A stretch of 64,000 nt of DNA from Anabaena subtropica FACHB-260 (GTDB lineage Bacteria > Cyanobacteriota > Cyanobacteriia > Cyanobacteriales > Nostocaceae). Location: contig NZ_JACJRF010000017.1 of NCBI RefSeq assembly GCF_014697105.1, positions 1 through 64,000 on the forward strand, written 5' to 3'. Of this stretch, positions 1 through 64,000 are shown one piece after another (the first letter of the stretch is position 1; each line of letters opens with the position of its first letter). The position numbers were made by a program, and so were the translations under genes. The notes below the pieces were generated by a model. It was given only the letters and a program-made list of their open reading frames with translations, was not told the DNA's origin and made no database searches.

Positions 1-251
1 GTTATGTTCATTGGTTTGAGGAGATAATGTTATGTTGACTATTTTAGGACTTTTGGAGTTAGTCTAACTAAGAATGTAAAGTTTTGTATCAGCTTTCAAC
101 ATTTCTGTTCTTGAACAAATTCTTCAGGATTTTTGCGGAGTGCTGAAAAAACTGTTTCTGGTAATTGAATTGCTACAGTTCGCATAAAATGACATATTAT
201 GGCTATTTTATATTTTTATTATAAAGCAATTTTGAATTAGCACAAAAATTA

Positions 252-334
252 TAACCCTGACTTCTTGAAGAAATCGAGGTTATGGAAAAGAGCGATCACC
301 TCTAGATTAGAGATGATAAACTGGAGGCGATCGC
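252..334. repeat. Two imperfect inverted repeats in a gene-free stretch
   Basis: Positions 1-398 hold no convincing gene. Within them, 252-282 forms an imperfect hairpin: 14-base arms matching at 11 positions around a 3-base loop. Positions 292-302 and 324-334 form a second inverted repeat (10 of 11 matching), whose right arm contains the HIP1 palindrome GCGATCGC. Hairpins like the first are common between genes in Nostocales. It may be a repeat or a terminator for the minus-strand gene that ends at 399, but it lacks a clear T run. Confidence 0.45.
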
Positions 335-398
335 TATCAACATAATGCGTACTCATTTACCTAGCTTACCTACTGAATTAAAAAACTTGTTAACCGCA

Positions 399-584
399 TT
401 ACAGACTACAAATCCAATTCCAAATATCTGATCCAATTTGGATAACAATACCAATTACTTCATATATTAACTGTATTAACCAAGCTGTATCATTGGCATC
501 AAGGGCTGTCTTCACTTGACTAGCAAAACGATCATCAGCGTCAATTCGTTGAGCTATGCGACGTTTAATTTCATTTTTATCCAT
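399..584 (-). CDS. Small hypothetical protein with hydrophobic C-terminus (61 aa)
   Basis: Family not recognised. The ATG at 584 is chosen over an earlier in-frame start at 605 because AAGGAG lies just upstream of it. The N-terminal half is charged and helical-looking (residues about 1-33, KNEIKRRIAQ then ADDRFASQV). The C-terminal half is strongly hydrophobic with aromatic residues (IGIVIQIGSDIWNWICSL), long enough for one membrane-interacting helix. The layout of charged leader and hydrophobic tail recalls small secreted or membrane-active peptides, but no cleavage motif, modification enzyme or transporter gene is nearby. It sits beside a truncated gene and a toxin-immunity pair, so it may belong to an accessory patch. 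Function unknown. Confidence 0.5.
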   Translation of the reverse strand: MDKNEIKRRIAQRIDADDRFASQVKTALDANDTAWLIQLIYEVIGIVIQIGSDIWNWICSL

Positions 585-678
585 AATTTCTCCTTGTATT
601 TTCATTTAATCTGAACACTCAAATAAATCAACCTGAACATCACTTATGAATTACTTAAGATCACATTCAAAGACAAAT

Positions 679-1233
679 CTACATTTTTGATAGATCAAAG
701 ATAACTTTATCTTTTTGAGCATCGTATGCCACTATATTTGAAAAATTGCGTGCTTTATCCCAAGAGACATGGTTCATATCCTTTGATATAAATTTACCAA
801 ATCTTAAACTTGCTTCACCACCGATTTTGTTGACGATAACGCTCATCAATTTGGCAAGATTATATCTAAAGCGAGAAGAGCAATAGATGACATCTGAGTT
901 TTCATAAAGACGTATAAAAATACCTTTATACCTGGGATAGGTATTTTGCAGCATATCTAGCGTGGATAAAGACATTACTCCAGAATAATAGACAAAGTAT
1001 TTGTCAGAAGTGAAATTCTCTAATTTCAAATCAAAGATGCCATCATGAAATGTTTTAGATACAAACTTATTTTTATATGGTGCTATCAGCGACTTTTTGA
1101 AATAAGCTGCTTTTGCATCTAAAAGTTTTTCTGTTTCTTCAGTGGCATCAAATATAACATCATGTCCTTTTTTATAGAGAATCCAAGGTTTTGGCGTAAT
1201 TAAATCCGCCTTGCTCAGATTATCTGACGAAAA
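679..1233 (-). pseudogene. 5'-truncated hypothetical gene remnant
   Basis: The reading frame is open from just after a stop codon at 1234-1236 down to 679, about 184 codons. No ATG, GTG or TTG occurs in the first 68 codons; the first usable start is a TTG at 1029, which would give 116 aa. The codons upstream of that TTG read as ordinary protein (for example KPWILYKKGHDVIFDATEE), so the gene probably lost its true 5' end instead of starting at 1029. The break lies about 45 bp from the start of the divergent HTH gene at 1282, which suggests a recombination junction. The family is not recognised. An intact short protein from the TTG remains possible. Confidence 0.5.
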
Positions 1234-1281
1234 TCAGGATTTATACTAGAATTACATCAGGAATTACAGAGGATTATACTG

Positions 1282-1773
1282 ATGACAGCCACCGATGAGC
1301 ATTTTGGCGAAGCAGCCAGTGAATGGGATTTAGAGACTTTATACACGGATTTAGCCTCTGCTAAGGGAAAGCGACTGACACCAGTGGAGAAGTTACATCT
1401 GCGGGGGTTGCTTTGTGGTCATAGTCCGGCGGAAATTGCGGAAAAGCTGAGTAAAAATGGTAAGGGTGTGGAAACTGATCTTTGTGCAACTGTGTATAAA
1501 TACGTTAAGGGTTTGGTTGATAAAAGTAATGGCAAGGTAGAAAATTGGCGAAATATTTCGGAATGGCTGGAAGAAGCCGGTTATAAAAGTTTGTCTTCTG
1601 CAAAAGTGCAGGGATTAGAGTTATTACCTGAAAAAAGTATAGTAAATATTACAAATATTAATATCGAAAAAAATCAAATAGTATTTTTAATTAACCTACG
1701 AATCCCAACTCAATTATCTTCAGATTTGCCAACAGAAAACTTAGGCGAAGATATTTTTAAAGGCTTACAATAG
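1282..1773 (+). CDS. Stand-alone HTH protein of the VMAP/NACHT-associated type (163 aa)
   Basis: Residues about 16-75 (LTPVEKLHLRGLLCGHSP, AEIAEKLSKN, then a helix ending VYKYVKGL) resemble the N-terminal helix-turn-helix domain found on large cyanobacterial conflict proteins (vWA-MoxR-associated, NACHT, CHAT and TIR proteins). Here the domain is followed only by about 60 residues of beta-rich sequence (IVNITNINIEK, QIVFLINLRI) and then the stop, with no ATPase or effector. AGAGG lies 9 nt before the ATG and TATACT at 1243-1248 could be a -10 box. It could be an adaptor, a regulator or a fragment of a larger system protein. Family assignment is from memory of the motif and is moderate. Confidence 0.6.
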   Translation: MTATDEHFGEAASEWDLETLYTDLASAKGKRLTPVEKLHLRGLLCGHSPAEIAEKLSKNGKGVETDLCATVYKYVKGLVDKSNGKVENWRNISEWLEEAGYKSLSSAKVQGLELLPEKSIVNITNINIEKNQIVFLINLRIPTQLSSDLPTENLGEDIFKGLQ

Positions 1774-1822
1774 CTTGCTTGGGTTTTAACCAGATCGCCG
1801 ATGTTAGGAGACGTACTCATTG

Positions 1823-2197
1823 TTAAATGCTTGAATAATCTGGATTGCTTTTGGTAGTTAATTCTAAATTTGCAGTGTTTGTTACTCCATGAAGGAATTG
1901 TTCAAATAGTTGAAAAAATTTATAAAAAGCATCTTTTTCATCAGTAGAATTTGCGAGGATAATACTATCCCAACTTTGACTGGTATTAATATTAAATTTA
2001 TTCTGTACCCATTCTTGAAAATTATCAAAATTTTTTTCTTGTTTTGTACGCGGTAATCCTAATTCCATTCTCGCTTGACTATAACCGACCAATAACATAT
2101 TTAATCTAGTAATAGAACATTGTCCTATATACATTCCTGGTCTTTGCTTAATTCTTTCTAATAAATGATAAAGATATTCATTTTTTACGTCTAACAT
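1823..2197 (-). CDS. Probable immunity protein partner of the upstream papain-fold toxin
   Basis: Small acidic protein (124 aa from the ATG at 2197; a TTG at 2215 would overlap the toxin stop by 4 bp). It carries RPGMYIG near the N-terminus and FQEWVQNKFNI...SWDSIIL...DEKDAFYKFFQLFEQF in the middle, a pattern I associate with immunity-type proteins encoded after polymorphic toxin domains. It follows the toxin gene on the same strand with almost no gap, as toxin-immunity pairs do. The RPGMYIG stretch also resembles a GyrB motif, but no ATPase domain is present. The immunity role is inferred from context and partial similarity. Confidence 0.55.
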   Translation of the reverse strand: MLDVKNEYLYHLLERIKQRPGMYIGQCSITRLNMLLVGYSQARMELGLPRTKQEKNFDNFQEWVQNKFNINTSQSWDSIILANSTDEKDAFYKFFQLFEQFLHGVTNTANLELTTKSNPDYSSI

Positions 2198-2211
2198 ATC
2201 TCTCAATATCC

Positions 2212-2595
2212 TCAAAATTCAATTTCTGTAATTTGAAATTGCTGACCAAAATGTACTAAGCCCTGAAACAAGAGATTTGCCATCCATTCATCTCTGGAAA
2301 TTCCTGCGGGGTGGTGATTATCAAAAACTGTTTCTATACCATTAATAATAACGGCAATACCTTGATGACGACCATTAGTAGAGATAGCTTCTTCAGGAAA
2401 TGCTTCATCATAAATAAAGCTGTTTGCTCCTGTGGATGCTCCTGTGTATAACTTAATCAGCTTGCCAGAGATTCTTTCGGAAATTAAGTAGTCTTTAATG
2501 ACTTGACTACATTCTACACATTGAAAGTTGTCATAGCTGCTGGCAATAGTATAAATTTGACGCAGTTGTTCGGGATTAAGAGAAATGAAATGCAA
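2212..2595 (-). CDS. Papain-fold toxin domain protein (127 aa)
   Basis: The protein looks like a bare papain-fold toxin domain of polymorphic toxin systems: C26/C29 in FQCVECSQVIKDYL, H77 in NGRHQGIAV and D92/N93 in TVFDNHHP give the Cys-His-Asp/Asn order of a papain-like active site (which Cys is catalytic is not certain). No secretion leader, RHS repeats or PAAR domain is fused to it. The only canonical start in frame is TTG at 2595, since a TAA lies about 10 codons upstream; a weak GGAG sits too close to it. The downstream gene is a probable immunity partner. It could act as an orphan toxin module, a toxin-antitoxin-like addiction pair, or a leftover cassette. Confidence 0.65.
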   Translation of the reverse strand: MHFISLNPEQLRQIYTIASSYDNFQCVECSQVIKDYLISERISGKLIKLYTGASTGANSFIYDEAFPEEAISTNGRHQGIAVIINGIETVFDNHHPAGISRDEWMANLLFQGLVHFGQQFQITEIEF

Positions 2596-2680
2596 CTCCA
2601 GTAAAAATGCAATATTGGCATTTTAATACACATTCCGCATCCAATCATTTTACAAGTCTAGATTCAGACGAAAATAGTCA

Positions 2681-2722
2681 TAGGTAATAGGAAAAACCCT
2701 ATTACCCATTAACTATTACCTA
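2681..2722 (-). terminator. Stem-loop at the 3' end of nifJ
   Basis: TAGGTAATAG (2681-2690) and CTATTACCTA (2713-2722) are perfect 10-base inverted repeats. The upstream arm overlaps the nifJ stop codon, and the loop is made of ATTACCC-type heptamers. There is no long T run, so it may be a repeat that doubles as an mRNA 3' end. Confidence 0.45.
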
Positions 2723-5700
2723 TTCGCCAAATATTGATACATTTGCCAACGTGCATCAACTTCTGCTTGCGCTTGTGCTAGCAATTGTTTAGCTAACTCT
2801 GGTTTACTTTTCGTCAGCATTTTGAAGCGATTTTCTTGATACATTGATTGCTCTACCGATTGAGTAGGCGATCGCATATCTAACTGTAAGGGATTTTTGC
2901 CCTGTTCTCGCAACAATGGATTATGACGATATAACAACCAGCGTCCCGATTCTACCAGAGCTTTTTGATGGTTCATGCCCGTAGTCATGTTGATACCGTG
3001 GGCGATGCAATGGCTGTAGGCAATAATTATTGATGGGCCGTCAAAGGCTTCTGCTTCTAAAAATGCTTTGAGGGTTTGGTCATCTTTCGCACCCATCGCT
3101 ACACTCGCTACATACACATTACCGTAATTCATGACCATTAAACCCATGTCTTTCTTGGGTGCTGGCTTACCACTGGCGGCGAACTTGGCTACGGCTGCTT
3201 TAGGGGTGGCTTTGGAAGATTGACCCCCGGTGTTAGAATACACTTCTGTATCCATCACCAAAATATTTACATTGCGACCACTGGCTATCACATGGTCGAT
3301 ACCACCAAAGTCAATATCATAAGCCCAACCATCACCGCCAATAATCCAGACGCTTTTTTTCACTAGATAATCAGCCAGCGATTTGAGATTTTGGATTTTG
3401 GATTTGAGATTGGGGTCAAAGGTAGAAATTTTATCTAACTGTTGCTTTAACAGCTCAATCCTTTGTCGTTGTTCCCAGATATCAAATTCTGTTTTTTGTT
3501 GTGCTTTGAGAATAGACTCGACAAGGTTCTCACCCACTTCTGTGCTGAATTGTTGGAGTAGTTCCGCCGCAAACTCAGCTTGCTTATCTAAAGATAGACG
3601 GTAGCCAAAACCAAACTCGGCGTTATCCTCAAATAGGCTATTAGACCAAGCCGGGCCTCGTCCGGCGGCGTTTTTTGTCCAGGGTGTGGTGGGGAGGTTT
3701 CCGCCGTAAATGGAAGAACAACCAGTGGCGTTAGCAATAACTGCGCGATCGCCAAATAGTTGTGTTAATAGTTTTAAATAGGGTGTCTCTCCACAACCAG
3801 CACAAGCACCGGAAAATTCAAATAAGGGTTCTTGCAATTGTTGTTGGCGAATCTGATTGACTTTTAATTGTCGTCGGTCAGGATTAGGCAAACTCAAGAA
3901 GAAATCCCAATTTTCCCTTTCCTGTTCCCGCAAAGGTAGCTGCTGTGCCATGTTAATGGCTTTGCGTGACGGCTCAGATTTATTTTTGGCTGGGCAGACA
4001 TTTACACAAATGGCGCAGCCTGTACAGTCTTCTGGGGCTACTTGGATAGTAAATTTTTGGTTTGCAAAGTCTTTATCTTTAGCATCCACCGACTTAAAAG
4101 TAAGGGGTGCATTCTGCAATTCACCAGGCTGATAAACCTTAGCGCGAATCGCACCGTGGGGACAAACCATCACACACTTACTACACTGTACGCAAACATC
4201 TCTATCCCATACAGGTATTTCTTGAGCAACGTTCCGCTTTTCCCATTTGGCTGTGCCTGTGGGAAATGTCCCATCAGGTGGTAGTGTACTTACAGGTAAG
4301 TCATCACCTTGCCACACCATGATTTTTCCCAGAACGTCCCGTACAAACTTGGGGGCGCTGGTGGGGAAGGGACTCTGGTTAGATAGGAATGCTTCCTCAT
4401 CTATCCATTTCCCTTTTTCCTCAATTGGGATTGTTGCCTCATGTAAATTTTCTAGGGTCTGGTCTACCGCCTGTAAGTTCATGCGGACAACTTCCGCCCC
4501 TTTCTTACCATAAGTCTTTTCTATTGCTTGTTTTATTTTGGCGATCGCTTGCTCTTCTGGCAAGACCCCCGCTAAAGCAAAGAAACACACCTGCATAATG
4601 GTGTTGATGCGTCCACCCATCCCACTATCACGGGCTACTTGATTGGCGTTGATGATATAAAGTTTGAGTTGCTTATCCAGAATTTGCTGCTGTACTTTCA
4701 GGGGTAAATTTTCCCAAACAGTATCCACATTGTATGGACTATTTAAAAGTATAGTTGCCCCGTGAGCAGCTGCTTTTAAAACTTCGATGCGTTCCAAAAA
4801 TCCCCAGTGATGACAACCAATAAAGTTCGCTTGGTCAATCAAGTAAGTAGAACGTATGGGTTGAGAACCGAAGCGCAGGTGAGAAACTGTCATTGAGCCG
4901 GATTTTTTGGAGTCGTAAACAAAGTAGCCCTGGGCGTAATTGTCCGTTCCTTCCCCAATAATCTTGATTGAATTTTTATTAGCCCCCACTGTACCATCAG
5001 CACCCAAACCGTAGAACATCGCCCGGACAACGTTATCCGGTTCGGTGGAGAAATTGGGGTCAAATTCTAAGGATGTATGCGTTACATCATCATTAATCCC
5101 GATAGTAAAGTGATTTTTCGGCGTAGTTTGAGCCAAGTTATCAAACACAGCCTTCACCATCGCCGGGGTAAATTCCTTCGATGAAAGCCCATAACGACCA
5201 CCAACAACCGATTTTAAATTTGGGATTTGGGATTTTGGATTGGCTTCATGAATGGCTGTGACTACATCTTGATACAAAGGTTCTCCCGCGCTTCCTGGTT
5301 CTTTGGTGCGGTCGAGGACAGCGATCGCCTGTACACTATGAGGTAAAGCCTGGACAAATCTCTCTACATCCAAGGGGCGAAACAGTCGGACTTTGAGAAC
5401 GCCTACCTTTTCACCACGGGCGTTGAGGTAATCTACTGTTTCATGTACAGTCTCACAACCGGAACCCATGAGAATAATTACGCGATCGGCATCACTCGCG
5501 CCGTGGTATTCATAGATTTGGTAATATCTCCCCGTGCGTTCTCCGAATTTATCCATGATATTTTGGACAACTTCAGGACAAGCGTTGTAGTAAGGGTTTG
5601 CACCTTCACGGGCTTGGAAGAAGACATCAGGGTTTTGGGCTGTACCCCGCAATAAGGGACGGTCTGGGGTGAGGGCGCGGCTACGGTGAGCAAATATTTT

Positions 5701-6294
5701 ATCTTCATTGATGAGCGATCGCACATCATTATCTGATAAAAGTTCCACCTTCTGCACTTCATGGGAGGTACGGAAACCATCGAAGAAATGCAAAAATGAA
5801 ACTCGTGTTTCTAAAGTTGCTGCATGAGCTATGAGGGCAAAATCGTGACTCTCCTGCACCGAAGCCGAACACAGCATGGCAAACCCAGTACCACGCGCCG
5901 CCATGACATCACTATGGTCGCCAAAAATAGACAGGGCGTGGGTAGCCAAGGAACGAGCTGCAACGTGAACCACCATGCTAGTTAGTTCACCCCCAATTTT
6001 GTAGAGATTGGGAATCATTAACAAAAGCCCTTGAGAAGCAGTGAAAGTTGTACTTAGGGAACCCGTTTGCAAAGCCCCATGCACCGCACCAGCCGCACCC
6101 CCTTCACTCTGCATCTGTACCACACTGGGAACTGTACCCCAGAGGTTGGGACGACCTTCCGCAGCCCAAGCATCAGCCCATTCCCCCATCGCTGAAGAGG
6201 GGGTGATGGGATAGATAGCAATTACTTCATTTAATTTATAAGCAACACGGGCGACAGCCTCATTCCCGTCGATAGTTGCAAAGGTTTGGCTCAT
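2716..6294 (-). CDS. nifJ: Pyruvate:ferredoxin (flavodoxin) oxidoreductase NifJ
   Basis: A 1192-residue single-chain PFOR that converts pyruvate and CoA to acetyl-CoA and CO2 while reducing ferredoxin or flavodoxin, useful under anaerobic conditions and for nitrogenase in heterocysts. Visible parts are: YPITPSS at residues 28-34 (domain I); two 4Fe-4S ferredoxin motifs, CVQCSKCVMVCP from 701 and CTGCAICVNVCP from 757; cysteines C831 and C834 of the proximal cluster (CAGCGETPY); and the thiamine-diphosphate region GGDGWAYDIDFGG near 985 with NTGGQSSKAT near 1017. Length matches the family. Two 35-bp heptamer arrays lie inside the coding sequence, in frame, and read as NPKSQIPNLKS and NLKSKIQNLKS, apparently tolerated surface insertions. 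The 368 bp upstream to 6662 show no clear regulatory site. Confidence 0.96.
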   Translation of the reverse strand: MSQTFATIDGNEAVARVAYKLNEVIAIYPITPSSAMGEWADAWAAEGRPNLWGTVPSVVQMQSEGGAAGAVHGALQTGSLSTTFTASQGLLLMIPNLYKIGGELTSMVVHVAARSLATHALSIFGDHSDVMAARGTGFAMLCSASVQESHDFALIAHAATLETRVSFLHFFDGFRTSHEVQKVELLSDNDVRSLINEDKIFAHRSRALTPDRPLLRGTAQNPDVFFQAREGANPYYNACPEVVQNIMDKFGERTGRYYQIYEYHGASDADRVIILMGSGCETVHETVDYLNARGEKVGVLKVRLFRPLDVERFVQALPHSVQAIAVLDRTKEPGSAGEPLYQDVVTAIHEANPKSQIPNLKSVVGGRYGLSSKEFTPAMVKAVFDNLAQTTPKNHFTIGINDDVTHTSLEFDPNFSTEPDNVVRAMFYGLGADGTVGANKNSIKIIGEGTDNYAQGYFVYDSKKSGSMTVSHLRFGSQPIRSTYLIDQANFIGCHHWGFLERIEVLKAAAHGATILLNSPYNVDTVWENLPLKVQQQILDKQLKLYIINANQVARDSGMGGRINTIMQVCFFALAGVLPEEQAIAKIKQAIEKTYGKKGAEVVRMNLQAVDQTLENLHEATIPIEEKGKWIDEEAFLSNQSPFPTSAPKFVRDVLGKIMVWQGDDLPVSTLPPDGTFPTGTAKWEKRNVAQEIPVWDRDVCVQCSKCVMVCPHGAIRAKVYQPGELQNAPLTFKSVDAKDKDFANQKFTIQVAPEDCTGCAICVNVCPAKNKSEPSRKAINMAQQLPLREQERENWDFFLSLPNPDRRQLKVNQIRQQQLQEPLFEFSGACAGCGETPYLKLLTQLFGDRAVIANATGCSSIYGGNLPTTPWTKNAAGRGPAWSNSLFEDNAEFGFGYRLSLDKQAEFAAELLQQFSTEVGENLVESILKAQQKTEFDIWEQRQRIELLKQQLDKISTFDPNLKSKIQNLKSLADYLVKKSVWIIGGDGWAYDIDFGGIDHVIASGRNVNILVMDTEVYSNTGGQSSKATPKAAVAKFAASGKPAPKKDMGLMVMNYGNVYVASVAMGAKDDQTLKAFLEAEAFDGPSIIIAYSHCIAHGINMTTGMNHQKALVESGRWLLYRHNPLLREQGKNPLQLDMRSPTQSVEQSMYQENRFKMLTKSKPELAKQLLAQAQAEVDARWQMYQYLANR
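3380..3414. repeat. Five-unit heptamer array inside nifJ
   Basis: Five consecutive 7-mers (GATTTGA, GATTTTG, GATTTTG, GATTTGA, GATTGGG) lie within the nifJ reading frame and encode part of NLKSKIQNLKS. The same heptamer family occurs between genes at 37.8 kb, 11.6 kb and 39.1 kb. Confidence 0.85.
5210..5244. repeat. Second five-unit heptamer array inside nifJ
   Basis: Five consecutive 7-mers (GATTTTA, AATTTGG, GATTTGG, GATTTTG, GATTGGC), again in frame, encode NPKSQIPNLKS. It has the same length (35 bp) and family as the array at 3380. Confidence 0.85.
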
Positions 6295-6662
6295 AATCTG
6301 ATTGTTGTCCTAGTCTCTAAACTGCAAATGTGGAGACGGAAGAATTAGAAATAGCCAAAGCCAAGAAGTTATACTAATTCAAAATTCAAAATACCCTGTG
6401 GGTAGGTTGACACCTGCGTAGCAAAGCGCTACAAACTTAAGAAAGTTAGATTTCATCTGTTACTTTATTTTTATAAAAACGAGTGTTTATTGGCGGCTAA
6501 GGGCTGATTCGACTTTCTACAAATACTCCATAGGTTAGTATCTCATCCGCAATACTTCGTATATGTGCAATCCATTAAGAATGTACTCTATTGGTCAATT
6601 TATTTAATGATGAGCTTTGGAGATGATTTTTCTGTATTTGTGGGGTAGAGGTGCGGGAATGG
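6295..6662. other. Gene-free stretch upstream of nifJ
   Basis: This 368-bp stretch separates nifJ from the DUF202 gene and should contain the nifJ promoter. I see no convincing -10/-35 pair, no GTA-N8-TAC (NtcA-type) site and no open frame worth calling. A short palindrome, GTAGCAAAGCGCTAC, lies near 6417-6431. Confidence 0.4.
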
Positions 6663-7103
6663 TTAACGCAGTTTTTGGGATTGAGGCTGCTTGAAAATAG
6701 AAGATGGTCGCGGTATTGATTGATCCCGTAACAAGAGTAAAGGAATACTTAAAAACCCTAAAATCATCACGACTCCAGTCATCAACCACACTGCAAATCG
6801 ATTGGGTCGATAGTCGCCTCGTTCTATTTGCCAAAACACCTGATTATAACGCCACGCCGCGAGAGCGATCGCTAAAATACCAAAAAGTACTAAAGTAATC
6901 CCTAAGTTCTCGGAGTTAAAGATGGGATTGACAGAAGTTTCTCTTTGAGTAATCGCTGTATCAAGCTGACGCAAAAATAGCCCAAATCTAGCAATAGCAA
7001 AACCAAAACCAATTAATGCTATGGAAGTACGTAACCAAGCTAAAAAAGTACGCTCATTTGCTTGATGTTCTCGTTGACGGTCTATCTTCGGCAGCTTATT
7101 CAT
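6663..7103 (-). CDS. DUF202 family membrane protein (YidH-like)
   Basis: From the ATG at 7103 the protein is 146 aa and begins MNKLPKIDRQREHQANERTF; the ERTFLAWLRTSIALIGFGFA block is the hallmark of DUF202. Three hydrophobic segments are visible: about residues 25-45, 73-95 and 110-132. An earlier in-frame start at 7169 would add 22 hydrophobic residues, but family members begin close to the ERTFLAW motif, so the later start is preferred. DUF202 proteins are small inner-membrane proteins of unknown function. No operon partner is evident; the next gene upstream is about 180 bp away. Confidence 0.8.
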   Translation of the reverse strand: MNKLPKIDRQREHQANERTFLAWLRTSIALIGFGFAIARFGLFLRQLDTAITQRETSVNPIFNSENLGITLVLFGILAIALAAWRYNQVFWQIERGDYRPNRFAVWLMTGVVMILGFLSIPLLLLRDQSIPRPSSIFKQPQSQKLR

Positions 7104-7282
7104 GATTAATCTGCTTGTGACTTGAATCAAGAGGAACACGAAAAATAAAATATTACCAGTAAACAGCAATTTTTGCTACCATTCACTAGTCATAATTATC
7201 ATTTAAGGTCATTCAGGAGTTATCATCTAACTCTCTAAGTTTTTCTCCTACAACTTGAGTTCGATCAACCCCTACTCACTCT

Positions 7283-8002
7283 TTATTGCTGAAATCTTTT
7301 CCTTTCCGTCCCAACAATATTGATATGTATGTCTGTTACAAAAGACTTGATATATAAAAGTATGCCATGTATGAAAATAGTCAAACCAATAATTTCCAAA
7401 CATTCTTCAATAGTGGTGATTACTTCTGCAATAAATAATTTTTGATTATATATATTAGGGAAATAATATACACCCAAGAACTCAATAACAACTCCACCAA
7501 TAACAAAGAACGCAAAGGCTAAAACAAATAAAGTTTTAATTTTTTTGGGTAGATGCAATAAAAACTTAAAATAAATTAATGCAAAAACTAATGCTAAAGA
7601 AATATTTAAAATATCCCAATTTTGCCCAGGTGCAGATTGTGCCGTTTGATTTAATATGCCGTTAACTTTTTCATGAATTTCTAACAATTCATCAAAAGAT
7701 AAATACATAAAAATAATTGCTAAACCATGCCAGTAAGGAACATAACGGTTTCTTTCTTTTTGCTTTGCTAAGGCGACCAATTCTAACAAGATAGAACAAA
7801 ATATTAATATAAACCCTGTAAATAGAGTGGGAATATTACGCTCCTCATCTAAGTCGAACATTCTGACTACACCTGAAAACTGTTCTCCATTCACAAAGTA
7901 TGCGTAAAACTGACCTGAAAGGCTGGCAAGACCAATACCTAATGTAATGAAGACAAGTAATCGAGTTATTTGGTTTGGAGAAATTTTAAAGTCCACTCTC
8001 AT
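7283..8002 (-). CDS. Conserved multi-pass membrane protein, function unknown
   Basis: 239 aa with about six hydrophobic segments (around residues 13-35, 58-77, 90-106, 132-150, 157-178 and 193-213). The loops contain acidic and histidine residues near membrane faces: LSFDELLEIHEKVNG near 100-115 and TTIEECLEIIGL near 195-206. This pattern is seen in uncharacterised cyanobacterial membrane proteins and could bind metal, but no named family is certain. It is transcribed alone, with an AT-rich leader of about 330 bp shared with the ccdA region. Confidence 0.7.
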   Translation of the reverse strand: MRVDFKISPNQITRLLVFITLGIGLASLSGQFYAYFVNGEQFSGVVRMFDLDEERNIPTLFTGFILIFCSILLELVALAKQKERNRYVPYWHGLAIIFMYLSFDELLEIHEKVNGILNQTAQSAPGQNWDILNISLALVFALIYFKFLLHLPKKIKTLFVLAFAFFVIGGVVIEFLGVYYFPNIYNQKLFIAEVITTIEECLEIIGLTIFIHGILLYIKSFVTDIHINIVGTERKRFQQ

Positions 8003-8213
8003 CCACCTCTTTTTCCATTCTTACAGGTAAAAAAAATACTCAGTAATTACGGTATTTTTGTAAAAAACTTTAAATCTGTGATCTTTTAACCTAAGATTAC
8101 TTTTTCTTAATTTCTTCTTAAATAAGATATATAACAAAGTAGAAATTTTATCAACCCAGAGAAAAAATAACGGTAAATCTCTCTAGTGACATGACAGCCC
8201 CAAGGAGAAGTTG

Positions 8214-8288
8214 ATGATATTCACACAAGTACTGCTTAAGCTTCTGGATATCGGTAAATCATTCGCCCAACGCAGAAGCCAAAAGTAA
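8214..8288 (+). CDS. Possible 24-residue small protein or leader peptide ahead of ccdA
   Basis: An ATG at 8214 is preceded at good distance by AAGGAGA and opens a 24-codon frame ending at TAA 8286-8288. The product is basic and amphipathic (MIFTQVLLKLLDIG, then KSFAQRRSQK). It ends 45 nt before the ccdA start, which itself lacks a clear ribosome binding site, so translation of the small frame could influence ccdA. It is too short to judge by composition; the strong Shine-Dalgarno is the only direct support. The rest of 8003-8333 shows nothing else. Confidence 0.35.
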   Translation: MIFTQVLLKLLDIGKSFAQRRSQK

Positions 8289-8333
8289 GCTAGAATGCAA
8301 GTATATTAAGCATTCCACGCTCAGTAATCATCC

Positions 8334-9074
8334 ATGCTAGAGACTCTGCAAACCCAAATTTACCAACTAGAAAAATTTGCTAACACCCTTGTCTCTTACC
8401 AACTAACACACTTGAGTTTGCTGAGTATTGGCATCATTTTTGCCGCAGGGTTACTTACTAGTCTCACGCCCTGTATGCTCTCTATGCTGCCAATTACTAT
8501 TGGCTATATCGGTGGTTATGAAGCCAAAAGTCGTTGGCAAGCTGCGGCACAATCAACATGGTTTGCTTTGGGATTGGCAACTACCCTAGCGGGACTAGGT
8601 GTAACGGCGGCTTTAGTGGGCAAAGTCTACGGTCAGATAGGTATTGGTTTACCAATTATTGTCAGTATCATCGCCATATTGATGGGGCTAAATTTACTAG
8701 AAGCATTACCTCTGCAACTCCCATCTTTTGGTGATACTAATTGGATTTCACCAAATTTACCTCCAGGGGTGCGTTCCTATGGCATTGGGTTAACTTTTGG
8801 CTTGGTCGCCTCTCCTTGTAGCACGCCTGTTTTAGCTAGCCTACTTGGTTGGGTTGCTAATACGCAAGATTTAATGTTAGGTGCTGTTTTATTGATTTCT
8901 TATACAGCCGGCTATGTAACCCCCTTAATTTTGGCAGGTACTTTCACAGCATCAATTAAAAAGTTGCTGGAATTACGTCGCTGGTCTGGTTGGATTAACC
9001 CAGTCAGTGGCGCATTGTTGGTAGGATTTGGTGTATTTTCTCTGATTTCGCGGATTCCCCTTGGCAGTTTTTAA
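8334..9074 (+). CDS. ccdA: Cytochrome c biogenesis protein CcdA
   Basis: 246-aa thylakoid or cytoplasmic membrane thiol-disulfide transporter of the CcdA/DsbD-beta family, passing reducing power across the membrane to keep apocytochrome c (and CcsX-type thioredoxins) reduced. The two family cysteines are visible in GLLTSLTPCMLSMLP and GLVASPCSTPVLASL, within six predicted membrane spans. Only 3 bp separate it from ccs1, so the two form a System II maturation operon. The start is the ATG at 8334, although its ribosome site is poor. Confidence 0.93.
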   Translation: MLETLQTQIYQLEKFANTLVSYQLTHLSLLSIGIIFAAGLLTSLTPCMLSMLPITIGYIGGYEAKSRWQAAAQSTWFALGLATTLAGLGVTAALVGKVYGQIGIGLPIIVSIIAILMGLNLLEALPLQLPSFGDTNWISPNLPPGVRSYGIGLTFGLVASPCSTPVLASLLGWVANTQDLMLGAVLLISYTAGYVTPLILAGTFTASIKKLLELRRWSGWINPVSGALLVGFGVFSLISRIPLGSF

Positions 9075-9077
9075 GCA

Positions 9078-10463
9078 ATGACTACAGATAATTCAGCCTC
9101 TACAGCATCCCCTTGGTGGTCAGTACCAGGAAAATTTTTGCGACGAGAGTTTTTACCTGTACTGACAGATTTGCGTCTAGCGATCGCTCTACTATTAATC
9201 ATCGCTCTATTCAGCATCACTGGTACTGTAATTGAACAAGGACAGTCACCAGCATTTTATCAAGCTAACTACCCAGAACACCCTGCTTTATTTGGTTTTC
9301 TCACTTGGAAGGTCGTCCAGATCGTAGGGTTAGATCATGTTTATCGGACTTGGTGGTTTCTATCCTTACTTGTTTTATTTGGTACTAGCCTGACAGCTTG
9401 TACTTTTACCCGTCAGTTACCAGCTTTAAAAACCGCCCAACGCTGGAAATATTACGAAGAACCAAGACAATTTCAAAAACTCGCTTTAAGTGCAGAACTA
9501 GATACTGGTTCTGTAAATTCTTTAAGTCAATTACTACAAAACCGCCGATATAAAATTTTTCAAGAAAAAGACGATATCCTCTACGCTCGTAAGGGCATAG
9601 TTGGACGTATTGGGCCAATTATTGTGCATATAGGTATTGTGACTATCCTTTTGGGAGGCATTTGGGGGGCTATGACTGGATTTCTGGCCCAAGAAATGGT
9701 TCCCAGTGGTGATACCTTCCAGGTGAAAAATATTATTGATGCTGGGCCACTTGCTGCTGCCCAATTTCCCCAAGATTGGTCTGTGCGCGTTAATCGTTTT
9801 TGGATTGACTACACTCCCACAGGAGGCATTGACCAATTTTATTCAGATATGTCTGTCTTAAATAATCAAGGGGAGGAAGTTGACCACAAAAAGATTTTCG
9901 TCAATCAACCTCTGCGTTATCATGGCGTAACTTTTTACCAAACTGATTGGGGAATTTCTGCTGTTCGTGTCCGCCTGAATAAAAGCCCCATCTTTGAGCT
10001 ACCAATGGCGCTTTTGAATACCAACGGCCAGGGAAGGATTTGGGGAACTTGGATTCCGACAAAACCAGATTTGAGCGAGGGAGTTTCCCTTTTAGCTAAA
10101 GACTTGCAAGGTATGGTGTTAATTTATGATACCAAAGGCCAGCTAGTTGACACTCTACGTGCGGGAATGTCTGCTCAAGTAAACGGTGTTACGCTAAAAA
10201 TTTTAGATGTAGTTGGTAGTACTGGCTTACAAATTAAAGCCGATCCTGGCATACCAATCGTTTATACTGGCTTTGGCATACTGATGCTGGGTGTAGTGAT
10301 GAGTTATTTTTCTCACTCACAAATCTGGGCATTACAAAAAGGCGATCGCTTGTATGTTGGTGGTAAAACTAATCGCGCTCAAGTCGCTTTTGAACAAGAA
10401 ATTTTGGATATTTTAGAACGCTTGAGTTCACAGTCTACGACAGCAAGTAATCAGCAGTCTTAA
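9078..10463 (+). CDS. ccs1: Cytochrome c biogenesis protein Ccs1 (ResB family)
   Basis: 461-aa System II heme-delivery component that works with CcsA in attaching heme to c-type cytochromes such as cytochrome f and c6. It has N-terminal spans ([19 protein letters not shown] near residues 30-50, then one near 90-110), a third span ([20 protein letters not shown] near 178-197), a large lumenal domain, and a final span near 395-412 ([14 protein letters not shown]). The histidine in IVHIG fits the ResB heme ligand position. It follows ccdA by 3 bp. ccsA is not in this window. Confidence 0.93.
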
Positions 10464-10466
10464 ATT

Positions 10467-10527
10467 AGGGTGCGTCAGTGCGAGAAAACTTAGTTGTACC
10501 AAGAAATTATTCATACTGACGCACCCT
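10467..10527. terminator. Long stem-loop after ccs1
   Basis: AGGGTGCGTCAGT (10467-10479) and ACTGACGCACCCT (10515-10527) form a perfect 13-bp stem with a 35-nt spacer, just after the ccs1 stop. Related GTGCGTC/GACGCAC palindromes recur at 27172 and 51905, so this is a repeat family that may serve as a terminator. The rest of 10528-10802 is AT-rich with no other call. Confidence 0.6.
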
Positions 10528-10802
10528 ACTAACCGCCAATTTGGAATAATTTATTTTTTGGTGTTCCCTTAAGAGAAATATAAAAAAATATTAATAGCTA
10601 TATGGTTATATACTTATTGATAGTTAAATGATTTTGGGGCTAAAAATAGTCTGGGTCTATATGGGCAGTGATAATTGCCAGATAGATGAATGCAGAGCCT
10701 CTCTAAACCTAGAATAACAATCCTCACAACTCTGGTAACTATTCTGAGTTGGTGGATATGACTGCCTAAAAATCTGGCGCTTGAATTAAGAAGGAAGCAA
10801 AA

Positions 10803-11516
10803 ATGAGTAGCAATCTAGCCGTCAAACTGCGCTCTGGCACTCAAAAAGCGCATACAGCCGCAGAAAACGTAGGATTTATGAAATGTTTTTTGAAAGGCGT
10901 TGTCGATAGAGAAAGCTTTGCCAAATTTTTAAGCAACTTGTATTTTGTCTACAGTGAATTAGAAAGTGCGATTAAAAGTCATGCAAACAATCCAGCGATC
11001 GCCGCGATTGACTTCCCGGAACTGAATCGCCAAGCCGCTTTAGAAAAAGACATGGTGTTTTATTATGGCAGTGAATGGCGCAGCCTCATCGCGCCCTCAA
11101 CTAGCGCTCAAGCTTATATCAAGCATATTCAAGAGCTTTCTGTCACCGAACCTGCACTATTAATCGGTCATACTTACACCCGCTATATGGGCGACCTCTC
11201 TGGCGGTCAGATGTTGCAAAAAATTGCTCAGTCAACCTTAAAACTATCTGGCTACGAGGGTACATCCTTTTATAATTTTGAGCAAATACCTGACAAAAAA
11301 GCCTTCAAGGACAAGTATCGTCAGGCGTTGGACTCAGTACCCGTTGATGACACAACAGCCGACAGAATTGTTATCGAAGCAAATAGTGCCTTCCAGTTCA
11401 ATATGCAAATGGCTACAGACCTAGAAGGCAATTTAATTAAAGCCCTCGGTCAAGTAGTATTTAATAGCTTGACTAGCACCCGTAACCCTGGTAGCACTGA
11501 AGCTGCTGCATCGTGA
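10803..11516 (+). CDS. ho1: Heme oxygenase
   Basis: 237-aa ferredoxin-dependent heme oxygenase that opens heme to biliverdin IXalpha, iron and CO, the first step to phycocyanobilin. The proximal heme ligand is H17 in KAHTAAEN, and the distal-helix signature GHTYTRYMGDLSGGQ lies near residues 120-134. Length is typical of cyanobacterial HO1. The ATG at 10803 is preceded by AGAAGGAAG. It lies 400 bp upstream of hemN on the same strand, so two tetrapyrrole genes are neighbours, and its product feeds the phycobilisome genes elsewhere in the window. Confidence 0.96.
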   Translation: MSSNLAVKLRSGTQKAHTAAENVGFMKCFLKGVVDRESFAKFLSNLYFVYSELESAIKSHANNPAIAAIDFPELNRQAALEKDMVFYYGSEWRSLIAPSTSAQAYIKHIQELSVTEPALLIGHTYTRYMGDLSGGQMLQKIAQSTLKLSGYEGTSFYNFEQIPDKKAFKDKYRQALDSVPVDDTTADRIVIEANSAFQFNMQMATDLEGNLIKALGQVVFNSLTSTRNPGSTEAAAS

Positions 11517-11916
11517 GAGGCTAGGGACTAGAAGAAGCAGGGGGTAGAAATTCTTTAATTTTGGGCAGTGATTTTAAATCTTCGATTGTTCAATCCAAAA
11601 TCCAAAATTTCCCCATCCCCTGATTTAGTTCAATCAACACATCATGGTCTAGCTTTGATATCTAAACTAAGAAGCAGCTAGAGCATAAAGCTTGTATTGG
11701 CAATTTGCTGTGCGTCGAAAAACAAATTGCTTTTCCCTTATACCCACATAACCAACCACTAGTTATGACGGAAGTCAAAATATCACTAGACAAAATTCCA
11801 AAAACTCCGTAAATAGGTGTTGTCGAATTTTGTAGCGCTTGCGCTTCCCGTAGGGTATTGTAATTTTTGACTTCCACGTAGCGGTAAGGTGTGGTTGCAG
11901 TACCTTGGAGGTTTTG
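11517..11916. other. Gene-free stretch between ho1 and hemN
   Basis: About 400 bp without a convincing gene. It includes a short heptamer repeat (AATCCAA/AATCCAAA units near 11589-11606) of the same family as those in nifJ. Near 11835 is a GCGCTTGCGCTTCCCG segment of a dispersed Nostocales repeat, also seen near 36745. Short frames here are judged to be chance. Confidence 0.5.
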
Positions 11917-13299
11917 ATGGTTTTTGCCTTACCTGGTGTCAAATTTGATCTGGATATGATCAAAAAGTATGACACTCCTGCACCGAGATATACCAGTTAT
12001 CCACCCGCTACACAGTTAACTGAAGGATTTACCTCCACCGATTATCAAAGGGCGATCGCCGCCTCAAATCAAAGAAAATCGCCACTTTCTTTGTATTTCC
12101 ATATCCCTTTTTGTCAGAGTTCCTGCTATTTTTGCGGCTGTAACACGGTAATTTCCAACAACAAAAATATTGCTAAACCTTACTTAGAGCATTTGGAGAG
12201 AGAAATCAAGAATACAAGCAACTTGATTGACCCAGATAGAAAAGTATTGCAAATTCACTGGGGCGGCGGTACACCTAATTACTTAGATTGTGACCAAGTA
12301 GAATTTTTGTGGAAAAGTATTACTCATCACTTCAACATAGATCCACAAGCAGAAATATCTATTGAGATTAACCCCCGCTACGTTGATAAAGACTACATCT
12401 TCTTTCTGCGTGAGATTGGTTTTAATCGTATAAGTTTTGGCATTCAGGATTTTAATAGCCAAGTACAAAAAGCTGTCAACCGCATCCAACCAGAAGAATT
12501 GCTGTTGGATGCCATGAGTTGGATTAAAGCAGCTAAGTTTGATAGTGTAAATGTAGACCTGATTTATGGCTTACCCTATCAAACCTTGCAAACCTTTCGG
12601 GAGACGGTGAAGAAAACCGTTGCATTAGACCCCGATCGCATTGTAGTTTTTAACTTTGCCTACGTCCCTTGGTTGAAGCCAGCCCAAAAAAATATTCCTC
12701 TGGAAGCGTTGCCAAAACCACAGGAAAAGTTGGAAATTTTAAAAATGACCATTGAGGAACTGACCAATAGCCAGTATCGGTTTATTGGTATGGATCATTT
12801 TGCCAAGCCTAACGATGAACTAGCGATCGCGCAACAAAATCATACACTCCAACGTAACTTCCAAGGCTACACTACCCACGCAGGTACAGAACTCTTTGGT
12901 TTTGGTGCTACATCTATTAGTATGCTGCATGATGCTTATGTGCAAAATCATAAGCAGTTAAAAGATTATTACCAAGCAGTTGCTAGTGATGCGTTACCTG
13001 TAAGCAAAGGTATCAAACTCACAGCCGATGATGTTCTCAGACGGGATGTGATTATGTGCATTATGTCTAATTTCCATCTGCATAAGCAAAAAGTTGCAGA
13101 AAAATATCACATCAATTTTGATGAATATTTTGCTCAGGAATTAGACGCATTAAAACCATTAGAAGCTGATGGATTAGTTAGCATCTCAAGCAAACACATC
13201 CAAGTTACAGAAATCGGTCGATTATTAGTCAGGAATATCGCTGTTGTCTTTGATATTTATCACCACAATCAAGACAAACACTTCTCTCGTACTATCTAA
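11917..13299 (+). CDS. hemN: Oxygen-independent coproporphyrinogen III oxidase
   Basis: 460-aa radical SAM enzyme that decarboxylates coproporphyrinogen III to protoporphyrinogen IX without oxygen. The iron-sulfur motif is C66-x3-C70-x2-C73 followed by C75 (FCQSSCYFCGC), with the HemN-type N-terminus DTPAPRYTSYPPATQ and HWGGGTPNYL. The ATG at 11917 is chosen because GGAGG lies 6 nt before it; an upstream TTG at 11905 overlaps that site. The C-terminal HemN domain is complete (near residues 360-450). Adjacent ho1 suggests a tetrapyrrole-supply locus, possibly favoured at low oxygen. Confidence 0.95.
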   Translation: MVFALPGVKFDLDMIKKYDTPAPRYTSYPPATQLTEGFTSTDYQRAIAASNQRKSPLSLYFHIPFCQSSCYFCGCNTVISNNKNIAKPYLEHLEREIKNTSNLIDPDRKVLQIHWGGGTPNYLDCDQVEFLWKSITHHFNIDPQAEISIEINPRYVDKDYIFFLREIGFNRISFGIQDFNSQVQKAVNRIQPEELLLDAMSWIKAAKFDSVNVDLIYGLPYQTLQTFRETVKKTVALDPDRIVVFNFAYVPWLKPAQKNIPLEALPKPQEKLEILKMTIEELTNSQYRFIGMDHFAKPNDELAIAQQNHTLQRNFQGYTTHAGTELFGFGATSISMLHDAYVQNHKQLKDYYQAVASDALPVSKGIKLTADDVLRRDVIMCIMSNFHLHKQKVAEKYHINFDEYFAQELDALKPLEADGLVSISSKHIQVTEIGRLLVRNIAVVFDIYHHNQDKHFSRTI

Positions 13300-13610
13300 G
13301 TCAGTAAACAGAAGGATAGGGGAGAATAAATTCTGGAATCTTGAATTGATTAGTCCCCAATCCTCACTGTATTCATAATCTTTAATCATTAGTAATTAGA
13401 TAAAAAATATAGAACTAGCTACAAAATATCTTTCTAGGGAAAGATAGGCAATATTTTATGATCTGATTTTGGAGGAATCTTTCAATAATTAAATATTAAT
13501 CCTCTATATCTATCTTCTGGATTTTCTATTTATCTCATTTGGGAGAAACAATTGTAAAGCAGACTTAGTAATCTAGATACAGATGCAAGTTAATTTTTTG
13601 AGGTGTTTAT
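13300..13610. other. Gene-free AT-rich stretch
   Basis: A 311-bp stretch between hemN and the YeaQ-like gene. It should contain the promoter of the latter, but no clear promoter, hairpin or small gene could be picked out. Confidence 0.4.
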
Positions 13611-13883
13611 ATGAATATTATTGCTTGGATAGTATTAGGTCTATTAGCTGGTGCGATCGCTAAAGCCATTTATCCTGGTACACAAGGTGGCGGCATCCTC
13701 TCCACTATGATTTTAGGTATCATCGGTGCATTTATTGGTGGTAGTCTATATAGCCTATTTGCAACGGGGACTTTACAATTAACCGCTACCAGTTTAAGTA
13801 TTCCTGGCCTCTTAATCGCAATACTTGGGGCAATGATAGCTATTTATTTGTGGGGACTACTCAGCAGAAGTAGAAGCGTCTAG
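13611..13883 (+). CDS. GlsB/YeaQ/YmgE family small membrane protein
   Basis: 90 aa and almost wholly hydrophobic, with three predicted spans and the glycine-rich turns of this family: IAWIVLGLLAGAIAKAI near residues 3-20, GGGILSTMILGIIGAFIGG near 26-44, and GLLIAILGAMIAIYLWGLL near 65-83. Family members are stress-associated membrane proteins of unknown biochemistry. It is transcribed alone, with a hairpin just after the stop. The manganese catalase gene follows on the same strand. Confidence 0.88.
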   Translation: MNIIAWIVLGLLAGAIAKAIYPGTQGGGILSTMILGIIGAFIGGSLYSLFATGTLQLTATSLSIPGLLIAILGAMIAIYLWGLLSRSRSV

Positions 13884-13900
13884 CTCCATGAGGCAAAAGA

Positions 13901-13940
13901 CAAAATCAAAACTTATGGAAATATTAAGTTTTTGATTTTG
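13901..13940 (+). terminator. Hairpin after the YeaQ-like gene
   Basis: CAAAATCAAAACTT (13901-13914) pairs with AAGTTTTTGATTTTG (13926-13940) with one bulged T. It lies 17 bp after the stop codon and ends in a T-rich stretch. Confidence 0.6.
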
Positions 13941-14036
13941 TTAATCCTCCTTAAGTAAATACTTTTGTCTTAATGGCTAGCAACTGAATGTTGTAGTTAG
14001 TCTTCTATTTGTTGCAAATAATTACAGAGGCAGTTC

Positions 14037-14726
14037 ATGTTTTTTCATAAAAAAGAGCCAATTCACGTTGTCGATATTGGGGAAGCCAACCCTCGTTTTG
14101 CTCAGTTACTTCTAGAGCAATTTGGTGGAGCAACAGGTGAATTATCGGCAGCTTTACAATATTGGGTGCAATCATTCCATGTGGAAAATGCTGGAATTAA
14201 AGATATGCTCCAAGATATTGCTATCGAGGAATTTGGCCATTTAGAAATGGTTGGCAAACTCATCGAAGCTCATACAAAAAATGTGGATCAAACAGAGGCT
14301 TATAAAAGTACTCTTTTCGCTGTGCGTGGTATGGGCCCTCACTTTTTAGATAGTCAAGGGAATGCTTGGACAGCAAGTTACCTCAATGAAGGTGGTGATG
14401 TAGTTCGGGATTTGAGAGCTAATATTGCAGCTGAAGCTGGAGCGCGTCAAACCTACGAAGAACTGATTAAGCTATCACCAGATGAAGGAACTCAGAAAAC
14501 TTTAGTTCATCTTCTCACACGAGAAATTTCTCATACCCAGATGTTTATGAAAGCTTTAGATTCACTGGGTAAATTAACAGATCCATTCTTTGGCAATGTC
14601 CAGCCTGACGAAACCGTTGCGCTCTATTACAATCTGTCATCCAATGGTAATGGCCATGATGAACGTGGTCCTTGGAATTCAGAGCCAACATTTAAATATG
14701 TTGCTAACCCTCTGGAAAAGCACTGA
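14037..14726 (+). CDS. Manganese catalase family protein
   Basis: 229-aa ferritin-like four-helix protein that disproportionates hydrogen peroxide with a dinuclear manganese centre. The ligands fit EQFGGATGELSAALQYWVQ (first Glu), IAIEEFGHLEMVG near residues 60-74 (Glu and His) and TREISHTQMF near 163-172 (Glu and His). A Glu in IAAEAGARQTYEEL adds the fourth carboxylate. Length is at the short end of the family (about 230-300). AGAGG precedes the ATG. Filamentous cyanobacteria commonly use Mn-catalases instead of heme catalase. The neighbouring YeaQ-like and DUF3891 genes are separately spaced and probably separate units. Confidence 0.9.
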   Translation: MFFHKKEPIHVVDIGEANPRFAQLLLEQFGGATGELSAALQYWVQSFHVENAGIKDMLQDIAIEEFGHLEMVGKLIEAHTKNVDQTEAYKSTLFAVRGMGPHFLDSQGNAWTASYLNEGGDVVRDLRANIAAEAGARQTYEELIKLSPDEGTQKTLVHLLTREISHTQMFMKALDSLGKLTDPFFGNVQPDETVALYYNLSSNGNGHDERGPWNSEPTFKYVANPLEKH

Positions 14727-14937
14727 TAATTCAAGATTTGAGGTTTAAATTTCAGTTAGTTTTAGGGTGTTAGACAATCTATCGATCAAGTTACCTAACA
14801 GATGTATTTTAATGTTGGGTAACTAATTTATTAAGGATGGTAACTGATAATCATAAATAGAAATATTTTTGGGCTAATAGATAAAGTATTTAATAATCAT
14901 TTTTAAAAATCACAACTTAAAATTCGGGAGATTAATT

Positions 14938-15681
14938 GTGATTGTGAATGCGACACCGACTGGATGGGAAGTTATTTATCACCGTTCCCATGCTTTATTA
15001 GCAGCTCAATTAGCGGGACAATGGAAACGCAAAAACTCTCCTGCCAGAATATACGAAACCCTAGCCGCAATCTCTCATCATGATGATTTAGAAAAAGAAT
15101 GGGAAGAAGATAATCTGACTGAAGCTGGCACGCCTAAAGATTTTATGATGGCTGACGATACTATAAATTCAGATACTTCATGCCAAAAACTAGCTAATCT
15201 AGCCAATAATGCTCGTTATCGAGGACGGTGGGTAGCTATGTTAATTTCTATGCACATTAGCCGTTTGAATGAGTCAAAACGGGGTCAGGATAGCGGATTC
15301 GACAAATTTTTAGATGAACAATTGCAAAACCAACAACGTTACCGTGAAGAACTAGGTATAAAAAAAGATGAAGTAGATGCAGCTTATGCGTTCATGCAGT
15401 GGTGCGATCGCTTATCTCTCATTTTATGTCAGCAAGAGTTACCTGCTGACGAACGGTTTTTAGAAATTAGTCAGGGCCCTGATGGTCAACGCTATGACAT
15501 CATGCAACGTAGCGATAACTTAATCACTGTCCAACCTTGGCCTTTTGAAGATGAGAACTTTACCGTCAATGTGGAAGCTTGTGACTTAAATCAAGTCAAA
15601 TTTGCCAGTAACGCTGAATTAACTCAAGCACTGCAAACAGCCCCAATTAAGGTACTAGAGTGGACTTTCGTCAAAAGCTAA
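14938..15681 (+). CDS. DUF3891 family protein
   Basis: 247 aa beginning at GTG 14938, with GGGAG upstream. Conserved-looking features are YHRSHALLAAQLAGQW near residues 14-30, AAISHHDDLEKEWEED near 44-60, and WCDRLSLILCQQELP near 151-165. The paired histidines and acidic residues (SHHDD) look like an HD-type metal site, so a hydrolase is possible, but the family is uncharacterised. The stop codon lies in the T-tail of the convergent small RNA copy A, so one hairpin may end both transcripts. Confidence 0.85.
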   Translation: MIVNATPTGWEVIYHRSHALLAAQLAGQWKRKNSPARIYETLAAISHHDDLEKEWEEDNLTEAGTPKDFMMADDTINSDTSCQKLANLANNARYRGRWVAMLISMHISRLNESKRGQDSGFDKFLDEQLQNQQRYREELGIKKDEVDAAYAFMQWCDRLSLILCQQELPADERFLEISQGPDGQRYDIMQRSDNLITVQPWPFEDENFTVNVEACDLNQVKFASNAELTQALQTAPIKVLEWTFVKS

Positions 15682-15750
15682 AAAGCACCTGGGAGTGTTG
15701 CCGTGTTTCCACCCCAGATGCTTTTAATTTTCAACTTGCTCCTCACACAC
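15680..15750 (-). ncRNA. Small RNA copy A, Yfr2-like (tandem array)
   Basis: The minus-strand RNA would start near 15750 with GTGTGTGAGGAGCAAGTT. It ends in a strong hairpin (15681-15725) with AAAAGCAUCUGGGG / CCCAGGUGCUUUU arms and a run of U. The loop carries UGGAAACA, the hallmark I associate with the Yfr2 family. The same unit recurs at 15841, 16005 and 20131 with conserved hairpin, loop and 5' sequence but diverged spacers, as expected for RNA genes under selection. No protein frame is conserved across copies. The Yfr2 identity is from memory; that these are small RNA genes is well supported by copy comparison. Confidence 0.72.
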
Positions 15751-15756
15751 AATCAG

Positions 15757-15815
15757 AGAATATCACTTGTTATTTTGCTAGGCAAGTATATTGTGTGACA
15801 CTTTCTTAACTGCAC
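15757..15815 (-). promoter_or_regulatory. Promoter module of small RNA copy A
   Basis: The -10 box TATTCT (15757-15762) ends 6 nt before the predicted RNA start. A 21-nt box at 15795-15815 matches those of copies B and D, separated from the -10 by exactly 32 nt. Confidence 0.65.
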
Positions 15816-15840
15816 AGAAAGTACTGGAATATCCTCAATC

Positions 15841-15911
15841 AAAAAGCGCCCGGGAGTGTGGCCGTGTTTCCACCCCAGGCGCTTTTTATTCTTAACTTGC
15901 TCCTCACACAC
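15841..15911 (-). ncRNA. Small RNA copy B, Yfr2-like (tandem array)
   Basis: Same architecture as copy A: predicted 5' end near 15911 (GTGTGTGAGGAGCAAGTT), then the terminal hairpin with GCGCCUGGGG / CCCGGGCGC arms, a UGGAAACA loop and a U run ending at 15841. The arms differ from copy A at several paired positions, with pairing kept on both sides (compensatory change), which supports RNA function. Unit spacing from copy A is about 160 bp. Confidence 0.75.
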
Positions 15912-15917
15912 AAGTAA

Positions 15918-15976
15918 AACATAACACTTATTGTTCTAAAAAGTAAATCTATCTTGTGACAGTTTGCTATCTGCAC
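15918..15976 (-). promoter_or_regulatory. Promoter module of small RNA copy B
   Basis: The -10 box TATGTT (15918-15923) ends 6 nt before the RNA start. The 21-nt upstream box is at 15956-15976, again exactly 32 nt from the -10. Confidence 0.65.
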
Positions 15977-16004
15977 AAAATAGCAGTATTTTTCCGGAAT
16001 CATG

Positions 16005-16075
16005 AAAAAACGCCTGGGAGTGTGGCCGTGTTTCCACCCCAGGCGCTTTTTATTTTTAACTTGCTCCTCACACAC
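16005..16075 (-). ncRNA. Small RNA copy C, Yfr2-like (tandem array)
   Basis: Third unit of the array. The predicted start is near 16075 with the same GTGTGTGAGGAGCAAGTT 5' sequence. The hairpin (about 16005-16052) has GCGCCUGGGG / CUCCCAGGCG arms and the UGGAAACA loop. A 78-codon frame that crosses copies B and C on this strand is only the repeat read twice and is not called. Beyond it, 16141-16505 holds no feature I can support other than the histidine kinase leader. Confidence 0.75.
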
Positions 16076-16081
16076 AAATAG

Positions 16082-16140
16082 AAGTTATCACCTATTTTTT
16101 GAGAAGGCAAGTATAAGGTGTAACGCTTTATGAATTCTTT
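16082..16140 (-). promoter_or_regulatory. Promoter module of small RNA copy C (box decayed)
   Basis: The -10 box TAACTT (16082-16087) sits 6 nt from the RNA start. The position expected for the 21-nt box (16120-16140) shows only partial similarity to the other three, so this copy may be regulated differently or be weaker. Confidence 0.5.
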
Positions 16141-16505
16141 AAATAAAGTCTCAAAATCAGTACTAATTTATTAAAGATTCTTAATAAACCTAGTCTATCT
16201 GTTTGCTGATTGAGTTGCTTCTATCGGCTATGTGTGAATCCAACAAAGCTATAATTTGAAAGGCAACAGTAACCCAACGGCCCGAAAAATTCTACTTCAG
16301 GGATGAGGTTGTTCCTATGAACTATGTACACTAACAAGTTATGAAAGTGGATTATTTTCCCTCTCTCCACTCTCTCTCCCCTACTCTTTACTTTAAAGTC
16401 AAACATTTATACTTGCTAGTGTGAGATATATCTCAAGATTGTTACCTATAGTAGAAGAACACTTTATGTCTGATAAACAGGTTACTGCCAGGGATTAAAT
16501 GCAGT

Positions 16506-19500
16506 ATGTTAAATATCCAGCGCTCTCATTTGCAGCGTTCCTGTATCTCTATTGTGTCAGTATTATTGGCGCTGTTACTAGGCTTATTGCTGGAAAGAGG
16601 TTTAAAAGTAGAGATTTCGCCACTTTTTTTTGCATCGGTAGTCTTTAGTAGCTGGTACGGTGGATTGGCTCCGGGTTTATTCGCTGCATTCTTGGCTATT
16701 TTAGTGAAAAATTATTTCTTCGTTGTACCGTTCTACTCACTAGGACTAAGCCAATGGAGTGACATATTAAATTTAATCGTCTTTGCCTCAGTAGCACTAT
16801 TAATTAGTTCATTGAATTCGCAAATACGTGCTGCCAGGCAAGTATCTGAGGCAAAGCTAGCAAAGTTGAGGGTGAGCCATCACCAGTTGTTAGAGACAGC
16901 CCATGAAGGTATTTGGATATTTGACCATGAAGGAAAGACAGAATATGTCAATCCTCAGTTAGCCAAAATGCTTGGTTACAGTATTGAACAAATAGGTGAT
17001 CGCTCAATTTTTGATTTCATTGCGCCTCAACAACGCCTGGAAATTGAGCAATGGCTAAAGCAACAGCAAAGGCACCATCAACAAACTAAACAGCAGTTTG
17101 ACTTATGTTTACAACGCCATGATGGATCACCACTTTGGGTAATTATTTCCCTGAGTTCAATACTAGATCAGCACAGCCAATTCTCTGATGTAATGGGCTA
17201 CACCCCACCGGATGTCATGGCTATGCTCACAGATATCACCGAGCGTAAGCAGTCGGAGGAGACTTTAGCACAGGAACAAGCAAAACGTGACCTCGAAGGC
17301 CAACGCCTGCGTGCCATCCTGGATATTCTCCCGATGGGAGTATTAATTGCTGATGCTAAAGGAAAGCTTTTAGAGATTAATCCGGGCGTGAAAGCAATTT
17401 GGGGAGAAGAGGCCCCATTGCTCGACAACACCAGTCAATATCATGAATATAAAGGATGGTGGGCAGATACAGGCAAACCTTTGGCAGCCAAAGAATGGAC
17501 ACTAGCCCGTACCCTAGCTACGGGTGAGGCCATAATTGGGGAAGAGATTGATATTGAAACATTTGATGGGCAGAGAAAAACCATCCTCAATTTTGCTATA
17601 CCCATTTGTGATGAAACCGGAGCGATACTTAATGTAGTAGTTGTTAATGTAGATATTACTGAGCGCAAACGGGTAGAAGCAGCATTACGGCAAAGTGAAG
17701 CACTAGCCAAAGCACGAGCAGAAGAACTGGAAACTATCATGGAAACTGTGCCGGCGGCTGTCTGGATTGCTCATGATCCCCAATGCCATTTCATGACTGT
17801 TAACAAAACTGCTTATGAAATGATGCGGATGTCACCAGGATCACCGATGACAGCAACTCCTGCCAGTGGAGAATATCCCTTTCCATTTAAAATTCAAAAA
17901 AATGGTCAAGATATTCCCCTGAATGAGTTGGCAATGCAACAAGCCGGTCTGACTGGGCAAGAAGTAGAAGCAGAATTTGAATTTGTTTTTAGCAAAGAGG
18001 ATGTACGATACATTTACGGTAAGTCTACTCCTGTACGTGATACAGATGGTAATGTCCGAGGCGTAATTGGTGCTTTTCTCGATGTCACTGATCGCCAGCA
18101 AGCAGAAGCAGCGTTACAGGAAAGTGAAGCTCGACTAAAACAGTTATTACAATCGAGTATTATTGGCATTATTGAGGCAGATTCAGAACGAATTAATTTT
18201 GCTAACGATGCCTTCCTCGAAATTGTTGGGTACACCCATGAAGACTTGCTCACAGGAAAGCTTTGTTGGCAAGACATGACCCCACCAGAGTATAGTGAAC
18301 TGGATCAAGCCAAGGTAGAGGAAGTATTAAATTCTGGATTCTGCACTCCCTTTGAGAAGGAATATATCCGTAAAGACGGCTCTCGTGTTCCCATTTTATT
18401 GGGTGCTGCTCGATTAAGTGTCAGCCCATTAAGATGGGTCTGCTTTATTCTAGATTTAACAGAACGCAAACAAGCAGAAGCCGCACTACAACAAAGCGAA
18501 TTGATGTTTCGCACACTAGCAAACACAATGCCGCAAATGTTTTGGATTACACAGCCTAATGGCTACCATGAGTATTTCAATCAACGTTGGTATGACTATA
18601 CAGGAATGACATTAGAGCAAGCCCAAGGCGAAGGATGGCAAAACATTCTCCATACTAATGATGTGCAAGCCACGATGGCACATTGGCAAGATTGTGTCCA
18701 GACTGGCAAAAATTATGATATCGAGTGTCGTTTGCGTCGTGCGGCTGATGGAGAATACCGTTGGCATTTAGCCAGAGCCTTCCCATTAAGACATGACAAT
18801 GGTCAAATATTAAAATGGTTTGGTTCTTGCACAGACATTCATGACCAGAAGTTAGCTATTGAGGAACGCGCCCAGGCTTGGGAACAGGAACGTGCAGCCC
18901 GGATAGAATTAGAACAAGCCAACCGAATGAAAGATGATTTTCTAGCAATAGTTTCTCATGAGTTGCGATCGCCACTTAATCCCATTCTCGGCTGGGCAAA
19001 ACTCCTCAAGAGTCACAAGTTAGATACATTCAAAACTCATCAAGCCCTAGAAGTTATCGAACGCAATGCCAAATTACAAGCGCGATTAATAGACGATTTA
19101 CTAGACGTTTCGCGGATTTTGCGTGGTAAGTTGAGTTTGAATGTCTGTACAGTTGATTTGGCAAATACTGTCGAATCTGCATTAGAAACTGTGCGTCTAA
19201 CGGCTGAGGGTAAATCAATTCACATAGAAACTGAGTTGACTTCCAATGTGTGCCGAGTAGAAGGCGACCCCAACCGTTTACAGCAGGTGGTGTGGAATTT
19301 GCTGAGTAATGCTGTAAAATTTACACCCGATGGAGGGCGAATAGAAGTTAAGTTAGAACGAATTGGTTCTTTAGCGCAAATTCAAGTCAGCGATACAGGA
19401 AAAGGTATTAGTCTTGACTTTCTCCCTTATGTGTTTGAACGCTTCCGCCAAGCCGATGAGGTGACAACCAGAAAATTTGGTGGATTGGGGTTAGGGTTAG

Positions 19501-20036
19501 CGATAGTCCGTCATCTTGTAGAACTCCACGGTGGTTCTGTGCAGGTAACAAGCCCAGGAGAAGGATTAGGCACAACATTTACTGTCAATCTGCCCCTGAT
19601 TGTGGCTTCTCAAGTATACGACGAGTATTTTGCCCCTGACACTACCCCAAATCTACAAGGACTGCGGATAGTAGTGGTAGATGATGATCCTGATACTTTA
19701 GAATTGCTAAGTTTTATTTTGGAACAGTATGGAGTGGAAGTTAAGGCAGTAAATTCAGCTAATGAAGCATTGCAAGCGATCGCTCAAACCAAACCAGATT
19801 TACTATTAAGTGATATTGGGATGCCAGAAGTCGATGGCTATATGCTGATTCAGCAAGTCAGAGCGATGGAAGTAGCATCAGACACAAAGTTACCAGCGAT
19901 CGCCCTCACCGCATTTGCAGGGGAAACTAACTTTCAAAAAATTATTTCTGCTGGCTTTCAAAGGCATCTCACCAAGCCTGTAGAACCATTAGAATTGGCA
20001 ACAGTTATAGCTAATTTGATTTACAGTAACTCGTGA
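16506..20036 (+). CDS. Hybrid sensor histidine kinase (DUF4118, five PAS, HisKA, HATPase, REC)
   Basis: A 1176-aa membrane-anchored phosphorelay kinase. Residues about 10-105 form a KdpD-like DUF4118 membrane domain (LLALLLGLLLERG, FASVVFSSWYGGLAPGLF). PAS/PAC units start near 125, 270, 408, 540 and 665. The dimerisation and phosphoacceptor box is FLAIVSHELRSPLNPI with H near 818. ATPase N, G1 and G2 boxes follow (NLLSNAVKFTPDGG, DTGKGISLDF, GGLGLGLAIV). A C-terminal receiver has DDD near 1060 and phosphoacceptor D near 1103 in LLLSDIGMPEVDGY. The ligand is unknown. It lies between the small RNA array and copy D, so regulatory ties to those RNAs are possible but unproven. Confidence 0.95.
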   Translation: MLNIQRSHLQRSCISIVSVLLALLLGLLLERGLKVEISPLFFASVVFSSWYGGLAPGLFAAFLAILVKNYFFVVPFYSLGLSQWSDILNLIVFASVALLISSLNSQIRAARQVSEAKLAKLRVSHHQLLETAHEGIWIFDHEGKTEYVNPQLAKMLGYSIEQIGDRSIFDFIAPQQRLEIEQWLKQQQRHHQQTKQQFDLCLQRHDGSPLWVIISLSSILDQHSQFSDVMGYTPPDVMAMLTDITERKQSEETLAQEQAKRDLEGQRLRAILDILPMGVLIADAKGKLLEINPGVKAIWGEEAPLLDNTSQYHEYKGWWADTGKPLAAKEWTLARTLATGEAIIGEEIDIETFDGQRKTILNFAIPICDETGAILNVVVVNVDITERKRVEAALRQSEALAKARAEELETIMETVPAAVWIAHDPQCHFMTVNKTAYEMMRMSPGSPMTATPASGEYPFPFKIQKNGQDIPLNELAMQQAGLTGQEVEAEFEFVFSKEDVRYIYGKSTPVRDTDGNVRGVIGAFLDVTDRQQAEAALQESEARLKQLLQSSIIGIIEADSERINFANDAFLEIVGYTHEDLLTGKLCWQDMTPPEYSELDQAKVEEVLNSGFCTPFEKEYIRKDGSRVPILLGAARLSVSPLRWVCFILDLTERKQAEAALQQSELMFRTLANTMPQMFWITQPNGYHEYFNQRWYDYTGMTLEQAQGEGWQNILHTNDVQATMAHWQDCVQTGKNYDIECRLRRAADGEYRWHLARAFPLRHDNGQILKWFGSCTDIHDQKLAIEERAQAWEQERAARIELEQANRMKDDFLAIVSHELRSPLNPILGWAKLLKSHKLDTFKTHQALEVIERNAKLQARLIDDLLDVSRILRGKLSLNVCTVDLANTVESALETVRLTAEGKSIHIETELTSNVCRVEGDPNRLQQVVWNLLSNAVKFTPDGGRIEVKLERIGSLAQIQVSDTGKGISLDFLPYVFERFRQADEVTTRKFGGLGLGLAIVRHLVELHGGSVQVTSPGEGLGTTFTVNLPLIVASQVYDEYFAPDTTPNLQGLRIVVVDDDPDTLELLSFILEQYGVEVKAVNSANEALQAIAQTKPDLLLSDIGMPEVDGYMLIQQVRAMEVASDTKLPAIALTAFAGETNFQKIISAGFQRHLTKPVEPLELATVIANLIYSNS

Positions 20037-20046
20037 TTTTTATATT

Positions 20047-20109
20047 GAGTAATGAGTAAGGAGTAAGGAGTAATGAGTAATGAGTAATGAGTAATGAGTA
20101 ATGAGTAAT
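20047..20109. repeat. Nine-unit GAGTAAT heptamer repeat
   Basis: Nine head-to-tail 7-mers, seven GAGTAAT and two GAGTAAG, lie just after the histidine kinase stop. The same family occurs at 23184-23295. Confidence 0.9.
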
Positions 20110-20130
20110 AGAATCAATTTTTAGATAATT

Positions 20131-20200
20131 AAAAAGCGCTCAGAAGTGTTACCGTGTTTCCACTCTAAGCGCTCTTAAATTTCAACTTGCTCCTCACACT
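20131..20200 (-). ncRNA. Small RNA copy D, Yfr2-like (solitary)
   Basis: Fourth copy of the unit found at 15.7-16.1 kb, on the same strand, 4.1 kb away and beyond the histidine kinase gene. The predicted 5' end is near 20200 (GAGTGTGAGGAGCAAGTT). The hairpin has GAGCGCUUAGAG / CUUCUGAGCGCUUUUU arms and the UGGAAACA loop. Arm bases differ from the array copies at both sides of the stem while pairing is largely kept. It lies just downstream of purH on the same strand, but has its own promoter module. Confidence 0.72.
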
Positions 20201-20205
20201 CCTAG

Positions 20206-20264
20206 AGTGTAACACTGCGTTGAAACCAAAGCTGATGTTATCAGTGACACTTTGCTAACTGCAC
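20206..20264 (-). promoter_or_regulatory. Promoter module of small RNA copy D
   Basis: The -10 box TACACT (20206-20211) and a 21-nt box (20244-20264) are separated by 32 nt, identical to copies A and B. The box agrees with GTGCAGNTANNAAANTGTCA plus a final C. Confidence 0.65.
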
Positions 20265-20299
20265 CAATGTGAGGAGGAAGTTTTGTATTTTCTCCTGCC

Positions 20300-21838
20300 T
20301 TAGTGTAAAAAGTGACGCACGCCAGTTAACACCATGAGTAAACCCAGTTCGTTCGCAGCTTTGATAGAATCTTGATCCCGCAGACTTCCTCCTGGTTGGA
20401 CAATAGCGGTAATACCGGCGGCGGCGGCGGTTCTGACGGAATCATCGAAGGGGAAAAATCCATCGCTGGCGAGGATTGCACCTTTAGCTTTGTCTCCTGC
20501 TTGTTCTAAGGCGATTTTGGTGGAACCGACGCGGTTCATTTGTCCTGCACCTACACCTAGAGTAGTGCGATCACTTGTGATGACAATGGCATTAGATTTA
20601 ACGTGTTTGCAGACTTTCCAAGCAAACAGCAATTCTGCTAATTCTTCAGCAGTAGGCTGGCGATCGCTAACCACTTTCCATGTACTCGGATCCGCAACCA
20701 TATCATCCGCAGCTTGCACAAGAAAACCGCCAGCAATCTGTTTGATTAAGGTTTTCGAACCACTACCCAAATCTGCTAAAGTTAATATCCGCACATTAGA
20801 TTTCTTTGCCAGAATTTTTTGTGCTTCTTCATCACAATCAGGCGCAACCACACATTCTAAAAATGTCTTCGTTAACTCGCTGGCTGTAAGTGCATCGATG
20901 GGACGGTTCAGGGCGACGATACCCCCAAAAGCAGAAGTAGAATCAGCATTAAACGCCTTTTGATAGGCTTCAACAATGGTATCTCCCAAGGCTGTACCGC
21001 AAGGATTGGTATGTTTAATAATGGTTGCGGCTGGTGTATCGGTAAATTCGCCAATAATTCGACGGGCTGCTTCTAAATCAACCAAGTTATTGTAGCTGAG
21101 TTCTTTACCTTGTAGTTTCTTGGCTGCTGCCCATCCTGTTGGGGTAGTCCCTGTTTGATACCAAGCTGCTGGTTGATGGGGATTTTCACCGTAACGCAGA
21201 GATTGTAATTGTGTACCACCTAGACTGTGTTGTTGGGGTAGGGATTCTGGAGATTGTTGACTGAGGTAGGAAGCGATCGCCTGATCATAATTAGCCGTAT
21301 GTAAAAATCCTTTTAAAGCGGCTTTTTGGCGAAATTCTAAAGACGCTTCCCCATTATTTTGGTGTAACTCTTGCAGATATTCATCATACTGTGCTGGGTC
21401 ACACAACACCGTCAAATGAGCAAAATTCTTTGATGATGCGCGTAACATCGCCGGGCCGCCGATATCAATCTGTTCCACAGCTTCCGCTAATGTCACCCCT
21501 GGTTTAGCGATCGTAGACTCAAACGGATAGAGATTTACCACCACCAAATCAATCGGGCGAATTTGGTTACTTTCTAAATCTGCAACATCACTAGCTACAT
21601 CCCGCCTCGCCAAAATCCCACCATGAATCCGGGGATGTAAGGTTTTGACTCGTCCGCCTAAAATTTCTGGGGAACCCGTGTAATCTGCAACCTTCGTCAC
21701 AGGTAAACCCGCATCCTTGAGGGCTTGAGCTGTTCCCCCACTGCTGATTAAATCAAACTCAAATTCTTCCACCAAGCGACGAGCTAAGTCAATTAAACCA
21801 GTTTTGTTAGATACACTCAGCAGTGCTAGACGCGCCAT
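20300..21838 (-). CDS. purH: Bifunctional AICAR transformylase / IMP cyclohydrolase PurH
   Basis: 512-aa enzyme for the last two steps of de novo purine synthesis. The N-terminal MGS-like cyclohydrolase domain (about residues 1-145) begins MARLALLSVSNKTGL and carries LHPRIHGGILARRD. The AICAR transformylase domain follows, with TIIKHTNPCGTA, SAFGGIVALNRPID and DGFFPFDDSVR near the end. The ATG at 21838 is chosen because GAGGA precedes it and it matches the family start; an in-frame start at 21892 adds 18 unrelated residues. Single-gene unit; small RNA copy D lies after its 3' end. Confidence 0.96.
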   Translation of the reverse strand: MARLALLSVSNKTGLIDLARRLVEEFEFDLISSGGTAQALKDAGLPVTKVADYTGSPEILGGRVKTLHPRIHGGILARRDVASDVADLESNQIRPIDLVVVNLYPFESTIAKPGVTLAEAVEQIDIGGPAMLRASSKNFAHLTVLCDPAQYDEYLQELHQNNGEASLEFRQKAALKGFLHTANYDQAIASYLSQQSPESLPQQHSLGGTQLQSLRYGENPHQPAAWYQTGTTPTGWAAAKKLQGKELSYNNLVDLEAARRIIGEFTDTPAATIIKHTNPCGTALGDTIVEAYQKAFNADSTSAFGGIVALNRPIDALTASELTKTFLECVVAPDCDEEAQKILAKKSNVRILTLADLGSGSKTLIKQIAGGFLVQAADDMVADPSTWKVVSDRQPTAEELAELLFAWKVCKHVKSNAIVITSDRTTLGVGAGQMNRVGSTKIALEQAGDKAKGAILASDGFFPFDDSVRTAAAAGITAIVQPGGSLRDQDSIKAANELGLLMVLTGVRHFLH

Positions 21839-22119
21839 GTCTCGATTCCTCAGATGCGAAAGACCCCAATTTTCACATAACCCTTGGTTCACTTCAAGAC
21901 CATTGGGAATAACAGTTCAAAATTCAAAGAAGATACACTTAATTATCTCAGAACCAACAAATTATCATAAGAAAATCTCTGCGTACCTCAGCGCTACTCT
22001 GCGTTAAAAAGGATAAAATCTGGCGCAGCTTTACAAAGAAACCGATAATACCATACTGCCTTGAGATGGTATCTGGTTTTCTTAATGGCAAATTGCGAAT
22101 TGGTATTAGACTGTGTTGG

Positions 22120-22149
22120 TAGGCTCAATTATTATTGAGCCTACATCTT
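22120..22149 (+). terminator. Perfect hairpin plus T run just upstream of the oxidoreductase gene
   Basis: TAGGCTCAAT (22120-22129) and ATTGAGCCTA (22134-22143) form a 10-bp stem with a TATT loop, followed by CATCTTTTTT. It has intrinsic-terminator form, yet lies only about 20 bp before the ribosome site of the next gene on the same strand, so it could act as an attenuator or be a terminator of read-through from upstream. Confidence 0.65.
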
Positions 22150-22181
22150 TTTTGGAGAAGTTCAGCCTGGAGGAGAAAATT

Positions 22182-23189
22182 GTGAAAGCCGTTCTCATGA
22201 CAGCACCTGGTAGTCCAGAAATGCTGCAATTACAGGAAGTTCCCCATCCCAGTGTTCCTGTGGGAAGTACAGAACTTTTAGTCCGCTTGGTAGCGGCTGG
22301 TGTTAATCCCCTTGACACCAAACTACGGAAACGTGGTACTTTTTACCCAGAACAAATGCCCGCCATTTTAGGATGTGATGGTGCAGGTATTGTGGAAGCT
22401 GTGGGTAATGGTGTTCAGCGTTTTCATGTGGGGGATGCAGTATATTTTTGCAATGGTGGTTTAGGTGGACACCAGGGAAATTACGCTGAGTACACTGTGG
22501 TAGATGAACGCTTTGCAGCCCATAAACCTGCTTCTCTGTCCTTTGCTGAAGCCGCAGCCGCACCTCTGGTACTCATTACCGCATGGGAAGCTTTATATGA
22601 ACGGGGAAGGTTAGAACCAGGTGAAAAAGTTTTAATTCATGCGGGTGCGGGTGGTGTTGGTCATGTAGCGATTCAATTAGCAAAACTCAAAGGCGCAACT
22701 GTTTCTACTACTGTTGGTTCTGAAGAAAAGGCGCGTTTTGTCGAGCAAATTGGCGCTGATCATGTTATTTTCTACAAACAAACAGACTTTGTTCAAGCTG
22801 CTTTAGATTGGACGAACGGCGAAGGCGTTGATTTAGCTTTTGATACCGTTGGTGGTGAAACCTTTCACAAAACCTTTCCCGCAGTACGTGTCTATGGCGA
22901 TATTGTGACGATTCTGGAACCTGATGCGAATACAGTTTGGAAAATTGCCAGAAACCGTAATCTGCGTATTGGTTTGGAATTGATGCTGACACCGATGCTG
23001 TTAGGCTTAGTAGAAGCACAGCAACACCACGCAGAAATTTTAGCAGAATGTGCTGACTGGATTGACCAAGGTAAGTTAACAATTCATGTTAGTCATCAGT
23101 TTCCCTTAAAAGATGCAGCTAAAGCTCACCAGTTACTTGAATCTGGTGGTATTACAGGGAAAATTGTTCTGCTGATTAGCGATGAGTAA
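22182..23189 (+). CDS. Zinc-independent quinone oxidoreductase-like MDR protein
   Basis: 335 aa from GTG 22182, chosen because GGAGGAG lies just upstream; the in-frame frame back to 22113 runs through the hairpin and is rejected as coding. The fold is the medium-chain dehydrogenase/reductase type: an N-terminal GroES-like domain with AAGVNPLDTKLR and GCDGAGIVEAVGNGV, then a Rossmann domain with the NADPH motif HAGAGGVGHVAIQLAKLKGA near residues 145-164. Structural-zinc cysteines are absent, which fits the quinone oxidoreductase branch. Substrate unknown. Its stop codon lies inside the first unit of the adjacent heptamer repeat. Confidence 0.9.
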   Translation: MKAVLMTAPGSPEMLQLQEVPHPSVPVGSTELLVRLVAAGVNPLDTKLRKRGTFYPEQMPAILGCDGAGIVEAVGNGVQRFHVGDAVYFCNGGLGGHQGNYAEYTVVDERFAAHKPASLSFAEAAAAPLVLITAWEALYERGRLEPGEKVLIHAGAGGVGHVAIQLAKLKGATVSTTVGSEEKARFVEQIGADHVIFYKQTDFVQAALDWTNGEGVDLAFDTVGGETFHKTFPAVRVYGDIVTILEPDANTVWKIARNRNLRIGLELMLTPMLLGLVEAQQHHAEILAECADWIDQGKLTIHVSHQFPLKDAAKAHQLLESGGITGKIVLLISDE

Positions 23190-23295
23190 TGAGTGATGAG
23201 TAATGAGTAATGAGTAATGAGTGATGAGTAATGAGTAATGAGTGATGAGTAATGAGTAATGAGTAATGAGTAATGAGTAATGAGTAGGGAGTAGG
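23184..23295. repeat. Sixteen-unit GAGTAAT/GAGTGAT heptamer repeat
   Basis: Sixteen phase-continuous 7-mers, mostly GAGTAAT with some GAGTGAT and ending in GAGTAGG. It contains the stop codon of the oxidoreductase and ends 22 bp before the TTG start of the next gene. Confidence 0.92.
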
Positions 23296-23317
23296 GAATA
23301 TTTATTTATTACTTAGA

Positions 23318-25504
23318 TTGTTTAGCTGGTGGCAAAAAGTTAAGTTATTCATCGGTTTGTGTGCGTTTTTATTGTTTTTGCTTCCTCTCCCAGTTTGGGC
23401 AGCACCAATACAACCAGAACGTACACCTTTAACTCTAGAATTATTACAAGAGCGATTACGAACACCAAATCTCCGCGAAGGCAATTTAACTGTAGATTTG
23501 CGACAAATGGTAATTGATTTGCGTCCAGAAGATGTTAGTTTTCGAGATGCGTTTTATCAGATGTTGCGGAAGGAACTACAAAAAACGGGGGCTAAACCTC
23601 TAGGTTTAGACTTGAGTTATTCTCTGATTCAAGGGGATTTTATAGGTAGTGATTTAGGCTTAAAAACACCTTTGTATGCTCAAGCGATCGCTCCCATTTT
23701 TACCCCTACTGAACAAGCTCAATTAGAACGTTTACGGCTCGTTTGCTTGCAATCATTAGCTGTAGGTTTACACAATTCTAAAGACTGTCGATCACTTCTG
23801 GGAACTCAATCAACAGTATCCAGTGAAGTGACTGTTTTTCGTGGTGCATTAACCCTGGAACAAACCCGATTTAATGGGGAAGCAACATTCGCTAACACAT
23901 TTTTCCTGCAATCTGTCAATGCTAAAAATGCCACATTTCTCCAGTCTACTAATTGGCATGAAACTAGATTTAGTCGTCCTGTAAATTTCACTAGTGCAAG
24001 TTTTAGACAAGCTAGTAATTTTCAAGATAGTGTTTTTTTTGACCAAGCTAATTTTAAACAAACCCAATTTCAAGAAATAGCTAATTTTCAAGGAATTAGT
24101 TTTGAAAATACAGCTAATTTTAATCAAGCTAATTTTAAACAATTAGCTAAATTTAATGGTGTCCAGTGGCTAGGAAACGCTGATTTTTCTGGTGTGAGAT
24201 TTGCTAATCAAGCTCAATTTACGCGGGCTAATTTTAATCAGTTACTTTCTTTAGTAGAGACAAGTTTTGAGCAAGCTGTGATTTTTCGAGAAACATTGTT
24301 TAATCAACCAGTAGATTTACGAGGAACAAGTATTCTCAATCAAGCAGATTTTAGTGATGCTATATTTTCTCCAGCAGCATTTTTAAACGTCCCTGGATTA
24401 ACATTTAATTCTAATCAAGCCAAAATTTTAGGTAATCCAGGGGAGATTGGCAAAATGTTTTATATTCCTACATTGCAAGGGAATCAAAATGTTTTGCGGA
24501 ATTTAGGACAGAACTTTCGACAACAGCAGCAAGTTACTGATGCTAATCAATTAGAATATACAAAACAACAACTACATCTCAAAGAATTAAGTCAACGTTT
24601 AATCGGGACAAATATTAATAGTGCATCTGTAGTAAATTTAATTAACTTGGGTTTTTCGCCTACTCAAGCAAATGTGATTGCTAAACGTCGAGAAGTAAAA
24701 CCATTTCGTAACAGCAGTGAGTTATTGAGTTTAGCAGACATTGATTTAGAAATATACACCAAATTGAGCGATCGCCTGGTAGTTGCTGAACCCCTTTCAC
24801 TAGGAAGTTGGTTACTGGAGGCTTGGGGTTGGTTAGCCTTGAGTGTATTGTTGCTGTTAAGTGGCTATGGGACAAACTTTTGGCTAGTTTTTGGCGTGGG
24901 GGGAGTAGCGATCGCTTATTTTGGGTTACTCTTTTGGTTAGTAGATCGCGCTCGTCGTCTACATCCTACACCCATCATTCCCACATACTACGAAACCGTT
25001 GCCATATTAACTAGTTTTAGCTGTTTAGAATTTTTTAGTTTATTAGCTATTTTTCAGAATGCTGAACAGCCTTTACTCACATTAGGCTGTATTTTGATGA
25101 TTATTTTCCCCTTACCTGTAGCATTATTAATTCGTCTTTATCAACAAGGACGTTATCACGATTTAATGAATATTTCCTACTTCACAGAAGATGGAACCTT
25201 CAGACAACTACGCCTACTAATTGGACGCTTACCAGTCATCCCCAGAAATCAAACCTTTCGAGAAAGATATATGCCATTATTAAGCGATCGCCATTGGAAC
25301 TGGCTCAATTATTATGATTTTAGTCTCAATAATTTATTGCGGTTAGGATTTAACGATATTCGCCTCAGAGATGAACATTTACCAGGAATTATTGCTACCC
25401 TTGCTTGGTATCAATGGAGTTTAGGCGTACTCTACATCACCCTAGTTCTGTGGACACTCTCCCGCACAATTCCCGGATTAAATCTATTAATCTATCTCAA
25501 ATAA
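23318..25504 (+). CDS. Pentapeptide-repeat membrane protein with helix-hairpin-helix segment
   Basis: 728 aa from a TTG start at 23318; no ATG is available between the heptamer repeat and the signal peptide. A signal sequence (LFIGLCAFLLFLLPLPVWA, cleavage expected after VWA) is followed by a pentapeptide-repeat region near residues 180-370 (units of the A-N/D-F-x-x type such as ANFKQ, ANFNQ, ADFSG). A short helix-hairpin-helix segment lies near 430-490 (LINLGFSPTQANVIAKRRE). Four hydrophobic segments follow between about 500 and 720. It probably sits in the membrane as a structural or scaffold protein. Its 3' end overlaps the convergent nnrD by 8 bp. Confidence 0.85.
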   Translation: MFSWWQKVKLFIGLCAFLLFLLPLPVWAAPIQPERTPLTLELLQERLRTPNLREGNLTVDLRQMVIDLRPEDVSFRDAFYQMLRKELQKTGAKPLGLDLSYSLIQGDFIGSDLGLKTPLYAQAIAPIFTPTEQAQLERLRLVCLQSLAVGLHNSKDCRSLLGTQSTVSSEVTVFRGALTLEQTRFNGEATFANTFFLQSVNAKNATFLQSTNWHETRFSRPVNFTSASFRQASNFQDSVFFDQANFKQTQFQEIANFQGISFENTANFNQANFKQLAKFNGVQWLGNADFSGVRFANQAQFTRANFNQLLSLVETSFEQAVIFRETLFNQPVDLRGTSILNQADFSDAIFSPAAFLNVPGLTFNSNQAKILGNPGEIGKMFYIPTLQGNQNVLRNLGQNFRQQQQVTDANQLEYTKQQLHLKELSQRLIGTNINSASVVNLINLGFSPTQANVIAKRREVKPFRNSSELLSLADIDLEIYTKLSDRLVVAEPLSLGSWLLEAWGWLALSVLLLLSGYGTNFWLVFGVGGVAIAYFGLLFWLVDRARRLHPTPIIPTYYETVAILTSFSCLEFFSLLAIFQNAEQPLLTLGCILMIIFPLPVALLIRLYQQGRYHDLMNISYFTEDGTFRQLRLLIGRLPVIPRNQTFRERYMPLLSDRHWNWLNYYDFSLNNLLRLGFNDIRLRDEHLPGIIATLAWYQWSLGVLYITLVLWTLSRTIPGLNLLIYLK

Positions 25505-27119
25505 CCCCTCCGCGCCCCTCCGCGTTTAACACCCCCAACAAATACTGTGACAAGGTAAACGCATCTACCCCTAACTCAGTACGTTCACGAGCTGCTAAAA
25601 TACCTGCTTGAGCGTGCCACCATGCAGCAGTAGCCACAATATCCTCTATCGGGATTTCTTTATTTACCACTTGTGCTAACAATCCCCCAAGTAACCCCGT
25701 TAACACATCGCCACTACCACCACGAGCTAAAGCTGGTGTACTTTCGGGATTAATCCACACTGAACCTTGAGGATTAGCTATGGCAGTTCTCGCCCCTTTT
25801 AACAATACCACTGCCCCACTTTGGGCGGACGCTTCCCGCACAGCCTTGACTCTATCGTGTTTAGCATCAGCAACATCAGGAAACAATCGAGAAAATTCCC
25901 CTGTATGGGGTGTGAGTATTGTTGCAGATTGGCGTTTTTGTAATGTGGGAATTGTCCCTAACTGTGCCAAAATATTTAAACCATCGGCATCGAGAATTAA
26001 AGGGCGATCGCTAGTTAGAACTTCCTCCACAATAGATGTAGCATCTTTAGTTAAACCAGGGCCACAGGCGATCGCACTAAAGGAACTTAAATCAGTATTA
26101 TCTGGTAATTGTAACTGAGCGATTGCCCCTGTTTCCGTCTCAGGACAACCAATCACCAACGCTTCCGGTAAATGGGATACCAAAAGATGCTTGAGAGATT
26201 CGGGTACAGCAATTGATAGCATCCCGACACCGCTACCCCTAGCACCCAAAGCCGTCAAAATCGCCCCACCAGCATAACGCCGGGAACCACAAATTAATAG
26301 TAAATGCCCTTCTTTATACTTATGCGTCACTGGGGGACGGGGTAAAGGTAAAGTAGATAGGGCTGCTGCTCGTGTAATCCGTTTGATTTCGGGTGTATCT
26401 CCCAACACAGCCAGCACATCAGCTAAAGGTATATCAAAATCAATTAGCTCAACTTTACCTACATAATCTAAAGCTTGATCCTGCAATAAACCTTGCTTCC
26501 ATAAACCTAAACAAAAGGTATAAGTCGCCCGAATCGCGGTTCCCAATACTTCACCTGTATCAGTATGTAACCCCGAAGGCAAATCAATACTAATAATTGG
26601 TTTACCCCATTCATTCAACTGATTAATTGCTGAAGCAATGGGTTCAGTAATTTTTCTTTCTAAACCAAAGCCAAACAACCCATCAACCAAAACATCACAA
26701 TCAGATAATTGCTCAATATCTTGATAACAAGGAATCCCTAGACTTTGAGCATACTGCAAATGCTGTGAAGTTAATTCCTTCAGCTTATCAAAAGGTGAAT
26801 AAATCCAAACTTCATACCCCATAAAATGCAATTCCCGCGCCACAACCAACGCATCACCACCGTTGTGTCCTGGCCCCGTGAGGATTCCCACACGGGAAGA
26901 AATACAATCTTGTCCTAAAATATCTTGAATGCGCCTAGCAATTAATCCTGCCACTTTTTCCATCAAAGCAGATACAGGCATTCCTGCTGCAAATATCCGC
27001 GCTTCAATGTCTCGCATTTGCGTAGCAGTAACTATGATTTGGGAAATGTGTTCGTTTCTAGTTAGCACTGCACTTTGTTCTAAAGCAAGAGCGTTCACCG
27101 AAGGTGTTGGCGGAGCCAT
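25497..27119 (-). CDS. nnrD: Bifunctional NAD(P)HX epimerase / dehydratase
   Basis: 540-aa fusion that repairs hydrated NAD(P)H. The N-terminal YjeF_N epimerase domain carries GILTGPGHNGGDALVVAREL near residues 70-90. The C-terminal carbohydrate-kinase-like ADP-dependent dehydratase carries TPHTGEFSRLFP and ARGGSGDVLTGLLGGLLAQ, where GSGD holds the catalytic Asp. The ATG at 27119 is used; a TTG at 27131 is possible. The last residues (NAEGRGGVI) come from two copies of a GCGGAGGGG repeat, so the C-terminus may have been extended by a repeat. Confidence 0.94.
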   Translation of the reverse strand: MAPPTPSVNALALEQSAVLTRNEHISQIIVTATQMRDIEARIFAAGMPVSALMEKVAGLIARRIQDILGQDCISSRVGILTGPGHNGGDALVVARELHFMGYEVWIYSPFDKLKELTSQHLQYAQSLGIPCYQDIEQLSDCDVLVDGLFGFGLERKITEPIASAINQLNEWGKPIISIDLPSGLHTDTGEVLGTAIRATYTFCLGLWKQGLLQDQALDYVGKVELIDFDIPLADVLAVLGDTPEIKRITRAAALSTLPLPRPPVTHKYKEGHLLLICGSRRYAGGAILTALGARGSGVGMLSIAVPESLKHLLVSHLPEALVIGCPETETGAIAQLQLPDNTDLSSFSAIACGPGLTKDATSIVEEVLTSDRPLILDADGLNILAQLGTIPTLQKRQSATILTPHTGEFSRLFPDVADAKHDRVKAVREASAQSGAVVLLKGARTAIANPQGSVWINPESTPALARGGSGDVLTGLLGGLLAQVVNKEIPIEDIVATAAWWHAQAGILAARERTELGVDAFTLSQYLLGVLNAEGRGGVI

Positions 27120-27171
27120 CGCTTCATACAATTAATTTTATCCTAGCCTGAACGATAAAAATCATCTAAAA

Positions 27172-27197
27172 GGGACGCACAGTAATCTGTACGCCCC
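27172..27197 (-). terminator. Inverted repeat between the NUDIX and nnrD genes
   Basis: GGGACGCACAG (27172-27182) and CTGTACGCCCC (27187-27197) pair at 9 of 11 positions around a 4-nt loop. It is downstream of the NUDIX gene and upstream of nnrD, and resembles the GACGCAC palindromes at 10.5 and 51.9 kb. Confidence 0.5.
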
Positions 27198-27229
27198 TAC
27201 AATAATCTATTTGTATCAGCAAGCTGACT

Positions 27230-27778
27230 TTAAACTAAAAACGGCCGCGCTAAGAAAAAGCTAGTAATTGACTTCGCATCTATGGGTTCTCCCTCCAGAA
27301 TGGCTCTTTCCATTTCTTCTGGTGTTAACAGTACAGTTTCAATATCTTCGTCGTCGTCTTGTTTTGGTGGTGTGTCTAGCTTTTCTAAATCCCTCGCCAG
27401 AAAAGCATAGATAATTTCATCGGAATAACCAGGTGCGAGGAAAAACTCGCCTAATTTATCCCACTTTTGCGCGCTATAACCAGTTTCTTCTTCTATTTCG
27501 CGCTTTACGGTTTCTAAAGGCTCTTCTGTGGGTTCTAAAGTTCCTGCGGGAAATTCAAGTATCCGCCCTTGCACAGCAAAACGATATTGACGGACGAGTA
27601 CAAGTTTACCTTCTGGCGTTACAGGCACAGCTAGAGCGCCGCCGGGGTGACGAATGCACTCCCATTCGCCTTCGGCTTTGTTGGGTAAACGCAAGCGATT
27701 GACTTCAAAATCAAATTTGCGCCCTTTATAGAACAAGCGTTGTTTTAATAGCTGTGGTAATTCTCTACCTAATGGCAT
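27230..27778 (-). CDS. NUDIX hydrolase, ADP-ribose pyrophosphatase-like
   Basis: 182 aa with a full NUDIX box, G-x5-E-x7-REIEEETGY, near residues 78-100 (PAGTLEPTEEPLETVKREI, then EEETGY). The upstream RQYRFAVQGRILEFPAG is typical of the ADP-ribose or nucleotide-sugar pyrophosphatase group. Likely role is cleaving ADP-ribose or similar toxic nucleoside diphosphates, with metal bound by the glutamates of the box. It sits between folK and nnrD on the same strand, but with gaps of about 85-110 bp, so co-transcription is uncertain. The adjacent NAD(P)HX repair gene makes a nucleotide-housekeeping theme. Confidence 0.9.
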   Translation of the reverse strand: MPLGRELPQLLKQRLFYKGRKFDFEVNRLRLPNKAEGEWECIRHPGGALAVPVTPEGKLVLVRQYRFAVQGRILEFPAGTLEPTEEPLETVKREIEEETGYSAQKWDKLGEFFLAPGYSDEIIYAFLARDLEKLDTPPKQDDDEDIETVLLTPEEMERAILEGEPIDAKSITSFFLARPFLV

Positions 27779-27862
27779 AATTAAGATTATTTTGTCTTAA
27801 ATAGCACAGATAAACACTGGAGTTGTTCGTCCTATCAGCGTTTTCTGCTCTGGGTAATGGTT

Positions 27863-28357
27863 TTAACTGCCCTTTAACAAATGTACATCAGAACAGTCTA
27901 CCTTTTTTACCAGCTCTCTAATTACATATCCGGAAAGTGGCTCTATCCAATCAGGCACAATCTCCGCTAAAGGCACTAATACGAAGGCTCGCTCTTGCAT
28001 TCGCGGATGAGGTATCTGGAGAATTGGTGTATCAATAATTAAGTCATCATACAATAACAAATCCAAGTCCAGCGATCGCGGGCCCCAACGTTCTTGTCGC
28101 ACCCGCCCAAATTTTTGTTCTATTGCTAGCAATGTTTCTAACAATTTTTGGGGATTCATCTCTACCTGTAGTGTGATGCAACCGTTTAAGTAATCTGGTT
28201 GTGGCGGCCCTACTGCTTTGGTGATATACCAACTGGATTTTGCTTGTAGTTGAATGCCTGGAATAGCTGCTAATTCTGCTGTTGCAGCTTCTAATATTGT
28301 TAAAGAATCACCTATATTACTACCAAGGGCGATCGCTGTTTGCGTGGCGTTGCTCAT
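27863..28357 (-). CDS. folK: 6-hydroxymethyl-7,8-dihydropterin pyrophosphokinase
   Basis: 164 aa from ATG 28357, matching the usual family length of about 160; an in-frame start at 28441 would add 28 unrelated residues. It transfers pyrophosphate from ATP to hydroxymethyl-dihydropterin in folate synthesis. The family signature RWGPRSLDLDLLLYDD is intact, with IALGSNIGDS at the start and IPHPRMQERAFVLVPLAEI near the end. Confidence 0.94.
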   Translation of the reverse strand: MSNATQTAIALGSNIGDSLTILEAATAELAAIPGIQLQAKSSWYITKAVGPPQPDYLNGCITLQVEMNPQKLLETLLAIEQKFGRVRQERWGPRSLDLDLLLYDDLIIDTPILQIPHPRMQERAFVLVPLAEIVPDWIEPLSGYVIRELVKKVDCSDVHLLKGS

Positions 28358-28890
28358 CGCACTTGCTTGAATCTTTGGCGTAAATTCTGCATCGTGGTTT
28401 GTGAATACTTTTTGGCTATTTTTATTATTATAAACAGTCAATAGAATTTACTGTATTTTTATTTACAAACACTAATTACTTGAATACTGTAACAGTTTTG
28501 TGTTATTTCTGATATTCGATGTGCGACTTCAATCTTCCCCATTTCTCCAAAAATTCGAGGATTTTGTTGCCAATAAATGATTTATGAAGGCTACAAAAAA
28601 ATGATAATTTAAAATTTATCAAGCTTTAAGGCTGTGATAAAGATCAAATCAATATAATTTTCTATTTATTTTGTTAGGCTATCTGTCCCTGAATTTCCAC
28701 TTGTTAATAGTTCTGCAAAAAACATTTTTATAAAATGATGAATTTAGTTAATTGTTTATAAGCTATTATGATAACACCAATGTGTTGCACAGAAACTTAA
28801 TTTATCTCTTAAGGATTAGTGCAAAATATTGTGCGAAGAACTAACGTGGAGAAACTTAATCTCCTAGTTCAAGCAACAAGTAACTAAATT
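28358..28890. other. Gene-free stretch with a leader hairpin before the PBP gene
   Basis: About 530 AT-rich bp between divergent folK and the PBP gene. The only structure I can support is at 28838-28870, where GAACTA pairs with TAGTTC and GGAGA with TCTCC in one interrupted hairpin. It ends about 20 nt before the TTG start of the PBP gene and may affect its translation. Confidence 0.45.
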
Positions 28891-31254
28891 TTGAGTGACT
28901 CTGACAAGGGGGAACTACACTTGCCGCCTAGTAATCGTTACGAGCAACAAGAATCCACAAATGAGAGCTTACCGCCAACAAAGGTGGTAAGACCAAATAA
29001 ATTACTCAACCGGATAGGTGGTCTAACGTCTGGGATCGTTAGTGGATTTACGAGCCGCCAGCAGCCTATCTATCGTCGTTTATGGTTTTGGGCTGGCTTA
29101 AGTGTAGGTGGTGGGATCATTGCCTTCACCTATTTATTAGGGGAAATAGATAGAAGCTTACCTGATAAATCGGAACTGCAAGCAGTTGTTCGTGAGCAAA
29201 CAATAACTATCAAAGCTGTTGATGGGAGTATATTACAGCAGCAAGGAGAAGCAACCAGAGAAAAACTAAATCTGGAGCAGATACCTGATACTCTCAAAAA
29301 CGCTTTTATTGCTTCCGAAGATAGTAGATTTGGGCAGCATGAAGGTATTGATGCCCCAGGAATTATCAGAGCCGCAATTAATAATTTGCGATCGCAAAAT
29401 GTGGTAGAAGGTGGCAGCACCATTACCCAACAGTTAGTCAGAATTCTGTTTCTGAAACACGAGCGTACAATCTGGCGCAAACTCAAGGAAATGCGTCTGG
29501 CTCAGAAATTAGAACAAGAATTAACCAAAGAGCAGATTTTAGAGCGTTATTTGAATTTAGTATATTTGGGTGCTGGAGCTTACGGAGTAGCAGATGCGGC
29601 ATGGGTATACTTCAGTAAACCAGTAGACCAACTTACCCTTGATGAAGCAGCAATGATTGCGGGGCTACCGCCTGCACCAAGTCTGTTTTCCCCAGACAGA
29701 AGCCCAGAAGCTGCCAGAAAACGGCGAAATTTGGTATTGCAACGCATGGAAACAGAGGGCTTCATCACCTCTGCCCAAAAGCAAGCCGCCATGCAAAAAG
29801 CAATTACTCTCAAATCCAGTTTGCCCAAACGACTGCAAGTAGAATCGCCTTACTTTAGCACTTACATTCAGCAAGAATTACCAAAGTATGTTTCTCCTGA
29901 GGTGTTAGCCACTGGAGGCCTAACTGTAGAAACAACCTTAAATCCAACTTGGCAAGCAGCAGCCGAAGCAGCAGTTGCTAAAACCTTAAAAAATCAAGGA
30001 CGTTGGCAAAACTTTAGACAAGCAGCTTTAGTCGCCATTGACCCCCGTAACGGGCAAATACAAGCTATGGTTGGGGGCAGAGACTTCGGTAAAAACCAAT
30101 TTAACCGCGTTACCCAAGCAAAACGCCAGCCAGGCTCAACATTTAAGGGTTTTTTATATGCTACCGCGATCGCTACTGGCAGAAGCCCTTACGATACTTA
30201 TTTAGATGCTCCCTTTGTTGTCGATGGCTACGAACCAAAAAACTACGGTGAAACTTTCCGGGGCATGATGAATATGCGCGATGCTCTCACCCGTTCAGTG
30301 AATGTGGTAGCCCTGAAAGTCATGCTTGATGTGGGATTTGAGCCAACTATTCAGACAGCCAAGAACATGGGGATTAAATCGCAACTCAATCCTCATTATT
30401 CTCTAGCTCTTGGCTCGAATGAAGTCAATTTATTAGAGCTAACCAGTGCTTACGGCAGCTTTGCCACCCAAGGATTACACTCTGAGCCACATGGCATCCG
30501 CCGCATCCTCAACCGCAAAGGAGATGTCATTTGGTCGGCAAAATTTGATTCTCAGCGAGTCCTTGACCCTACTAGCGCTGCCATCATGACATGGATGCTG
30601 CGTAACGTTGTTGATTCTGGCACTGGTGCAGCAGCCAGACTTCCGAATAGACCAGTGGCCGGGAAGACCGGCACATCCGATGAAGCCCGTGATTTGTGGT
30701 TTATTGGCTACATTCCCCAACTAGTGACAGGGGTTTGGTTAGGTAACGATGACAATCGCCCCACCTCTGGCGGTAGTGGTAGCGCTGCGTCTACTTGGCA
30801 TGAATTTATGAAACAAGCTGTAGAGGAAATGCCAGTAGAAAAATTCCCTGAAAGACCCAAATTAGAAGGTCGCAAAGGCAGCATTAAAGCAAAACCTATC
30901 AAGCCCAAACAAATCCTCCACCGTTCTCTTAAATCTGATCCTGAAGCAGTCCAGGATACCAGTTCATCCACAAGGCGCAGAAGAAGAAATCAGCAGTTAG
31001 AACAAAACACCCCGACTGATTCACCCAGAAGAAGAAGAAGACGCTCTAGCAGCCAAGAATCTGGCTCTAGTGTTAGTGAAAATACATCTCGCACAAGACG
31101 GCAAAACAGGGTAGCAGAGTCAAATACCCCAGTACCCCGTAGAGATCGAAGGTCTTCATCTCTAAGAAGTAGTAGTTCTAGCTCCGCTAATTCTTCAACA
31201 CCCAAACCTTCCTGGCGAGACAGGCTCAGACCTATGCCATCCTCTTCTGACTAA
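28891..31254 (+). CDS. Class A penicillin-binding protein (PBP1A-like)
   Basis: 787 aa from TTG 28891. After a cytoplasmic N-terminus and one membrane anchor (residues about 70-90), the GT51 transglycosylase domain shows catalytic E143 in EDSRFG and GGSTITQQLVR. The transpeptidase domain has S416-TFK, SVN at 469-471 and KTGTS from K592. The product polymerises and cross-links peptidoglycan. The C-terminal 100 residues are an unusual Arg/Ser-rich tail (SPRRRRRRSSSQESGS and similar), highly basic and probably disordered, lying outside the membrane where it could bind peptidoglycan or anionic polymer. Cyanobacteria have several class A PBPs, so no specific symbol is given. Confidence 0.94.
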   Translation: MSDSDKGELHLPPSNRYEQQESTNESLPPTKVVRPNKLLNRIGGLTSGIVSGFTSRQQPIYRRLWFWAGLSVGGGIIAFTYLLGEIDRSLPDKSELQAVVREQTITIKAVDGSILQQQGEATREKLNLEQIPDTLKNAFIASEDSRFGQHEGIDAPGIIRAAINNLRSQNVVEGGSTITQQLVRILFLKHERTIWRKLKEMRLAQKLEQELTKEQILERYLNLVYLGAGAYGVADAAWVYFSKPVDQLTLDEAAMIAGLPPAPSLFSPDRSPEAARKRRNLVLQRMETEGFITSAQKQAAMQKAITLKSSLPKRLQVESPYFSTYIQQELPKYVSPEVLATGGLTVETTLNPTWQAAAEAAVAKTLKNQGRWQNFRQAALVAIDPRNGQIQAMVGGRDFGKNQFNRVTQAKRQPGSTFKGFLYATAIATGRSPYDTYLDAPFVVDGYEPKNYGETFRGMMNMRDALTRSVNVVALKVMLDVGFEPTIQTAKNMGIKSQLNPHYSLALGSNEVNLLELTSAYGSFATQGLHSEPHGIRRILNRKGDVIWSAKFDSQRVLDPTSAAIMTWMLRNVVDSGTGAAARLPNRPVAGKTGTSDEARDLWFIGYIPQLVTGVWLGNDDNRPTSGGSGSAASTWHEFMKQAVEEMPVEKFPERPKLEGRKGSIKAKPIKPKQILHRSLKSDPEAVQDTSSSTRRRRRNQQLEQNTPTDSPRRRRRRSSSQESGSSVSENTSRTRRQNRVAESNTPVPRRDRRSSSLRSSSSSSANSSTPKPSWRDRLRPMPSSSD

Positions 31255-31568
31255 TCCCAGTTGCTAGTTAAAGTGTTTTTTCTGCGAATGTGTACTGCAC
31301 CAAACAGAGAAATGGTGTATCTAGATTTAGTTTTGAGATTTGGTAATTGGTGACGGGTAATTGAAAAGCAACTTTCTCCCATTACCCATTACCAGTTTTG
31401 TAAGGCGTTTTATGATGTACGTGTACACCTTGGGGCTGGAACCTGAGAGGAAATAGAAACTCTACAAGACACCGCAAGCCAAAGAATGAGCTACAAAGCT
31501 CATATTTTTCAGATTATCCCCATTTGAACAATGGTGTACATTATTTATGCTATCTTTTAGCAAAAAAG
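31255..31568. other. Gene-free stretch after the PBP gene
   Basis: The main structure is an inverted repeat near 31341-31393: GGTAATTGGTGACGGGTAAT against CATTACCCATTACC, made of ATTACCC-type heptamers. It may mark the 3' end of the PBP transcript. No gene seen. Confidence 0.45.
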
Positions 31569-31642
31569 GGCGAACGAGGGGACTTGAACCCCCGAATGGT
31601 GGAACCACAATCCACTGCCTTAACCACTTGGCTACGCCCGCC
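31569..31642 (-). tRNA. trnH: tRNA-His(GTG)
   Basis: A full cloverleaf can be drawn: a 7-bp acceptor stem with two G-U pairs, an anticodon stem CCACT-type region (GTGGA TTGTGGT TCCAC) giving anticodon GTG, and a T arm GGGGG TTCAAGT CCCCT. The extra 5' G (position -1) faces C73, the mark of tRNA-His. CCA is not encoded. Confidence 0.95.
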
Positions 31643-31765
31643 ATAGACATACTTGATTATAGCACGTGTTTGGTGAATTGATCCAGATTTTTTTGAAAGG
31701 AACGGACTGTACTGATTCAGAGTCTGAGGAATGCAAATTAATTTAGCGAATTAAAGTTAGAAAGT

Positions 31766-32149
31766 ATGAAACTATTTACCATCATGGCATCTGTAGGAGC
31801 GTTAGGACTAGCAGCTGTGTTGGGAGTAGGAATGGCGAAAACCAATCCTCATCAGACTGAATATGAAGAGTATGCTGTACAACGACTGACGGGATACTTA
31901 AAAAATGATGTCTGCAATAAAACAACGAAGCTCTTAGAACGGTTAATAAATTATAACTGTGACAAATTAGTAGATTCCGCTAACCCCCAAATACGGCAAC
32001 TCCTCTCAGCTACTACCGAAAGACAAGACTTTGTTCTTTTTAGCATTTACCGTACTGAATTAAAATTAAGTACCTGGATACCATCCTACAAATTTGAAAC
32101 CGTGGGAGCATTTAATAACTTTTATACTTACACGGCAGAAGAACAGTGA
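31766..32149 (+). CDS. DUF4359 family protein
   Basis: 127 aa with an N-terminal hydrophobic segment (IMASVGALGLAAVLGVGMA, residues about 6-24) acting as signal or membrane anchor. A compact domain follows, containing two cysteines (VCNKTTKLL, YNCDKLVD) that could pair, then FVLFSIYRTEL. This is the pattern of DUF4359, small secreted or membrane-anchored proteins of cyanobacteria with no known function. It is alone between tRNA-His and the siroheme genes; a repeat-rich stretch follows its stop. Confidence 0.8.
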   Translation: MKLFTIMASVGALGLAAVLGVGMAKTNPHQTEYEEYAVQRLTGYLKNDVCNKTTKLLERLINYNCDKLVDSANPQIRQLLSATTERQDFVLFSIYRTELKLSTWIPSYKFETVGAFNNFYTYTAEEQ

Positions 32150-32154
32150 AGAGC

Positions 32155-32268
32155 AGGGGGCAGGGGAGCCACTGCGGTCTTCTCTACGTTCCCTACGGGT
32201 GGCGGAAGCCTCTCGTAGAGAAGTGGTCTCCCCAAGTGGAGCAAGTGGCGTAGCAGGGGAGAAGAAAA
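32155..32268. repeat. Composite dispersed repeat with a nested hairpin
   Basis: The outer sequence (GGGGAGCCACTGCGGTCTT ... GGTCTCCCCAAGTGGAGCAA and on to GTGGCGTAGCAGGGG) occurs inverted at 63750-63812 inside another gene. Here about 40 bp with complementary ends (TCTCTACG / CGTAGAGA) interrupt it after GCGGTCTT. This looks like one repeat inserted into another. Confidence 0.7.
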
Positions 32269-32337
32269 CCAATAACCAATGACTAATAACTTTCTGTAAC
32301 ATAGTAAAAATAGTTACGAAAAATTGACCTATTGCCC

Positions 32338-33051
32338 ATGTCATCTGCCTACTTGCTGGTATCCCACGGAAGCCGAGATCCGCGTCCAGAAATTGCTATG
32401 CAGCAATTAGCAAAGCTGGTGGCTGAAAAACTACATATTCCAGAAAAGCTAGTGGGTACAGGATATTTGGAAGTGGTTTCTGAGCCTTTGCATGAGCAGA
32501 TTAGAAATTTTTCCCAAAATGCTGAAGCTGTTGGTTGTCATCGCCTGAAAATCATACCCTTGTTTCTGCTCCCAGGCGTTCACGTGATGACGGATATTCC
32601 TAGTGAGGTAGCACAGGCACAACAGGCTGTATGTCAAGATATCCTGATTGAATTACAACCATACTTGGGTAGTCATGGGGGTTTACAAGCATTCCTCCAA
32701 AAGCAAATCGCTAGTATAAAAGCAGAAGCGTGGATTCTTTTGTCTCATGGTAGCCGTCGCCCAGGTTCTCTACAGCCAGTGGAGATAATGGCGGTGAATA
32801 TAGGGGCTGTTACTGCTTATTGGTCTGTAGCTCCTAGTTTAGAATCGCAGATAGAAGAGTTAGTAAGGGCTGGTTACAAAGAAATTGCGATTTTGCCATA
32901 CTTTCTATTCTCAGGTGGCATAACTGATGCGATCGCTCAAGCAGTTGAGGCGCTAAAATTACAATTTCCTGGGGTGAGTTTATACTTAGCAGCACCTCTG
33001 GGAGAAAGTGGAGAATTAGCCGATTTAATTGGGGATTTAATTTACAGATGA
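32338..33051 (+). CDS. sirB: Sirohydrochlorin chelatase (CbiX/SirB type)
   Basis: 237 aa from ATG 32338 (a TTG two codons earlier is less likely). It has two CbiX halves: the first with LLVSHGSRDPRPEIAM and its His, then PLFLLPGVHVMTDIP; the second with ILLSHGSRRPGS and ILPYFLFSGGITDAI. The enzyme inserts ferrous iron into sirohydrochlorin to make siroheme for nitrite and sulfite reductases. The stop overlaps the start of cobA by 4 bp (ATGA), a strong sign of translational coupling in one pathway. Confidence 0.92.
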   Translation: MSSAYLLVSHGSRDPRPEIAMQQLAKLVAEKLHIPEKLVGTGYLEVVSEPLHEQIRNFSQNAEAVGCHRLKIIPLFLLPGVHVMTDIPSEVAQAQQAVCQDILIELQPYLGSHGGLQAFLQKQIASIKAEAWILLSHGSRRPGSLQPVEIMAVNIGAVTAYWSVAPSLESQIEELVRAGYKEIAILPYFLFSGGITDAIAQAVEALKLQFPGVSLYLAAPLGESGELADLIGDLIYR

Positions 33052-33833
33052 ACCGCACAGACAACGAGGGGAAAAAGGATTTGGGTAAGGTTTATTTGGT
33101 GGGTGCGGGGCCTGGTGATCCAGGGCTGATGACTGTGAAGGGAAAAGGTATCTTAGAATGTGCCGATGTGGTGATTTATGATGCTTTAGTCAGTCCGGCA
33201 ATTTTGGCAATGATTAATCCCCAAGCAGAGCAAATTAACGCTGGTAAGCGGATGGGGCGACATTCACTGTTGCAAGACGAAACAACTCAACTACTAATTG
33301 AACAAGCCCAACATCACGCTGTTGTCGTGCGCTTAAAAGGTGGCGATCCTTTTATTTTTGGTCGTGGTGGAGAAGAGATGGCTGATTTGGTTGCTGCTGG
33401 TATCCCAGTGGAGGTTGTGCCAGGAATTACATCTGGGATTGCAGCGCCAGCCTATGCAGGGATTCCCTTAACTCATCGCTTATATAGTTCATCTGTTACT
33501 TTTGTAACTGGTCATGAGGCGGCTGGTAAGTATAAACCGAAGGTAAATTGGCAAGCGATCGCCCACGGTTCAGAAACAATAGTAATTTATATGGGAATCC
33601 ACAACCTACCTTACATTGTGGAACAGTTAAATAAGGCTGGATTGAGTTTAGAAACACCGATTGCTTTAGTACGTTGGGGTACACGTCCCGAACAAGAAGA
33701 ACTAATTGGTGAATTGGCGACAATTGTAGAACTAGTGGAAAAAAGCGGGTTTGAAGCACCAGCGATCGCAGTCATTGGATCGGTAGTCAATATGCACCGT
33801 ATTTTATCTAGATTAGAGTTGCTGCATGATTAA
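33048..33833 (+). CDS. cobA: Uroporphyrinogen-III C-methyltransferase
   Basis: 261-aa SAM-dependent enzyme that makes precorrin-2 from uroporphyrinogen III, the branch point to siroheme and cobalamin. Signatures are VGAGPGDPGLMTVKG near residues 18-32, VVRLKGGDPFIFGRGGEE near 92-109, and PGITSGIAAPAYAGIPLTHR near 125-145. No HemD or CysG domain is fused. It overlaps sirB by 4 bp; the precorrin-2 dehydrogenase is not in the window. Confidence 0.95.
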   Translation: MNRTDNEGKKDLGKVYLVGAGPGDPGLMTVKGKGILECADVVIYDALVSPAILAMINPQAEQINAGKRMGRHSLLQDETTQLLIEQAQHHAVVVRLKGGDPFIFGRGGEEMADLVAAGIPVEVVPGITSGIAAPAYAGIPLTHRLYSSSVTFVTGHEAAGKYKPKVNWQAIAHGSETIVIYMGIHNLPYIVEQLNKAGLSLETPIALVRWGTRPEQEELIGELATIVELVEKSGFEAPAIAVIGSVVNMHRILSRLELLHD

Positions 33834-33895
33834 CGCTTTTAGTCTATGATCGGTCACGAGTTTCAGCTTCATGACGTAACTGACGAAATTAAAAA

Positions 33896-35032
33896 TTACA
33901 CAATATGTTTAAAGATTACTTTTAGTAAATCTCCTTGAGTAAAAGGTTTAGTTAAATGACCTGACGCTCTGACTATCTTAGCTCTGGCTCTATCAATTAG
34001 ACTAGCTTTTGCTGTCACCATAATCACAGGTGTGTTTTTAAAATATGAATGTTTGCGTAATAAAGAACATAATTCATAGCCATCTAAATCAGGCATATCA
34101 ACGTTGATCAAAATGATATCTGGCTTTGTGCAGAGAATTTCCATCAAAGCTTTTAAGGAATCTGTTACGCCAATTACTGCAAATATTTGGTCATCTAAAA
34201 AAGTTCTAATACTATTTAGTACAATTGGATTTTCATCAATACAAAATATCGTATAAACTTTTTTATCAGCAGATGGAGATACCTGCTGATATCCATTATT
34301 TACAGTATTAGGCTGAGATATATAGCGCTTTGGATATTCTAAAGATTTATTAGTATTTATTTGTGGTAATCGTGGCTCAGGTTTAGGCTGAGTATGTGTA
34401 CGCGATGTAAATTTATTACTATGTCTGCTGTTAATTGACGACTGATTATTTTCTGTAGATGAAGATGTTTCTTGAGTAGATGCTTCCCTACGGAATTCTT
34501 GGGGAACACGTCCACGCTGTTGACATTGTTCCACTAATAATCGAACATTCAGGTAACAAAATTTAGGTAAATCGTCTAAAAAACTTTCGGGAATAAATTC
34601 ATAACTACCTTCTTCTAATGCCAGAAATGATTCTAAAACTTCTAATGCTAATTCTTCTATGAGAATGGCTGTTTGTGTGGAACTAATATATTTCTGATTT
34701 ACTAACCAACAAATAGCCAAATAATCGGGATTTGGTATTGCTTGACTTTCTATTCCCGTTTCAAAAATTGCTCGTAACTGCTCGTTAATTTCTTTAGGTA
34801 GTGTCGTAATTTGTTGGCTCAAACTCCGCAAATGTCTATAAAGCGGTTCAAACATTCTCTCGGAATAGCAAGCATAAATCAGCTTACCCTCTTCTACATA
34901 TATTGACCAAGTGCCTGAAGTACTGAATACTTGCAAGCAACCAGTAACTGTCTTCCCAGTAATTTTTTTTAATAAAGATAAGGGTTGTAATTTCTGAAAG
35001 AATCTGTACCTAGTAATCGGAAGTGTTTTCAT
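33896..35032 (-). CDS. PatA-like response regulator (N-terminal PATAN-type domain, C-terminal REC)
   Basis: 378 aa. The N-terminal half (about residues 15-185; LLKKITGKTVTGCLQVFSTSG) resembles the PATAN/DUF4388 domain of PatA, PixG and similar cyanobacterial regulators. Residues about 185-255 are a polar linker. The C-terminal receiver has the acidic pair in IFCIDENP, phosphoacceptor D312 in ILINVDMPDLDGY and the lysine in GHLTKPF. There is no DNA-binding domain, so it should work through protein contacts, as PatA-type regulators do in motility or heterocyst patterning. No partner kinase is adjacent. Confidence 0.88.
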   Translation of the reverse strand: MKTLPITRYRFFQKLQPLSLLKKITGKTVTGCLQVFSTSGTWSIYVEEGKLIYACYSERMFEPLYRHLRSLSQQITTLPKEINEQLRAIFETGIESQAIPNPDYLAICWLVNQKYISSTQTAILIEELALEVLESFLALEEGSYEFIPESFLDDLPKFCYLNVRLLVEQCQQRGRVPQEFRREASTQETSSSTENNQSSINSRHSNKFTSRTHTQPKPEPRLPQINTNKSLEYPKRYISQPNTVNNGYQQVSPSADKKVYTIFCIDENPIVLNSIRTFLDDQIFAVIGVTDSLKALMEILCTKPDIILINVDMPDLDGYELCSLLRKHSYFKNTPVIMVTAKASLIDRARAKIVRASGHLTKPFTQGDLLKVIFKHIV

Positions 35033-35978
35033 GGCGATCGCTCTGCTATTAAATCAAGATTTAAAATAAAAATTAGTGAAAAAGCTTCCACTGTTGACCA
35101 ATATGTTTGTGAAAATAGTTTTAGTTAAATTTAAGTTTTTACATTTGAGTAACGACAGTGAATTTTGACTTTTTGCCATGACAAATTTTCCACCAAGCAG
35201 TAGCACATCTAAGTACAACTCACCCTGAGTGGAATAGCGTCATGATGCCAAACAGAAAAATTACTCAACTGATTACTAGAAAACAGTGTTTCAAAAACCA
35301 GATTGATTTTCTGTATCTTTCATTAACTTGGCTAATCTAACAGTACCTTAAGTACTACACGTAGAGTTATTGGCTCAAACCCATCAGTAGCAAAAGTTTT
35401 ATCTGTCTTCTCACTGTATAACGCCAAATTAAGGTAAATTAAGCTGAAATACGGTTACATAGTGAGAAGCGAGTGTTTTTACGCACTCAGCAATTGTTGC
35501 TTTGTAACTTACTTAAGTTTGAGATTTTAGAGATGTTATTAGCCAGATTTTTCACAGCAATCACTTGCCAAATGTCAATAGCAGATTTTTACTATAAAGA
35601 TTTCTCTTTTCTTTAAATGGTAGATAGGCAAGTAATGGCTTACTAAATGCTAGGTTACTCTAATTTATCTAGGGAAATAAAAATAATATATAAACTTTAT
35701 GGCTAATGCTTAAAGAAAGCGTGAATAAAAATTAAACTGGAAGGTATTTGAATACTTCCTTACTCATTAGTTTTCCTGAGGGTGAAAAATTGTACAGTAG
35801 AAACCACATTTTTATAATTTTTTAATGTGAATCCTGTTCAGTGTATGTGCAATATTGCCATTTCCACAATAAATTAGCGATCGCCTACATTGGCTTGTTG
35901 CTAAACCTTACCTGTTTCTGGCTCTTAACTCAATTCGTTAAAATTAACAATGCCACTTGTGAAACGGGAATTACCGCA
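35033..35978. other. Long gene-free stretch between divergent genes
   Basis: About 945 bp, AT-rich, between the response regulator and the Uma2 gene. An open frame reaches back to 35841 ahead of the Uma2 ATG, but the extra 46 residues do not look like family sequence. I see no tRNA, array or clear hairpin here. Confidence 0.4.
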
Positions 35979-36674
35979 ATGGTTACACTGATACCATCCT
36001 CCACCTCAAAAGGCATTATCTACCCGGACAGCGACGGACTGCCAATAGCAGACAACACAAAACAGTTTGAGTTGATTGTACTAATCAAGAAAAACTTGGA
36101 CTTATTGTTTGCCAATGACCCTAATGTATTCGTCGCAGGTGACTTACTCTGGTATCCTGTTGAAGGTGATAACCTAAAACGTCGTGCGCCTGATGTAATG
36201 GTGGTTTTTGGCAGACCAAAAGGCGATAGAGGCTCCTATATCCAATGGCAAGAAGAAAACATTTCACCGCAAGTAGTGTTTGAAATTCTCTCCCCTGGTA
36301 ATACTGCTAAAGAGATGATTGCAAAATACAAGTTTTATGAACGCTATGGGGTAGAAGAATATTATTTATATGACCCTGAGAAATTTGAGTTAAGTGGTTG
36401 GTTACGCTCTGGTGATGAATTAGCGGAAATTTCCCAAATGGCTGGATGGACAAGTCCTCGTCTCGATGTCCGCTTTGAGTTGTTAGATAGTGACCTTCAG
36501 ATTTATCGTCCAGATGGTCAAAAGTTTTTAACATATTTAGAACTGGCGCAGCAAAGGGAAGAAGCGCAAATACAAGCTGAACAAGAACGCCAACGCGCTG
36601 AACAAGCAGAAAACCAATTATCAGCACTTCGTGCTTTACTGCAAGCCAAAGGAATTAATCCAGACGAATTATGA
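35979..36674 (+). CDS. Uma2 family endonuclease-fold protein
   Basis: 231 aa from ATG 35979. It has the PD-(D/E)XK-like Uma2 core: LLWYPVEGDNLKRRAPDVMVV near residues 60-80 (the APDVMVV Asp), then VVFEILSPGNTAKEMIAKYKFYERYGVEEYYLYDP, with E-x-LSP and the K-x-x-x-Y pattern typical of the family. Residues about 185-231 form a short coiled coil (QQREEAQIQAEQERQRAEQA). Uma2 genes are very numerous in cyanobacteria and their biological role is unknown. Confidence 0.88.
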   Translation: MVTLIPSSTSKGIIYPDSDGLPIADNTKQFELIVLIKKNLDLLFANDPNVFVAGDLLWYPVEGDNLKRRAPDVMVVFGRPKGDRGSYIQWQEENISPQVVFEILSPGNTAKEMIAKYKFYERYGVEEYYLYDPEKFELSGWLRSGDELAEISQMAGWTSPRLDVRFELLDSDLQIYRPDGQKFLTYLELAQQREEAQIQAEQERQRAEQAENQLSALRALLQAKGINPDEL

Positions 36675-36743
36675 CTCAGGGCTGAGTGTTGAGTGCTGAC
36701 TTAAAAATATTATTTTCTAATCGCCAAAATTTCCTGAATTTTG

Positions 36744-36780
36744 TGGCGCTTGCGTTTCCCGTTCGCGGTAGCGTTGCGTA
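36744..36780. repeat. Dispersed GCGCTTGCG-type repeat before rluD
   Basis: GGCGCTTGCGTTTCCCGTTC followed by GCGGTAGCGTTGCG belongs to a dispersed repeat also seen near 11835 and, in part, near 38990. It occupies most of the gap between the Uma2 gene and rluD. Confidence 0.5.
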
Positions 36781-36825
36781 ACAAAGAGTATTTTGAATTT
36801 TAAATTGATTTGTCCTTAGTGCCTA

Positions 36826-37764
36826 ATGTTGAACGAATTTTACTTACTAGTTGAAGAAAACAGCGAACGCATCGACCGTTATCTTGCTGAAGAATTACCA
36901 GATTTATCCCGTTCTCGGATTCAACAGTTAATTGAACAGGGTAAAGTCCAAGTTAATGGCAAAGTTTGTACATCTAAAAAGATAAACCTGAAAGTAGGCG
37001 ATCGCATCATTTTAGCAATTCCCGAAGCCCAACCCTTAGAACTACAAGCAGAAGATATACCCCTAGATATTCTCTATGAGGATGACCAGCTACTCATTCT
37101 CAACAAACCAGCTGGTTTAGTTGTTCATCCAGCACCCGGACACCCTAATGGCACATTGGTAAACGCTTTGTTGGCGCATTGTCCTAATCTCCCAGGTATT
37201 GGGGGTGTGCAAAGACCGGGAATTGTCCATCGTTTAGATAAAGATACAACGGGGGCAATAGCGATCGCTAAAACCGACATTGCTTATCAACATCTACAAG
37301 CGCAACTCCAAGCCAAAACCGCACGGCGAGAATATTTAGGTGTTGTTTATGGTGCGCCAAAAACTGCAACTGGCAAAGTAGATTTACCCGTTGGTCGCCA
37401 TCCCCAAGACCGCAAGAAAATGGCTATTGTCCCCGTAGAAGAAGGGGGAAGGTCAGCCATCACCCATTGGCAAATACAAGAACGTCTGGGAAACTTCACA
37501 TTAATTCACTTTCAACTTGAAACTGGACGCACTCACCAAATTCGGGTTCACAGCGCTAAGATGGGTCATCCTATAGTCGGCGACCCTGTGTATGGTTCCG
37601 GTCGTTCTGTGGGAGTAAATTTACCAGGTCAAGCTCTCCACGCTTGGCGATTGAGATTGCAACATCCAATTTCTGAAGATTGGGTTGAAGTCACAGCAAC
37701 TCCTCCACAAAGTTTTACAACTCTCTTAGACATTCTTAGACGCAGAGCCGCCATATCTTCTTGA
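36826..37764 (+). CDS. RluA/RluD family ribosomal pseudouridine synthase
   Basis: 312 aa with an N-terminal S4 RNA-binding domain (about residues 14-75; RIQQLIEQGKVQVNGKV) and a catalytic domain with HRLDKDTTGAIAIAKT, where D138 is the nucleophile. RTHQIRVHSAKMGHPIVGDP follows near 240-260. It probably isomerises uridines in helix 69 of 23S rRNA, the RluD role, although RluA-family specificity cannot be settled from sequence alone. In related heterocystous strains an rluD-type gene precedes the pec/cpc region, as here. Confidence 0.92.
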   Translation: MLNEFYLLVEENSERIDRYLAEELPDLSRSRIQQLIEQGKVQVNGKVCTSKKINLKVGDRIILAIPEAQPLELQAEDIPLDILYEDDQLLILNKPAGLVVHPAPGHPNGTLVNALLAHCPNLPGIGGVQRPGIVHRLDKDTTGAIAIAKTDIAYQHLQAQLQAKTARREYLGVVYGAPKTATGKVDLPVGRHPQDRKKMAIVPVEEGGRSAITHWQIQERLGNFTLIHFQLETGRTHQIRVHSAKMGHPIVGDPVYGSGRSVGVNLPGQALHAWRLRLQHPISEDWVEVTATPPQSFTTLLDILRRRAAISS

Positions 37765-38698
37765 CCCTGTTTAAGCAATCAGACTCTTCATTTTGAAAGG
37801 GGTGCGAGGGTAATACCATTTTGGATTTTAGATTTTAGATTTGGGATTGAAAACCGCTTGGTGTATATGGGTTTTCTCCGTCCATCTGTCGCCATCATTT
37901 TTCAAATTAGAATAACTAGTCGTCTTACTGTCAGCAAGACAGCATATATAAGCTTGATTTAATACCAGGGTAGAAAAAATGCTCAATCATTTATTAAGTA
38001 AAGTAAATAAAATGATTTAATTATTAAACTATTGTTCATACAAAGTAACTAAAACCTTTATAAAAAAATAAGTTTTGGGAAAGTCTGTGTGTATTAACAC
38101 TAACTTAAAAAACTTAAGAATAAATTCATTCAAGCGGTATGTAAAATAATAAATAAGGATTTAAAAGCAATTTTAAATCCTTATTTTAATTACTAATATA
38201 ATTTACATATAGGTGCAGGTTTTTTCAATTATCTATTCGGGAAAGATTGCTTTAAAATTTACTCTTTAGGCATGGATAATAATTGTAAATAAACTGAAAA
38301 ATGGTGCAATTACCTTTAGATAGGAATAAAAAAGGCTTGACCGTAGCAATTGCTGCTTTATCTAATAATCACTAAATTCTCTATTGCGCTACTCATTCAA
38401 AATTTCCTTCACTTCGGGACACTGCAAGAATACTGGCGCTCCGACTTTTCTCTGTATTCAGAATTAATTCAAAATTTTTTATTCTTCATTTTGAATTATC
38501 TTGGCACAAGCCTTCCCTATGTTAGTGTAAGCCTAGCTGTAGGCTAATTTACATTTTCCGTTCAAGAAAATTCACTATTTAATGTTAATAATTAGTGATT
38601 GAGAATTTTATACTGTTATACTTTCAGTCCATTATCTTGTACATTTTTCCATCAAAAGTCAACTTATTAATAAACCCATATTTAGCTTACAACTAAAT
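37765..38698. other. Gene-poor stretch upstream of the lyase remnant
   Basis: This is the first part of a 1.9-kb gap before cpcB. It holds a heptamer run near 37822-37856 (GATTTTA, GATTTTA, GATTTGG units) and a perfect 16-bp hairpin at 38151-38186 (AAATAAGGATTTAAAA, loop GCAA). That hairpin looks like a terminator with no gene in front of it. A 65-codon frame at 38350 is judged chance. Related strains carry pecB-A-C-E-F between this point and cpcB. Confidence 0.5.
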
Positions 38699-38920
38699 CA
38701 GGCTGAGACTCCAGAATAAGCGATCGCTTTAGCCGCTATTACTGCCTTAACCTAAACATTTCATCATCACTATCCTAACAATGCCCAATAAAAGCTAATT
38801 TGGGTATTACTCACACCCGAAGATCGAGGATTACGTTACGCGGTGGAGGTGTCTTTACAAGAAATTGCCACACCAGAAGCTCAAGCTGTTTTACGACAAG
38901 CGATCGCTTTGGGTTCAAAA
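38699..38920 (+). pseudogene. Decayed HEAT-repeat protein, possibly a pecF-like lyase remnant
   Basis: One frame reads as protein across three TAA codons (38717, 38753, 38789): AIALAAITALT, then TFHHHYPNNAQ, then KLIWVLLTPEDRGLRYAVEV and on to SLQEIATPEAQAVLRQAIAL. Each TAA would be CAA (Gln) with one C-to-T change. The segment DRGLRYAVEVSLQ resembles the HEAT unit EWSIRYAAIVGLQ of CpcF at 43.5 kb, so a CpcF/PecF-type bilin lyase origin is plausible. Its place directly before cpcB is where pecF lies in strains with phycoerythrocyanin. Too short to be sure; another HEAT protein is possible. Confidence 0.45.
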
Positions 38921-39399
38921 AAGCAGGGATCTGAAATACTCTTCCCCAATCCCCACTGTCTTTTCATCTCTGGATTTGCGTTAGCGTAGTGGACGCAGCG
39001 CAGCGAGTTTTTAAATTATGAGATTTTGTGTAATCCCATATCTGTCTTGAAATTATAGTGCTTCGACGAGGGAAACCCGTCCACGCAACTTTCCGCAAGA
39101 TCCAAAATCCAAAATTCTCCAGTCCCCTTCTCTACAAATGTTGCGAAAAATTAATTTTACGTTTATTCACAAAAACCATCCTGATGAAAAACTTCAAGTA
39201 AAACAGCAATAGATTGCTATCACTACGTTTGTGGAAATATTAAAAAATAATTAACCCTCCTATATTTCTGCTAAAACCGCTAATTTATGAAGTTGTGTTA
39301 CGAAGAATTAGTGGTTTTCTCAGTTCTAGCCCTTGTATGTAAAGCAGTTGAGGGGGTTCTTATTCCTGCAACTTATTTATTCACAATTTTTAACAAAAT

Positions 39400-39667
39400 A
39401 AGGATCTATAGCATTGTATAAACATAAGCTGGAGGGGTTAAACAACAGACAAAAGTTAAACAAGGCAATCGATTCATAAAGTTTGCCAGCTTCTCATAAA
39501 ATCACCCCAGTTTCTCATTTTTCTCATTTTATTGAAGTGGCAAGAAATTTTGAGACTACCTGAGAAGCAGTTTGATCCCTGGTCTGTTTACAACCGTTTC
39601 CGAGAAATAAAACATAGCCAGTTTTAATCCAGACATCTCTCAACCAAGAATTAGGAGATTTAAGTCC
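39400..39667 (+). promoter_or_regulatory. Leader and promoter region of the cpc operon
   Basis: The stretch directly before cpcB has no gene. TTCTCAT occurs three times (39491, 39512 and 39521), which may be a regulator or RNA-binding repeat. AGGAGAT lies at 39653-39659, just before the cpcB ATG, as a good ribosome site. A long untranslated leader is usual for this operon, but I cannot fix the transcription start. Confidence 0.5.
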
Positions 39668-40189
39668 ATGACATTAGACGTATTTACCAAGGTGGTTTCT
39701 CAGGCTGACTCCAGAGGCGAGTTCCTCAGCAACGAACAACTAGACGCTTTGGCAAATGTTGTTAAAGAAGGCAACAAGCGCTTGGATGTTGTTAACCGCA
39801 TCACCAGCAACGCTTCTGCGATCGTTACCAACGCTGCTCGTGCATTGTTTGAAGAACAACCCCAGTTGATTGCTCCTGGTGGTAACGCTTACACCAACCG
39901 CCGTATGGCTGCTTGTCTGCGCGACATGGAAATCATCTTGCGTTACGTCACCTACGCTATCCTCGCAGGCGATGCTAGCGTTCTAGACGATCGCTGCTTG
40001 AATGGCTTGCGCGAAACATACCAAGCATTGGGAACTCCTGGTTCTTCCGTAGCTGTTGGCGTTCAAAAAATGAAAGATGCTGCTGTTGGTATCGCTAACG
40101 ACCCCAACGGTATCACCAAAGGCGATTGCAGCCAATTGATCTCTGAAGTAGCTAGCTACTTTGATCGCGCTGCTGCTGCTGTTGGTTAA
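39668..40189 (+). CDS. cpcB: C-phycocyanin beta subunit
   Basis: 173-aa phycobiliprotein beta chain of the phycobilisome rods. Bilin-binding cysteines are C83 ([12 protein letters not shown]84 in consensus numbering) and C154 ([10 protein letters not shown]155). The asparagine in [10 protein letters not shown] fits the methylated Asn72 site. First gene of the operon; codon use is strongly biased as in highly expressed genes. The fold is globin-like, and it pairs with CpcA into trimers and hexamers. Confidence 0.99.
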
Positions 40190-40279
40190 TTTTAACGAGC
40201 AAAGTCCAGCACCTACTGAAACCTAATTATTTAGGTAACAGGTAAAAAACTACGAAATTACTAAGGAGAATTTTACATC

Positions 40280-40771
40280 ATGGTTAAAACCCCCATTACC
40301 GAAGCTATTGCTGCTGCTGATACCCAAGGTCGTTTCTTAGGCAACACCGAACTCCAATCAGCTCGTGGTCGTTATGAGCGCGCTGCTGCTAGTTTAGAAG
40401 CTGCTCGTGGTCTAACCTCTAACGCTCAACGCTTGATTGACGGTGCAACCCAAGCTGTTTACCAAAAATTCCCTTACACCACCCAAACCCCCGGCCCTCA
40501 ATTCGCTGCTGACAGCCGTGGTAAATCCAAGTGCGCTCGTGACGTTGGTCACTACCTACGCATCATCACCTATAGCTTAGTTGCTGGTGGTACTGGCCCC
40601 TTGGATGAATACTTAATTGCTGGTTTGGCTGAAATCAACAGCACCTTTGATTTGTCTCCTAGCTGGTATGTTGAAGCTCTGAAGCACATCAAAGCTAATC
40701 ATGGTTTAGGCGGTCAAGCTGCTAACGAAGCTAACACCTACATCGACTACGCTATCAACGCTCTCAGCTAG
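40280..40771 (+). CDS. cpcA: C-phycocyanin alpha subunit
   Basis: 163-aa alpha chain with one phycocyanobilin site, C85 in [14 protein letters not shown] (C84 in consensus numbering), loaded by the CpcE/CpcF lyase encoded further down. It pairs with CpcB. AAGGAGAA precedes the ATG, 90 bp after cpcB. An inverted repeat just after the gene probably sets the abundant cpcBA message apart from the longer linker transcripts. Confidence 0.99.
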
Positions 40772-40780
40772 ATAGCTTCC

Positions 40781-40845
40781 TGCCCGGAAAGGGGTGCAAG
40801 TGCTGGATGTAGTTATCACCTAGCAGTTGAATCTCGTTCCGGGCA
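40781..40845 (+). promoter_or_regulatory. Stem-loop between cpcA and cpcC
   Basis: TGCCCGGAA (40781-40789) and TTCCGGGCA (40837-40845) form a perfect GC-rich 9-bp stem 10 bp after cpcA, with no T run. Placed here it would stabilise or partly terminate the cpcBA message, explaining the usual excess of subunit over linker transcripts. The role is inferred. Confidence 0.65.
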
Positions 40846-40932
40846 TAGTTTTATGTATGAAAAAGGGACTAACACTTTTTCAAATTCAGTAGTCGGTAGT
40901 GAAAACCGGCAAAAAAATAGGGGAAACTTAAA

Positions 40933-41793
40933 ATGGCAATTACAGCAGCAGCATCGAGGCTGGGAACAGAGCCTTTTAGCGACGCACCTAAAGTAGAATT
41001 ACGCCCCAAAGCTAGCAGAGAAGAAGTAGAATCAGTGATTCGCGCCGTTTATCGGCACGTTTTGGGTAATGACTACATACTCGCATCAGAACGCCTTGTT
41101 AGTGCAGAGTCTCTATTGAGAGATGGTAATCTAACAGTGCGTGAGTTTGTGCGTAGCGTTGCTAAATCAGAACTCTACAAACAGAAATTTTTCTACAACA
41201 GCTTCCAAACTCGACTAATCGAACTCAACTATAAACACTTGTTGGGTCGCGCTCCTTACGATGAGTCAGAAGTTGTTTACCACTTAGACCTATACCAGAA
41301 TAAGGGTTACGATGCCGAGATAGACTCCTATATAGATTCATGGGAGTATCAAAGCAACTTCGGCGATAACGTCGTTCCTTACTATCGTGGTTTTGAGACT
41401 CAAGTAGGGCAGAAAACAGCAGGTTTCAACCGGATGTTCCGTTTGTACCGTGGTTATGCTAACAGCGATCGCGCTCAAGTAGAAGGTACTAAGTCTCGAT
41501 TGGCGCGGGAATTAGCTAGTAACAAAACTTCTACAATTGTTGGGCCATCTGGAACTAATAATAGTTGGGGTTTCCGGGCTTCAGCAGATGTCGCTCCCAA
41601 GAAAAACTTGGGTAATGCCGTTGGCGAAGGCGATCGCGTCTATCGACTAGAAGTTACCGGAGTTCGTAACCCTGGCTACCCCAGTGTACGGCGGAGCAGC
41701 ACGGTATTTATAGTACCTTACGAGCGGCTCTCTGACAAGATCCAGCAAATCCACAAGCAAGGTGGCAAAATCGTTAGTGTCACCTCAGCCTAA
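40933..41793 (+). CDS. cpcC: Phycocyanin rod linker polypeptide
   Basis: 286-aa rod linker joining phycocyanin hexamers. The N-terminal linker (Pfam00427-type) domain spans about residues 25-180 ([37 protein letters not shown]). A C-terminal CpcD-like domain spans about 235-285 ([31 protein letters not shown]). Standard length. A 70-bp heptamer repeat follows it before cpcD. Confidence 0.97.
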
Positions 41794-41809
41794 GGTAAGG
41801 GGATTTTGT

Positions 41810-41879
41810 CAGTGGTCAGTGGTCATTATTCAGTGGTCAGGATTCAAAAAACTGACAACTAGCAACTGACAACTAACAC
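41810..41879. repeat. Ten-unit heptamer repeat between cpcC and cpcD
   Basis: Ten phase-continuous 7-mers run from CAGTGGT, CAGTGGT, CATTATT, CAGTGGT through to CTGACAA, CTAGCAA, CTGACAA, CTAACAC. They lie inside the operon, and the CTGACAA units match those between cpcG1 and cpcG2. Confidence 0.85.
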
Positions 41880-41922
41880 GCGACAACACGGTAAAACTTA
41901 CAACAATGGAGATAGAGAAGTA

Positions 41923-42165
41923 ATGTTCGGTCAAACCACACTTGGGGCTGGTAGCGTTTCTTCCTCCGCTAGTCGAGTATTTCGTTACGAAGTCATAGGC
42001 TTGCGGCAAAGCTCAGAAACAGACAAAAACAAATACAACATCCGTAACAGTGGCAGTGTATTTATCACAGTGCCATACAGCCGGATGAACGAAGAATACC
42101 AACGGATTACCCGCTTGGGTGGCAAAATCGTCAAGATTGAGCAATTGGTTTCCGCAGAGGCATAA
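41923..42165 (+). CDS. cpcD: Small rod-capping linker CpcD
   Basis: 80-aa rod terminator that caps the distal phycocyanin hexamer. The CpcD fold is shared with the C-terminus of CpcC: SRVFRYEVIGLRQSS near residues 16-30 and YQRITRLGGKIVKIEQL near 56-72. It is separated from cpcC by heptamer repeats and from cpcE by 12 bp. Confidence 0.97.
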   Translation: MFGQTTLGAGSVSSSASRVFRYEVIGLRQSSETDKNKYNIRNSGSVFITVPYSRMNEEYQRITRLGGKIVKIEQLVSAEA

Positions 42166-42177
42166 TAGCGCCTGGTA

Positions 42178-43005
42178 ATGATAGAACCTAGTGTGGAAGA
42201 ATTTCCCGCAGAGAACGGGCCACAGCTAACACCAGAACTAGCCATAGCTAACCTGCAATCATCAGACTTAAGTCTCCGCTATTATGCTGCTTGGTGGTTG
42301 GGTAAGTATCGAGTGAAGGAAAATGCTGCTGTTGATGGCTTAATTGCAGCGTTAGAGGATGAAGCCGACAGAACCGAACTCGGTGGCTATCCCCTGCGAC
42401 GCAACGCAGCCAGAGCATTGGGAAAATTGGGCGATCGTAAAGCCGTGCCAAGCTTAATTAAGTGCTTGGAATGCGCAGACTTTTACGTGCGTGAAGCAGC
42501 TGCCCAATCTCTAGAAATGCTCAAAGATAAAACAGCAGCACCAGCACTCATCAAATTACTCGATGGGGGAGTTGCCCAGGCCGTGCAAGTCACAGGACGA
42601 CCTCATCTAGTCCAGCCCTACGAAGCAGTATTAGAAGCTTTAGGAGCTATTGGTGCTACTGGTGCTATCCCTCTGATTCAGCCATTTCTAGAGCATCCAG
42701 TCTCACGAGTGCAGTGTGCCGCAGCCAGGGCAATGTACCAGCTCACACAAGAACCAGTATATGGAGAGCTGCTGGTGAAAGTGTTGGCAGGTAACGACCT
42801 GAACCTACGACGGGTTGCCTTAGGAGACTTGGGTGCAATAGGATACTTGGCAGCAGCAGAAGCGATCGCCAACGCCAAAGCCGAAAACAGCTTCAAACTC
42901 ATAGCCCTCAAAGGATTGCTAGAACATCAGATACCAGAGTCAAACGCCCTCACAATATCTGATCATGCCATCCGGGTCATGAACCTCATGGATTCATTGT
43001 TGTAG
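42178..43005 (+). CDS. cpcE: Phycocyanobilin lyase alpha-subunit component CpcE
   Basis: 275-aa HEAT-repeat protein that forms the heterodimeric E/F lyase with CpcF, attaching phycocyanobilin to CpcA C84. Repeats are visible, for example SLRYYAAWWLGKYR near residues 30-43, PLRRNAARALGKLGDRKAVP near 72-91 and FYVREAAAQSLEMLKDKTAA near 102-121. It starts 12 bp after cpcD and is followed by a heptamer array that runs into the cpcF start codon. Confidence 0.97.
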   Translation: MIEPSVEEFPAENGPQLTPELAIANLQSSDLSLRYYAAWWLGKYRVKENAAVDGLIAALEDEADRTELGGYPLRRNAARALGKLGDRKAVPSLIKCLECADFYVREAAAQSLEMLKDKTAAPALIKLLDGGVAQAVQVTGRPHLVQPYEAVLEALGAIGATGAIPLIQPFLEHPVSRVQCAAARAMYQLTQEPVYGELLVKVLAGNDLNLRRVALGDLGAIGYLAAAEAIANAKAENSFKLIALKGLLEHQIPESNALTISDHAIRVMNLMDSLL

Positions 43006-43030
43006 TCAATAGTCCGTAGTCTATAGTCCA

Positions 43031-43079
43031 TTGACTGTTGACTATTGACTGTTGACTATTGACTATTAAATATTGACTA
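43031..43079. repeat. Heptamer repeat between cpcE and cpcF
   Basis: Seven 7-mers (TTGACTG/TTGACTA units, one TTAAATA) run in phase up to 43079. The next in-phase unit, ATGACTG, supplies the cpcF start codon, so the gene begins inside the repeat and no Shine-Dalgarno is visible. Confidence 0.88.
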
Positions 43080-43682
43080 ATGACTGATGAACTAATTAAT
43101 GGCGTTGCCCTGGCAGATACACCAGAGAAACTGGTAACAGCAGTACAGGAATTGGCAATGGCCAAAGATGTAGCTGCGATTCCCACTTTAATAGCTGTGT
43201 TTGGTTATAACAACCCAACCGCAGCAGCAATTGCTTCCACTGCTTTAGTGCAGTTGGGAGAAGCAGCAGTTCCCCAGTTACTCACCCAAATAGATGACTA
43301 CAACTATGGCGCACGGGCTTATTCGATTCGCACTCTCGCGGCGATCGCTGATCCCCGTGCTTTAGATGTATTAATCGATGCTGCTGCTACAGACTTTGCT
43401 CCCAGTGTCCGCCGGGCTGCGGCTAAAGGATTAGGGAACTTACACTGGCACAAGCTAGAGTTTCCCGACAACCAAACAGCACCCAAAAAAGCCTTGGAAA
43501 CACTGCTGTTGATTTCCCAAGATGCAGAATGGTCGATTCGTTATGCAGCGATCGTCGGTCTGCAAGGTTTAGTAAATATACCTGATTTACAACAGCCCAT
43601 CCATACTAGACTCAAAGAAATGCTGGCTACTGATCCTGAAAAGGCAGTCCAAGCACGTATTCTATTGGCTCAAAGTCAATAG
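43080..43682 (+). CDS. cpcF: Phycocyanobilin lyase component CpcF
   Basis: 200-aa HEAT-repeat partner of CpcE. Units include NPTAAAIASTALVQLGEAAV near residues 47-66, YGARAYSIRTLAAIADPRAL near 76-95, SVRRAAAKGLGNLHWHKLE near 107-126 and EWSIRYAAIVGLQGLV near 153-168. The ATG lies at the edge of a heptamer repeat, without a ribosome site, so translation may depend on coupling or on repeat structure. The last HEAT unit resembles the decayed frame before cpcB. Confidence 0.96.
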   Translation: MTDELINGVALADTPEKLVTAVQELAMAKDVAAIPTLIAVFGYNNPTAAAIASTALVQLGEAAVPQLLTQIDDYNYGARAYSIRTLAAIADPRALDVLIDAAATDFAPSVRRAAAKGLGNLHWHKLEFPDNQTAPKKALETLLLISQDAEWSIRYAAIVGLQGLVNIPDLQQPIHTRLKEMLATDPEKAVQARILLAQSQ

Positions 43683-43719
43683 TTAAAATTGAGTTTCATA
43701 AGAAAAGGTGAAAGTAAAA

Positions 43720-44559
43720 ATGTCAATACCTCTTTTGGAATATGCACCTTCTTCACAAAACCAACGTGTAGAAGGCTACGAAGTTCCTAATGAAGATACC
43801 CCAACTATCTATCGGTTGAGTGCTGCTATCGATGATGCTGATGTTGATGCCATTATTTGGGCAGCATATCGGCAAATTTTCAGCGAACACCTGATCATCG
43901 CCAGCAATCGCCAACGCTTTTTAGAATCTCAACTACGGAATCGGGCAATCAACGTCCGTGATTTTATCCGAGGATTAGGTAAATCAGAGGTTTACCGCAC
44001 CCAGGTAGCAGACCTCAACTCTAATTACCGTTTAGTTGACATTACCTTAAAAAGGTTCTTGGGACGTGCAGCTTATAACCAAGATGAAGAAATCGCTTGG
44101 TCAATTGTCATCGGCACTAAGGGATTACATGGTTTTATCGATGCCTTATTAGACAGTGATGAATACCAAGAAAACTTTGGCGATGATATTGTCCCTTACC
44201 AACGCCGCAGGTTTAAAGATAGACCCTTTAACCTAGTTAACCCTCGGTATAACGCATACTGGCGCGATCGCCAAACTCTCGCCTCCCTGGGTGGACGTTC
44301 CTTCTACAGCGCCCGTACCTCAGGCACTTTAACCAAAGACGATATCCGTCGCGCCATCCCCGCCAACTTCATGGCATTGGCAGGCAAAATTCTCGCCCCA
44401 GAACGGAACTACCAGCGCACCATCGCTTCCGTAACATCCCAAATCAAAGATATAAAAATTCCCGACACCAGCCGCGAAGTTACAACCCCCCAACCAACAG
44501 TTAAACCGACAGCCGTAGCTTTGCCATATCGTTATATTCCTGGCAATAAAACCACTTGA
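43720..44559 (+). CDS. cpcG1: Phycobilisome rod-core linker CpcG1
   Basis: 279 aa from ATG 43720; the GTG at 43708 is rejected because CpcG proteins begin MSIPLLEY or MALPLLEY. The conserved linker domain covers about residues 20-185 ([51 protein letters not shown]). The basic C-terminal extension links rods to the allophycocyanin core. First of four tandem cpcG genes. Confidence 0.96.
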   Translation: MSIPLLEYAPSSQNQRVEGYEVPNEDTPTIYRLSAAIDDADVDAIIWAAYRQIFSEHLIIASNRQRFLESQLRNRAINVRDFIRGLGKSEVYRTQVADLNSNYRLVDITLKRFLGRAAYNQDEEIAWSIVIGTKGLHGFIDALLDSDEYQENFGDDIVPYQRRRFKDRPFNLVNPRYNAYWRDRQTLASLGGRSFYSARTSGTLTKDDIRRAIPANFMALAGKILAPERNYQRTIASVTSQIKDIKIPDTSREVTTPQPTVKPTAVALPYRYIPGNKTT

Positions 44560-44567
44560 GAAGGCAA

Positions 44568-44595
44568 CTGACAACTAATAACTGACAACTAACCA
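44568..44595. repeat. Four-unit heptamer repeat between cpcG1 and cpcG2
   Basis: CTGACAA, CTAATAA, CTGACAA, CTAACCA fill nearly the whole gap between the cpcG1 stop and the cpcG2 start. The same units end the cpcC-cpcD repeat. Confidence 0.85.
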
Positions 44596-44599
44596 AACC

Positions 44600-45343
44600 A
44601 TGTCAATCCCATTACTAGAATACAAACCCAGTTCTCAAAACCAGCGTGTTCCTGGGTACGAAGTTCCTAACGAAGATACTCCCAGAATTTACCGCATCGA
44701 AGACGCTGCCTACGATGGCGAACTCAAAGAACTAATTTGGGCTGCTTATCGGCAGGTGTTTAGTGAACACGTCATCCTAAAATTCTTCCGCCAAGGCAAT
44801 CTAGAATCCCAATTGAAGAATCGGGCAATCAGTGTCCGCGATTTCATTCGGGGTCTAGCTAAATCAGAGGCTTTCAAGAGTTTAGTCATCAAGAGTAACT
44901 CTAACTACCGCCTTGTAGAATTAGCACTGAAACGGCTTTTGGGTCGTGCGCCTTATAATAAGGATGAAGAAATTGCTTGGTCAATCAAGATAGCAACCAA
45001 TGGTTGGGATGGCTTTGTTGATGCTCTGCTCGATTCTGAAGAATATCAGAGCAACTTTGGTGAGAATATAGTCCCCTACCAACGGCGACGCTATAAAGAT
45101 AGACCCTTCAATCTAGTCACACCACGCTACGGCAACTACTGGCGCGACAAGTTGGAAAGTGAGCGCTACATAGAAGGTGATATTAAAAATTTCTTGGAAT
45201 TAGCTAAATCCATAGAAATCAAGACCGTCACCTTTACACCAGTAAGCACTGCCAATATTAAAATTCCCGACACAACCCGGAACACCACACCGGCAGGGAT
45301 TCCCATCTCCGTAAATCCTAGCGCCAATTTCCCCGTGCGGTAA
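44600..45343 (+). CDS. cpcG2: Phycobilisome rod-core linker CpcG2
   Basis: 247-aa paralog of CpcG1 ([16 protein letters not shown] start), with the linker domain at about residues 20-185 and a shorter C-terminal tail ending in PSANFPVR. It has no membrane segment, so it should act as a core-binding linker. Only a heptamer repeat separates it from cpcG1, which is consistent with recent tandem duplication. Confidence 0.95.
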
Positions 45344-45381
45344 GTTGCCGACCAACTTCTTTGAAACCGGAGATTTTCACA

Positions 45382-46092
45382 ATGGCATTACCTTTACTGG
45401 AATACAAACCCACAACTCAAAATCAACGAGTTCGGAGTTTTGGGACGGCTGATTTAAATGAGGATACTCCTTATATCTACCGTCTAGAAGATGCCAACTC
45501 TCCCAGTGAAATTGAAGAACTGATTTGGGCTACCTATCGCCAAGTCTTTAACGAACAAGAGATTCTCAAGTTCAATCGACAAATTGGCTTAGAAACCCAA
45601 CTCAAAAATCGGTCAATTACGGTTAGGGATTTTATTCGAGGTTTAGCTAAGTCAGAGCGCTTTTATCAGCTAGTTGTCACACCTAACAACAACTATCGGC
45701 TGGTGGAAATGTGCCTCAAGCGGCTATTGGGACGCTCTCCCTATAACCAAGAAGAAAAAATTGCTTGGTCAATTCAAATTGCCAGCAAAGGTTGGGGAGG
45801 ATTTGTTGATGCTTTGATTGACAGTTCAGAGTATGAGCAAGCCTTTGGTGACTACACCGTACCCTACCAGCGCAAACGGATGACTACAGACCGACCATTC
45901 AGCTTTACACCTCGTTATGGTGCTGATTACCGTGACAAAGCCTATACCCTCAGACAAGAACGTTATATCACCGATTGGTATAGAAGATCCAATCGTAATT
46001 ATGATGGGGCGGCAATATTAGCAGTATTGCTGGTCATCAGCGCTGGATTGACTTTCCTGTTCGTCCTAAATTGGTTGGGGTATCAGCTCTAG
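45382..46092 (+). CDS. cpcG3: Membrane-anchored rod linker CpcG3 (CpcL type)
   Basis: 236 aa from ATG 45382 (the frame reaches back to 45361, but [12 protein letters not shown] is the family start). After the linker domain (about residues 20-185) the tail ends in one hydrophobic helix, [20 protein letters not shown], near residues 207-226. That helix is the mark of CpcL-type linkers, which tie core-less phycocyanin rods to the thylakoid membrane and photosystem I. CpcG1, CpcG2 and CpcG4 in this cluster lack it. Confidence 0.95.
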
Positions 46093-46207
46093 CTATTGAC
46101 CTAATGCGGGAAAATAAGTAAAGCATGAAGGAGGATTTTGAGAAATCAAACCTCTTTCAGTTGATAAAGCTAGCTGTTTAACTTTTTAATAAGGGGAATA
46201 ACTCAGC

Positions 46208-46969
46208 ATGGCATTGCCATTACTTCAATACAAACCAAGCTCTCAAAATCACCGGGTTGCCAGCTTTGGTGTCGCTGACCAAAACGAAGATACACCATAC
46301 ATCTATCGCATAGAAGATGTTAGCTCCTACACTGATATTCAAAACATCATTTGGGCTTCCTATCGCCAAGTCTTCAGCGAACATGAAATTCTCAAGTTCA
46401 ATCGCCAAAAAACGCTGGAATCCCAGGTGAAGAATGGCTCTATTTCTGTGAGAGATTTCATTCGTGGTCTAGCTAAATCTGAAGCCTTCTACCGTCTAGT
46501 TGTCTCAGTTAACAACAACTACCGCCTAGTTGACATCACTCTAAAACGTCTTTTGGGTCGTTCTTCTTACAACAAAGACGAGCAAATCGCTTGGTCTATT
46601 GTCATCGGGACTAAAGGTTTTAGCGGTTTTGTTGATGCACTCATCGACAGCGAAGAATACACCAATAATTTTGGTGAAAACATCGTACCTTACCAACGTA
46701 AACGGATGGAAGGTCGTCCCTATAACTTGGTAACTCCCCGTTACGGCGAAGACTTCCAAGAAAAAGCAGGTACAGTGCAAACAGACTGGCGCTTTACCTT
46801 GGACAAGTTCTACAGTCGCAAGTCCAAAGAAAAACAACTGCGCGAAGGCGACCCTCGCAAATTTGCGGATATGGCAGTGTCAGTTGGTGGTCAAGGTAAC
46901 TACGCACAAAGAATCTCTGCTTTTGATATTGACTATCTAAATGCAGTGCCAAACCGTAGCAGACGCTAA
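46208..46969 (+). CDS. cpcG4: Phycobilisome rod-core linker CpcG4
   Basis: 253-aa fourth rod-core linker ([16 protein letters not shown]), with a linker domain at about residues 20-185 and a basic C-terminal region ([19 protein letters not shown]). No membrane helix. It is preceded by 115 bp and AAGGGGAA, and a strong terminator follows, so it closes the operon. Confidence 0.95.
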
Positions 46970-46998
46970 GATTTAACATCTGATAGTCTGAATTTTAT

Positions 46999-47096
46999 AC
47001 TGGGTCTAGTTTTTGCGTTGATGTGACGAAAAGTTTGCAGTTTCTCTGTTGGCTGGGTGTGACATTGGGTGGAGACTAGACCCAGTAGCTTTTTAT
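46999..47096 (+). terminator. Terminator of the cpc operon
   Basis: ACTGGGTCTAG (46999-47009) pairs perfectly with CTAGACCCAGT (47076-47086), followed by AGCTTTTTA. The interior is 66 nt and may fold further. It lies between convergent cpcG4 and the methyltransferase gene. Confidence 0.75.
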
Positions 47097-47097
47097 A

Positions 47098-47916
47098 CTA
47101 TATTTTTCGACCACTCACAAAAAAAGTTAAATTTTCGTACCAAACACCTTGTTCTGTTGCTTTCGCTTCAATCTCTCGACAATATTCTGCTTTTACTTCT
47201 TCCATCTGTTCTGATGACAGATTTAAAAGAGGATTTTCTCTAGGATGGAACCATCCACCATTCCATCTTTTAGCTTGTTCCAGACTGTGGTAGAAACCAA
47301 ATTGTTGAGTTTTCACTTCAATATCTTCAAAACCGGCTGCTTCCATTAGAAGATGGCATTTTTGGATAGTACCTGTTGGTTCATTTATATTGATGAGTAA
47401 AATATCATTCTTTGCACAAGCCTTAATAATAGTTGGTGCTTCACATGATTCTTGAGAACAACAAGAAAATCCTACTATTCCGCCTTTTTTAAGAAATCGA
47501 TACCACTTACTTAAAGCAGCCGGAATATCTCTAAAATAGACTATGGCTGTAGAACAAAGAATGACATCAAAACTTTCATCTTCAAAATCAATATACTCTG
47601 CGTCTGCTTCAATTAATTCGATATTTTGCAAACCTAATTTATTAATCTTCTCTTGTGCTTGAGCAAGCATACCTGAAGAAAAATCTACGCCTATGACTTT
47701 GCCAGTAGCACCAACAATTTCAGCAGCAGCGATCGCCATAATACCTGTTCCCGTTGCCAAGTCCAAAACTTTCTGCCCATTTTGTAGGGGAATTAGTTCT
47801 AATAAAGGCAAAGCGCGGCGAATTGTATAATCGTTGTCATACTTGCTTCTACTGTTGAAGAAGTTGATTACTTCTGTCTTATATGTTTGCTCGTATTGTG
47901 TGTTATCCATGAACAA
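47098..47916 (-). CDS. Class I SAM-dependent methyltransferase
   Basis: 272 aa with the Rossmann methyltransferase motifs: motif I VLDLATGTGIMAIAAAEIV near residues 50-68, the acidic end of strand 2 in VIGVDFSSGMLAQAQEK near 74-90, and DVILCSTAIVYF near 115-126. The layout is UbiE/Coq5-like, but the C-terminal half (QFGFYHSLEQAKRWNGGWFH) is not one I can assign to a substrate. Two bp separate it from the HD gene upstream on the same strand, so they are co-transcribed. Confidence 0.88.
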   Translation of the reverse strand: MFMDNTQYEQTYKTEVINFFNSRSKYDNDYTIRRALPLLELIPLQNGQKVLDLATGTGIMAIAAAEIVGATGKVIGVDFSSGMLAQAQEKINKLGLQNIELIEADAEYIDFEDESFDVILCSTAIVYFRDIPAALSKWYRFLKKGGIVGFSCCSQESCEAPTIIKACAKNDILLININEPTGTIQKCHLLMEAAGFEDIEVKTQQFGFYHSLEQAKRWNGGWFHPRENPLLNLSSEQMEEVKAEYCREIEAKATEQGVWYENLTFFVSGRKI

Positions 47917-47918
47917 GA

Positions 47919-48557
47919 TTACTTGTTAAGTCTTTGAATTTCTGCTTGTAAATTAGCTCTAGCAGATTGTTCTGATTTATCATATATTAACGGTGTGCAA
48001 TATATACGCTGTCTTTGCAAAAATCTTTCTAGAACTTGTGTGCGTCCTTGAATATAATCACTGTCTGACATCCAAGCGTATTCTTGGCGGATGGCGTGAG
48101 CGTATTCTTGATAGTCAACTGGGTTAGTAGCCAAAATTGCCAAATCTGCATCTAGTAGGACTTGGCTATCAATATCATCATCAGCTTGGTGGTGTTTGGT
48201 GTTGAGGATGAGGCGCTTCACTTTAGTTAGACAACTGAGGGGAATGCCTAAACTACTAAGTGATTCACAAGCATATTCAGCGCTTTTTTCTTCATTATCT
48301 TGAGCCTGGGTGTCATAAATAATATCGTGAAACCAAGTTGCAAGTTGTACCGCCGCCAAATCTTGAGTGTAAGCTTGCAAACTCTGGATGGTATGGAAGA
48401 CAGAACTAATGTGTTTAAGTGTGTGGTAATGGCGACTAGGATTTGAATAAGCTTGAATTAAATTTGTAAAGACTTGTTCGGCAGATGCCTTTTCCACCTC
48501 AAAGCTTTGAAGTGTATGTTGCCATTCGTAAAACAAAAAATTCTTTTCAGTAAGCAT
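47919..48557 (-). CDS. HD-superfamily phosphohydrolase-like protein
   Basis: 212-aa predicted metal-dependent HD protein (COG4339-like). Metal ligands fit RHYHTLKHI near residues 42-50, the central HD pair in ATWFHDIIYD near 72-81, and a later Asp in VLLDADLAILA near 132-142. Substrate unknown; such proteins may cleave nucleotides or other phosphoesters. It is the first gene of a two-gene unit with the methyltransferase and is divergent from putA. Confidence 0.85.
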   Translation of the reverse strand: MLTEKNFLFYEWQHTLQSFEVEKASAEQVFTNLIQAYSNPSRHYHTLKHISSVFHTIQSLQAYTQDLAAVQLATWFHDIIYDTQAQDNEEKSAEYACESLSSLGIPLSCLTKVKRLILNTKHHQADDDIDSQVLLDADLAILATNPVDYQEYAHAIRQEYAWMSDSDYIQGRTQVLERFLQRQRIYCTPLIYDKSEQSARANLQAEIQRLNK

Positions 48558-48726
48558 AAATTCTTCTGTGTGTTTAGAAAATTATTCACTACAGAAACAA
48601 AGAGAGGAAGCCTTACGTATTTTAAATTTGAATTGCTTATGTGTGGTGACAATAAAATTCACGAGTCACAATAGAAAGCACGGACTTTCCAGAGAAAGTC
48701 TTAAGTTGACTCAGGAGTTCCTATCA

Positions 48727-51717
48727 GTGGTATTACAAGTACAAACCAGCACCTACGAAGCTAAAACTCAAGAAATTGCTAGGCAATTATTAGCTGCTAC
48801 CCAAGAAAATCGTTCATTTCTTGCCTCTTTGCGCGATCAAATGCGTTGGGATGACAAATTGCTTGCTTGGGCGATGAGTAACCCCGGTTTACGGGTGCAA
48901 TTATTTAGGTTTATTGATACTTTGCCCGCATTACATAGCAAAGCAGAAATTGCTGCTCATTTACAAGAATATTTAGGAGATGAATCTGTTGAACTTCCCG
49001 CAGCTTTAAAGGGGATGCTGAATTTTGCTAACCCTGATTCTATGCCGGGACAAGTGGCTGCAACTACTGTATCAACGGCAGTTGAGACTTTAGCTCATAA
49101 ATATATTTCTGGGGAAAATATTAAGCAAGTCATTAAGACAGTTGAACGACTACGAAAAGAAAAAATGGCGTTCACCATCGACTTACTTGGTGAGGCGGTA
49201 ATTACGGAAATTGAGGCACAGTCTTATTTAGAACGCTATTTAGAATTAATTACTCAATTAACAGAAGCGTCTAAGAATTGGGCTAATATCCCGGCTATTG
49301 ATGAAGCCGATGGGGAACAGATAGCAAAAGTCCAGGTTTCTGTGAAGTTAACGGCATTTTATTCCCAATTCGATCCGTTAGACGCTAAGGGTAGTGAGGA
49401 GAAAGTTAGCGATCGCATTCGTATTTTATTACGTCATGCTAAGGAGTTGGGGGCAGCTATCCATTTTGATATGGAACAGTACGCCTACAAAGACTTAACT
49501 TTAAATATTTTGCAAAAAATCTTATTAGAAGATGAGTTTCGTCAACGCACAGATATAGGGATGACGATTCAAGCATATCTAAGAGATAGTGAGCAAGATG
49601 CTAGAAATATCATTGCTTGGTTGAAACAGCGCGGTTATCCTTTAACAATTCGTTTGGTAAAAGGCGCATATTGGGATCAGGAAACTATCAAGGCAGCACA
49701 AAAGCACTGGAATCAACCTGTTTTTAACGATAAGGCGGCGACTGATGCCAATTTTGAAGCGATAACTCAATTATTGCTGGAAAATCATCAATATGTTTAT
49801 TCTGCCATTGGTAGCCATAATGTGCGATCGCAAGCTTTGGCGATGGCAATTGCTGAGACTTTAAATATCCCCAGGCGGCGGTTTGAGATGCAGGTGCTTT
49901 ATGGCATGGGGGATAAGTTAGCGAAGGGTTTGGTTGATCGGGGGTATCGAGTCCGGGTTTATTGTCCTTATGGTGAGTTATTGCCGGGGATGGCTTATCT
50001 GATTCGGCGGTTATTGGAAAATACGGCGAATAGTTCGTTTTTACGGCAAAATTTGGAGAATCGTCCGGTGGAGGAGTTGCTGGCAGCGCCGAAAGTTGAT
50101 TTAGCCCAGGCAAAGGTGCATTCGCCGGAGGCATTCTCACAGGGTAGACACTTTGTGGGGGCGGCGGATACAGATTACGCAGAGGAGGAGGACAGAACAA
50201 AGGCGGCGCGGGCTTTTGCTGTGGTACGTGGGGAGTTGGGCAAGACTTATTTACCTCTAATTAATGGGGAGTATGTGCAGACTGCTGAGGTGATTGATTC
50301 TGTTAATCCTTCTAATTTTAGTGAGGTGATTGGTAAGGTTGGATTGATTAGTGTGGAACAGGCGGAGCAGGCAATGCAGGCGGCGAAGGCGGCTTTTCCT
50401 GGGTGGCGGCGGACTCCTGTTAAGGAACGGGCGGCGATTTTGCGGAAGGCGGCTGATTTGATGGAACAGCGTCGGGCGGAATTGTCGGCTTGGATAGTTT
50501 TGGAAGTAGGGAAACCTGTTAAGGAGGCGGACGCAGAGGTTTCAGAGGCGATAGATTTTTGTCGCTACTACGCGGATGAGATGGAACGGTTATATCAAGG
50601 TATAAATTATGATGTTGCTGGGGAGACGAATCGTTATATTTACCAGCCACGGGGTATTGCTGTCGTCATTTCTCCTTGGAATTTCCCTTTGGCGATCGCC
50701 TGTGGAATGACTGTTGCTGCCTTGGTTACAGGCAATTGCACCCTGCTTAAGCCTGCGGAAACTTCTTCTGTGATTACTGCTAAACTGACGGAAATCTTAA
50801 TAGATGCTGGCATTCCTAAAGGTGTATTTCAATACGTGCCGGGTAAGGGTTCACAAGTAGGGGCTTATTTAGTAAGTCATGCCGATACTCATCTGATTGC
50901 TTTTACTGGTTCTCAGGAAGTTGGTTGTCGCATCTATGCAGAAGCGGCTACACTCAAACCACTACAAAGGCACATGAAGCGAGTAATTGCCGAAATGGGC
51001 GGGAAAAATGCCATTATTGTCGATGAAAGTGCTGATTTAGACCAAGCCGTTGTCGGAGTGGTACAGTCAGCTTTTGGTTACAGTGGGCAAAAGTGTTCTG
51101 CTTGTTCGCGGGTAGTAGTGGTGGAAGCAATTTACGATGCTTTTATCCGGCGAGTGGTGGAAGCGACGAAATCCTTAAATATTGGCGAGGCGGAGTTACC
51201 TAGTAGCCAAGTCGGGCCAGTGATTGATGCCAATGCCCGCGATCGCATCCGCGAGTATATTGAGAAGGGTAAGGCAGAATCTCAGGTGGCGTTAGAGTTA
51301 AGCGCACCGAACCACGGTTATTTTGTCGGGCCAGTCATCTTTGGTGAAGTTCCACCCAATGGAACGATAGCCCAGCAAGAAATTTTCGGACCTGTGTTAG
51401 CAGTAATTAAAGCTAAAGATTTTGCTCAAGCCTTAGCAATTGCTAACGATACCGACTACGCCTTGACTGGTGGGCTTTATTCCCGCACACCTTCCCACAT
51501 TCAACAAGCCCAAGAAGAATTTGAAGTTGGTAACTTATATATCAACCGTAACATTACAGGGGCGATCGTTGCTAGACAGCCCTTTGGTGGCTTCAAACTT
51601 TCTGGTGTCGGTTCCAAAGCCGGCGGCCCTGATTATCTGTTGCAGTTCTTAGAACCACGCACAATCACAGAAAACATTCAACGCCAAGGTTTTGCACCCA
51701 TTGAAGGTGCAGAATAA
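48727..51717 (+). CDS. putA: Bifunctional proline dehydrogenase / P5C dehydrogenase
   Basis: 996 aa from GTG 48727, chosen because AGGAG lies 9 nt upstream and the protein then starts with family-like sequence; the frame runs back to 48568 without similarity. The FAD-dependent PRODH barrel covers about residues 90-430 (IHFDMEQYAYKDLTL, LVKGAYWDQE, RFEMQVLYGMGD). The NAD-dependent glutamate-semialdehyde dehydrogenase covers about 500-985, with E756 in IAEMGGKN and catalytic C790 in GYSGQKCSAC. Proline is oxidised to glutamate for carbon and nitrogen use. A long antisense frame at 49724-50200 is an artefact of GC-rich codons. Confidence 0.95.
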   Translation: MVLQVQTSTYEAKTQEIARQLLAATQENRSFLASLRDQMRWDDKLLAWAMSNPGLRVQLFRFIDTLPALHSKAEIAAHLQEYLGDESVELPAALKGMLNFANPDSMPGQVAATTVSTAVETLAHKYISGENIKQVIKTVERLRKEKMAFTIDLLGEAVITEIEAQSYLERYLELITQLTEASKNWANIPAIDEADGEQIAKVQVSVKLTAFYSQFDPLDAKGSEEKVSDRIRILLRHAKELGAAIHFDMEQYAYKDLTLNILQKILLEDEFRQRTDIGMTIQAYLRDSEQDARNIIAWLKQRGYPLTIRLVKGAYWDQETIKAAQKHWNQPVFNDKAATDANFEAITQLLLENHQYVYSAIGSHNVRSQALAMAIAETLNIPRRRFEMQVLYGMGDKLAKGLVDRGYRVRVYCPYGELLPGMAYLIRRLLENTANSSFLRQNLENRPVEELLAAPKVDLAQAKVHSPEAFSQGRHFVGAADTDYAEEEDRTKAARAFAVVRGELGKTYLPLINGEYVQTAEVIDSVNPSNFSEVIGKVGLISVEQAEQAMQAAKAAFPGWRRTPVKERAAILRKAADLMEQRRAELSAWIVLEVGKPVKEADAEVSEAIDFCRYYADEMERLYQGINYDVAGETNRYIYQPRGIAVVISPWNFPLAIACGMTVAALVTGNCTLLKPAETSSVITAKLTEILIDAGIPKGVFQYVPGKGSQVGAYLVSHADTHLIAFTGSQEVGCRIYAEAATLKPLQRHMKRVIAEMGGKNAIIVDESADLDQAVVGVVQSAFGYSGQKCSACSRVVVVEAIYDAFIRRVVEATKSLNIGEAELPSSQVGPVIDANARDRIREYIEKGKAESQVALELSAPNHGYFVGPVIFGEVPPNGTIAQQEIFGPVLAVIKAKDFAQALAIANDTDYALTGGLYSRTPSHIQQAQEEFEVGNLYINRNITGAIVARQPFGGFKLSGVGSKAGGPDYLLQFLEPRTITENIQRQGFAPIEGAE

Positions 51718-51728
51718 AGAATAAAAAG

Positions 51729-51900
51729 CAATACAGTTCAGTGAAGAAATAAAATCAATTACTGCCAATACAACAGATAGACTTTTTTGGAGGGGGTTTG
51801 GGGGACGCAACCGTCCCCCAATAGGGGGTTTGGGGGAGAATCCCCCGAATCTTGGTTCTCAACAAATTGATTGACTAATCACCTTAACTGAACCGTATTG
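51729..51900. mobile_element. MITE-like element 1 (172 bp, 10-bp target duplication)
   Basis: Terminal inverted repeats CAATACAGTTCAG and CTGAACCGTATTG (12 of 13 matching) bound 172 bp with no gene. The direct repeat GAATAAAAAG occurs at both ends (51719-51728 and 51901-51910) and is the apparent target duplication. The interior contains G-rich palindromes, including GGGGGACG / CGTCCCCC at 51800-51819. Element 2 at 53489 has the same termini and duplication length. Elements of this size move in trans with a full-length transposase, which is not in the window. Confidence 0.8.
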
Positions 51901-51904
51901 GAAT

Positions 51905-51938
51905 AAAAAGAGGTGCGTCGCTTGACGCACCTCTTTTT
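51905..51938. terminator. Perfect bidirectional terminator after putA
   Basis: AAAAAGAGGTGCGTC (51905-51919), loop GCTT, then GACGCACCTCTTTTT (51924-51938): a 15-bp perfect stem with A and T tails on either side. It serves putA, and possibly convergent read-through from tRNA-Pro. The MITE duplicates the first bases of its left arm and now separates putA from it. Confidence 0.85.
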
Positions 51939-52008
51939 AAAATAATTAAATTGAAGGATTGAGTTGGGGGAAACTCTACAACCTTTACGTAATTCAGTGT
52001 CCTATCAA

Positions 52009-52082
52009 TCGGAGCGGCGGGATTCGAACCCACGACCTCCACTACCCCAAAGTGGCGCGCTACCAAGCTGCGCTACGCCCCG
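52009..52082 (-). tRNA. trnP: tRNA-Pro(GGG)
   Basis: A full cloverleaf: acceptor CGGGGCG pairs with CGCTCCG (one G-U pair), the anticodon arm is CCACT TTGGGGT AGTGG with anticodon GGG, the T loop is TTCGAAT, and the discriminator is A. CCA is not encoded. Confidence 0.95.
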
Positions 52083-52132
52083 GTCAGAATTATTATATTA
52101 CCGCAAACTCTGAGTAGAATCAAGGGGTAAGC

Positions 52133-52498
52133 TCAAAAAACTTTCAGCATTCCAGCCGCTTGCAACAAATTAGGCACAGCAGAGGGATTCCATTTACCCT
52201 CAACACAGCGTCCTGTATTCAGAATCAAGCGCAGGCTATATTCATGAGGATAGCCTTCTACCTCCATCCATAATAAATCGCTTTCGGCTTCACAGGCAAT
52301 CTTCTCCTCATCCATTAATTCGGCGGCGAGTTGCTTCATAGTGTTTGCTAACTTAGCTAAGAGATGGCAAAAATCATCTAACTCAGCTTCGGTTAACTCA
52401 ATTGCCCAATCATCAGTACCGACTAAACCTTTAAATTCGGTTGCATTGGGATTCCAACCAATGCGCCAGCCAGCACCACTTTTAATTAGACGTTCCAT
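52133..52498 (-). CDS. DUF1818 family protein
   Basis: 121-aa acidic cytoplasmic protein of a family restricted to cyanobacteria and plastid relatives. Typical sequence is SGAGWRIGWNPNATEFKGLV near residues 7-26, WAIELTEAELDDFCHLLAKL near 31-50, and WMEVEGYPHEYSLRLILN near 77-94. Length matches the family. Function unknown; no operon partner is evident, since the next gene upstream is 30 bp away on the same strand and unrelated by sequence. Confidence 0.88.
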   Translation of the reverse strand: MERLIKSGAGWRIGWNPNATEFKGLVGTDDWAIELTEAELDDFCHLLAKLANTMKQLAAELMDEEKIACEAESDLLWMEVEGYPHEYSLRLILNTGRCVEGKWNPSAVPNLLQAAGMLKVF

Positions 52499-52527
52499 GA
52501 AAATTTTGATGAAAAGGATGGGGTGAT

Positions 52528-53106
52528 TTATTTGAGGAGTTCAGCGCCTCCTGTTTGGGGAAGTGTGGTGTTGGGAGTGTTGGGACTGGTTGAGGTGCTG
52601 GGGCGTGGAGTTGGTTGAGTGGTGGTATTTGGGTTAAAAATATTAGTTAAAACTTGTACTAAAGCATTGCGTTGATTACGATTGAGGCGAGAAATGGCAG
52701 CGCGATCGCCTTCTATGGGATTCTGCCGCAATGTATCATTACCTGGATAGGTACTGTCGTACATAATTTCATTAGCATCCAAGTAATCAGCTAGAGTTAG
52801 TTTCCAATCTAGGCGATAATTAGGAGCGCGTTCTTTCACATATACGTGATATCTAATTAAGCGACTTGCCAAGGTATTATTCTCTGCCACTCTGCCAGTT
52901 TCTCTACTGGTGTATTGATTTTCTCTAGGAAAGTCGGGCAATTGTTGATACACTTGCTGCCAAACTTCACCAGGGCTAATTCTCTGAGCTATCGCAGGTT
53001 GGATGCTGGTTAAATTAACTCCACCCAAAGTAATAACACCCGCTACCACAAAGGCAGTTGTCAATGCTGAGTTAAACTTCACAAATATAAACTGAAGGGT
53101 TGACAA
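52528..53106 (-). CDS. Exported protein with Pro/Thr-rich tail, function unknown
   Basis: 192 aa from TTG 53106; a GTG at 53082 is an equally plausible start and gives a cleaner signal peptide. The signal is ALTTAFVVAGVITLGG...QPAIA, with likely cleavage after AIA. The mature domain (about residues 42-158; GEVWQQVYQQLPDFPRENQY, LASRLIRYHVYVKERAPNYR) looks like a conserved periplasmic domain of cyanobacteria. It is followed by a low-complexity TTTQPTPRPSTSTSPNTPN stretch ending in LPQTGGAELLK. Lumenal or periplasmic location is expected. Not recognised further. Confidence 0.75.
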   Translation of the reverse strand: MSTLQFIFVKFNSALTTAFVVAGVITLGGVNLTSIQPAIAQRISPGEVWQQVYQQLPDFPRENQYTSRETGRVAENNTLASRLIRYHVYVKERAPNYRLDWKLTLADYLDANEIMYDSTYPGNDTLRQNPIEGDRAAISRLNRNQRNALVQVLTNIFNPNTTTQPTPRPSTSTSPNTPNTTLPQTGGAELLK

Positions 53107-53172
53107 ATATTCTGAGAAGAAAGGGCAAAGTGACTGGTGATCAACTCAGCACTTTCAACTCAGCACTATATT

Positions 53173-53409
53173 TTAAATTTCACCAATGATTTCTGGTTGT
53201 GTCAATTCATCAGACATTTCAATAATTGCCCTGAGTACTGGCTTCATCATTGCATCTTCAGCACTTTCAAATTCTTCATAACGCCGACGTTTGGCGCGAT
53301 TTGCCACCTGAACCGTAATGCGGTAGCGATTTGAAGCTGCACTAATTAAATCCTCAGCACGGTGCATAATCTGAGATTGGGTTGTCTCGAACTTAGAACG
53401 CTTGAGCAT
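53173..53409 (-). CDS. rpoZ: RNA polymerase omega subunit
   Basis: 78-aa omega subunit, which helps fold and hold the beta' subunit. The conserved core is [20 protein letters not shown] near residues 14-33 followed by [13 protein letters not shown] near 37-49, then [20 protein letters not shown], in the cyanobacterial form. The ATG at 53409 is clear. MITE-like element 2 lies upstream of its promoter region. Confidence 0.92.
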
Positions 53410-53488
53410 AGTAATGGGTTCTTGGGGACATACCCTAGTTTAGCAGTACTGATCAAGACTAGGGACAGGAAACAGGCAGAGGAGAACC

Positions 53489-53633
53489 CAATACGGTTCG
53501 GATAAGCAGGGGGTGCAGGGGGAGAATAGAAGCAGGGGAAGAGAAATTGCTTAATAATAACTCTCTTCCCTCCCTGCCTCCCCTGCACCCCCTGCTCACC
53601 TCAACAGATAACTCTGTTAACCGAACCGTATTG
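53489..53633. mobile_element. MITE-like element 2 (145 bp, 10-bp target duplication)
   Basis: Termini CAATACGGTTCGG (53489-53501) and CCGAACCGTATTG (53621-53633) are perfect inverted repeats of 13 bases. The flanks GAGGAGAACC (53479-53488) and GAGGAGAACC (53634-53643) are exact 10-bp direct repeats. The interior is itself loosely palindromic (GCAGGGGGTGCAGGGG against CCCCTGCACCCCCTGC). It lies between divergent rpoZ and the fasciclin gene. The same termini and duplication length as element 1 show one family. Confidence 0.85.
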
Positions 53634-53754
53634 GAGGAGAACCCATCATGACTATTGACTAAATGACTCTAACCTTTCTCTTGATAGAGGTTGATTGCTT
53701 TTGTCTATTTATAAGTTGGTAGTAACTGTGAAGTTAATAAATTAACCAAATATC

Positions 53755-54174
53755 ATGGCTGACATTGTGGAAACTGCTGTTAAAACTGGAAAATTCAATA
53801 AATTGGTGCAGGCGGCTGAAGCTGCACAAATCTTAGATACTCTCAAGAGTCCTGGTATTTTCACTTTGTTTGCACCCACTGATGAGGCTTTTGCAAAGTT
53901 ACCAAAGGGAACTTTAGAAACATTGCTAAAAGACATCCCCAAGTTGAAAAAGATTGTGACATATCACGTAGCTTTTGGTGATGTCCGTTCTGATGATTTG
54001 GTGCAAATTGAAGAAGCAGAAACTGTCGAAGGATCTGTTTTAGCGATTGAATTTATCGATGGTAAATTTAAGGTGAATGATGCCACAGTTCTACAAACAG
54101 ACATCCTTGCTGATAACGGTGTGATACACGTTATTGACACTGTGTTGATGCCGGCAATGGTTGCGGGGAAATAA
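53755..54174 (+). CDS. Fasciclin (FAS1) domain protein
   Basis: 139 aa consisting of one FAS1 domain with both conserved boxes: FTLFAPTDEAFAKLP near residues 38-52 and VLQTDILADNGVIHVIDTVL near 113-132, with YHVAFGD between. Unlike many bacterial FAS1 proteins it has no signal peptide, so it seems cytoplasmic, a form common in cyanobacteria. FAS1 domains mediate adhesion or binding; the role here is unknown. Single gene. Confidence 0.92.
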   Translation: MADIVETAVKTGKFNKLVQAAEAAQILDTLKSPGIFTLFAPTDEAFAKLPKGTLETLLKDIPKLKKIVTYHVAFGDVRSDDLVQIEEAETVEGSVLAIEFIDGKFKVNDATVLQTDILADNGVIHVIDTVLMPAMVAGK

Positions 54175-54234
54175 GGGTAAAATTCGTAATTCGGCGTTGA
54201 TGAATCGAGGGATGATTTAGCAAGTTATAAAATT

Positions 54235-54364
54235 TCTTCCCCTGCTTCCCCTGCTTCCCCTGCTTCCCCTGCCTGCCTAAATTCATCCCCCTGTTCGGCA
54301 ACGCCCGTAATTCTTCTGGGGTTGGGGTATGACTGATTTTTTGCCCCAGTCCCCAGTCCCCAGT
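54235..54364. repeat. Nonamer and CCCCAGT heptamer repeats
   Basis: At 54235-54275, about four copies of CTTCCCCTG run in tandem. At 54344-54364, three exact copies of CCCCAGT occur, the classic heptamer of the STRR type of heterocystous cyanobacteria. Both lie between convergent genes. Confidence 0.85.
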
Positions 54365-54372
54365 TCCTGTCC

Positions 54373-55839
54373 TTAGTTGCCTAAACCAAGAATGCAGCCA
54401 CTACGTGGGGGGAGATTTAACGAAAGTTGTTTTGTTTTGCCTTCGCTATGCCAGTTAAATTCTGCTTTGCCATACAATATTTTGTTTGGTTGAGTCTGCA
54501 AATTGGCAATATCTACATCAGCTTGGGCTGTGGCTGTACCTACATTGACGGCGATAATCAATTCTTCTTTGCCTAAAGTGCGGGCAAAAATATACAATGC
54601 CCCTTGCGCCAAGAGAACTTGATAGTCACCTGTGCGTAAGGCTGGGTAAGTATGGCGCAAAGCTATTAGTTGACGGTGCGTCTGGTAAATTTCTTGATCC
54701 CAGTTGGCTTCCAGGGGAAAACCCCGACGAGAATCGGGATCTATTGCGCCTGGTAAACCAACCTCATCGCCGTAGTAGATACTGGGCGCACCAGGAAATG
54801 TCAGCAACAATAGGGTTGCTAATTCTACACTGGCTTGATCACCGCCAGCAATGGTCAAGAGTCTGGCTGTATCGTGACTTGCTAGTAAGTTGAGTTGGGT
54901 TAGCTGAATTTCCCAGGGGTAAAATTGCAGTAGTTCCTGAATTTTGGCGGCGTACTCGGTAGCAAAGAGGGGTGGATATGGTTGATAATCGCGGCTTTGG
55001 ACTTGTTCTAAGACTACGCGATCGCCTGCGGCAAAGGCAATTGTCGGCCCGGCAAATAAATAGTTCATCACGCCGTCAAATTGGCTACCATCCAGCCACT
55101 CACGGGAATCTCCCCACACTTCACCCACAATATAAGCTTCGGGGTTGATGGCTTTGACGCGATCACGGAATTCTTGCCAAAAACCAGGAGTTTTAATTTC
55201 AAATGGTACATCTAACCGCCAGCCGTCGATACCGAATTTAATCCAATATTCGGCAATTTCCATGATATATTCCCGCACTTCTGGGTTGTCATGGTTAAAT
55301 ACAGGCAAAGCACGATTATCAGCCCAACCTACATAGTTTGCCGGCAATTCACCTGTATATGGTGCGAGGGGCCAGCCTTCAATTTTGAACCAATTCACCC
55401 AAGGGGAATGGGGGCCATTTTCTAAAACGTCATGGAAAAAGAAAAATCCCCGGCTGGAATGGTTGAATACGCCATCGAGGACAACTTTAATATTTCGTTG
55501 ATGGGCTGCGTCTAGTAGTTCTTTGAAAGCTGTATTACCCCCCAACATCGGGTCTACTTGATAATAGTCGTGGGTATGATAGCGATGATTACTGGCAGAT
55601 TGAAATATGGGTGTAAAGTAGATAGCATTGATGCCTAAATCTTGAATGTAGTCTAACTGCTCAGTAATGCCCCACAAATCACCACCTTTGTAACCTTGTA
55701 GTGTGGGCATTGCATCCCAATCTTCCCAACGCGCATCTTGCAATAAACGCTTATGAGGCTGTTTGCTTCTAGCAAAGCGGTCTGGAAAGATTTGGTAAAA
55801 TACTGCGTGTTTCACCCAATCTGGTGTTTGAATTTCCAT
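54373..55839 (-). CDS. GH13 alpha-amylase family enzyme (maltogenic/neopullulanase-like)
   Basis: 488 aa with the full GH13 barrel. The catalytic triad is D210 (GWRLDVPFE), E240 (VGEVWGDS) and D323 (ASHDTARLL). KVVLDGVFNHSS near residues 120-131 supplies conserved region I. VFYQIFPDRFARSKQ at the N-terminus and the absence of a signal peptide point to an intracellular cyclomaltodextrinase/neopullulanase-type enzyme acting on maltodextrins or glycogen breakdown products, not a secreted amylase. The N-terminal starch-binding domain of many neopullulanases is missing. It fits with glgC and the debranching-type gene nearby. Confidence 0.92.
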   Translation of the reverse strand: MEIQTPDWVKHAVFYQIFPDRFARSKQPHKRLLQDARWEDWDAMPTLQGYKGGDLWGITEQLDYIQDLGINAIYFTPIFQSASNHRYHTHDYYQVDPMLGGNTAFKELLDAAHQRNIKVVLDGVFNHSSRGFFFFHDVLENGPHSPWVNWFKIEGWPLAPYTGELPANYVGWADNRALPVFNHDNPEVREYIMEIAEYWIKFGIDGWRLDVPFEIKTPGFWQEFRDRVKAINPEAYIVGEVWGDSREWLDGSQFDGVMNYLFAGPTIAFAAGDRVVLEQVQSRDYQPYPPLFATEYAAKIQELLQFYPWEIQLTQLNLLASHDTARLLTIAGGDQASVELATLLLLTFPGAPSIYYGDEVGLPGAIDPDSRRGFPLEANWDQEIYQTHRQLIALRHTYPALRTGDYQVLLAQGALYIFARTLGKEELIIAVNVGTATAQADVDIANLQTQPNKILYGKAEFNWHSEGKTKQLSLNLPPRSGCILGLGN

Positions 55840-56079
55840 TAGTTTCCCTTTATGCCTTCAGGTGCGATCGTGACAAATAATTGCCTATTTGCGATTCTCA
55901 CTTATGATAGAAAATTTAATTTTACTTATCATTCATCAGTAGTTTATTTCCTGGTTTTTTAATTCATTTGATGTTATTCCTAAAAGTAATAAACATTCAA
56001 AATAAAAGCTCAACTAACACCAGAGTTGCATCAAAAATACCGCTAATAAACTAAACTACTGCTGTGAAATTGGGTCAAA

Positions 56080-57837
56080 ATGCGACACGAAAAACTTTCT
56101 CCTGGGTTATTGTTGGCTTATCAAGACTGGCAAAATGAAGGCGAGACAAATTTAATAAATCACAGGCGATCGCTAGGTATATTACCACCTAAAAGTATTA
56201 TTAAACCGATCAAAAGTATTGTTTTTATTTACTGCAATGCTGACGCTGACTTAAGCCATCTTTCACAGTACGGTGTTGAAGTTAATCAAAATTCTGGCAG
56301 TGTCAGGACGGCTTTTTTACCCCTAGAAAACCTAGCAATTTTATCAGAAGAAACCGCCATCCACCAGATTAAGCCATCACGCCGACTCAAACTGCGGATG
56401 GATGTTGCACCTCAGGTTGTGCAATTGCCGGATTTTCAAACCAAAACTGGATTAACTGGTAAAAATGTCATCATCGGCATTATTGATACAGGAATTGATG
56501 CCAAACATCATGCTTTTGCTGGACGTATTTTACGTATTTGGGATCAAACTTTACCAGGGCTAGGCGTAAATGAGGGAAGCTACGGTGCTGAGTTTACAGA
56601 CACACAGTTAAGCATCTCTCAAGATACCGAAGGACACGGAACTCATGTTGCGGGAATTGCGGCTGGTGCGGATGCTACTTATAGCGGCGTAGCGTCTGAG
56701 GCAGAATTAATTATTATCAAATCTGATTTACAAGATGCTCACATTGCTGATGGTATCCGCTATATTTTTCGCGTAGCAAGGGAGTTGGGAAGACCAGCCG
56801 TAGTCAATATTAGCTTGGGTAATCATGCTGATGCCCATGATGGTAGTGATTCTCTATCACAAATTATCGATGCTGAATCGGGGAGAGGTAGAATTGTTTG
56901 CTGTGCTGCGGGTAATGAAGGCAACTACAATATTCACGGTCAAGCCAACATTCCCAGTGGACGTAGCCGGGGAATGCGTTTTCATGTTCCTCTCAATCAA
57001 ATTGGCATAGTCTGGTTAAACGCTTGGTATGTCAGCAGTGGTCAATTGGAAGTATCGGTACGGAGTCCCAACGGTTTTGTTAGTCCCTACCAAAAAATCA
57101 TTACCGACGGTAATCCTACCCAAACTTACAATTTGCCTGATTCTCAAGTAGAACTTGTCACCCCAGGGACTGACCCAGCCAATGGTGATTATAATTTCTT
57201 TGTGCAGATTCGTGGTCAAGGGCGATCGCCAGTACAAGGTGGTGTGTGGCAATTGCGGGTACGTAACATCTCCACATCTGATACCAAATTGGATGTGTGG
57301 GCGCTGGATGATAACTCATCAGTATTTTTTACAGGTAAAAGCATCAAGGATGCAGTAAAAATTGGTTCTCCAGGCTGTGCTAATAGTGCGGTAACAGTTG
57401 CTGCATACACAACCAAAGCCAAATATCAGGATATAGATAGTCAAATTCGAGAAATGGGACTAGATTTAAATACCATTTCCGATTTTAGTAGTGAAGGGCC
57501 TCTGCGAAACAATGCCCAAAAGCCAGATGTAGCTGCACCAGGGGCGATGATCGTTGCTGCACTTTCTAGTCATACTAATGGCGATGGTCTGCAACCGACC
57601 GTAGGTCATCGTTCAATGATGATTAATTCCCAGTTTATAGCCATGTCTGGTACAAGTATGGCAGCACCATTTATTACCGGCTTAATCGCCCTACTCTTAC
57701 AACGCGACCCCAACCTAGACCCAAATGCAATTAAAGACTTACTCCGCCAAAGTAGTTCTATCCCAGGTAAATCTCCAGGTACATTTGATCCTAAATGGGG
57801 GTTTGGGCTGATTAATGCGGCAAGTTTGATAGGTTAG
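56080..57837 (+). CDS. Subtilisin-family (S8) serine protease
   Basis: 585 aa with the catalytic triad D136 (GIIDTGID), H186 (EGHGTHVAGIAAG) and S526 (SGTSMAAPF). The N-terminal 120 residues resemble an inhibitor-like prodomain (IVFIYCNADADLSHLSQYGV). The region about 280-420 is an insertion between the His and Ser blocks, in the manner of bacterial fervidolysin-like enzymes. No signal peptide is visible, so cytoplasmic use or non-classical export is possible. Single gene; the 240 bp upstream and 324 bp downstream hold no other gene. Confidence 0.92.
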   Translation: MRHEKLSPGLLLAYQDWQNEGETNLINHRRSLGILPPKSIIKPIKSIVFIYCNADADLSHLSQYGVEVNQNSGSVRTAFLPLENLAILSEETAIHQIKPSRRLKLRMDVAPQVVQLPDFQTKTGLTGKNVIIGIIDTGIDAKHHAFAGRILRIWDQTLPGLGVNEGSYGAEFTDTQLSISQDTEGHGTHVAGIAAGADATYSGVASEAELIIIKSDLQDAHIADGIRYIFRVARELGRPAVVNISLGNHADAHDGSDSLSQIIDAESGRGRIVCCAAGNEGNYNIHGQANIPSGRSRGMRFHVPLNQIGIVWLNAWYVSSGQLEVSVRSPNGFVSPYQKIITDGNPTQTYNLPDSQVELVTPGTDPANGDYNFFVQIRGQGRSPVQGGVWQLRVRNISTSDTKLDVWALDDNSSVFFTGKSIKDAVKIGSPGCANSAVTVAAYTTKAKYQDIDSQIREMGLDLNTISDFSSEGPLRNNAQKPDVAAPGAMIVAALSSHTNGDGLQPTVGHRSMMINSQFIAMSGTSMAAPFITGLIALLLQRDPNLDPNAIKDLLRQSSSIPGKSPGTFDPKWGFGLINAASLIG

Positions 57838-58101
57838 ACAGAGGTCTGTAGTCACAACTTTAGTTCTTAGAACGATCTACGCTGGGTAGTTACGCCATCG
57901 CCAAAATTACTAGCTACAAACACTGATTTTTAAGAAATTAAGAAGAGATTAAGAAAATCAAAATTATTAAGATATCTAATATTTCCAATTATTAGTGCAA
58001 ATTAATACAGTGGGAATTGTTTTCTCATCAATGGCACCGCAATACGTCATCGGTAAGGTTTTTTAAAATTCGTGCAAGATAATCTTTGATCCCCCCTTAC
58101 C

Positions 58102-58149
58102 AGCTGCCACAGACAGTCCTAAACTGTAGGTGGGAGTCGAAAGGCAGTT
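58102..58149 (+). promoter_or_regulatory. Structured leader just before glgC
   Basis: AGCTGCC (58102-58108) pairs with GGCAGTT (58143-58149, one G-U), enclosing a second stem ACAGT / ACTGT (58113-58127). The outer stem ends against the ribosome site GGGAG, so folding could affect glgC translation. I do not recognise a known riboswitch class. The remaining part of 57838-58161 contains a GTG-N8-TAC sequence, but nothing firm. Confidence 0.45.
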
Positions 58150-58161
58150 GGGAGAAATCTT

Positions 58162-59451
58162 GTGAAAAAAGTCTTAGCAATTATTCTTGGTGGTGGTGCG
58201 GGTACTCGCCTTTACCCACTAACCAAACTCCGTGCTAAACCGGCAGTACCAGTGGCAGGGAAGTACCGCTTAATAGATATCCCTGTCAGTAACTGCATCA
58301 ATTCGGAAATTTTTAAAATCTACGTATTAACACAATTTAACTCAGCGTCTCTCAATCGTCACATTGCTCGTACCTACAACTTTAGTGGTTTCAGTGAAGG
58401 ATTTGTGGAAGTGCTGGCCGCCCAGCAAACACCAGAAAACCCCAACTGGTTCCAAGGTACAGCCGATGCGGTGCGTCAGTATATCTGGATGTTACAAGAG
58501 TGGGACGTAGATGAATTTTTGATCCTATCGGGAGATCATCTCTACCGGATGGATTATCGCCAGTTTATCCAGCGCCATCGAGAAACTAATGCGGATATTA
58601 CGCTTTCAGTAATTCCCATCGACGATCGCCGCGCCTCGGATTTTGGTTTAATGAAAATCGATAACTCTGGACGAGTGATTGATTTCAGCGAAAAACCCAA
58701 AGGCGAAGCCTTAGCCCAAATGCGAGTCGATACCACTGTTTTAGGTTTAACTCCAGAACAGGCGGCATCACAGCCTTACATCGCCTCGATGGGGATTTAC
58801 GTATTTAAAAAAGATGTTTTGTTCAAACTGTTGAAGGAGTCTGTTGAACGTACAGATTTCGGCAAAGAAATTATTCCTGATGCGGCCAAAGACCATAACG
58901 TTCAAGCTTACTTATTTGACGACTACTGGGAAGATATTGGGACAATCGAAGCTTTTTATAACGCCAATTTAGCTTTGACTCAGCAGCCCATGCCACCCTT
59001 TAGCTTCTACGATGAAGAAGCACCCATTTATACCCGCGCTCGTTACTTACCACCCACAAAACTCTTAGATTGCCACGTCACAGAATCCATCATTGGTGAA
59101 GGTTGCATTCTCAAAAATTGTCGTATTCAGCACTCAGTATTGGGAGTGCGATCGCGGATTGAAACCGGCTGCGTTATCGAAGAATCTCTGCTCATGGGTG
59201 CTGACTTCTATCAAGCTTCCGTAGAACGTCAGTGCAGCATAGATAAAGGAGACATCCCAGTAGGCATCGGCCCAGATACAATCATTCGCCGTGCCATCAT
59301 CGATAAAAATGCCCGTATCGGTCACGATGTCAAAATTATCAATAAAGACAACGTGCAAGAAGCCGACCGCGAAAGTCAAGGTTTTTACATCCGTAGTGGC
59401 ATTGTTGTCGTCCTCAAAAATGCTGTCATCACCGATGGAACAATTATTTAG
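58162..59451 (+). CDS. glgC: Glucose-1-phosphate adenylyltransferase (ADP-glucose pyrophosphorylase)
   Basis: 429-aa enzyme making ADP-glucose from glucose-1-phosphate and ATP, the committed and allosterically controlled step of glycogen synthesis. It starts at GTG 58162, preceded by GGGAG. The nucleotidyltransferase motif is [20 protein letters not shown] near residues 10-29; the glucose-1-P and catalytic region [12 protein letters not shown] is near 121-132. A C-terminal left-handed beta-helix covers about 300-429. Lys residues near the C-terminus ([12 protein letters not shown]) fit the 3-phosphoglycerate activator site of cyanobacterial enzymes. Its stop codon adjoins a heptamer repeat. 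Confidence 0.97.
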
Positions 59452-59520
59452 TCATTAGTCATTAGTTAAGAATCTGAACTCTGGACTATTGACTCTGGAC
59501 TATTGACCTTGGACTAATGA
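59451..59520. repeat. Ten-unit heptamer repeat between glgC and the kinase gene
   Basis: Ten in-phase 7-mers (GTCATTA, GTCATTA, GTTAAGA ... CTATTGA, CCTTGGA, CTAATGA) fill the gap. The first base is the last base of the glgC stop, and the last unit contains the ATG of the kinase gene. Confidence 0.85.
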
Positions 59521-60047
59521 CGAAACTAATATTGCTAATTGGTCTTCCTGGTAGCGGTAAGTCAACTTTGGCAAAAAAATTAGTAGCAGAATGCCCCCAG
59601 ATGCAGCTGGTTTCCACAGATGCCATCAGGGGGCAACTATTTGGCTCAGAGGCAATCCAAGGGTCATGGCTGCTGATTTGGCAAGAGATAGAGCGACAAT
59701 TACAGCAAGTTGTTGTTACCCAGAAATTAGTTCTGTTTGACGCTACCAACGCCCAACGCCGCCACCGTCGTGAACTAATTACCCTAGCCCGTGACTTAGG
59801 TTTTACCCACATTACAGGGGTTTGGATCAAAACACCTGTCTGGTTGTGTCTAGCACGCAACAAAAAACGCCTGCGCCAAGTCCCCGAAGACGTAATCTTA
59901 AGAATGCACCGCCAACTCCGGGACGCACCCCCAACTCTAGAAGAAGGATTAGACCACCTAATTACCCATGAAAGTCTCTCTTCCCCCAAATTTTCAGCCC
60001 TGAAGTACGGAAATTGCCCTTACCCAGTGAGGAGGAACCACACTTGA
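59517..60047 (+). CDS. P-loop kinase-like protein (AAA_33/zeta-toxin-like fold)
   Basis: 176 aa with Walker A GLPGSGKST (residues 9-17), a DAT motif at strand 3 (LVLFDATNAQRRHRREL near 77-93) and an RxxxR-type lid (ARNKKRLRQVPED near 120-132). This matches small polynucleotide- or metabolite-kinase-like proteins of COG0645/COG4639 type. Substrate unknown; it is not a zeta toxin by context, since no antitoxin is next to it. The ATG lies in a heptamer unit without a ribosome site. Confidence 0.8.
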   Translation: MTKLILLIGLPGSGKSTLAKKLVAECPQMQLVSTDAIRGQLFGSEAIQGSWLLIWQEIERQLQQVVVTQKLVLFDATNAQRRHRRELITLARDLGFTHITGVWIKTPVWLCLARNKKRLRQVPEDVILRMHRQLRDAPPTLEEGLDHLITHESLSSPKFSALKYGNCPYPVRRNHT

Positions 60048-60167
60048 TTTTCTTTATTATTTGTTAACTTAAAATCAGAATATTTATTGCTCGGCATTAT
60101 ACCTAGCAAATTCTCAATCTCAACTCTTAGAAAAATACTTAAATAAATTTTTACAGGAGGCTGGTAG

Positions 60168-61169
60168 ATGGCTGCAACCGACTTCAAAGACTATTATGCG
60201 ATTTTGGGAGTTAGTAAAACTGCCACTCCAGAGGAAATTAAACAAGCCTTTCGCAAATTAGCCCGCAAATACCATCCCGATGTGAATCCAGGTAATAAAC
60301 AGGCGGAAGCAAGCTTTAAAGAAGTTAACGAAGCTTACGAAGTTCTCTCAGATGCCGATAAACGCAAAAAATATGATCAGTTTGGGCAATATTGGCGACA
60401 AGTAGGTGAAGGCTTCCCAGGGGGCGGCGCTGGTGTCGATATGGGCGGCGTTGACTTTAGCCAATACGGTAATTTTGATGAGTTCATTAATGAGTTATTA
60501 GGACGCTTTGGCGGTGCTGCACCTCGTGGTGGGCGGCAAAGTTACTCTTACCGCACCGCGACAGGTAGACCAGGGGGCGGTTTTGGCGGTTTTAATGACT
60601 TTGGATTTCAAGATGTAGGAACAGCAGGTGGTAGCCAAGATACAGAAGCTGCTATCAGTCTGAGTTTTGCCGAAGCTTTTGCTGGCGTTCAGAAGCGTTT
60701 TAGCTTAGGTAACGAAACTATTGATGTCCGAATTCCGGCTGGTACGAAGCCTGGTACTCGCTTACGGGTAAGGGGTAAAGGCCAATTTAACCCGATGACT
60801 CAACAACGAGGCGATTTGTATTTAAAAGTAGAATTGCAGCCGCACTCGTTCTTCCAAATTGAAGGCGATAACTTGGTTTGCGAAGTTCCCATTACCCCAG
60901 ATGAAGCAGCCCTGGGAGCTTCAATTGATGTACCTACACCCGATGGTTCAGTTAACGTTAAACTACCTGCGGGAGTGCGTTCTGGTCAATCTCTTCGTTT
61001 ACGGGGTAAAGGTTGGCCCATAGCTAAGGGTGGACGAGGCGATCAATTTGTGAAAGTTGCTATTGTTCCACCAAAAGATATGAGCCAACAAGAGCGAGAA
61101 TACTATGAAAAAATCCGGGCTATTCGTAGTTACAATCCCCGGAGTCATTTACAGCAAGTCAAGTTGTAA
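60168..61169 (+). CDS. DnaJ/CbpA-type J-domain co-chaperone
   Basis: 333 aa. The J domain (residues about 8-74) carries HPD at 36-38 and stimulates DnaK. A Gly/Phe-rich linker (about 80-150; [14 protein letters not shown]) follows, then two substrate-binding beta domains (about 165-320; [20 protein letters not shown]). The zinc-finger domain is absent, which places it in type II (CbpA-like) J proteins. ACAGGAGG precedes the ATG. Single gene. Confidence 0.94.
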
Positions 61170-61255
61170 TATCATTTCTGATTGACGATTACATTAATTG
61201 TTGAGGTTGGTAATGGGAAATGGGGAATATTTTTTCCAATTACCAATCACTAATA

Positions 61256-61792
61256 TTAATCAAATTTTGCTAACAATTGCTCAACGCTAGCATTATGATC
61301 GAAAAACGAAAATAAATGCTTGTAACAAAGTCTGCCTTCTTTATCTAAAACAAACTGGGCTGGTAACGGCGCTCCTAAGGCTTGTCCTACTTGATAGGTA
61401 CGAAATGTTCGGCAACTAGGATCACTGAGCAAGGGCATTTTTAATCCTAAATCTTTCACCACTATTTGACTTTGCTTTTCGTCAGTACTCGTAACTAATA
61501 AAAGTTCTATACCGCGACTGGTAAATTGTTCATAGTTTTCATTTAAAGCTTTGATATGGGGAAAGCAAAAAGGACAATATTGCTTTTCAGTGAAAATTCG
61601 GGTGAAGGCTAGTAATACGGGCTGTTTGCCTCGGTAATTTGACAGTTTAACTACTGTGCTGTTGGTAATATCTGGTAATTGAAAGTCTGGTGTCCCTACA
61701 TCTAGTCTTAGTTCATTGCTAGCTGGAATCGGCAAAAGATTACGAAAGAATCGCTCATTAAATAAGCCACTAAAATCTGTTGATGTCAGCAT
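61256..61792 (-). CDS. AhpC/TSA family peroxiredoxin-like protein
   Basis: 178-aa thioredoxin-fold protein with C73-P-F-C76 in QYCPFCF at the active-site helix, as in peroxiredoxin-like or PRXL2-type proteins, instead of the classic TxxC. The GTPDFQLPDITNS strand-loop and ELLLVTSTDEKQSQ are typical of the AhpC/TSA fold. It is probably a thiol-dependent peroxidase or oxidoreductase. It is 263 bp from the typical 2-Cys peroxiredoxin on the same strand; the gap holds an ATCTGTGTC-type repeat near 61871-61898. Confidence 0.82.
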   Translation of the reverse strand: MLTSTDFSGLFNERFFRNLLPIPASNELRLDVGTPDFQLPDITNSTVVKLSNYRGKQPVLLAFTRIFTEKQYCPFCFPHIKALNENYEQFTSRGIELLLVTSTDEKQSQIVVKDLGLKMPLLSDPSCRTFRTYQVGQALGAPLPAQFVLDKEGRLCYKHLFSFFDHNASVEQLLAKFD

Positions 61793-62030
61793 ATTTTTAT
61801 TCCTAAATTATATAAATATAAACAGAAAACAAAACCACAGATGGACTCTGAAATCAACACTGATTTTATATCTGTGTCTATCTGTGTCCATCTGTGGTAA
61901 GGGTGATTCGCTTCTTTGACTCTTGCAAGCAAGGTAGAGTTAGAAGGTTTCTAAATAAAATCATTTATTACAGAAAGGCAAAATGAACATATACAGAAAA
62001 AGCTAAAAACTCGTTAGGCTGTTTTCTTTC

Positions 62031-62058
62031 CTTCTGCCTTCTGCCTTCTGCCTTCTTA
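62031..62058. repeat. CTTCTGC heptamer repeat at the end of the 2-Cys peroxiredoxin gene
   Basis: Three CTTCTGC units and one CTTCTTA run into the stop codon of the minus-strand gene, which lies within the last unit (62056-62058). Confidence 0.85.
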
Positions 62059-62667
62059 AACAGCAGCGAAGTAAACTTTGGACTTCACTGGGTCTGGAGT
62101 CATGGTCTTTTCGCCAGGTTGCCAACCAGCAGGACAAACTTCATCTGGGTGAGACTGAACATACTGAATTGCTTGTAATGTCCGCAGGGTTTCATCAACG
62201 CTGCGACCAAAAGCTAGGTTGTTAATGGTAGCGTGCTGGATTACACCATCTTTGTCGATGATGAACAGACCACGTAAAGCAATACCTGCTGCTGGGTCTA
62301 GTACGTTGTAAGCGGCGCTAACCTCTTTCTTAATATCCGAAACTAGGGGATAATTTAGGTCGCCAACACCACCAGACTTACGATCAGTTTGAATCCAAGC
62401 TAGGTGGGAGAACTCGCTATCAACGGACACACCGAGGATTTCGGTGTTCAGTTTCTTGAATTCTTCGTAGCGATCGCTAAATGCTGTGATCTCAGTGGGG
62501 CAAACAAAGGTAAAGTCTAGGGGGTAGAAGAACAAGACAATATACTTACCACGATAGTCGGAAAGCTTAATTGTCTTGAATTCCTGATCAACTACGGCAG
62601 TTGCTGTAAAATCGGGAGCCTGTTGACCAACGCGGAGGCTTCCTTCTATTCCGTAAGTGATGGACAT
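62056..62667 (-). CDS. Typical 2-Cys peroxiredoxin
   Basis: 203-aa thioredoxin-dependent peroxidase. The peroxidatic Cys is C56 in FTFVCPTE and the resolving Cys is C178 in [15 protein letters not shown]; the C-terminal extension includes the YF-type ending (VYFAAV). It removes hydrogen peroxide, alkyl peroxides and peroxynitrite and is a major antioxidant enzyme in cyanobacteria. AAGGAG lies before the ATG. It is divergent from the debranching-type gene, with 138 bp between. Confidence 0.96.
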
Positions 62668-62805
62668 TAACTTAATTCTCCTTCAACTTATATCGGTTTA
62701 CTAGCGTTAGAGTTTGGGTCAGACAAAACTCACCCATCCACGCTGTCACAGTTTGATTACGATCTGTTACGACTATATCATAGTCATAACGATTTTGAGT
62801 AGCTA

Positions 62806-64000
62806 ATGGATGATTTAGATACAAGAGAATGGTTGCTTACCAATGGCTTAGGAAGTTTTGCCAGTGGTACTGTTTCGGATATCCGTACCAGAACCTATCA
62901 CGGTTGGCTATTTGCTTCGACAAATCCGCCTTCTGGACGTACCCTGCTGCTTTCACACTTAGAAGCTAGTTTAGAAGTAGCAGGAAAAGCGGTGGCACTG
63001 GGAACGAATATCTGGGGTACGGGTGAGATTGGGCCAACAGGTTATAAACTGCTACGTTCTTTTGATGTTAACCCAGTTCCCAAATGGATTTGGGGTGAAG
63101 ATGACTGGCAATTAAGCAGGCAACTCGTTATGCCCTATGGTTGTGGAGGGAGTAGGGAGTGGGCTTGCCCTGAGCGCAGTCGAAGGGGAGTGGAGAGAGA
63201 AAATGATATTCAAACATCAGAATTTTGCCATCGGCTGTTAATTCAATATCGTTATGAAGGTAGAGAAACTGCTGTATTAAGACTGCGATTGCTAATTGCC
63301 GATCGCGACTTTCACCATCAACAAACTAATAGTCCAGATTTACAATTTTCCCAAGTGCTGGGTAACAAACAAATTTGCCTGCAAGCTATGATTGCTGGGC
63401 GCTTTGGCACACCTTGGCAGTTACAGTGGTCACAAGGAGAATATCAAGCAAATGCAGTGTGGTATTGGCATTATGGTTTACCAGAGGAGACACAACGCGG
63501 CTTAGGCGATCGCGAAGACCTCCATAGCCCTGGTTATTTGACAGTGACTCTCCAACCAGGAGATGCAGTAACTTTAGAAGCGCGGATGGGTTTTCCTGCG
63601 GAACTAACAAATTCTCTCAGCAGTGACACCTTTGCAGAAGCTGTGGAAGCAGAGCAAGAAAGGCTGGCTCAGGTGTTTGGATGGGGAGTGGGAGAAAAAT
63701 TAGGACTTGGGGCAGGAAGCAGGGGACAGGGGGGAGAAATTTCCCCTTTTCCCCCTGCTACGCCACTTGCTCCACTTGGAGAGACCCCAAGACCGCAGTG
63801 GCTCCCCTGCTCCCCAACTTCCTATCCCTCATCCCCAATTTGGCAGCAACTACTCAAAGCAGGTGATCAATTTATTGTCTATCGAGATTCAATTGCTGGT
63901 CCCACGGTGATTGCTGGTTATCACTGGTTCAATGATTGGGGACGTGATACCTTAATTGCTTTACCAGGTTTGGCATTAGTAACGCAGCGTTTTGAATTAG
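62806..64000 (+). CDS. Amylo-alpha-1,6-glucosidase / glycogen debranching-type enzyme, 3' end outside the window
   Basis: Open from ATG 62806 to the window end (398 codons, incomplete). The N-terminus EWLLTNGLGSFASGTVSDIR and RTYHGWLFA is typical of the bacterial debranching-enzyme N-terminal domain. Close to the window end, SIAGPTVIAGYHWFNDWGRD and TLIALPGLAL open the catalytic (alpha/alpha)6 barrel, with the WGRDT motif. Two low-complexity in-frame insertions from dispersed repeats are present (about 63139-63201 and 63694-63835), falling between conserved segments. It belongs with glgC and the GH13 gene in glucan metabolism. The reading frame is intact across both insertions. Confidence 0.88.
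   Translation, partial: MDDLDTREWLLTNGLGSFASGTVSDIRTRTYHGWLFASTNPPSGRTLLLSHLEASLEVAGKAVALGTNIWGTGEIGPTGYKLLRSFDVNPVPKWIWGEDDWQLSRQLVMPYGCGGSREWACPERSRRGVERENDIQTSEFCHRLLIQYRYEGRETAVLRLRLLIADRDFHHQQTNSPDLQFSQVLGNKQICLQAMIAGRFGTPWQLQWSQGEYQANAVWYWHYGLPEETQRGLGDREDLHSPGYLTVTLQPGDAVTLEARMGFPAELTNSLSSDTFAEAVEAEQERLAQVFGWGVGEKLGLGAGSRGQGGEISPFPPATPLAPLGETPRPQWLPCSPTSYPSSPIWQQLLKAGDQFIVYRDSIAGPTVIAGYHWFNDWGRDTLIALPGLALVTQRFEL
63139..63201. repeat. Repeat-derived in-frame insertion 1 in the debranching-type gene
   Basis: GGGAGTAGGGAGTGGGCTTG, then CCCTGAGCGCAGTCGAAGGG, is a common dispersed intergenic repeat type. Here it is read in frame as SREWACPERSRRGV. Confidence 0.7.
63694..63835. repeat. Repeat-derived in-frame insertion 2 in the debranching-type gene
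   Basis: About 140 bp of G/C-rich, low-complexity sequence. 63750-63812 is the inverse of the repeat at 32155-32268. It is read in frame as a Pro/Gly/Ser-rich stretch of about 47 residues. Confidence 0.78.

Follow-up and report, generated by a model that had tools for sequence, protein, structure and literature searches.

A Yfr2 small RNA array beside purH in Anabaena subtropica and an upstream palindrome shared with a second RNA: PlmA as a candidate regulator

What is the role of four small RNA genes of one family that are placed around a sensor kinase gene, and what commands them? The window analysed here, a stretch of 64,000 nucleotides from Anabaena subtropica FACHB-260, carries such a set between DUF3891 and purH, all on the minus strand. 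Copies 1 to 3 stand in tandem (15677..15752, 15838..15913 and 16002..16077; 5' ends spaced 161 and 164 bp), and copy 4 (20130..20203) lies 4.1 kb from them, beyond the 1176-aa hybrid kinase ORF that separates copies 3 and 4. An earlier note, made from the sequence letters, had placed four Yfr2-like genes here, and the Rfam covariance model Cyano-1 (RF01701), which we equate with the Yfr2 family on shared sequence, finds all four above its gathering score of 41, with 58.3, 52.2, 52.8 and 48.8 bits for copies 1 to 4. The common build that the note described is likewise present, as all four contain GTGTGAGGAGCAAGTT, a terminal hairpin with GGAAACA in the loop, and a T run. Its observation that stem bases differ with pairing kept holds in a set of 24 Yfr2 sequences, the four window copies and 20 hand-chosen from relatives: pairing is intact in 384 of 384 cells and 6 of 16 stem pairs have changed on both sides, against a mean of 1.6 in shuffles (0 of 500 as high) and at most 3 when the structure is slid, and GGAAACA is unchanged in 24/24. 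RF01701 matches occur in 119 of 119 genomes of the family to which this genome belongs, 1 to 5 per genome, and at E up to 0.001 in 138 of 291 genomes across the phylum; judging from named relatives and sequence, we infer the family to be Nostocaceae. The scores and the family-wide matches bear out the identity as Yfr2 and the description as a multicopy regulatory RNA locus, and within this known sRNA family the array is an unexceptional case.

A fifth copy elsewhere in the genome (C28:188330-188397) is sub-threshold at 37.4 bits, differs in its loop sequence and has a TTGACG-type promoter. For the four genes of the window, a consensus scan found no sigma-70 promoter, and a terminator scan whose rule accepts only loops of 3-8 found no terminator. 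Cyano-2 (RF01702) has 0 matches in this genome, a negative that says little because 14 control genomes likewise gave 0. Weak Rfam matches in the region to DLEU2_3, snoMBII-202 and SNORD48 are below threshold and were taken as chance.

Upstream of the copies, and ending 41-43 nt short of each RNA, stands a palindromic element with the full form GTGMCASTT-N4-AASTGTCAC and a left arm that is often one base shorter in this genome. Copies 1, 2 and 4 have it in clear form: the cores CAGTTAAGAAAGTGTCAC (15795..15812, minus strand) and CAGTTAGCAAAGTGTCAC (20244..20261, minus strand) are exact matches that end 43 and 41 nt before copies 1 and 4, and CAGATAGCAAACTGTCAC (15956..15973, minus strand), ending 43 nt before copy 2, differs from the S-form pattern CASTTNNNNAASTGTCAC at one position. 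At copy 3 the element is degenerate; GAATTCATAAAGCGTTAC (16120..16137, minus strand) was recognized by eye at the same distance of 43 nt and does not match the pattern even with up to 2 mismatches allowed. When 88 unique upstream sequences were compared side by side, GTGCAGTT-NNN-AAAGTGTCAC was found before many yfr2 copies. The exact form CAGTTNNNAAAGTGTCAC occurs twice in this genome, in both cases upstream of a yfr2 copy in the window, and two places that deviate from it by one mismatch are at no yfr2 gene. With up to 3 mismatches, the counts of 108+111 for the real pattern and 95+119 for the reversed control are alike, and therefore only near-exact matches are meaningful.

Is the element more than a local feature? 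Within the family, 58 of 60 genomes contain the core CASTTNNNNAASTGTCAC, with 155 matches versus 11 for the reversed control. Among the 150 of these matches that were listed, at least 36 precede a listed yfr2 gene with a gap of 41-43 nt, at least 48, from 47 genomes, precede a second RNA with one of 43-45 nt, and 66 are unassigned, some of them belonging to yfr2 genes beyond the listed set, so that the assigned counts are lower bounds. Scored from the side of the RNA, a value of 11 or more out of 14 for CASTTNNNNAASTGTCAC, seen in 2.3% of shuffles, is reached by 95 of 130 unique family upstreams, and 35 stay below it. The collection was pooled from all family loci, part of which had been fetched with the operator pattern, and relatives within it are not independent; in 91 of the 95, the operator ends 46-48 nt before GTGAGGAG. 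An order-wide search for the exact palindrome returned 31 matches, in 27 of 120 genomes, versus 2 for the reversed control. Thirty of these loci were fetched and 2 were not orientable; in the 28 readable ones, counted by eye and including loops written TCGAAACA, the operator stands before Yfr2 in 10, before the second RNA in 1, and before neither in 17. From other families of the order, 24 yfr2 upstreams were hand-picked among the matches listed, roughly half coming from a single family. A score of 13 or more out of 18 is reached by 14 of them (1.1% of shuffles) and one of 14 or more by 12 (0.2%); 7 have a TTGACA-type promoter and score no higher than 10, and 3 have neither this promoter nor the operator; yfr2 in these families thus appears to come with two promoter classes. 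Confidence is high that this is a genuine and shared operator.

The second RNA measures ~165 nt, starts with GTGCAAGGAGTGATACC, and ends in a hairpin with a T run. A model, R1, built on 14 sequences, 13 of which were reached through the operator, places it at C28:34736-34899 (minus strand) in this genome, behind an operator that departs from the S-form pattern by a single base. In 57 of 60 family genomes the model scores this RNA with at least 57 bits, and the total of 58 takes in a genome (G026) whose matches are all weak, one lying on a Yfr2 gene; across the phylum it has matches in 26 of 194 genomes, 24 in Nostocaceae and two weak ones outside. The upstreams of the second RNA score at least 13 of 14 for the operator in 50 of 50 cases, at least 13 of which had been reached through the operator. 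When the predicted structure is slid, paired cells drop from 94% to 32-45%, and 9 of its 36 pairs have changed on both sides (shuffled mean 3.8), a count that is weak alone because a slide of +2 also gives 10. At its place in six loci, no Rfam family, RF01701 included, was found at E up to 0.5; two Rfam matches in these loci, PsrR1 in L223 and MIR6274 in L239, lie elsewhere. The putative RNA appears to represent an undescribed and apparently unrecorded family. Neither for it nor for the operator outside marine strains did we find a description in the literature searched, largely main texts of openly accessible papers. In this genome the second RNA is convergent with a PlmA-like gene (C28:33534-34520), with 3' ends ~215 nt apart; its motif is missing from the fetched plmA flanks of 22 other genomes (L325, the 23rd, was left out), and the linkage was treated as incidental. 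A role of the second RNA as a Yfr1 partner is not supported, as its run of 8 nt is equalled in length in 190 of 2000 shuffles.

Which regulator could read the palindrome? In marine picocyanobacteria, the accessible text of one study reports, the GntR regulator PMM1637 (PlmA) binds yfr2 promoters bearing the CGRE1 motif, which is found nowhere else in the MED4 genome (PMC6778093). One family of our collection, f25, has sequences that fit Prochlorococcus and marine Synechococcus and looks like marine picocyanobacteria. Here, an exact GTGMCAGTT or its complement lies within 120 nt of 16 of 24 yfr2 genes, against an expectation of 0.07 by shuffling. Together the 24 loci span 73,602 bases, and 19 of their 20 such sites have this proximity to yfr2. 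The 24 genes are among the best-scoring matches of f25, 11 of them near-identical; as 11 of the 16 genes with the half-site are close relatives, few independent events stand behind these counts. The half-site is single or arranged as AACTGKCAC-N-GTGMCAGTT, unlike the palindrome of Nostocaceae.

Four GntR-domain frames are present in the genome studied here (488, 227, 520 and 342 aa), and the last corresponds to a 328-aa ORF that is PlmA-like; by similarity it is presumably PlmA, although no NCBIfam model reached its cut-off. Each of the 23 genomes tested has a PlmA-like protein, and between this genome and f25 the segment around LPSTRxLAxQTGLHRNTISKVYR hardly varies, G207 diverging most. Given this near-constant DNA-binding segment and the shared half-site, PlmA is the leading candidate for the operator, and on this comparison of sequences we hold its role as the probable reader with moderate confidence. 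We take this protein to be PlmA, and PMM1637 to be its counterpart, on similarity and on reviews. According to the accessible part of a 2020 review, PlmA is present in all cyanobacteria and only there, its regulon being 'yet unknown', and the part examined of one 2025 PipX paper names no PlmA targets. Null mutants of plmA are reported for Nostoc/Anabaena PCC 7120. In S. elongatus, a 2016 paper, as far as its accessible text goes, read the abundance of PlmA as a sign of a large regulon, at odds with one made up of small RNAs alone.

What, then, would the Yfr2 copies act upon? Their 5' segment contains GUGUGAGGAG, a 10-nt perfect complement to CUCCUCACAC of the sole Yfr1 found in this genome, and this complement is present in all five Yfr2 copies, with 5-12 of 2000 shuffles having a run as long. 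The longest perfect run served as the pairing test because whole-length Yfr1-Yfr2 duplex energies are not significant, 59 to 130 of 200 shuffles being as good. Yfr1 itself (61.8 bits) lies, by eye, between GuaB-like and thioredoxin-like ORFs. PurH and GuaB act on either side of IMP, and the position of purH beside yfr2 and of guaB beside yfr1 may be a coincidence. A location of yfr1 between guaB and a thioredoxin gene is reported for most cases, as are an interaction of Yfr1 with Yfr2 and, in marine picocyanobacteria, an increase of Yfr2 in high light and nitrogen limitation (PMC6778093).

The reading that we favour, with a probability of roughly 55%, is that PlmA controls the purH-side Yfr2 array, that the array titrates Yfr1 through GUGUGAGGAG in its 5' segment, and that the same operator serves the second RNA. 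PlmA, as a dimeric GntR regulator, would bind the palindrome and activate the Yfr2 copies, so that Yfr2 would rise under nitrogen or light/redox stress; its free 5' segment would pair with Yfr1 and relieve Yfr1 repression, and the presence of several copies would provide a larger dose of the titrator. With the same element before the second RNA, sRNA genes of at least two kinds would be under PlmA control. The titration step would follow by analogy from what the accessible texts on Nostoc and Prochlorococcus describe (PMC6974561, PMC6778093), and for its dependence on PlmA in this genome we infer the link. Counting against this reading are the relic at copy 3, the low-scoring family upstreams, the unassigned operator matches and those before neither RNA, the different half-site arrangement in f25, the lack of a sigma-70 consensus match at the four genes, and the unremarkable duplex energies. 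The earlier note had suggested dose-related or condition-specific copies; the Yfr1-pairing segment common to the copies and the operator common to three of the four, at a near-fixed distance, would fit dose better than separate conditions, and copy 3, with its degenerate operator, could behave differently from the others.

The neighbours of the array bear on a different reading, in which array and hybrid kinase form one functional unit and the kinase senses a signal and controls the flanking sRNA copies. The kinase gene (16506..20036, plus strand; DUF4118, PAS, HisKA, HATPase and receiver domains in Pfam) adjoins the array in this genome and is found in 6 of the 29 distinct yfr2 loci read from relatives, the other 23 being without it in the stretch read, while purH (20300..21892, minus strand; AICAR transformylase/IMP cyclohydrolase, Pfam AICARFT_IMPCHas 3.1e-123) lies next to the array and on its strand in 22 and is absent from the stretch read in 7. 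Therefore, purH and not the kinase is the usual neighbour, in a sample that is not random: 32 loci were read, of which L213, L214 and L218 equal L075, L041 and L081 in spacing and identity, 16 are the only ones among 80 with a Yfr2 motif near DUF3891 (64 of 80 have no motif there), the other 16 were hand-picked as arrays, and L207 and L208 come from one genome. As the conserved element is moreover a GntR-type palindrome and not a response-regulator site, such a unit is very improbable; a kinase-linked function was rejected on synteny, and as far as synteny tells, the kinase looks like a bystander. Of the earlier overall reading of the locus, the multicopy Yfr2 part thus stands and the link to the sensor kinase does not. 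The frequent fixation of the array beside purH in Nostocaceae also qualifies the statement, in the accessible text of the marine study, that yfr2 genes 'occur at unconserved loci' (PMC6778093).

Two further alternatives accept the array and concern its regulator or its target. PlmA control could be confined to marine picocyanobacteria, with another dimeric transcription factor reading the same operator in Nostocaceae. Published PlmA binding is, in the accessible text, to marine yfr2 promoters only (PMC6778093), the half-site arrangement differs in f25, and one class of copies in other families has a TTGACA-type promoter and no operator (7/24); however, the same 9-nt half-site stands at the same RNA gene in both groups, and the PlmA DNA-binding segment hardly changes between them, and we consider another factor unlikely. 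As regards the target, Yfr2 might mainly pair directly with many mRNAs, perhaps via its GGAAACA loop, with Yfr1 titration being secondary. The invariance of this motif (24/24), which lies outside the Yfr1-pairing segment, would agree with such a role, as would the 404 enriched peaks, assigned to 302 mRNAs, reported to be pulled down with Yfr2 in Prochlorococcus (PMC6778093). Yet it is the 10-nt Yfr1 complement that all five copies retain, the fifth in spite of its other loop sequence, and the accessible account of Nostoc Yfr2 has it binding Yfr1 (PMC6974561), which leaves predominant mRNA pairing an improbable explanation as well.

A wider version of PlmA control with Yfr1 titration, which we put forward tentatively and at slightly less than even odds, is a PlmA sRNA regulon in which GTGMCAGTT would be used across cyanobacteria, the Nostocaceae palindrome would drive the Yfr2 array and the second RNA, and a PII-PipX nitrogen/energy signal would be turned into Yfr1 titration and cell-wall remodelling. 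As Yfr2 is already known, the interest of the locus is in the operator and in the second RNA that shares it. The operator keeps a near-fixed position ahead of two sRNA gene types and has few matches elsewhere, which makes PlmA binding directly testable, and it could explain the response of Yfr2 to nitrogen status.

How does this arrangement compare with known systems? NsiR1 of heterocystous cyanobacteria, an RNA unrelated to Yfr2 with heterocyst-specific transcription, is a precedent for tandem sRNA repeats in the same group of bacteria. In Synechocystis the yfr2 copies are dispersed, unlike the array beside purH in this genome. With the Synechocystis genes Yfr2a/b/c, the array has the multicopy organization in common, and for Yfr2a a strong light-responsive promoter is reported in the accessible text (PMC2662882). 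Closest is Nostoc sp. PCC 7120, with the same RNA family in a four-repeat set, Yfr1-Yfr2 binding seen in EMSA, and a cited rise under nitrogen deprivation; the operator, the purH linkage and the second RNA are given only here, relative to the accessible part of that account (PMC6974561). The yfr2 genes of marine picocyanobacteria resemble those of the window in the half-site GTGMCAGTT upstream, seen in the 16 of 24 f25 genes, and in the GntR regulator reported at marine promoters (PMC6778093). They differ in that the element here is the palindrome GTGMCASTT-N4-AASTGTCAC and in that the spacing to the RNA is another one in part of f25.

The palindromic operator found upstream of the yfr2 copies recurs in the same layout at a second, putative RNA gene of the Anabaena subtropica genome, about 165 nt long and identified on the minus strand of contig C28 (34736-34899; 4737-4900 of the fetched locus L249) as a match to model R1. 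This model matches strongly in 57 of the 60 family genomes searched (inferred Nostocaceae). Six loci scanned gave no Rfam match at this RNA, which seemingly has not been described so far. The second RNA of another locus, L223, has the sRNA PsrR1 (1939-2018, 57.8 bits) as a neighbour at a distance of about 480 nt. Among the operator matches listed for the 60 genomes, 66 of 150 are linked to neither Yfr2 nor the second RNA; part of these belong to yfr2 genes outside the yfr2 matches listed, and others may represent further targets or chance occurrences.

A fifth, diverged Yfr2 (C28:188330-188397, locus L005; 37.4 bits), with the loop ACGAAACA, is preceded by a TTGACG-type promoter without the operator. 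In other families, some yfr2 genes appear to have a second promoter class, TTGACA-type and devoid of the palindrome (L183, L185, L187, L190, L191, L197, L202).

Around copy 4 in the window, a tandem repeat of short gagtaat-like units (20047-20110) directly follows the kinase gene on its 3' side and adjoins the end of copy 4. Between copy 4 and purH, the Yfr2-like 5' segment occurs once on its own, as GTGAGGAGGAAG (20269-20281, plus strand), oriented divergently from copy 4. Yfr1 is found at position 3780 of locus L256 (C72:31000-38000), flanked, as judged by eye, by a GuaB-like and a thioredoxin-like ORF. Both antagonists thus adjoin purine genes around IMP, Yfr1 the GuaB-like ORF and the Yfr2 array purH.
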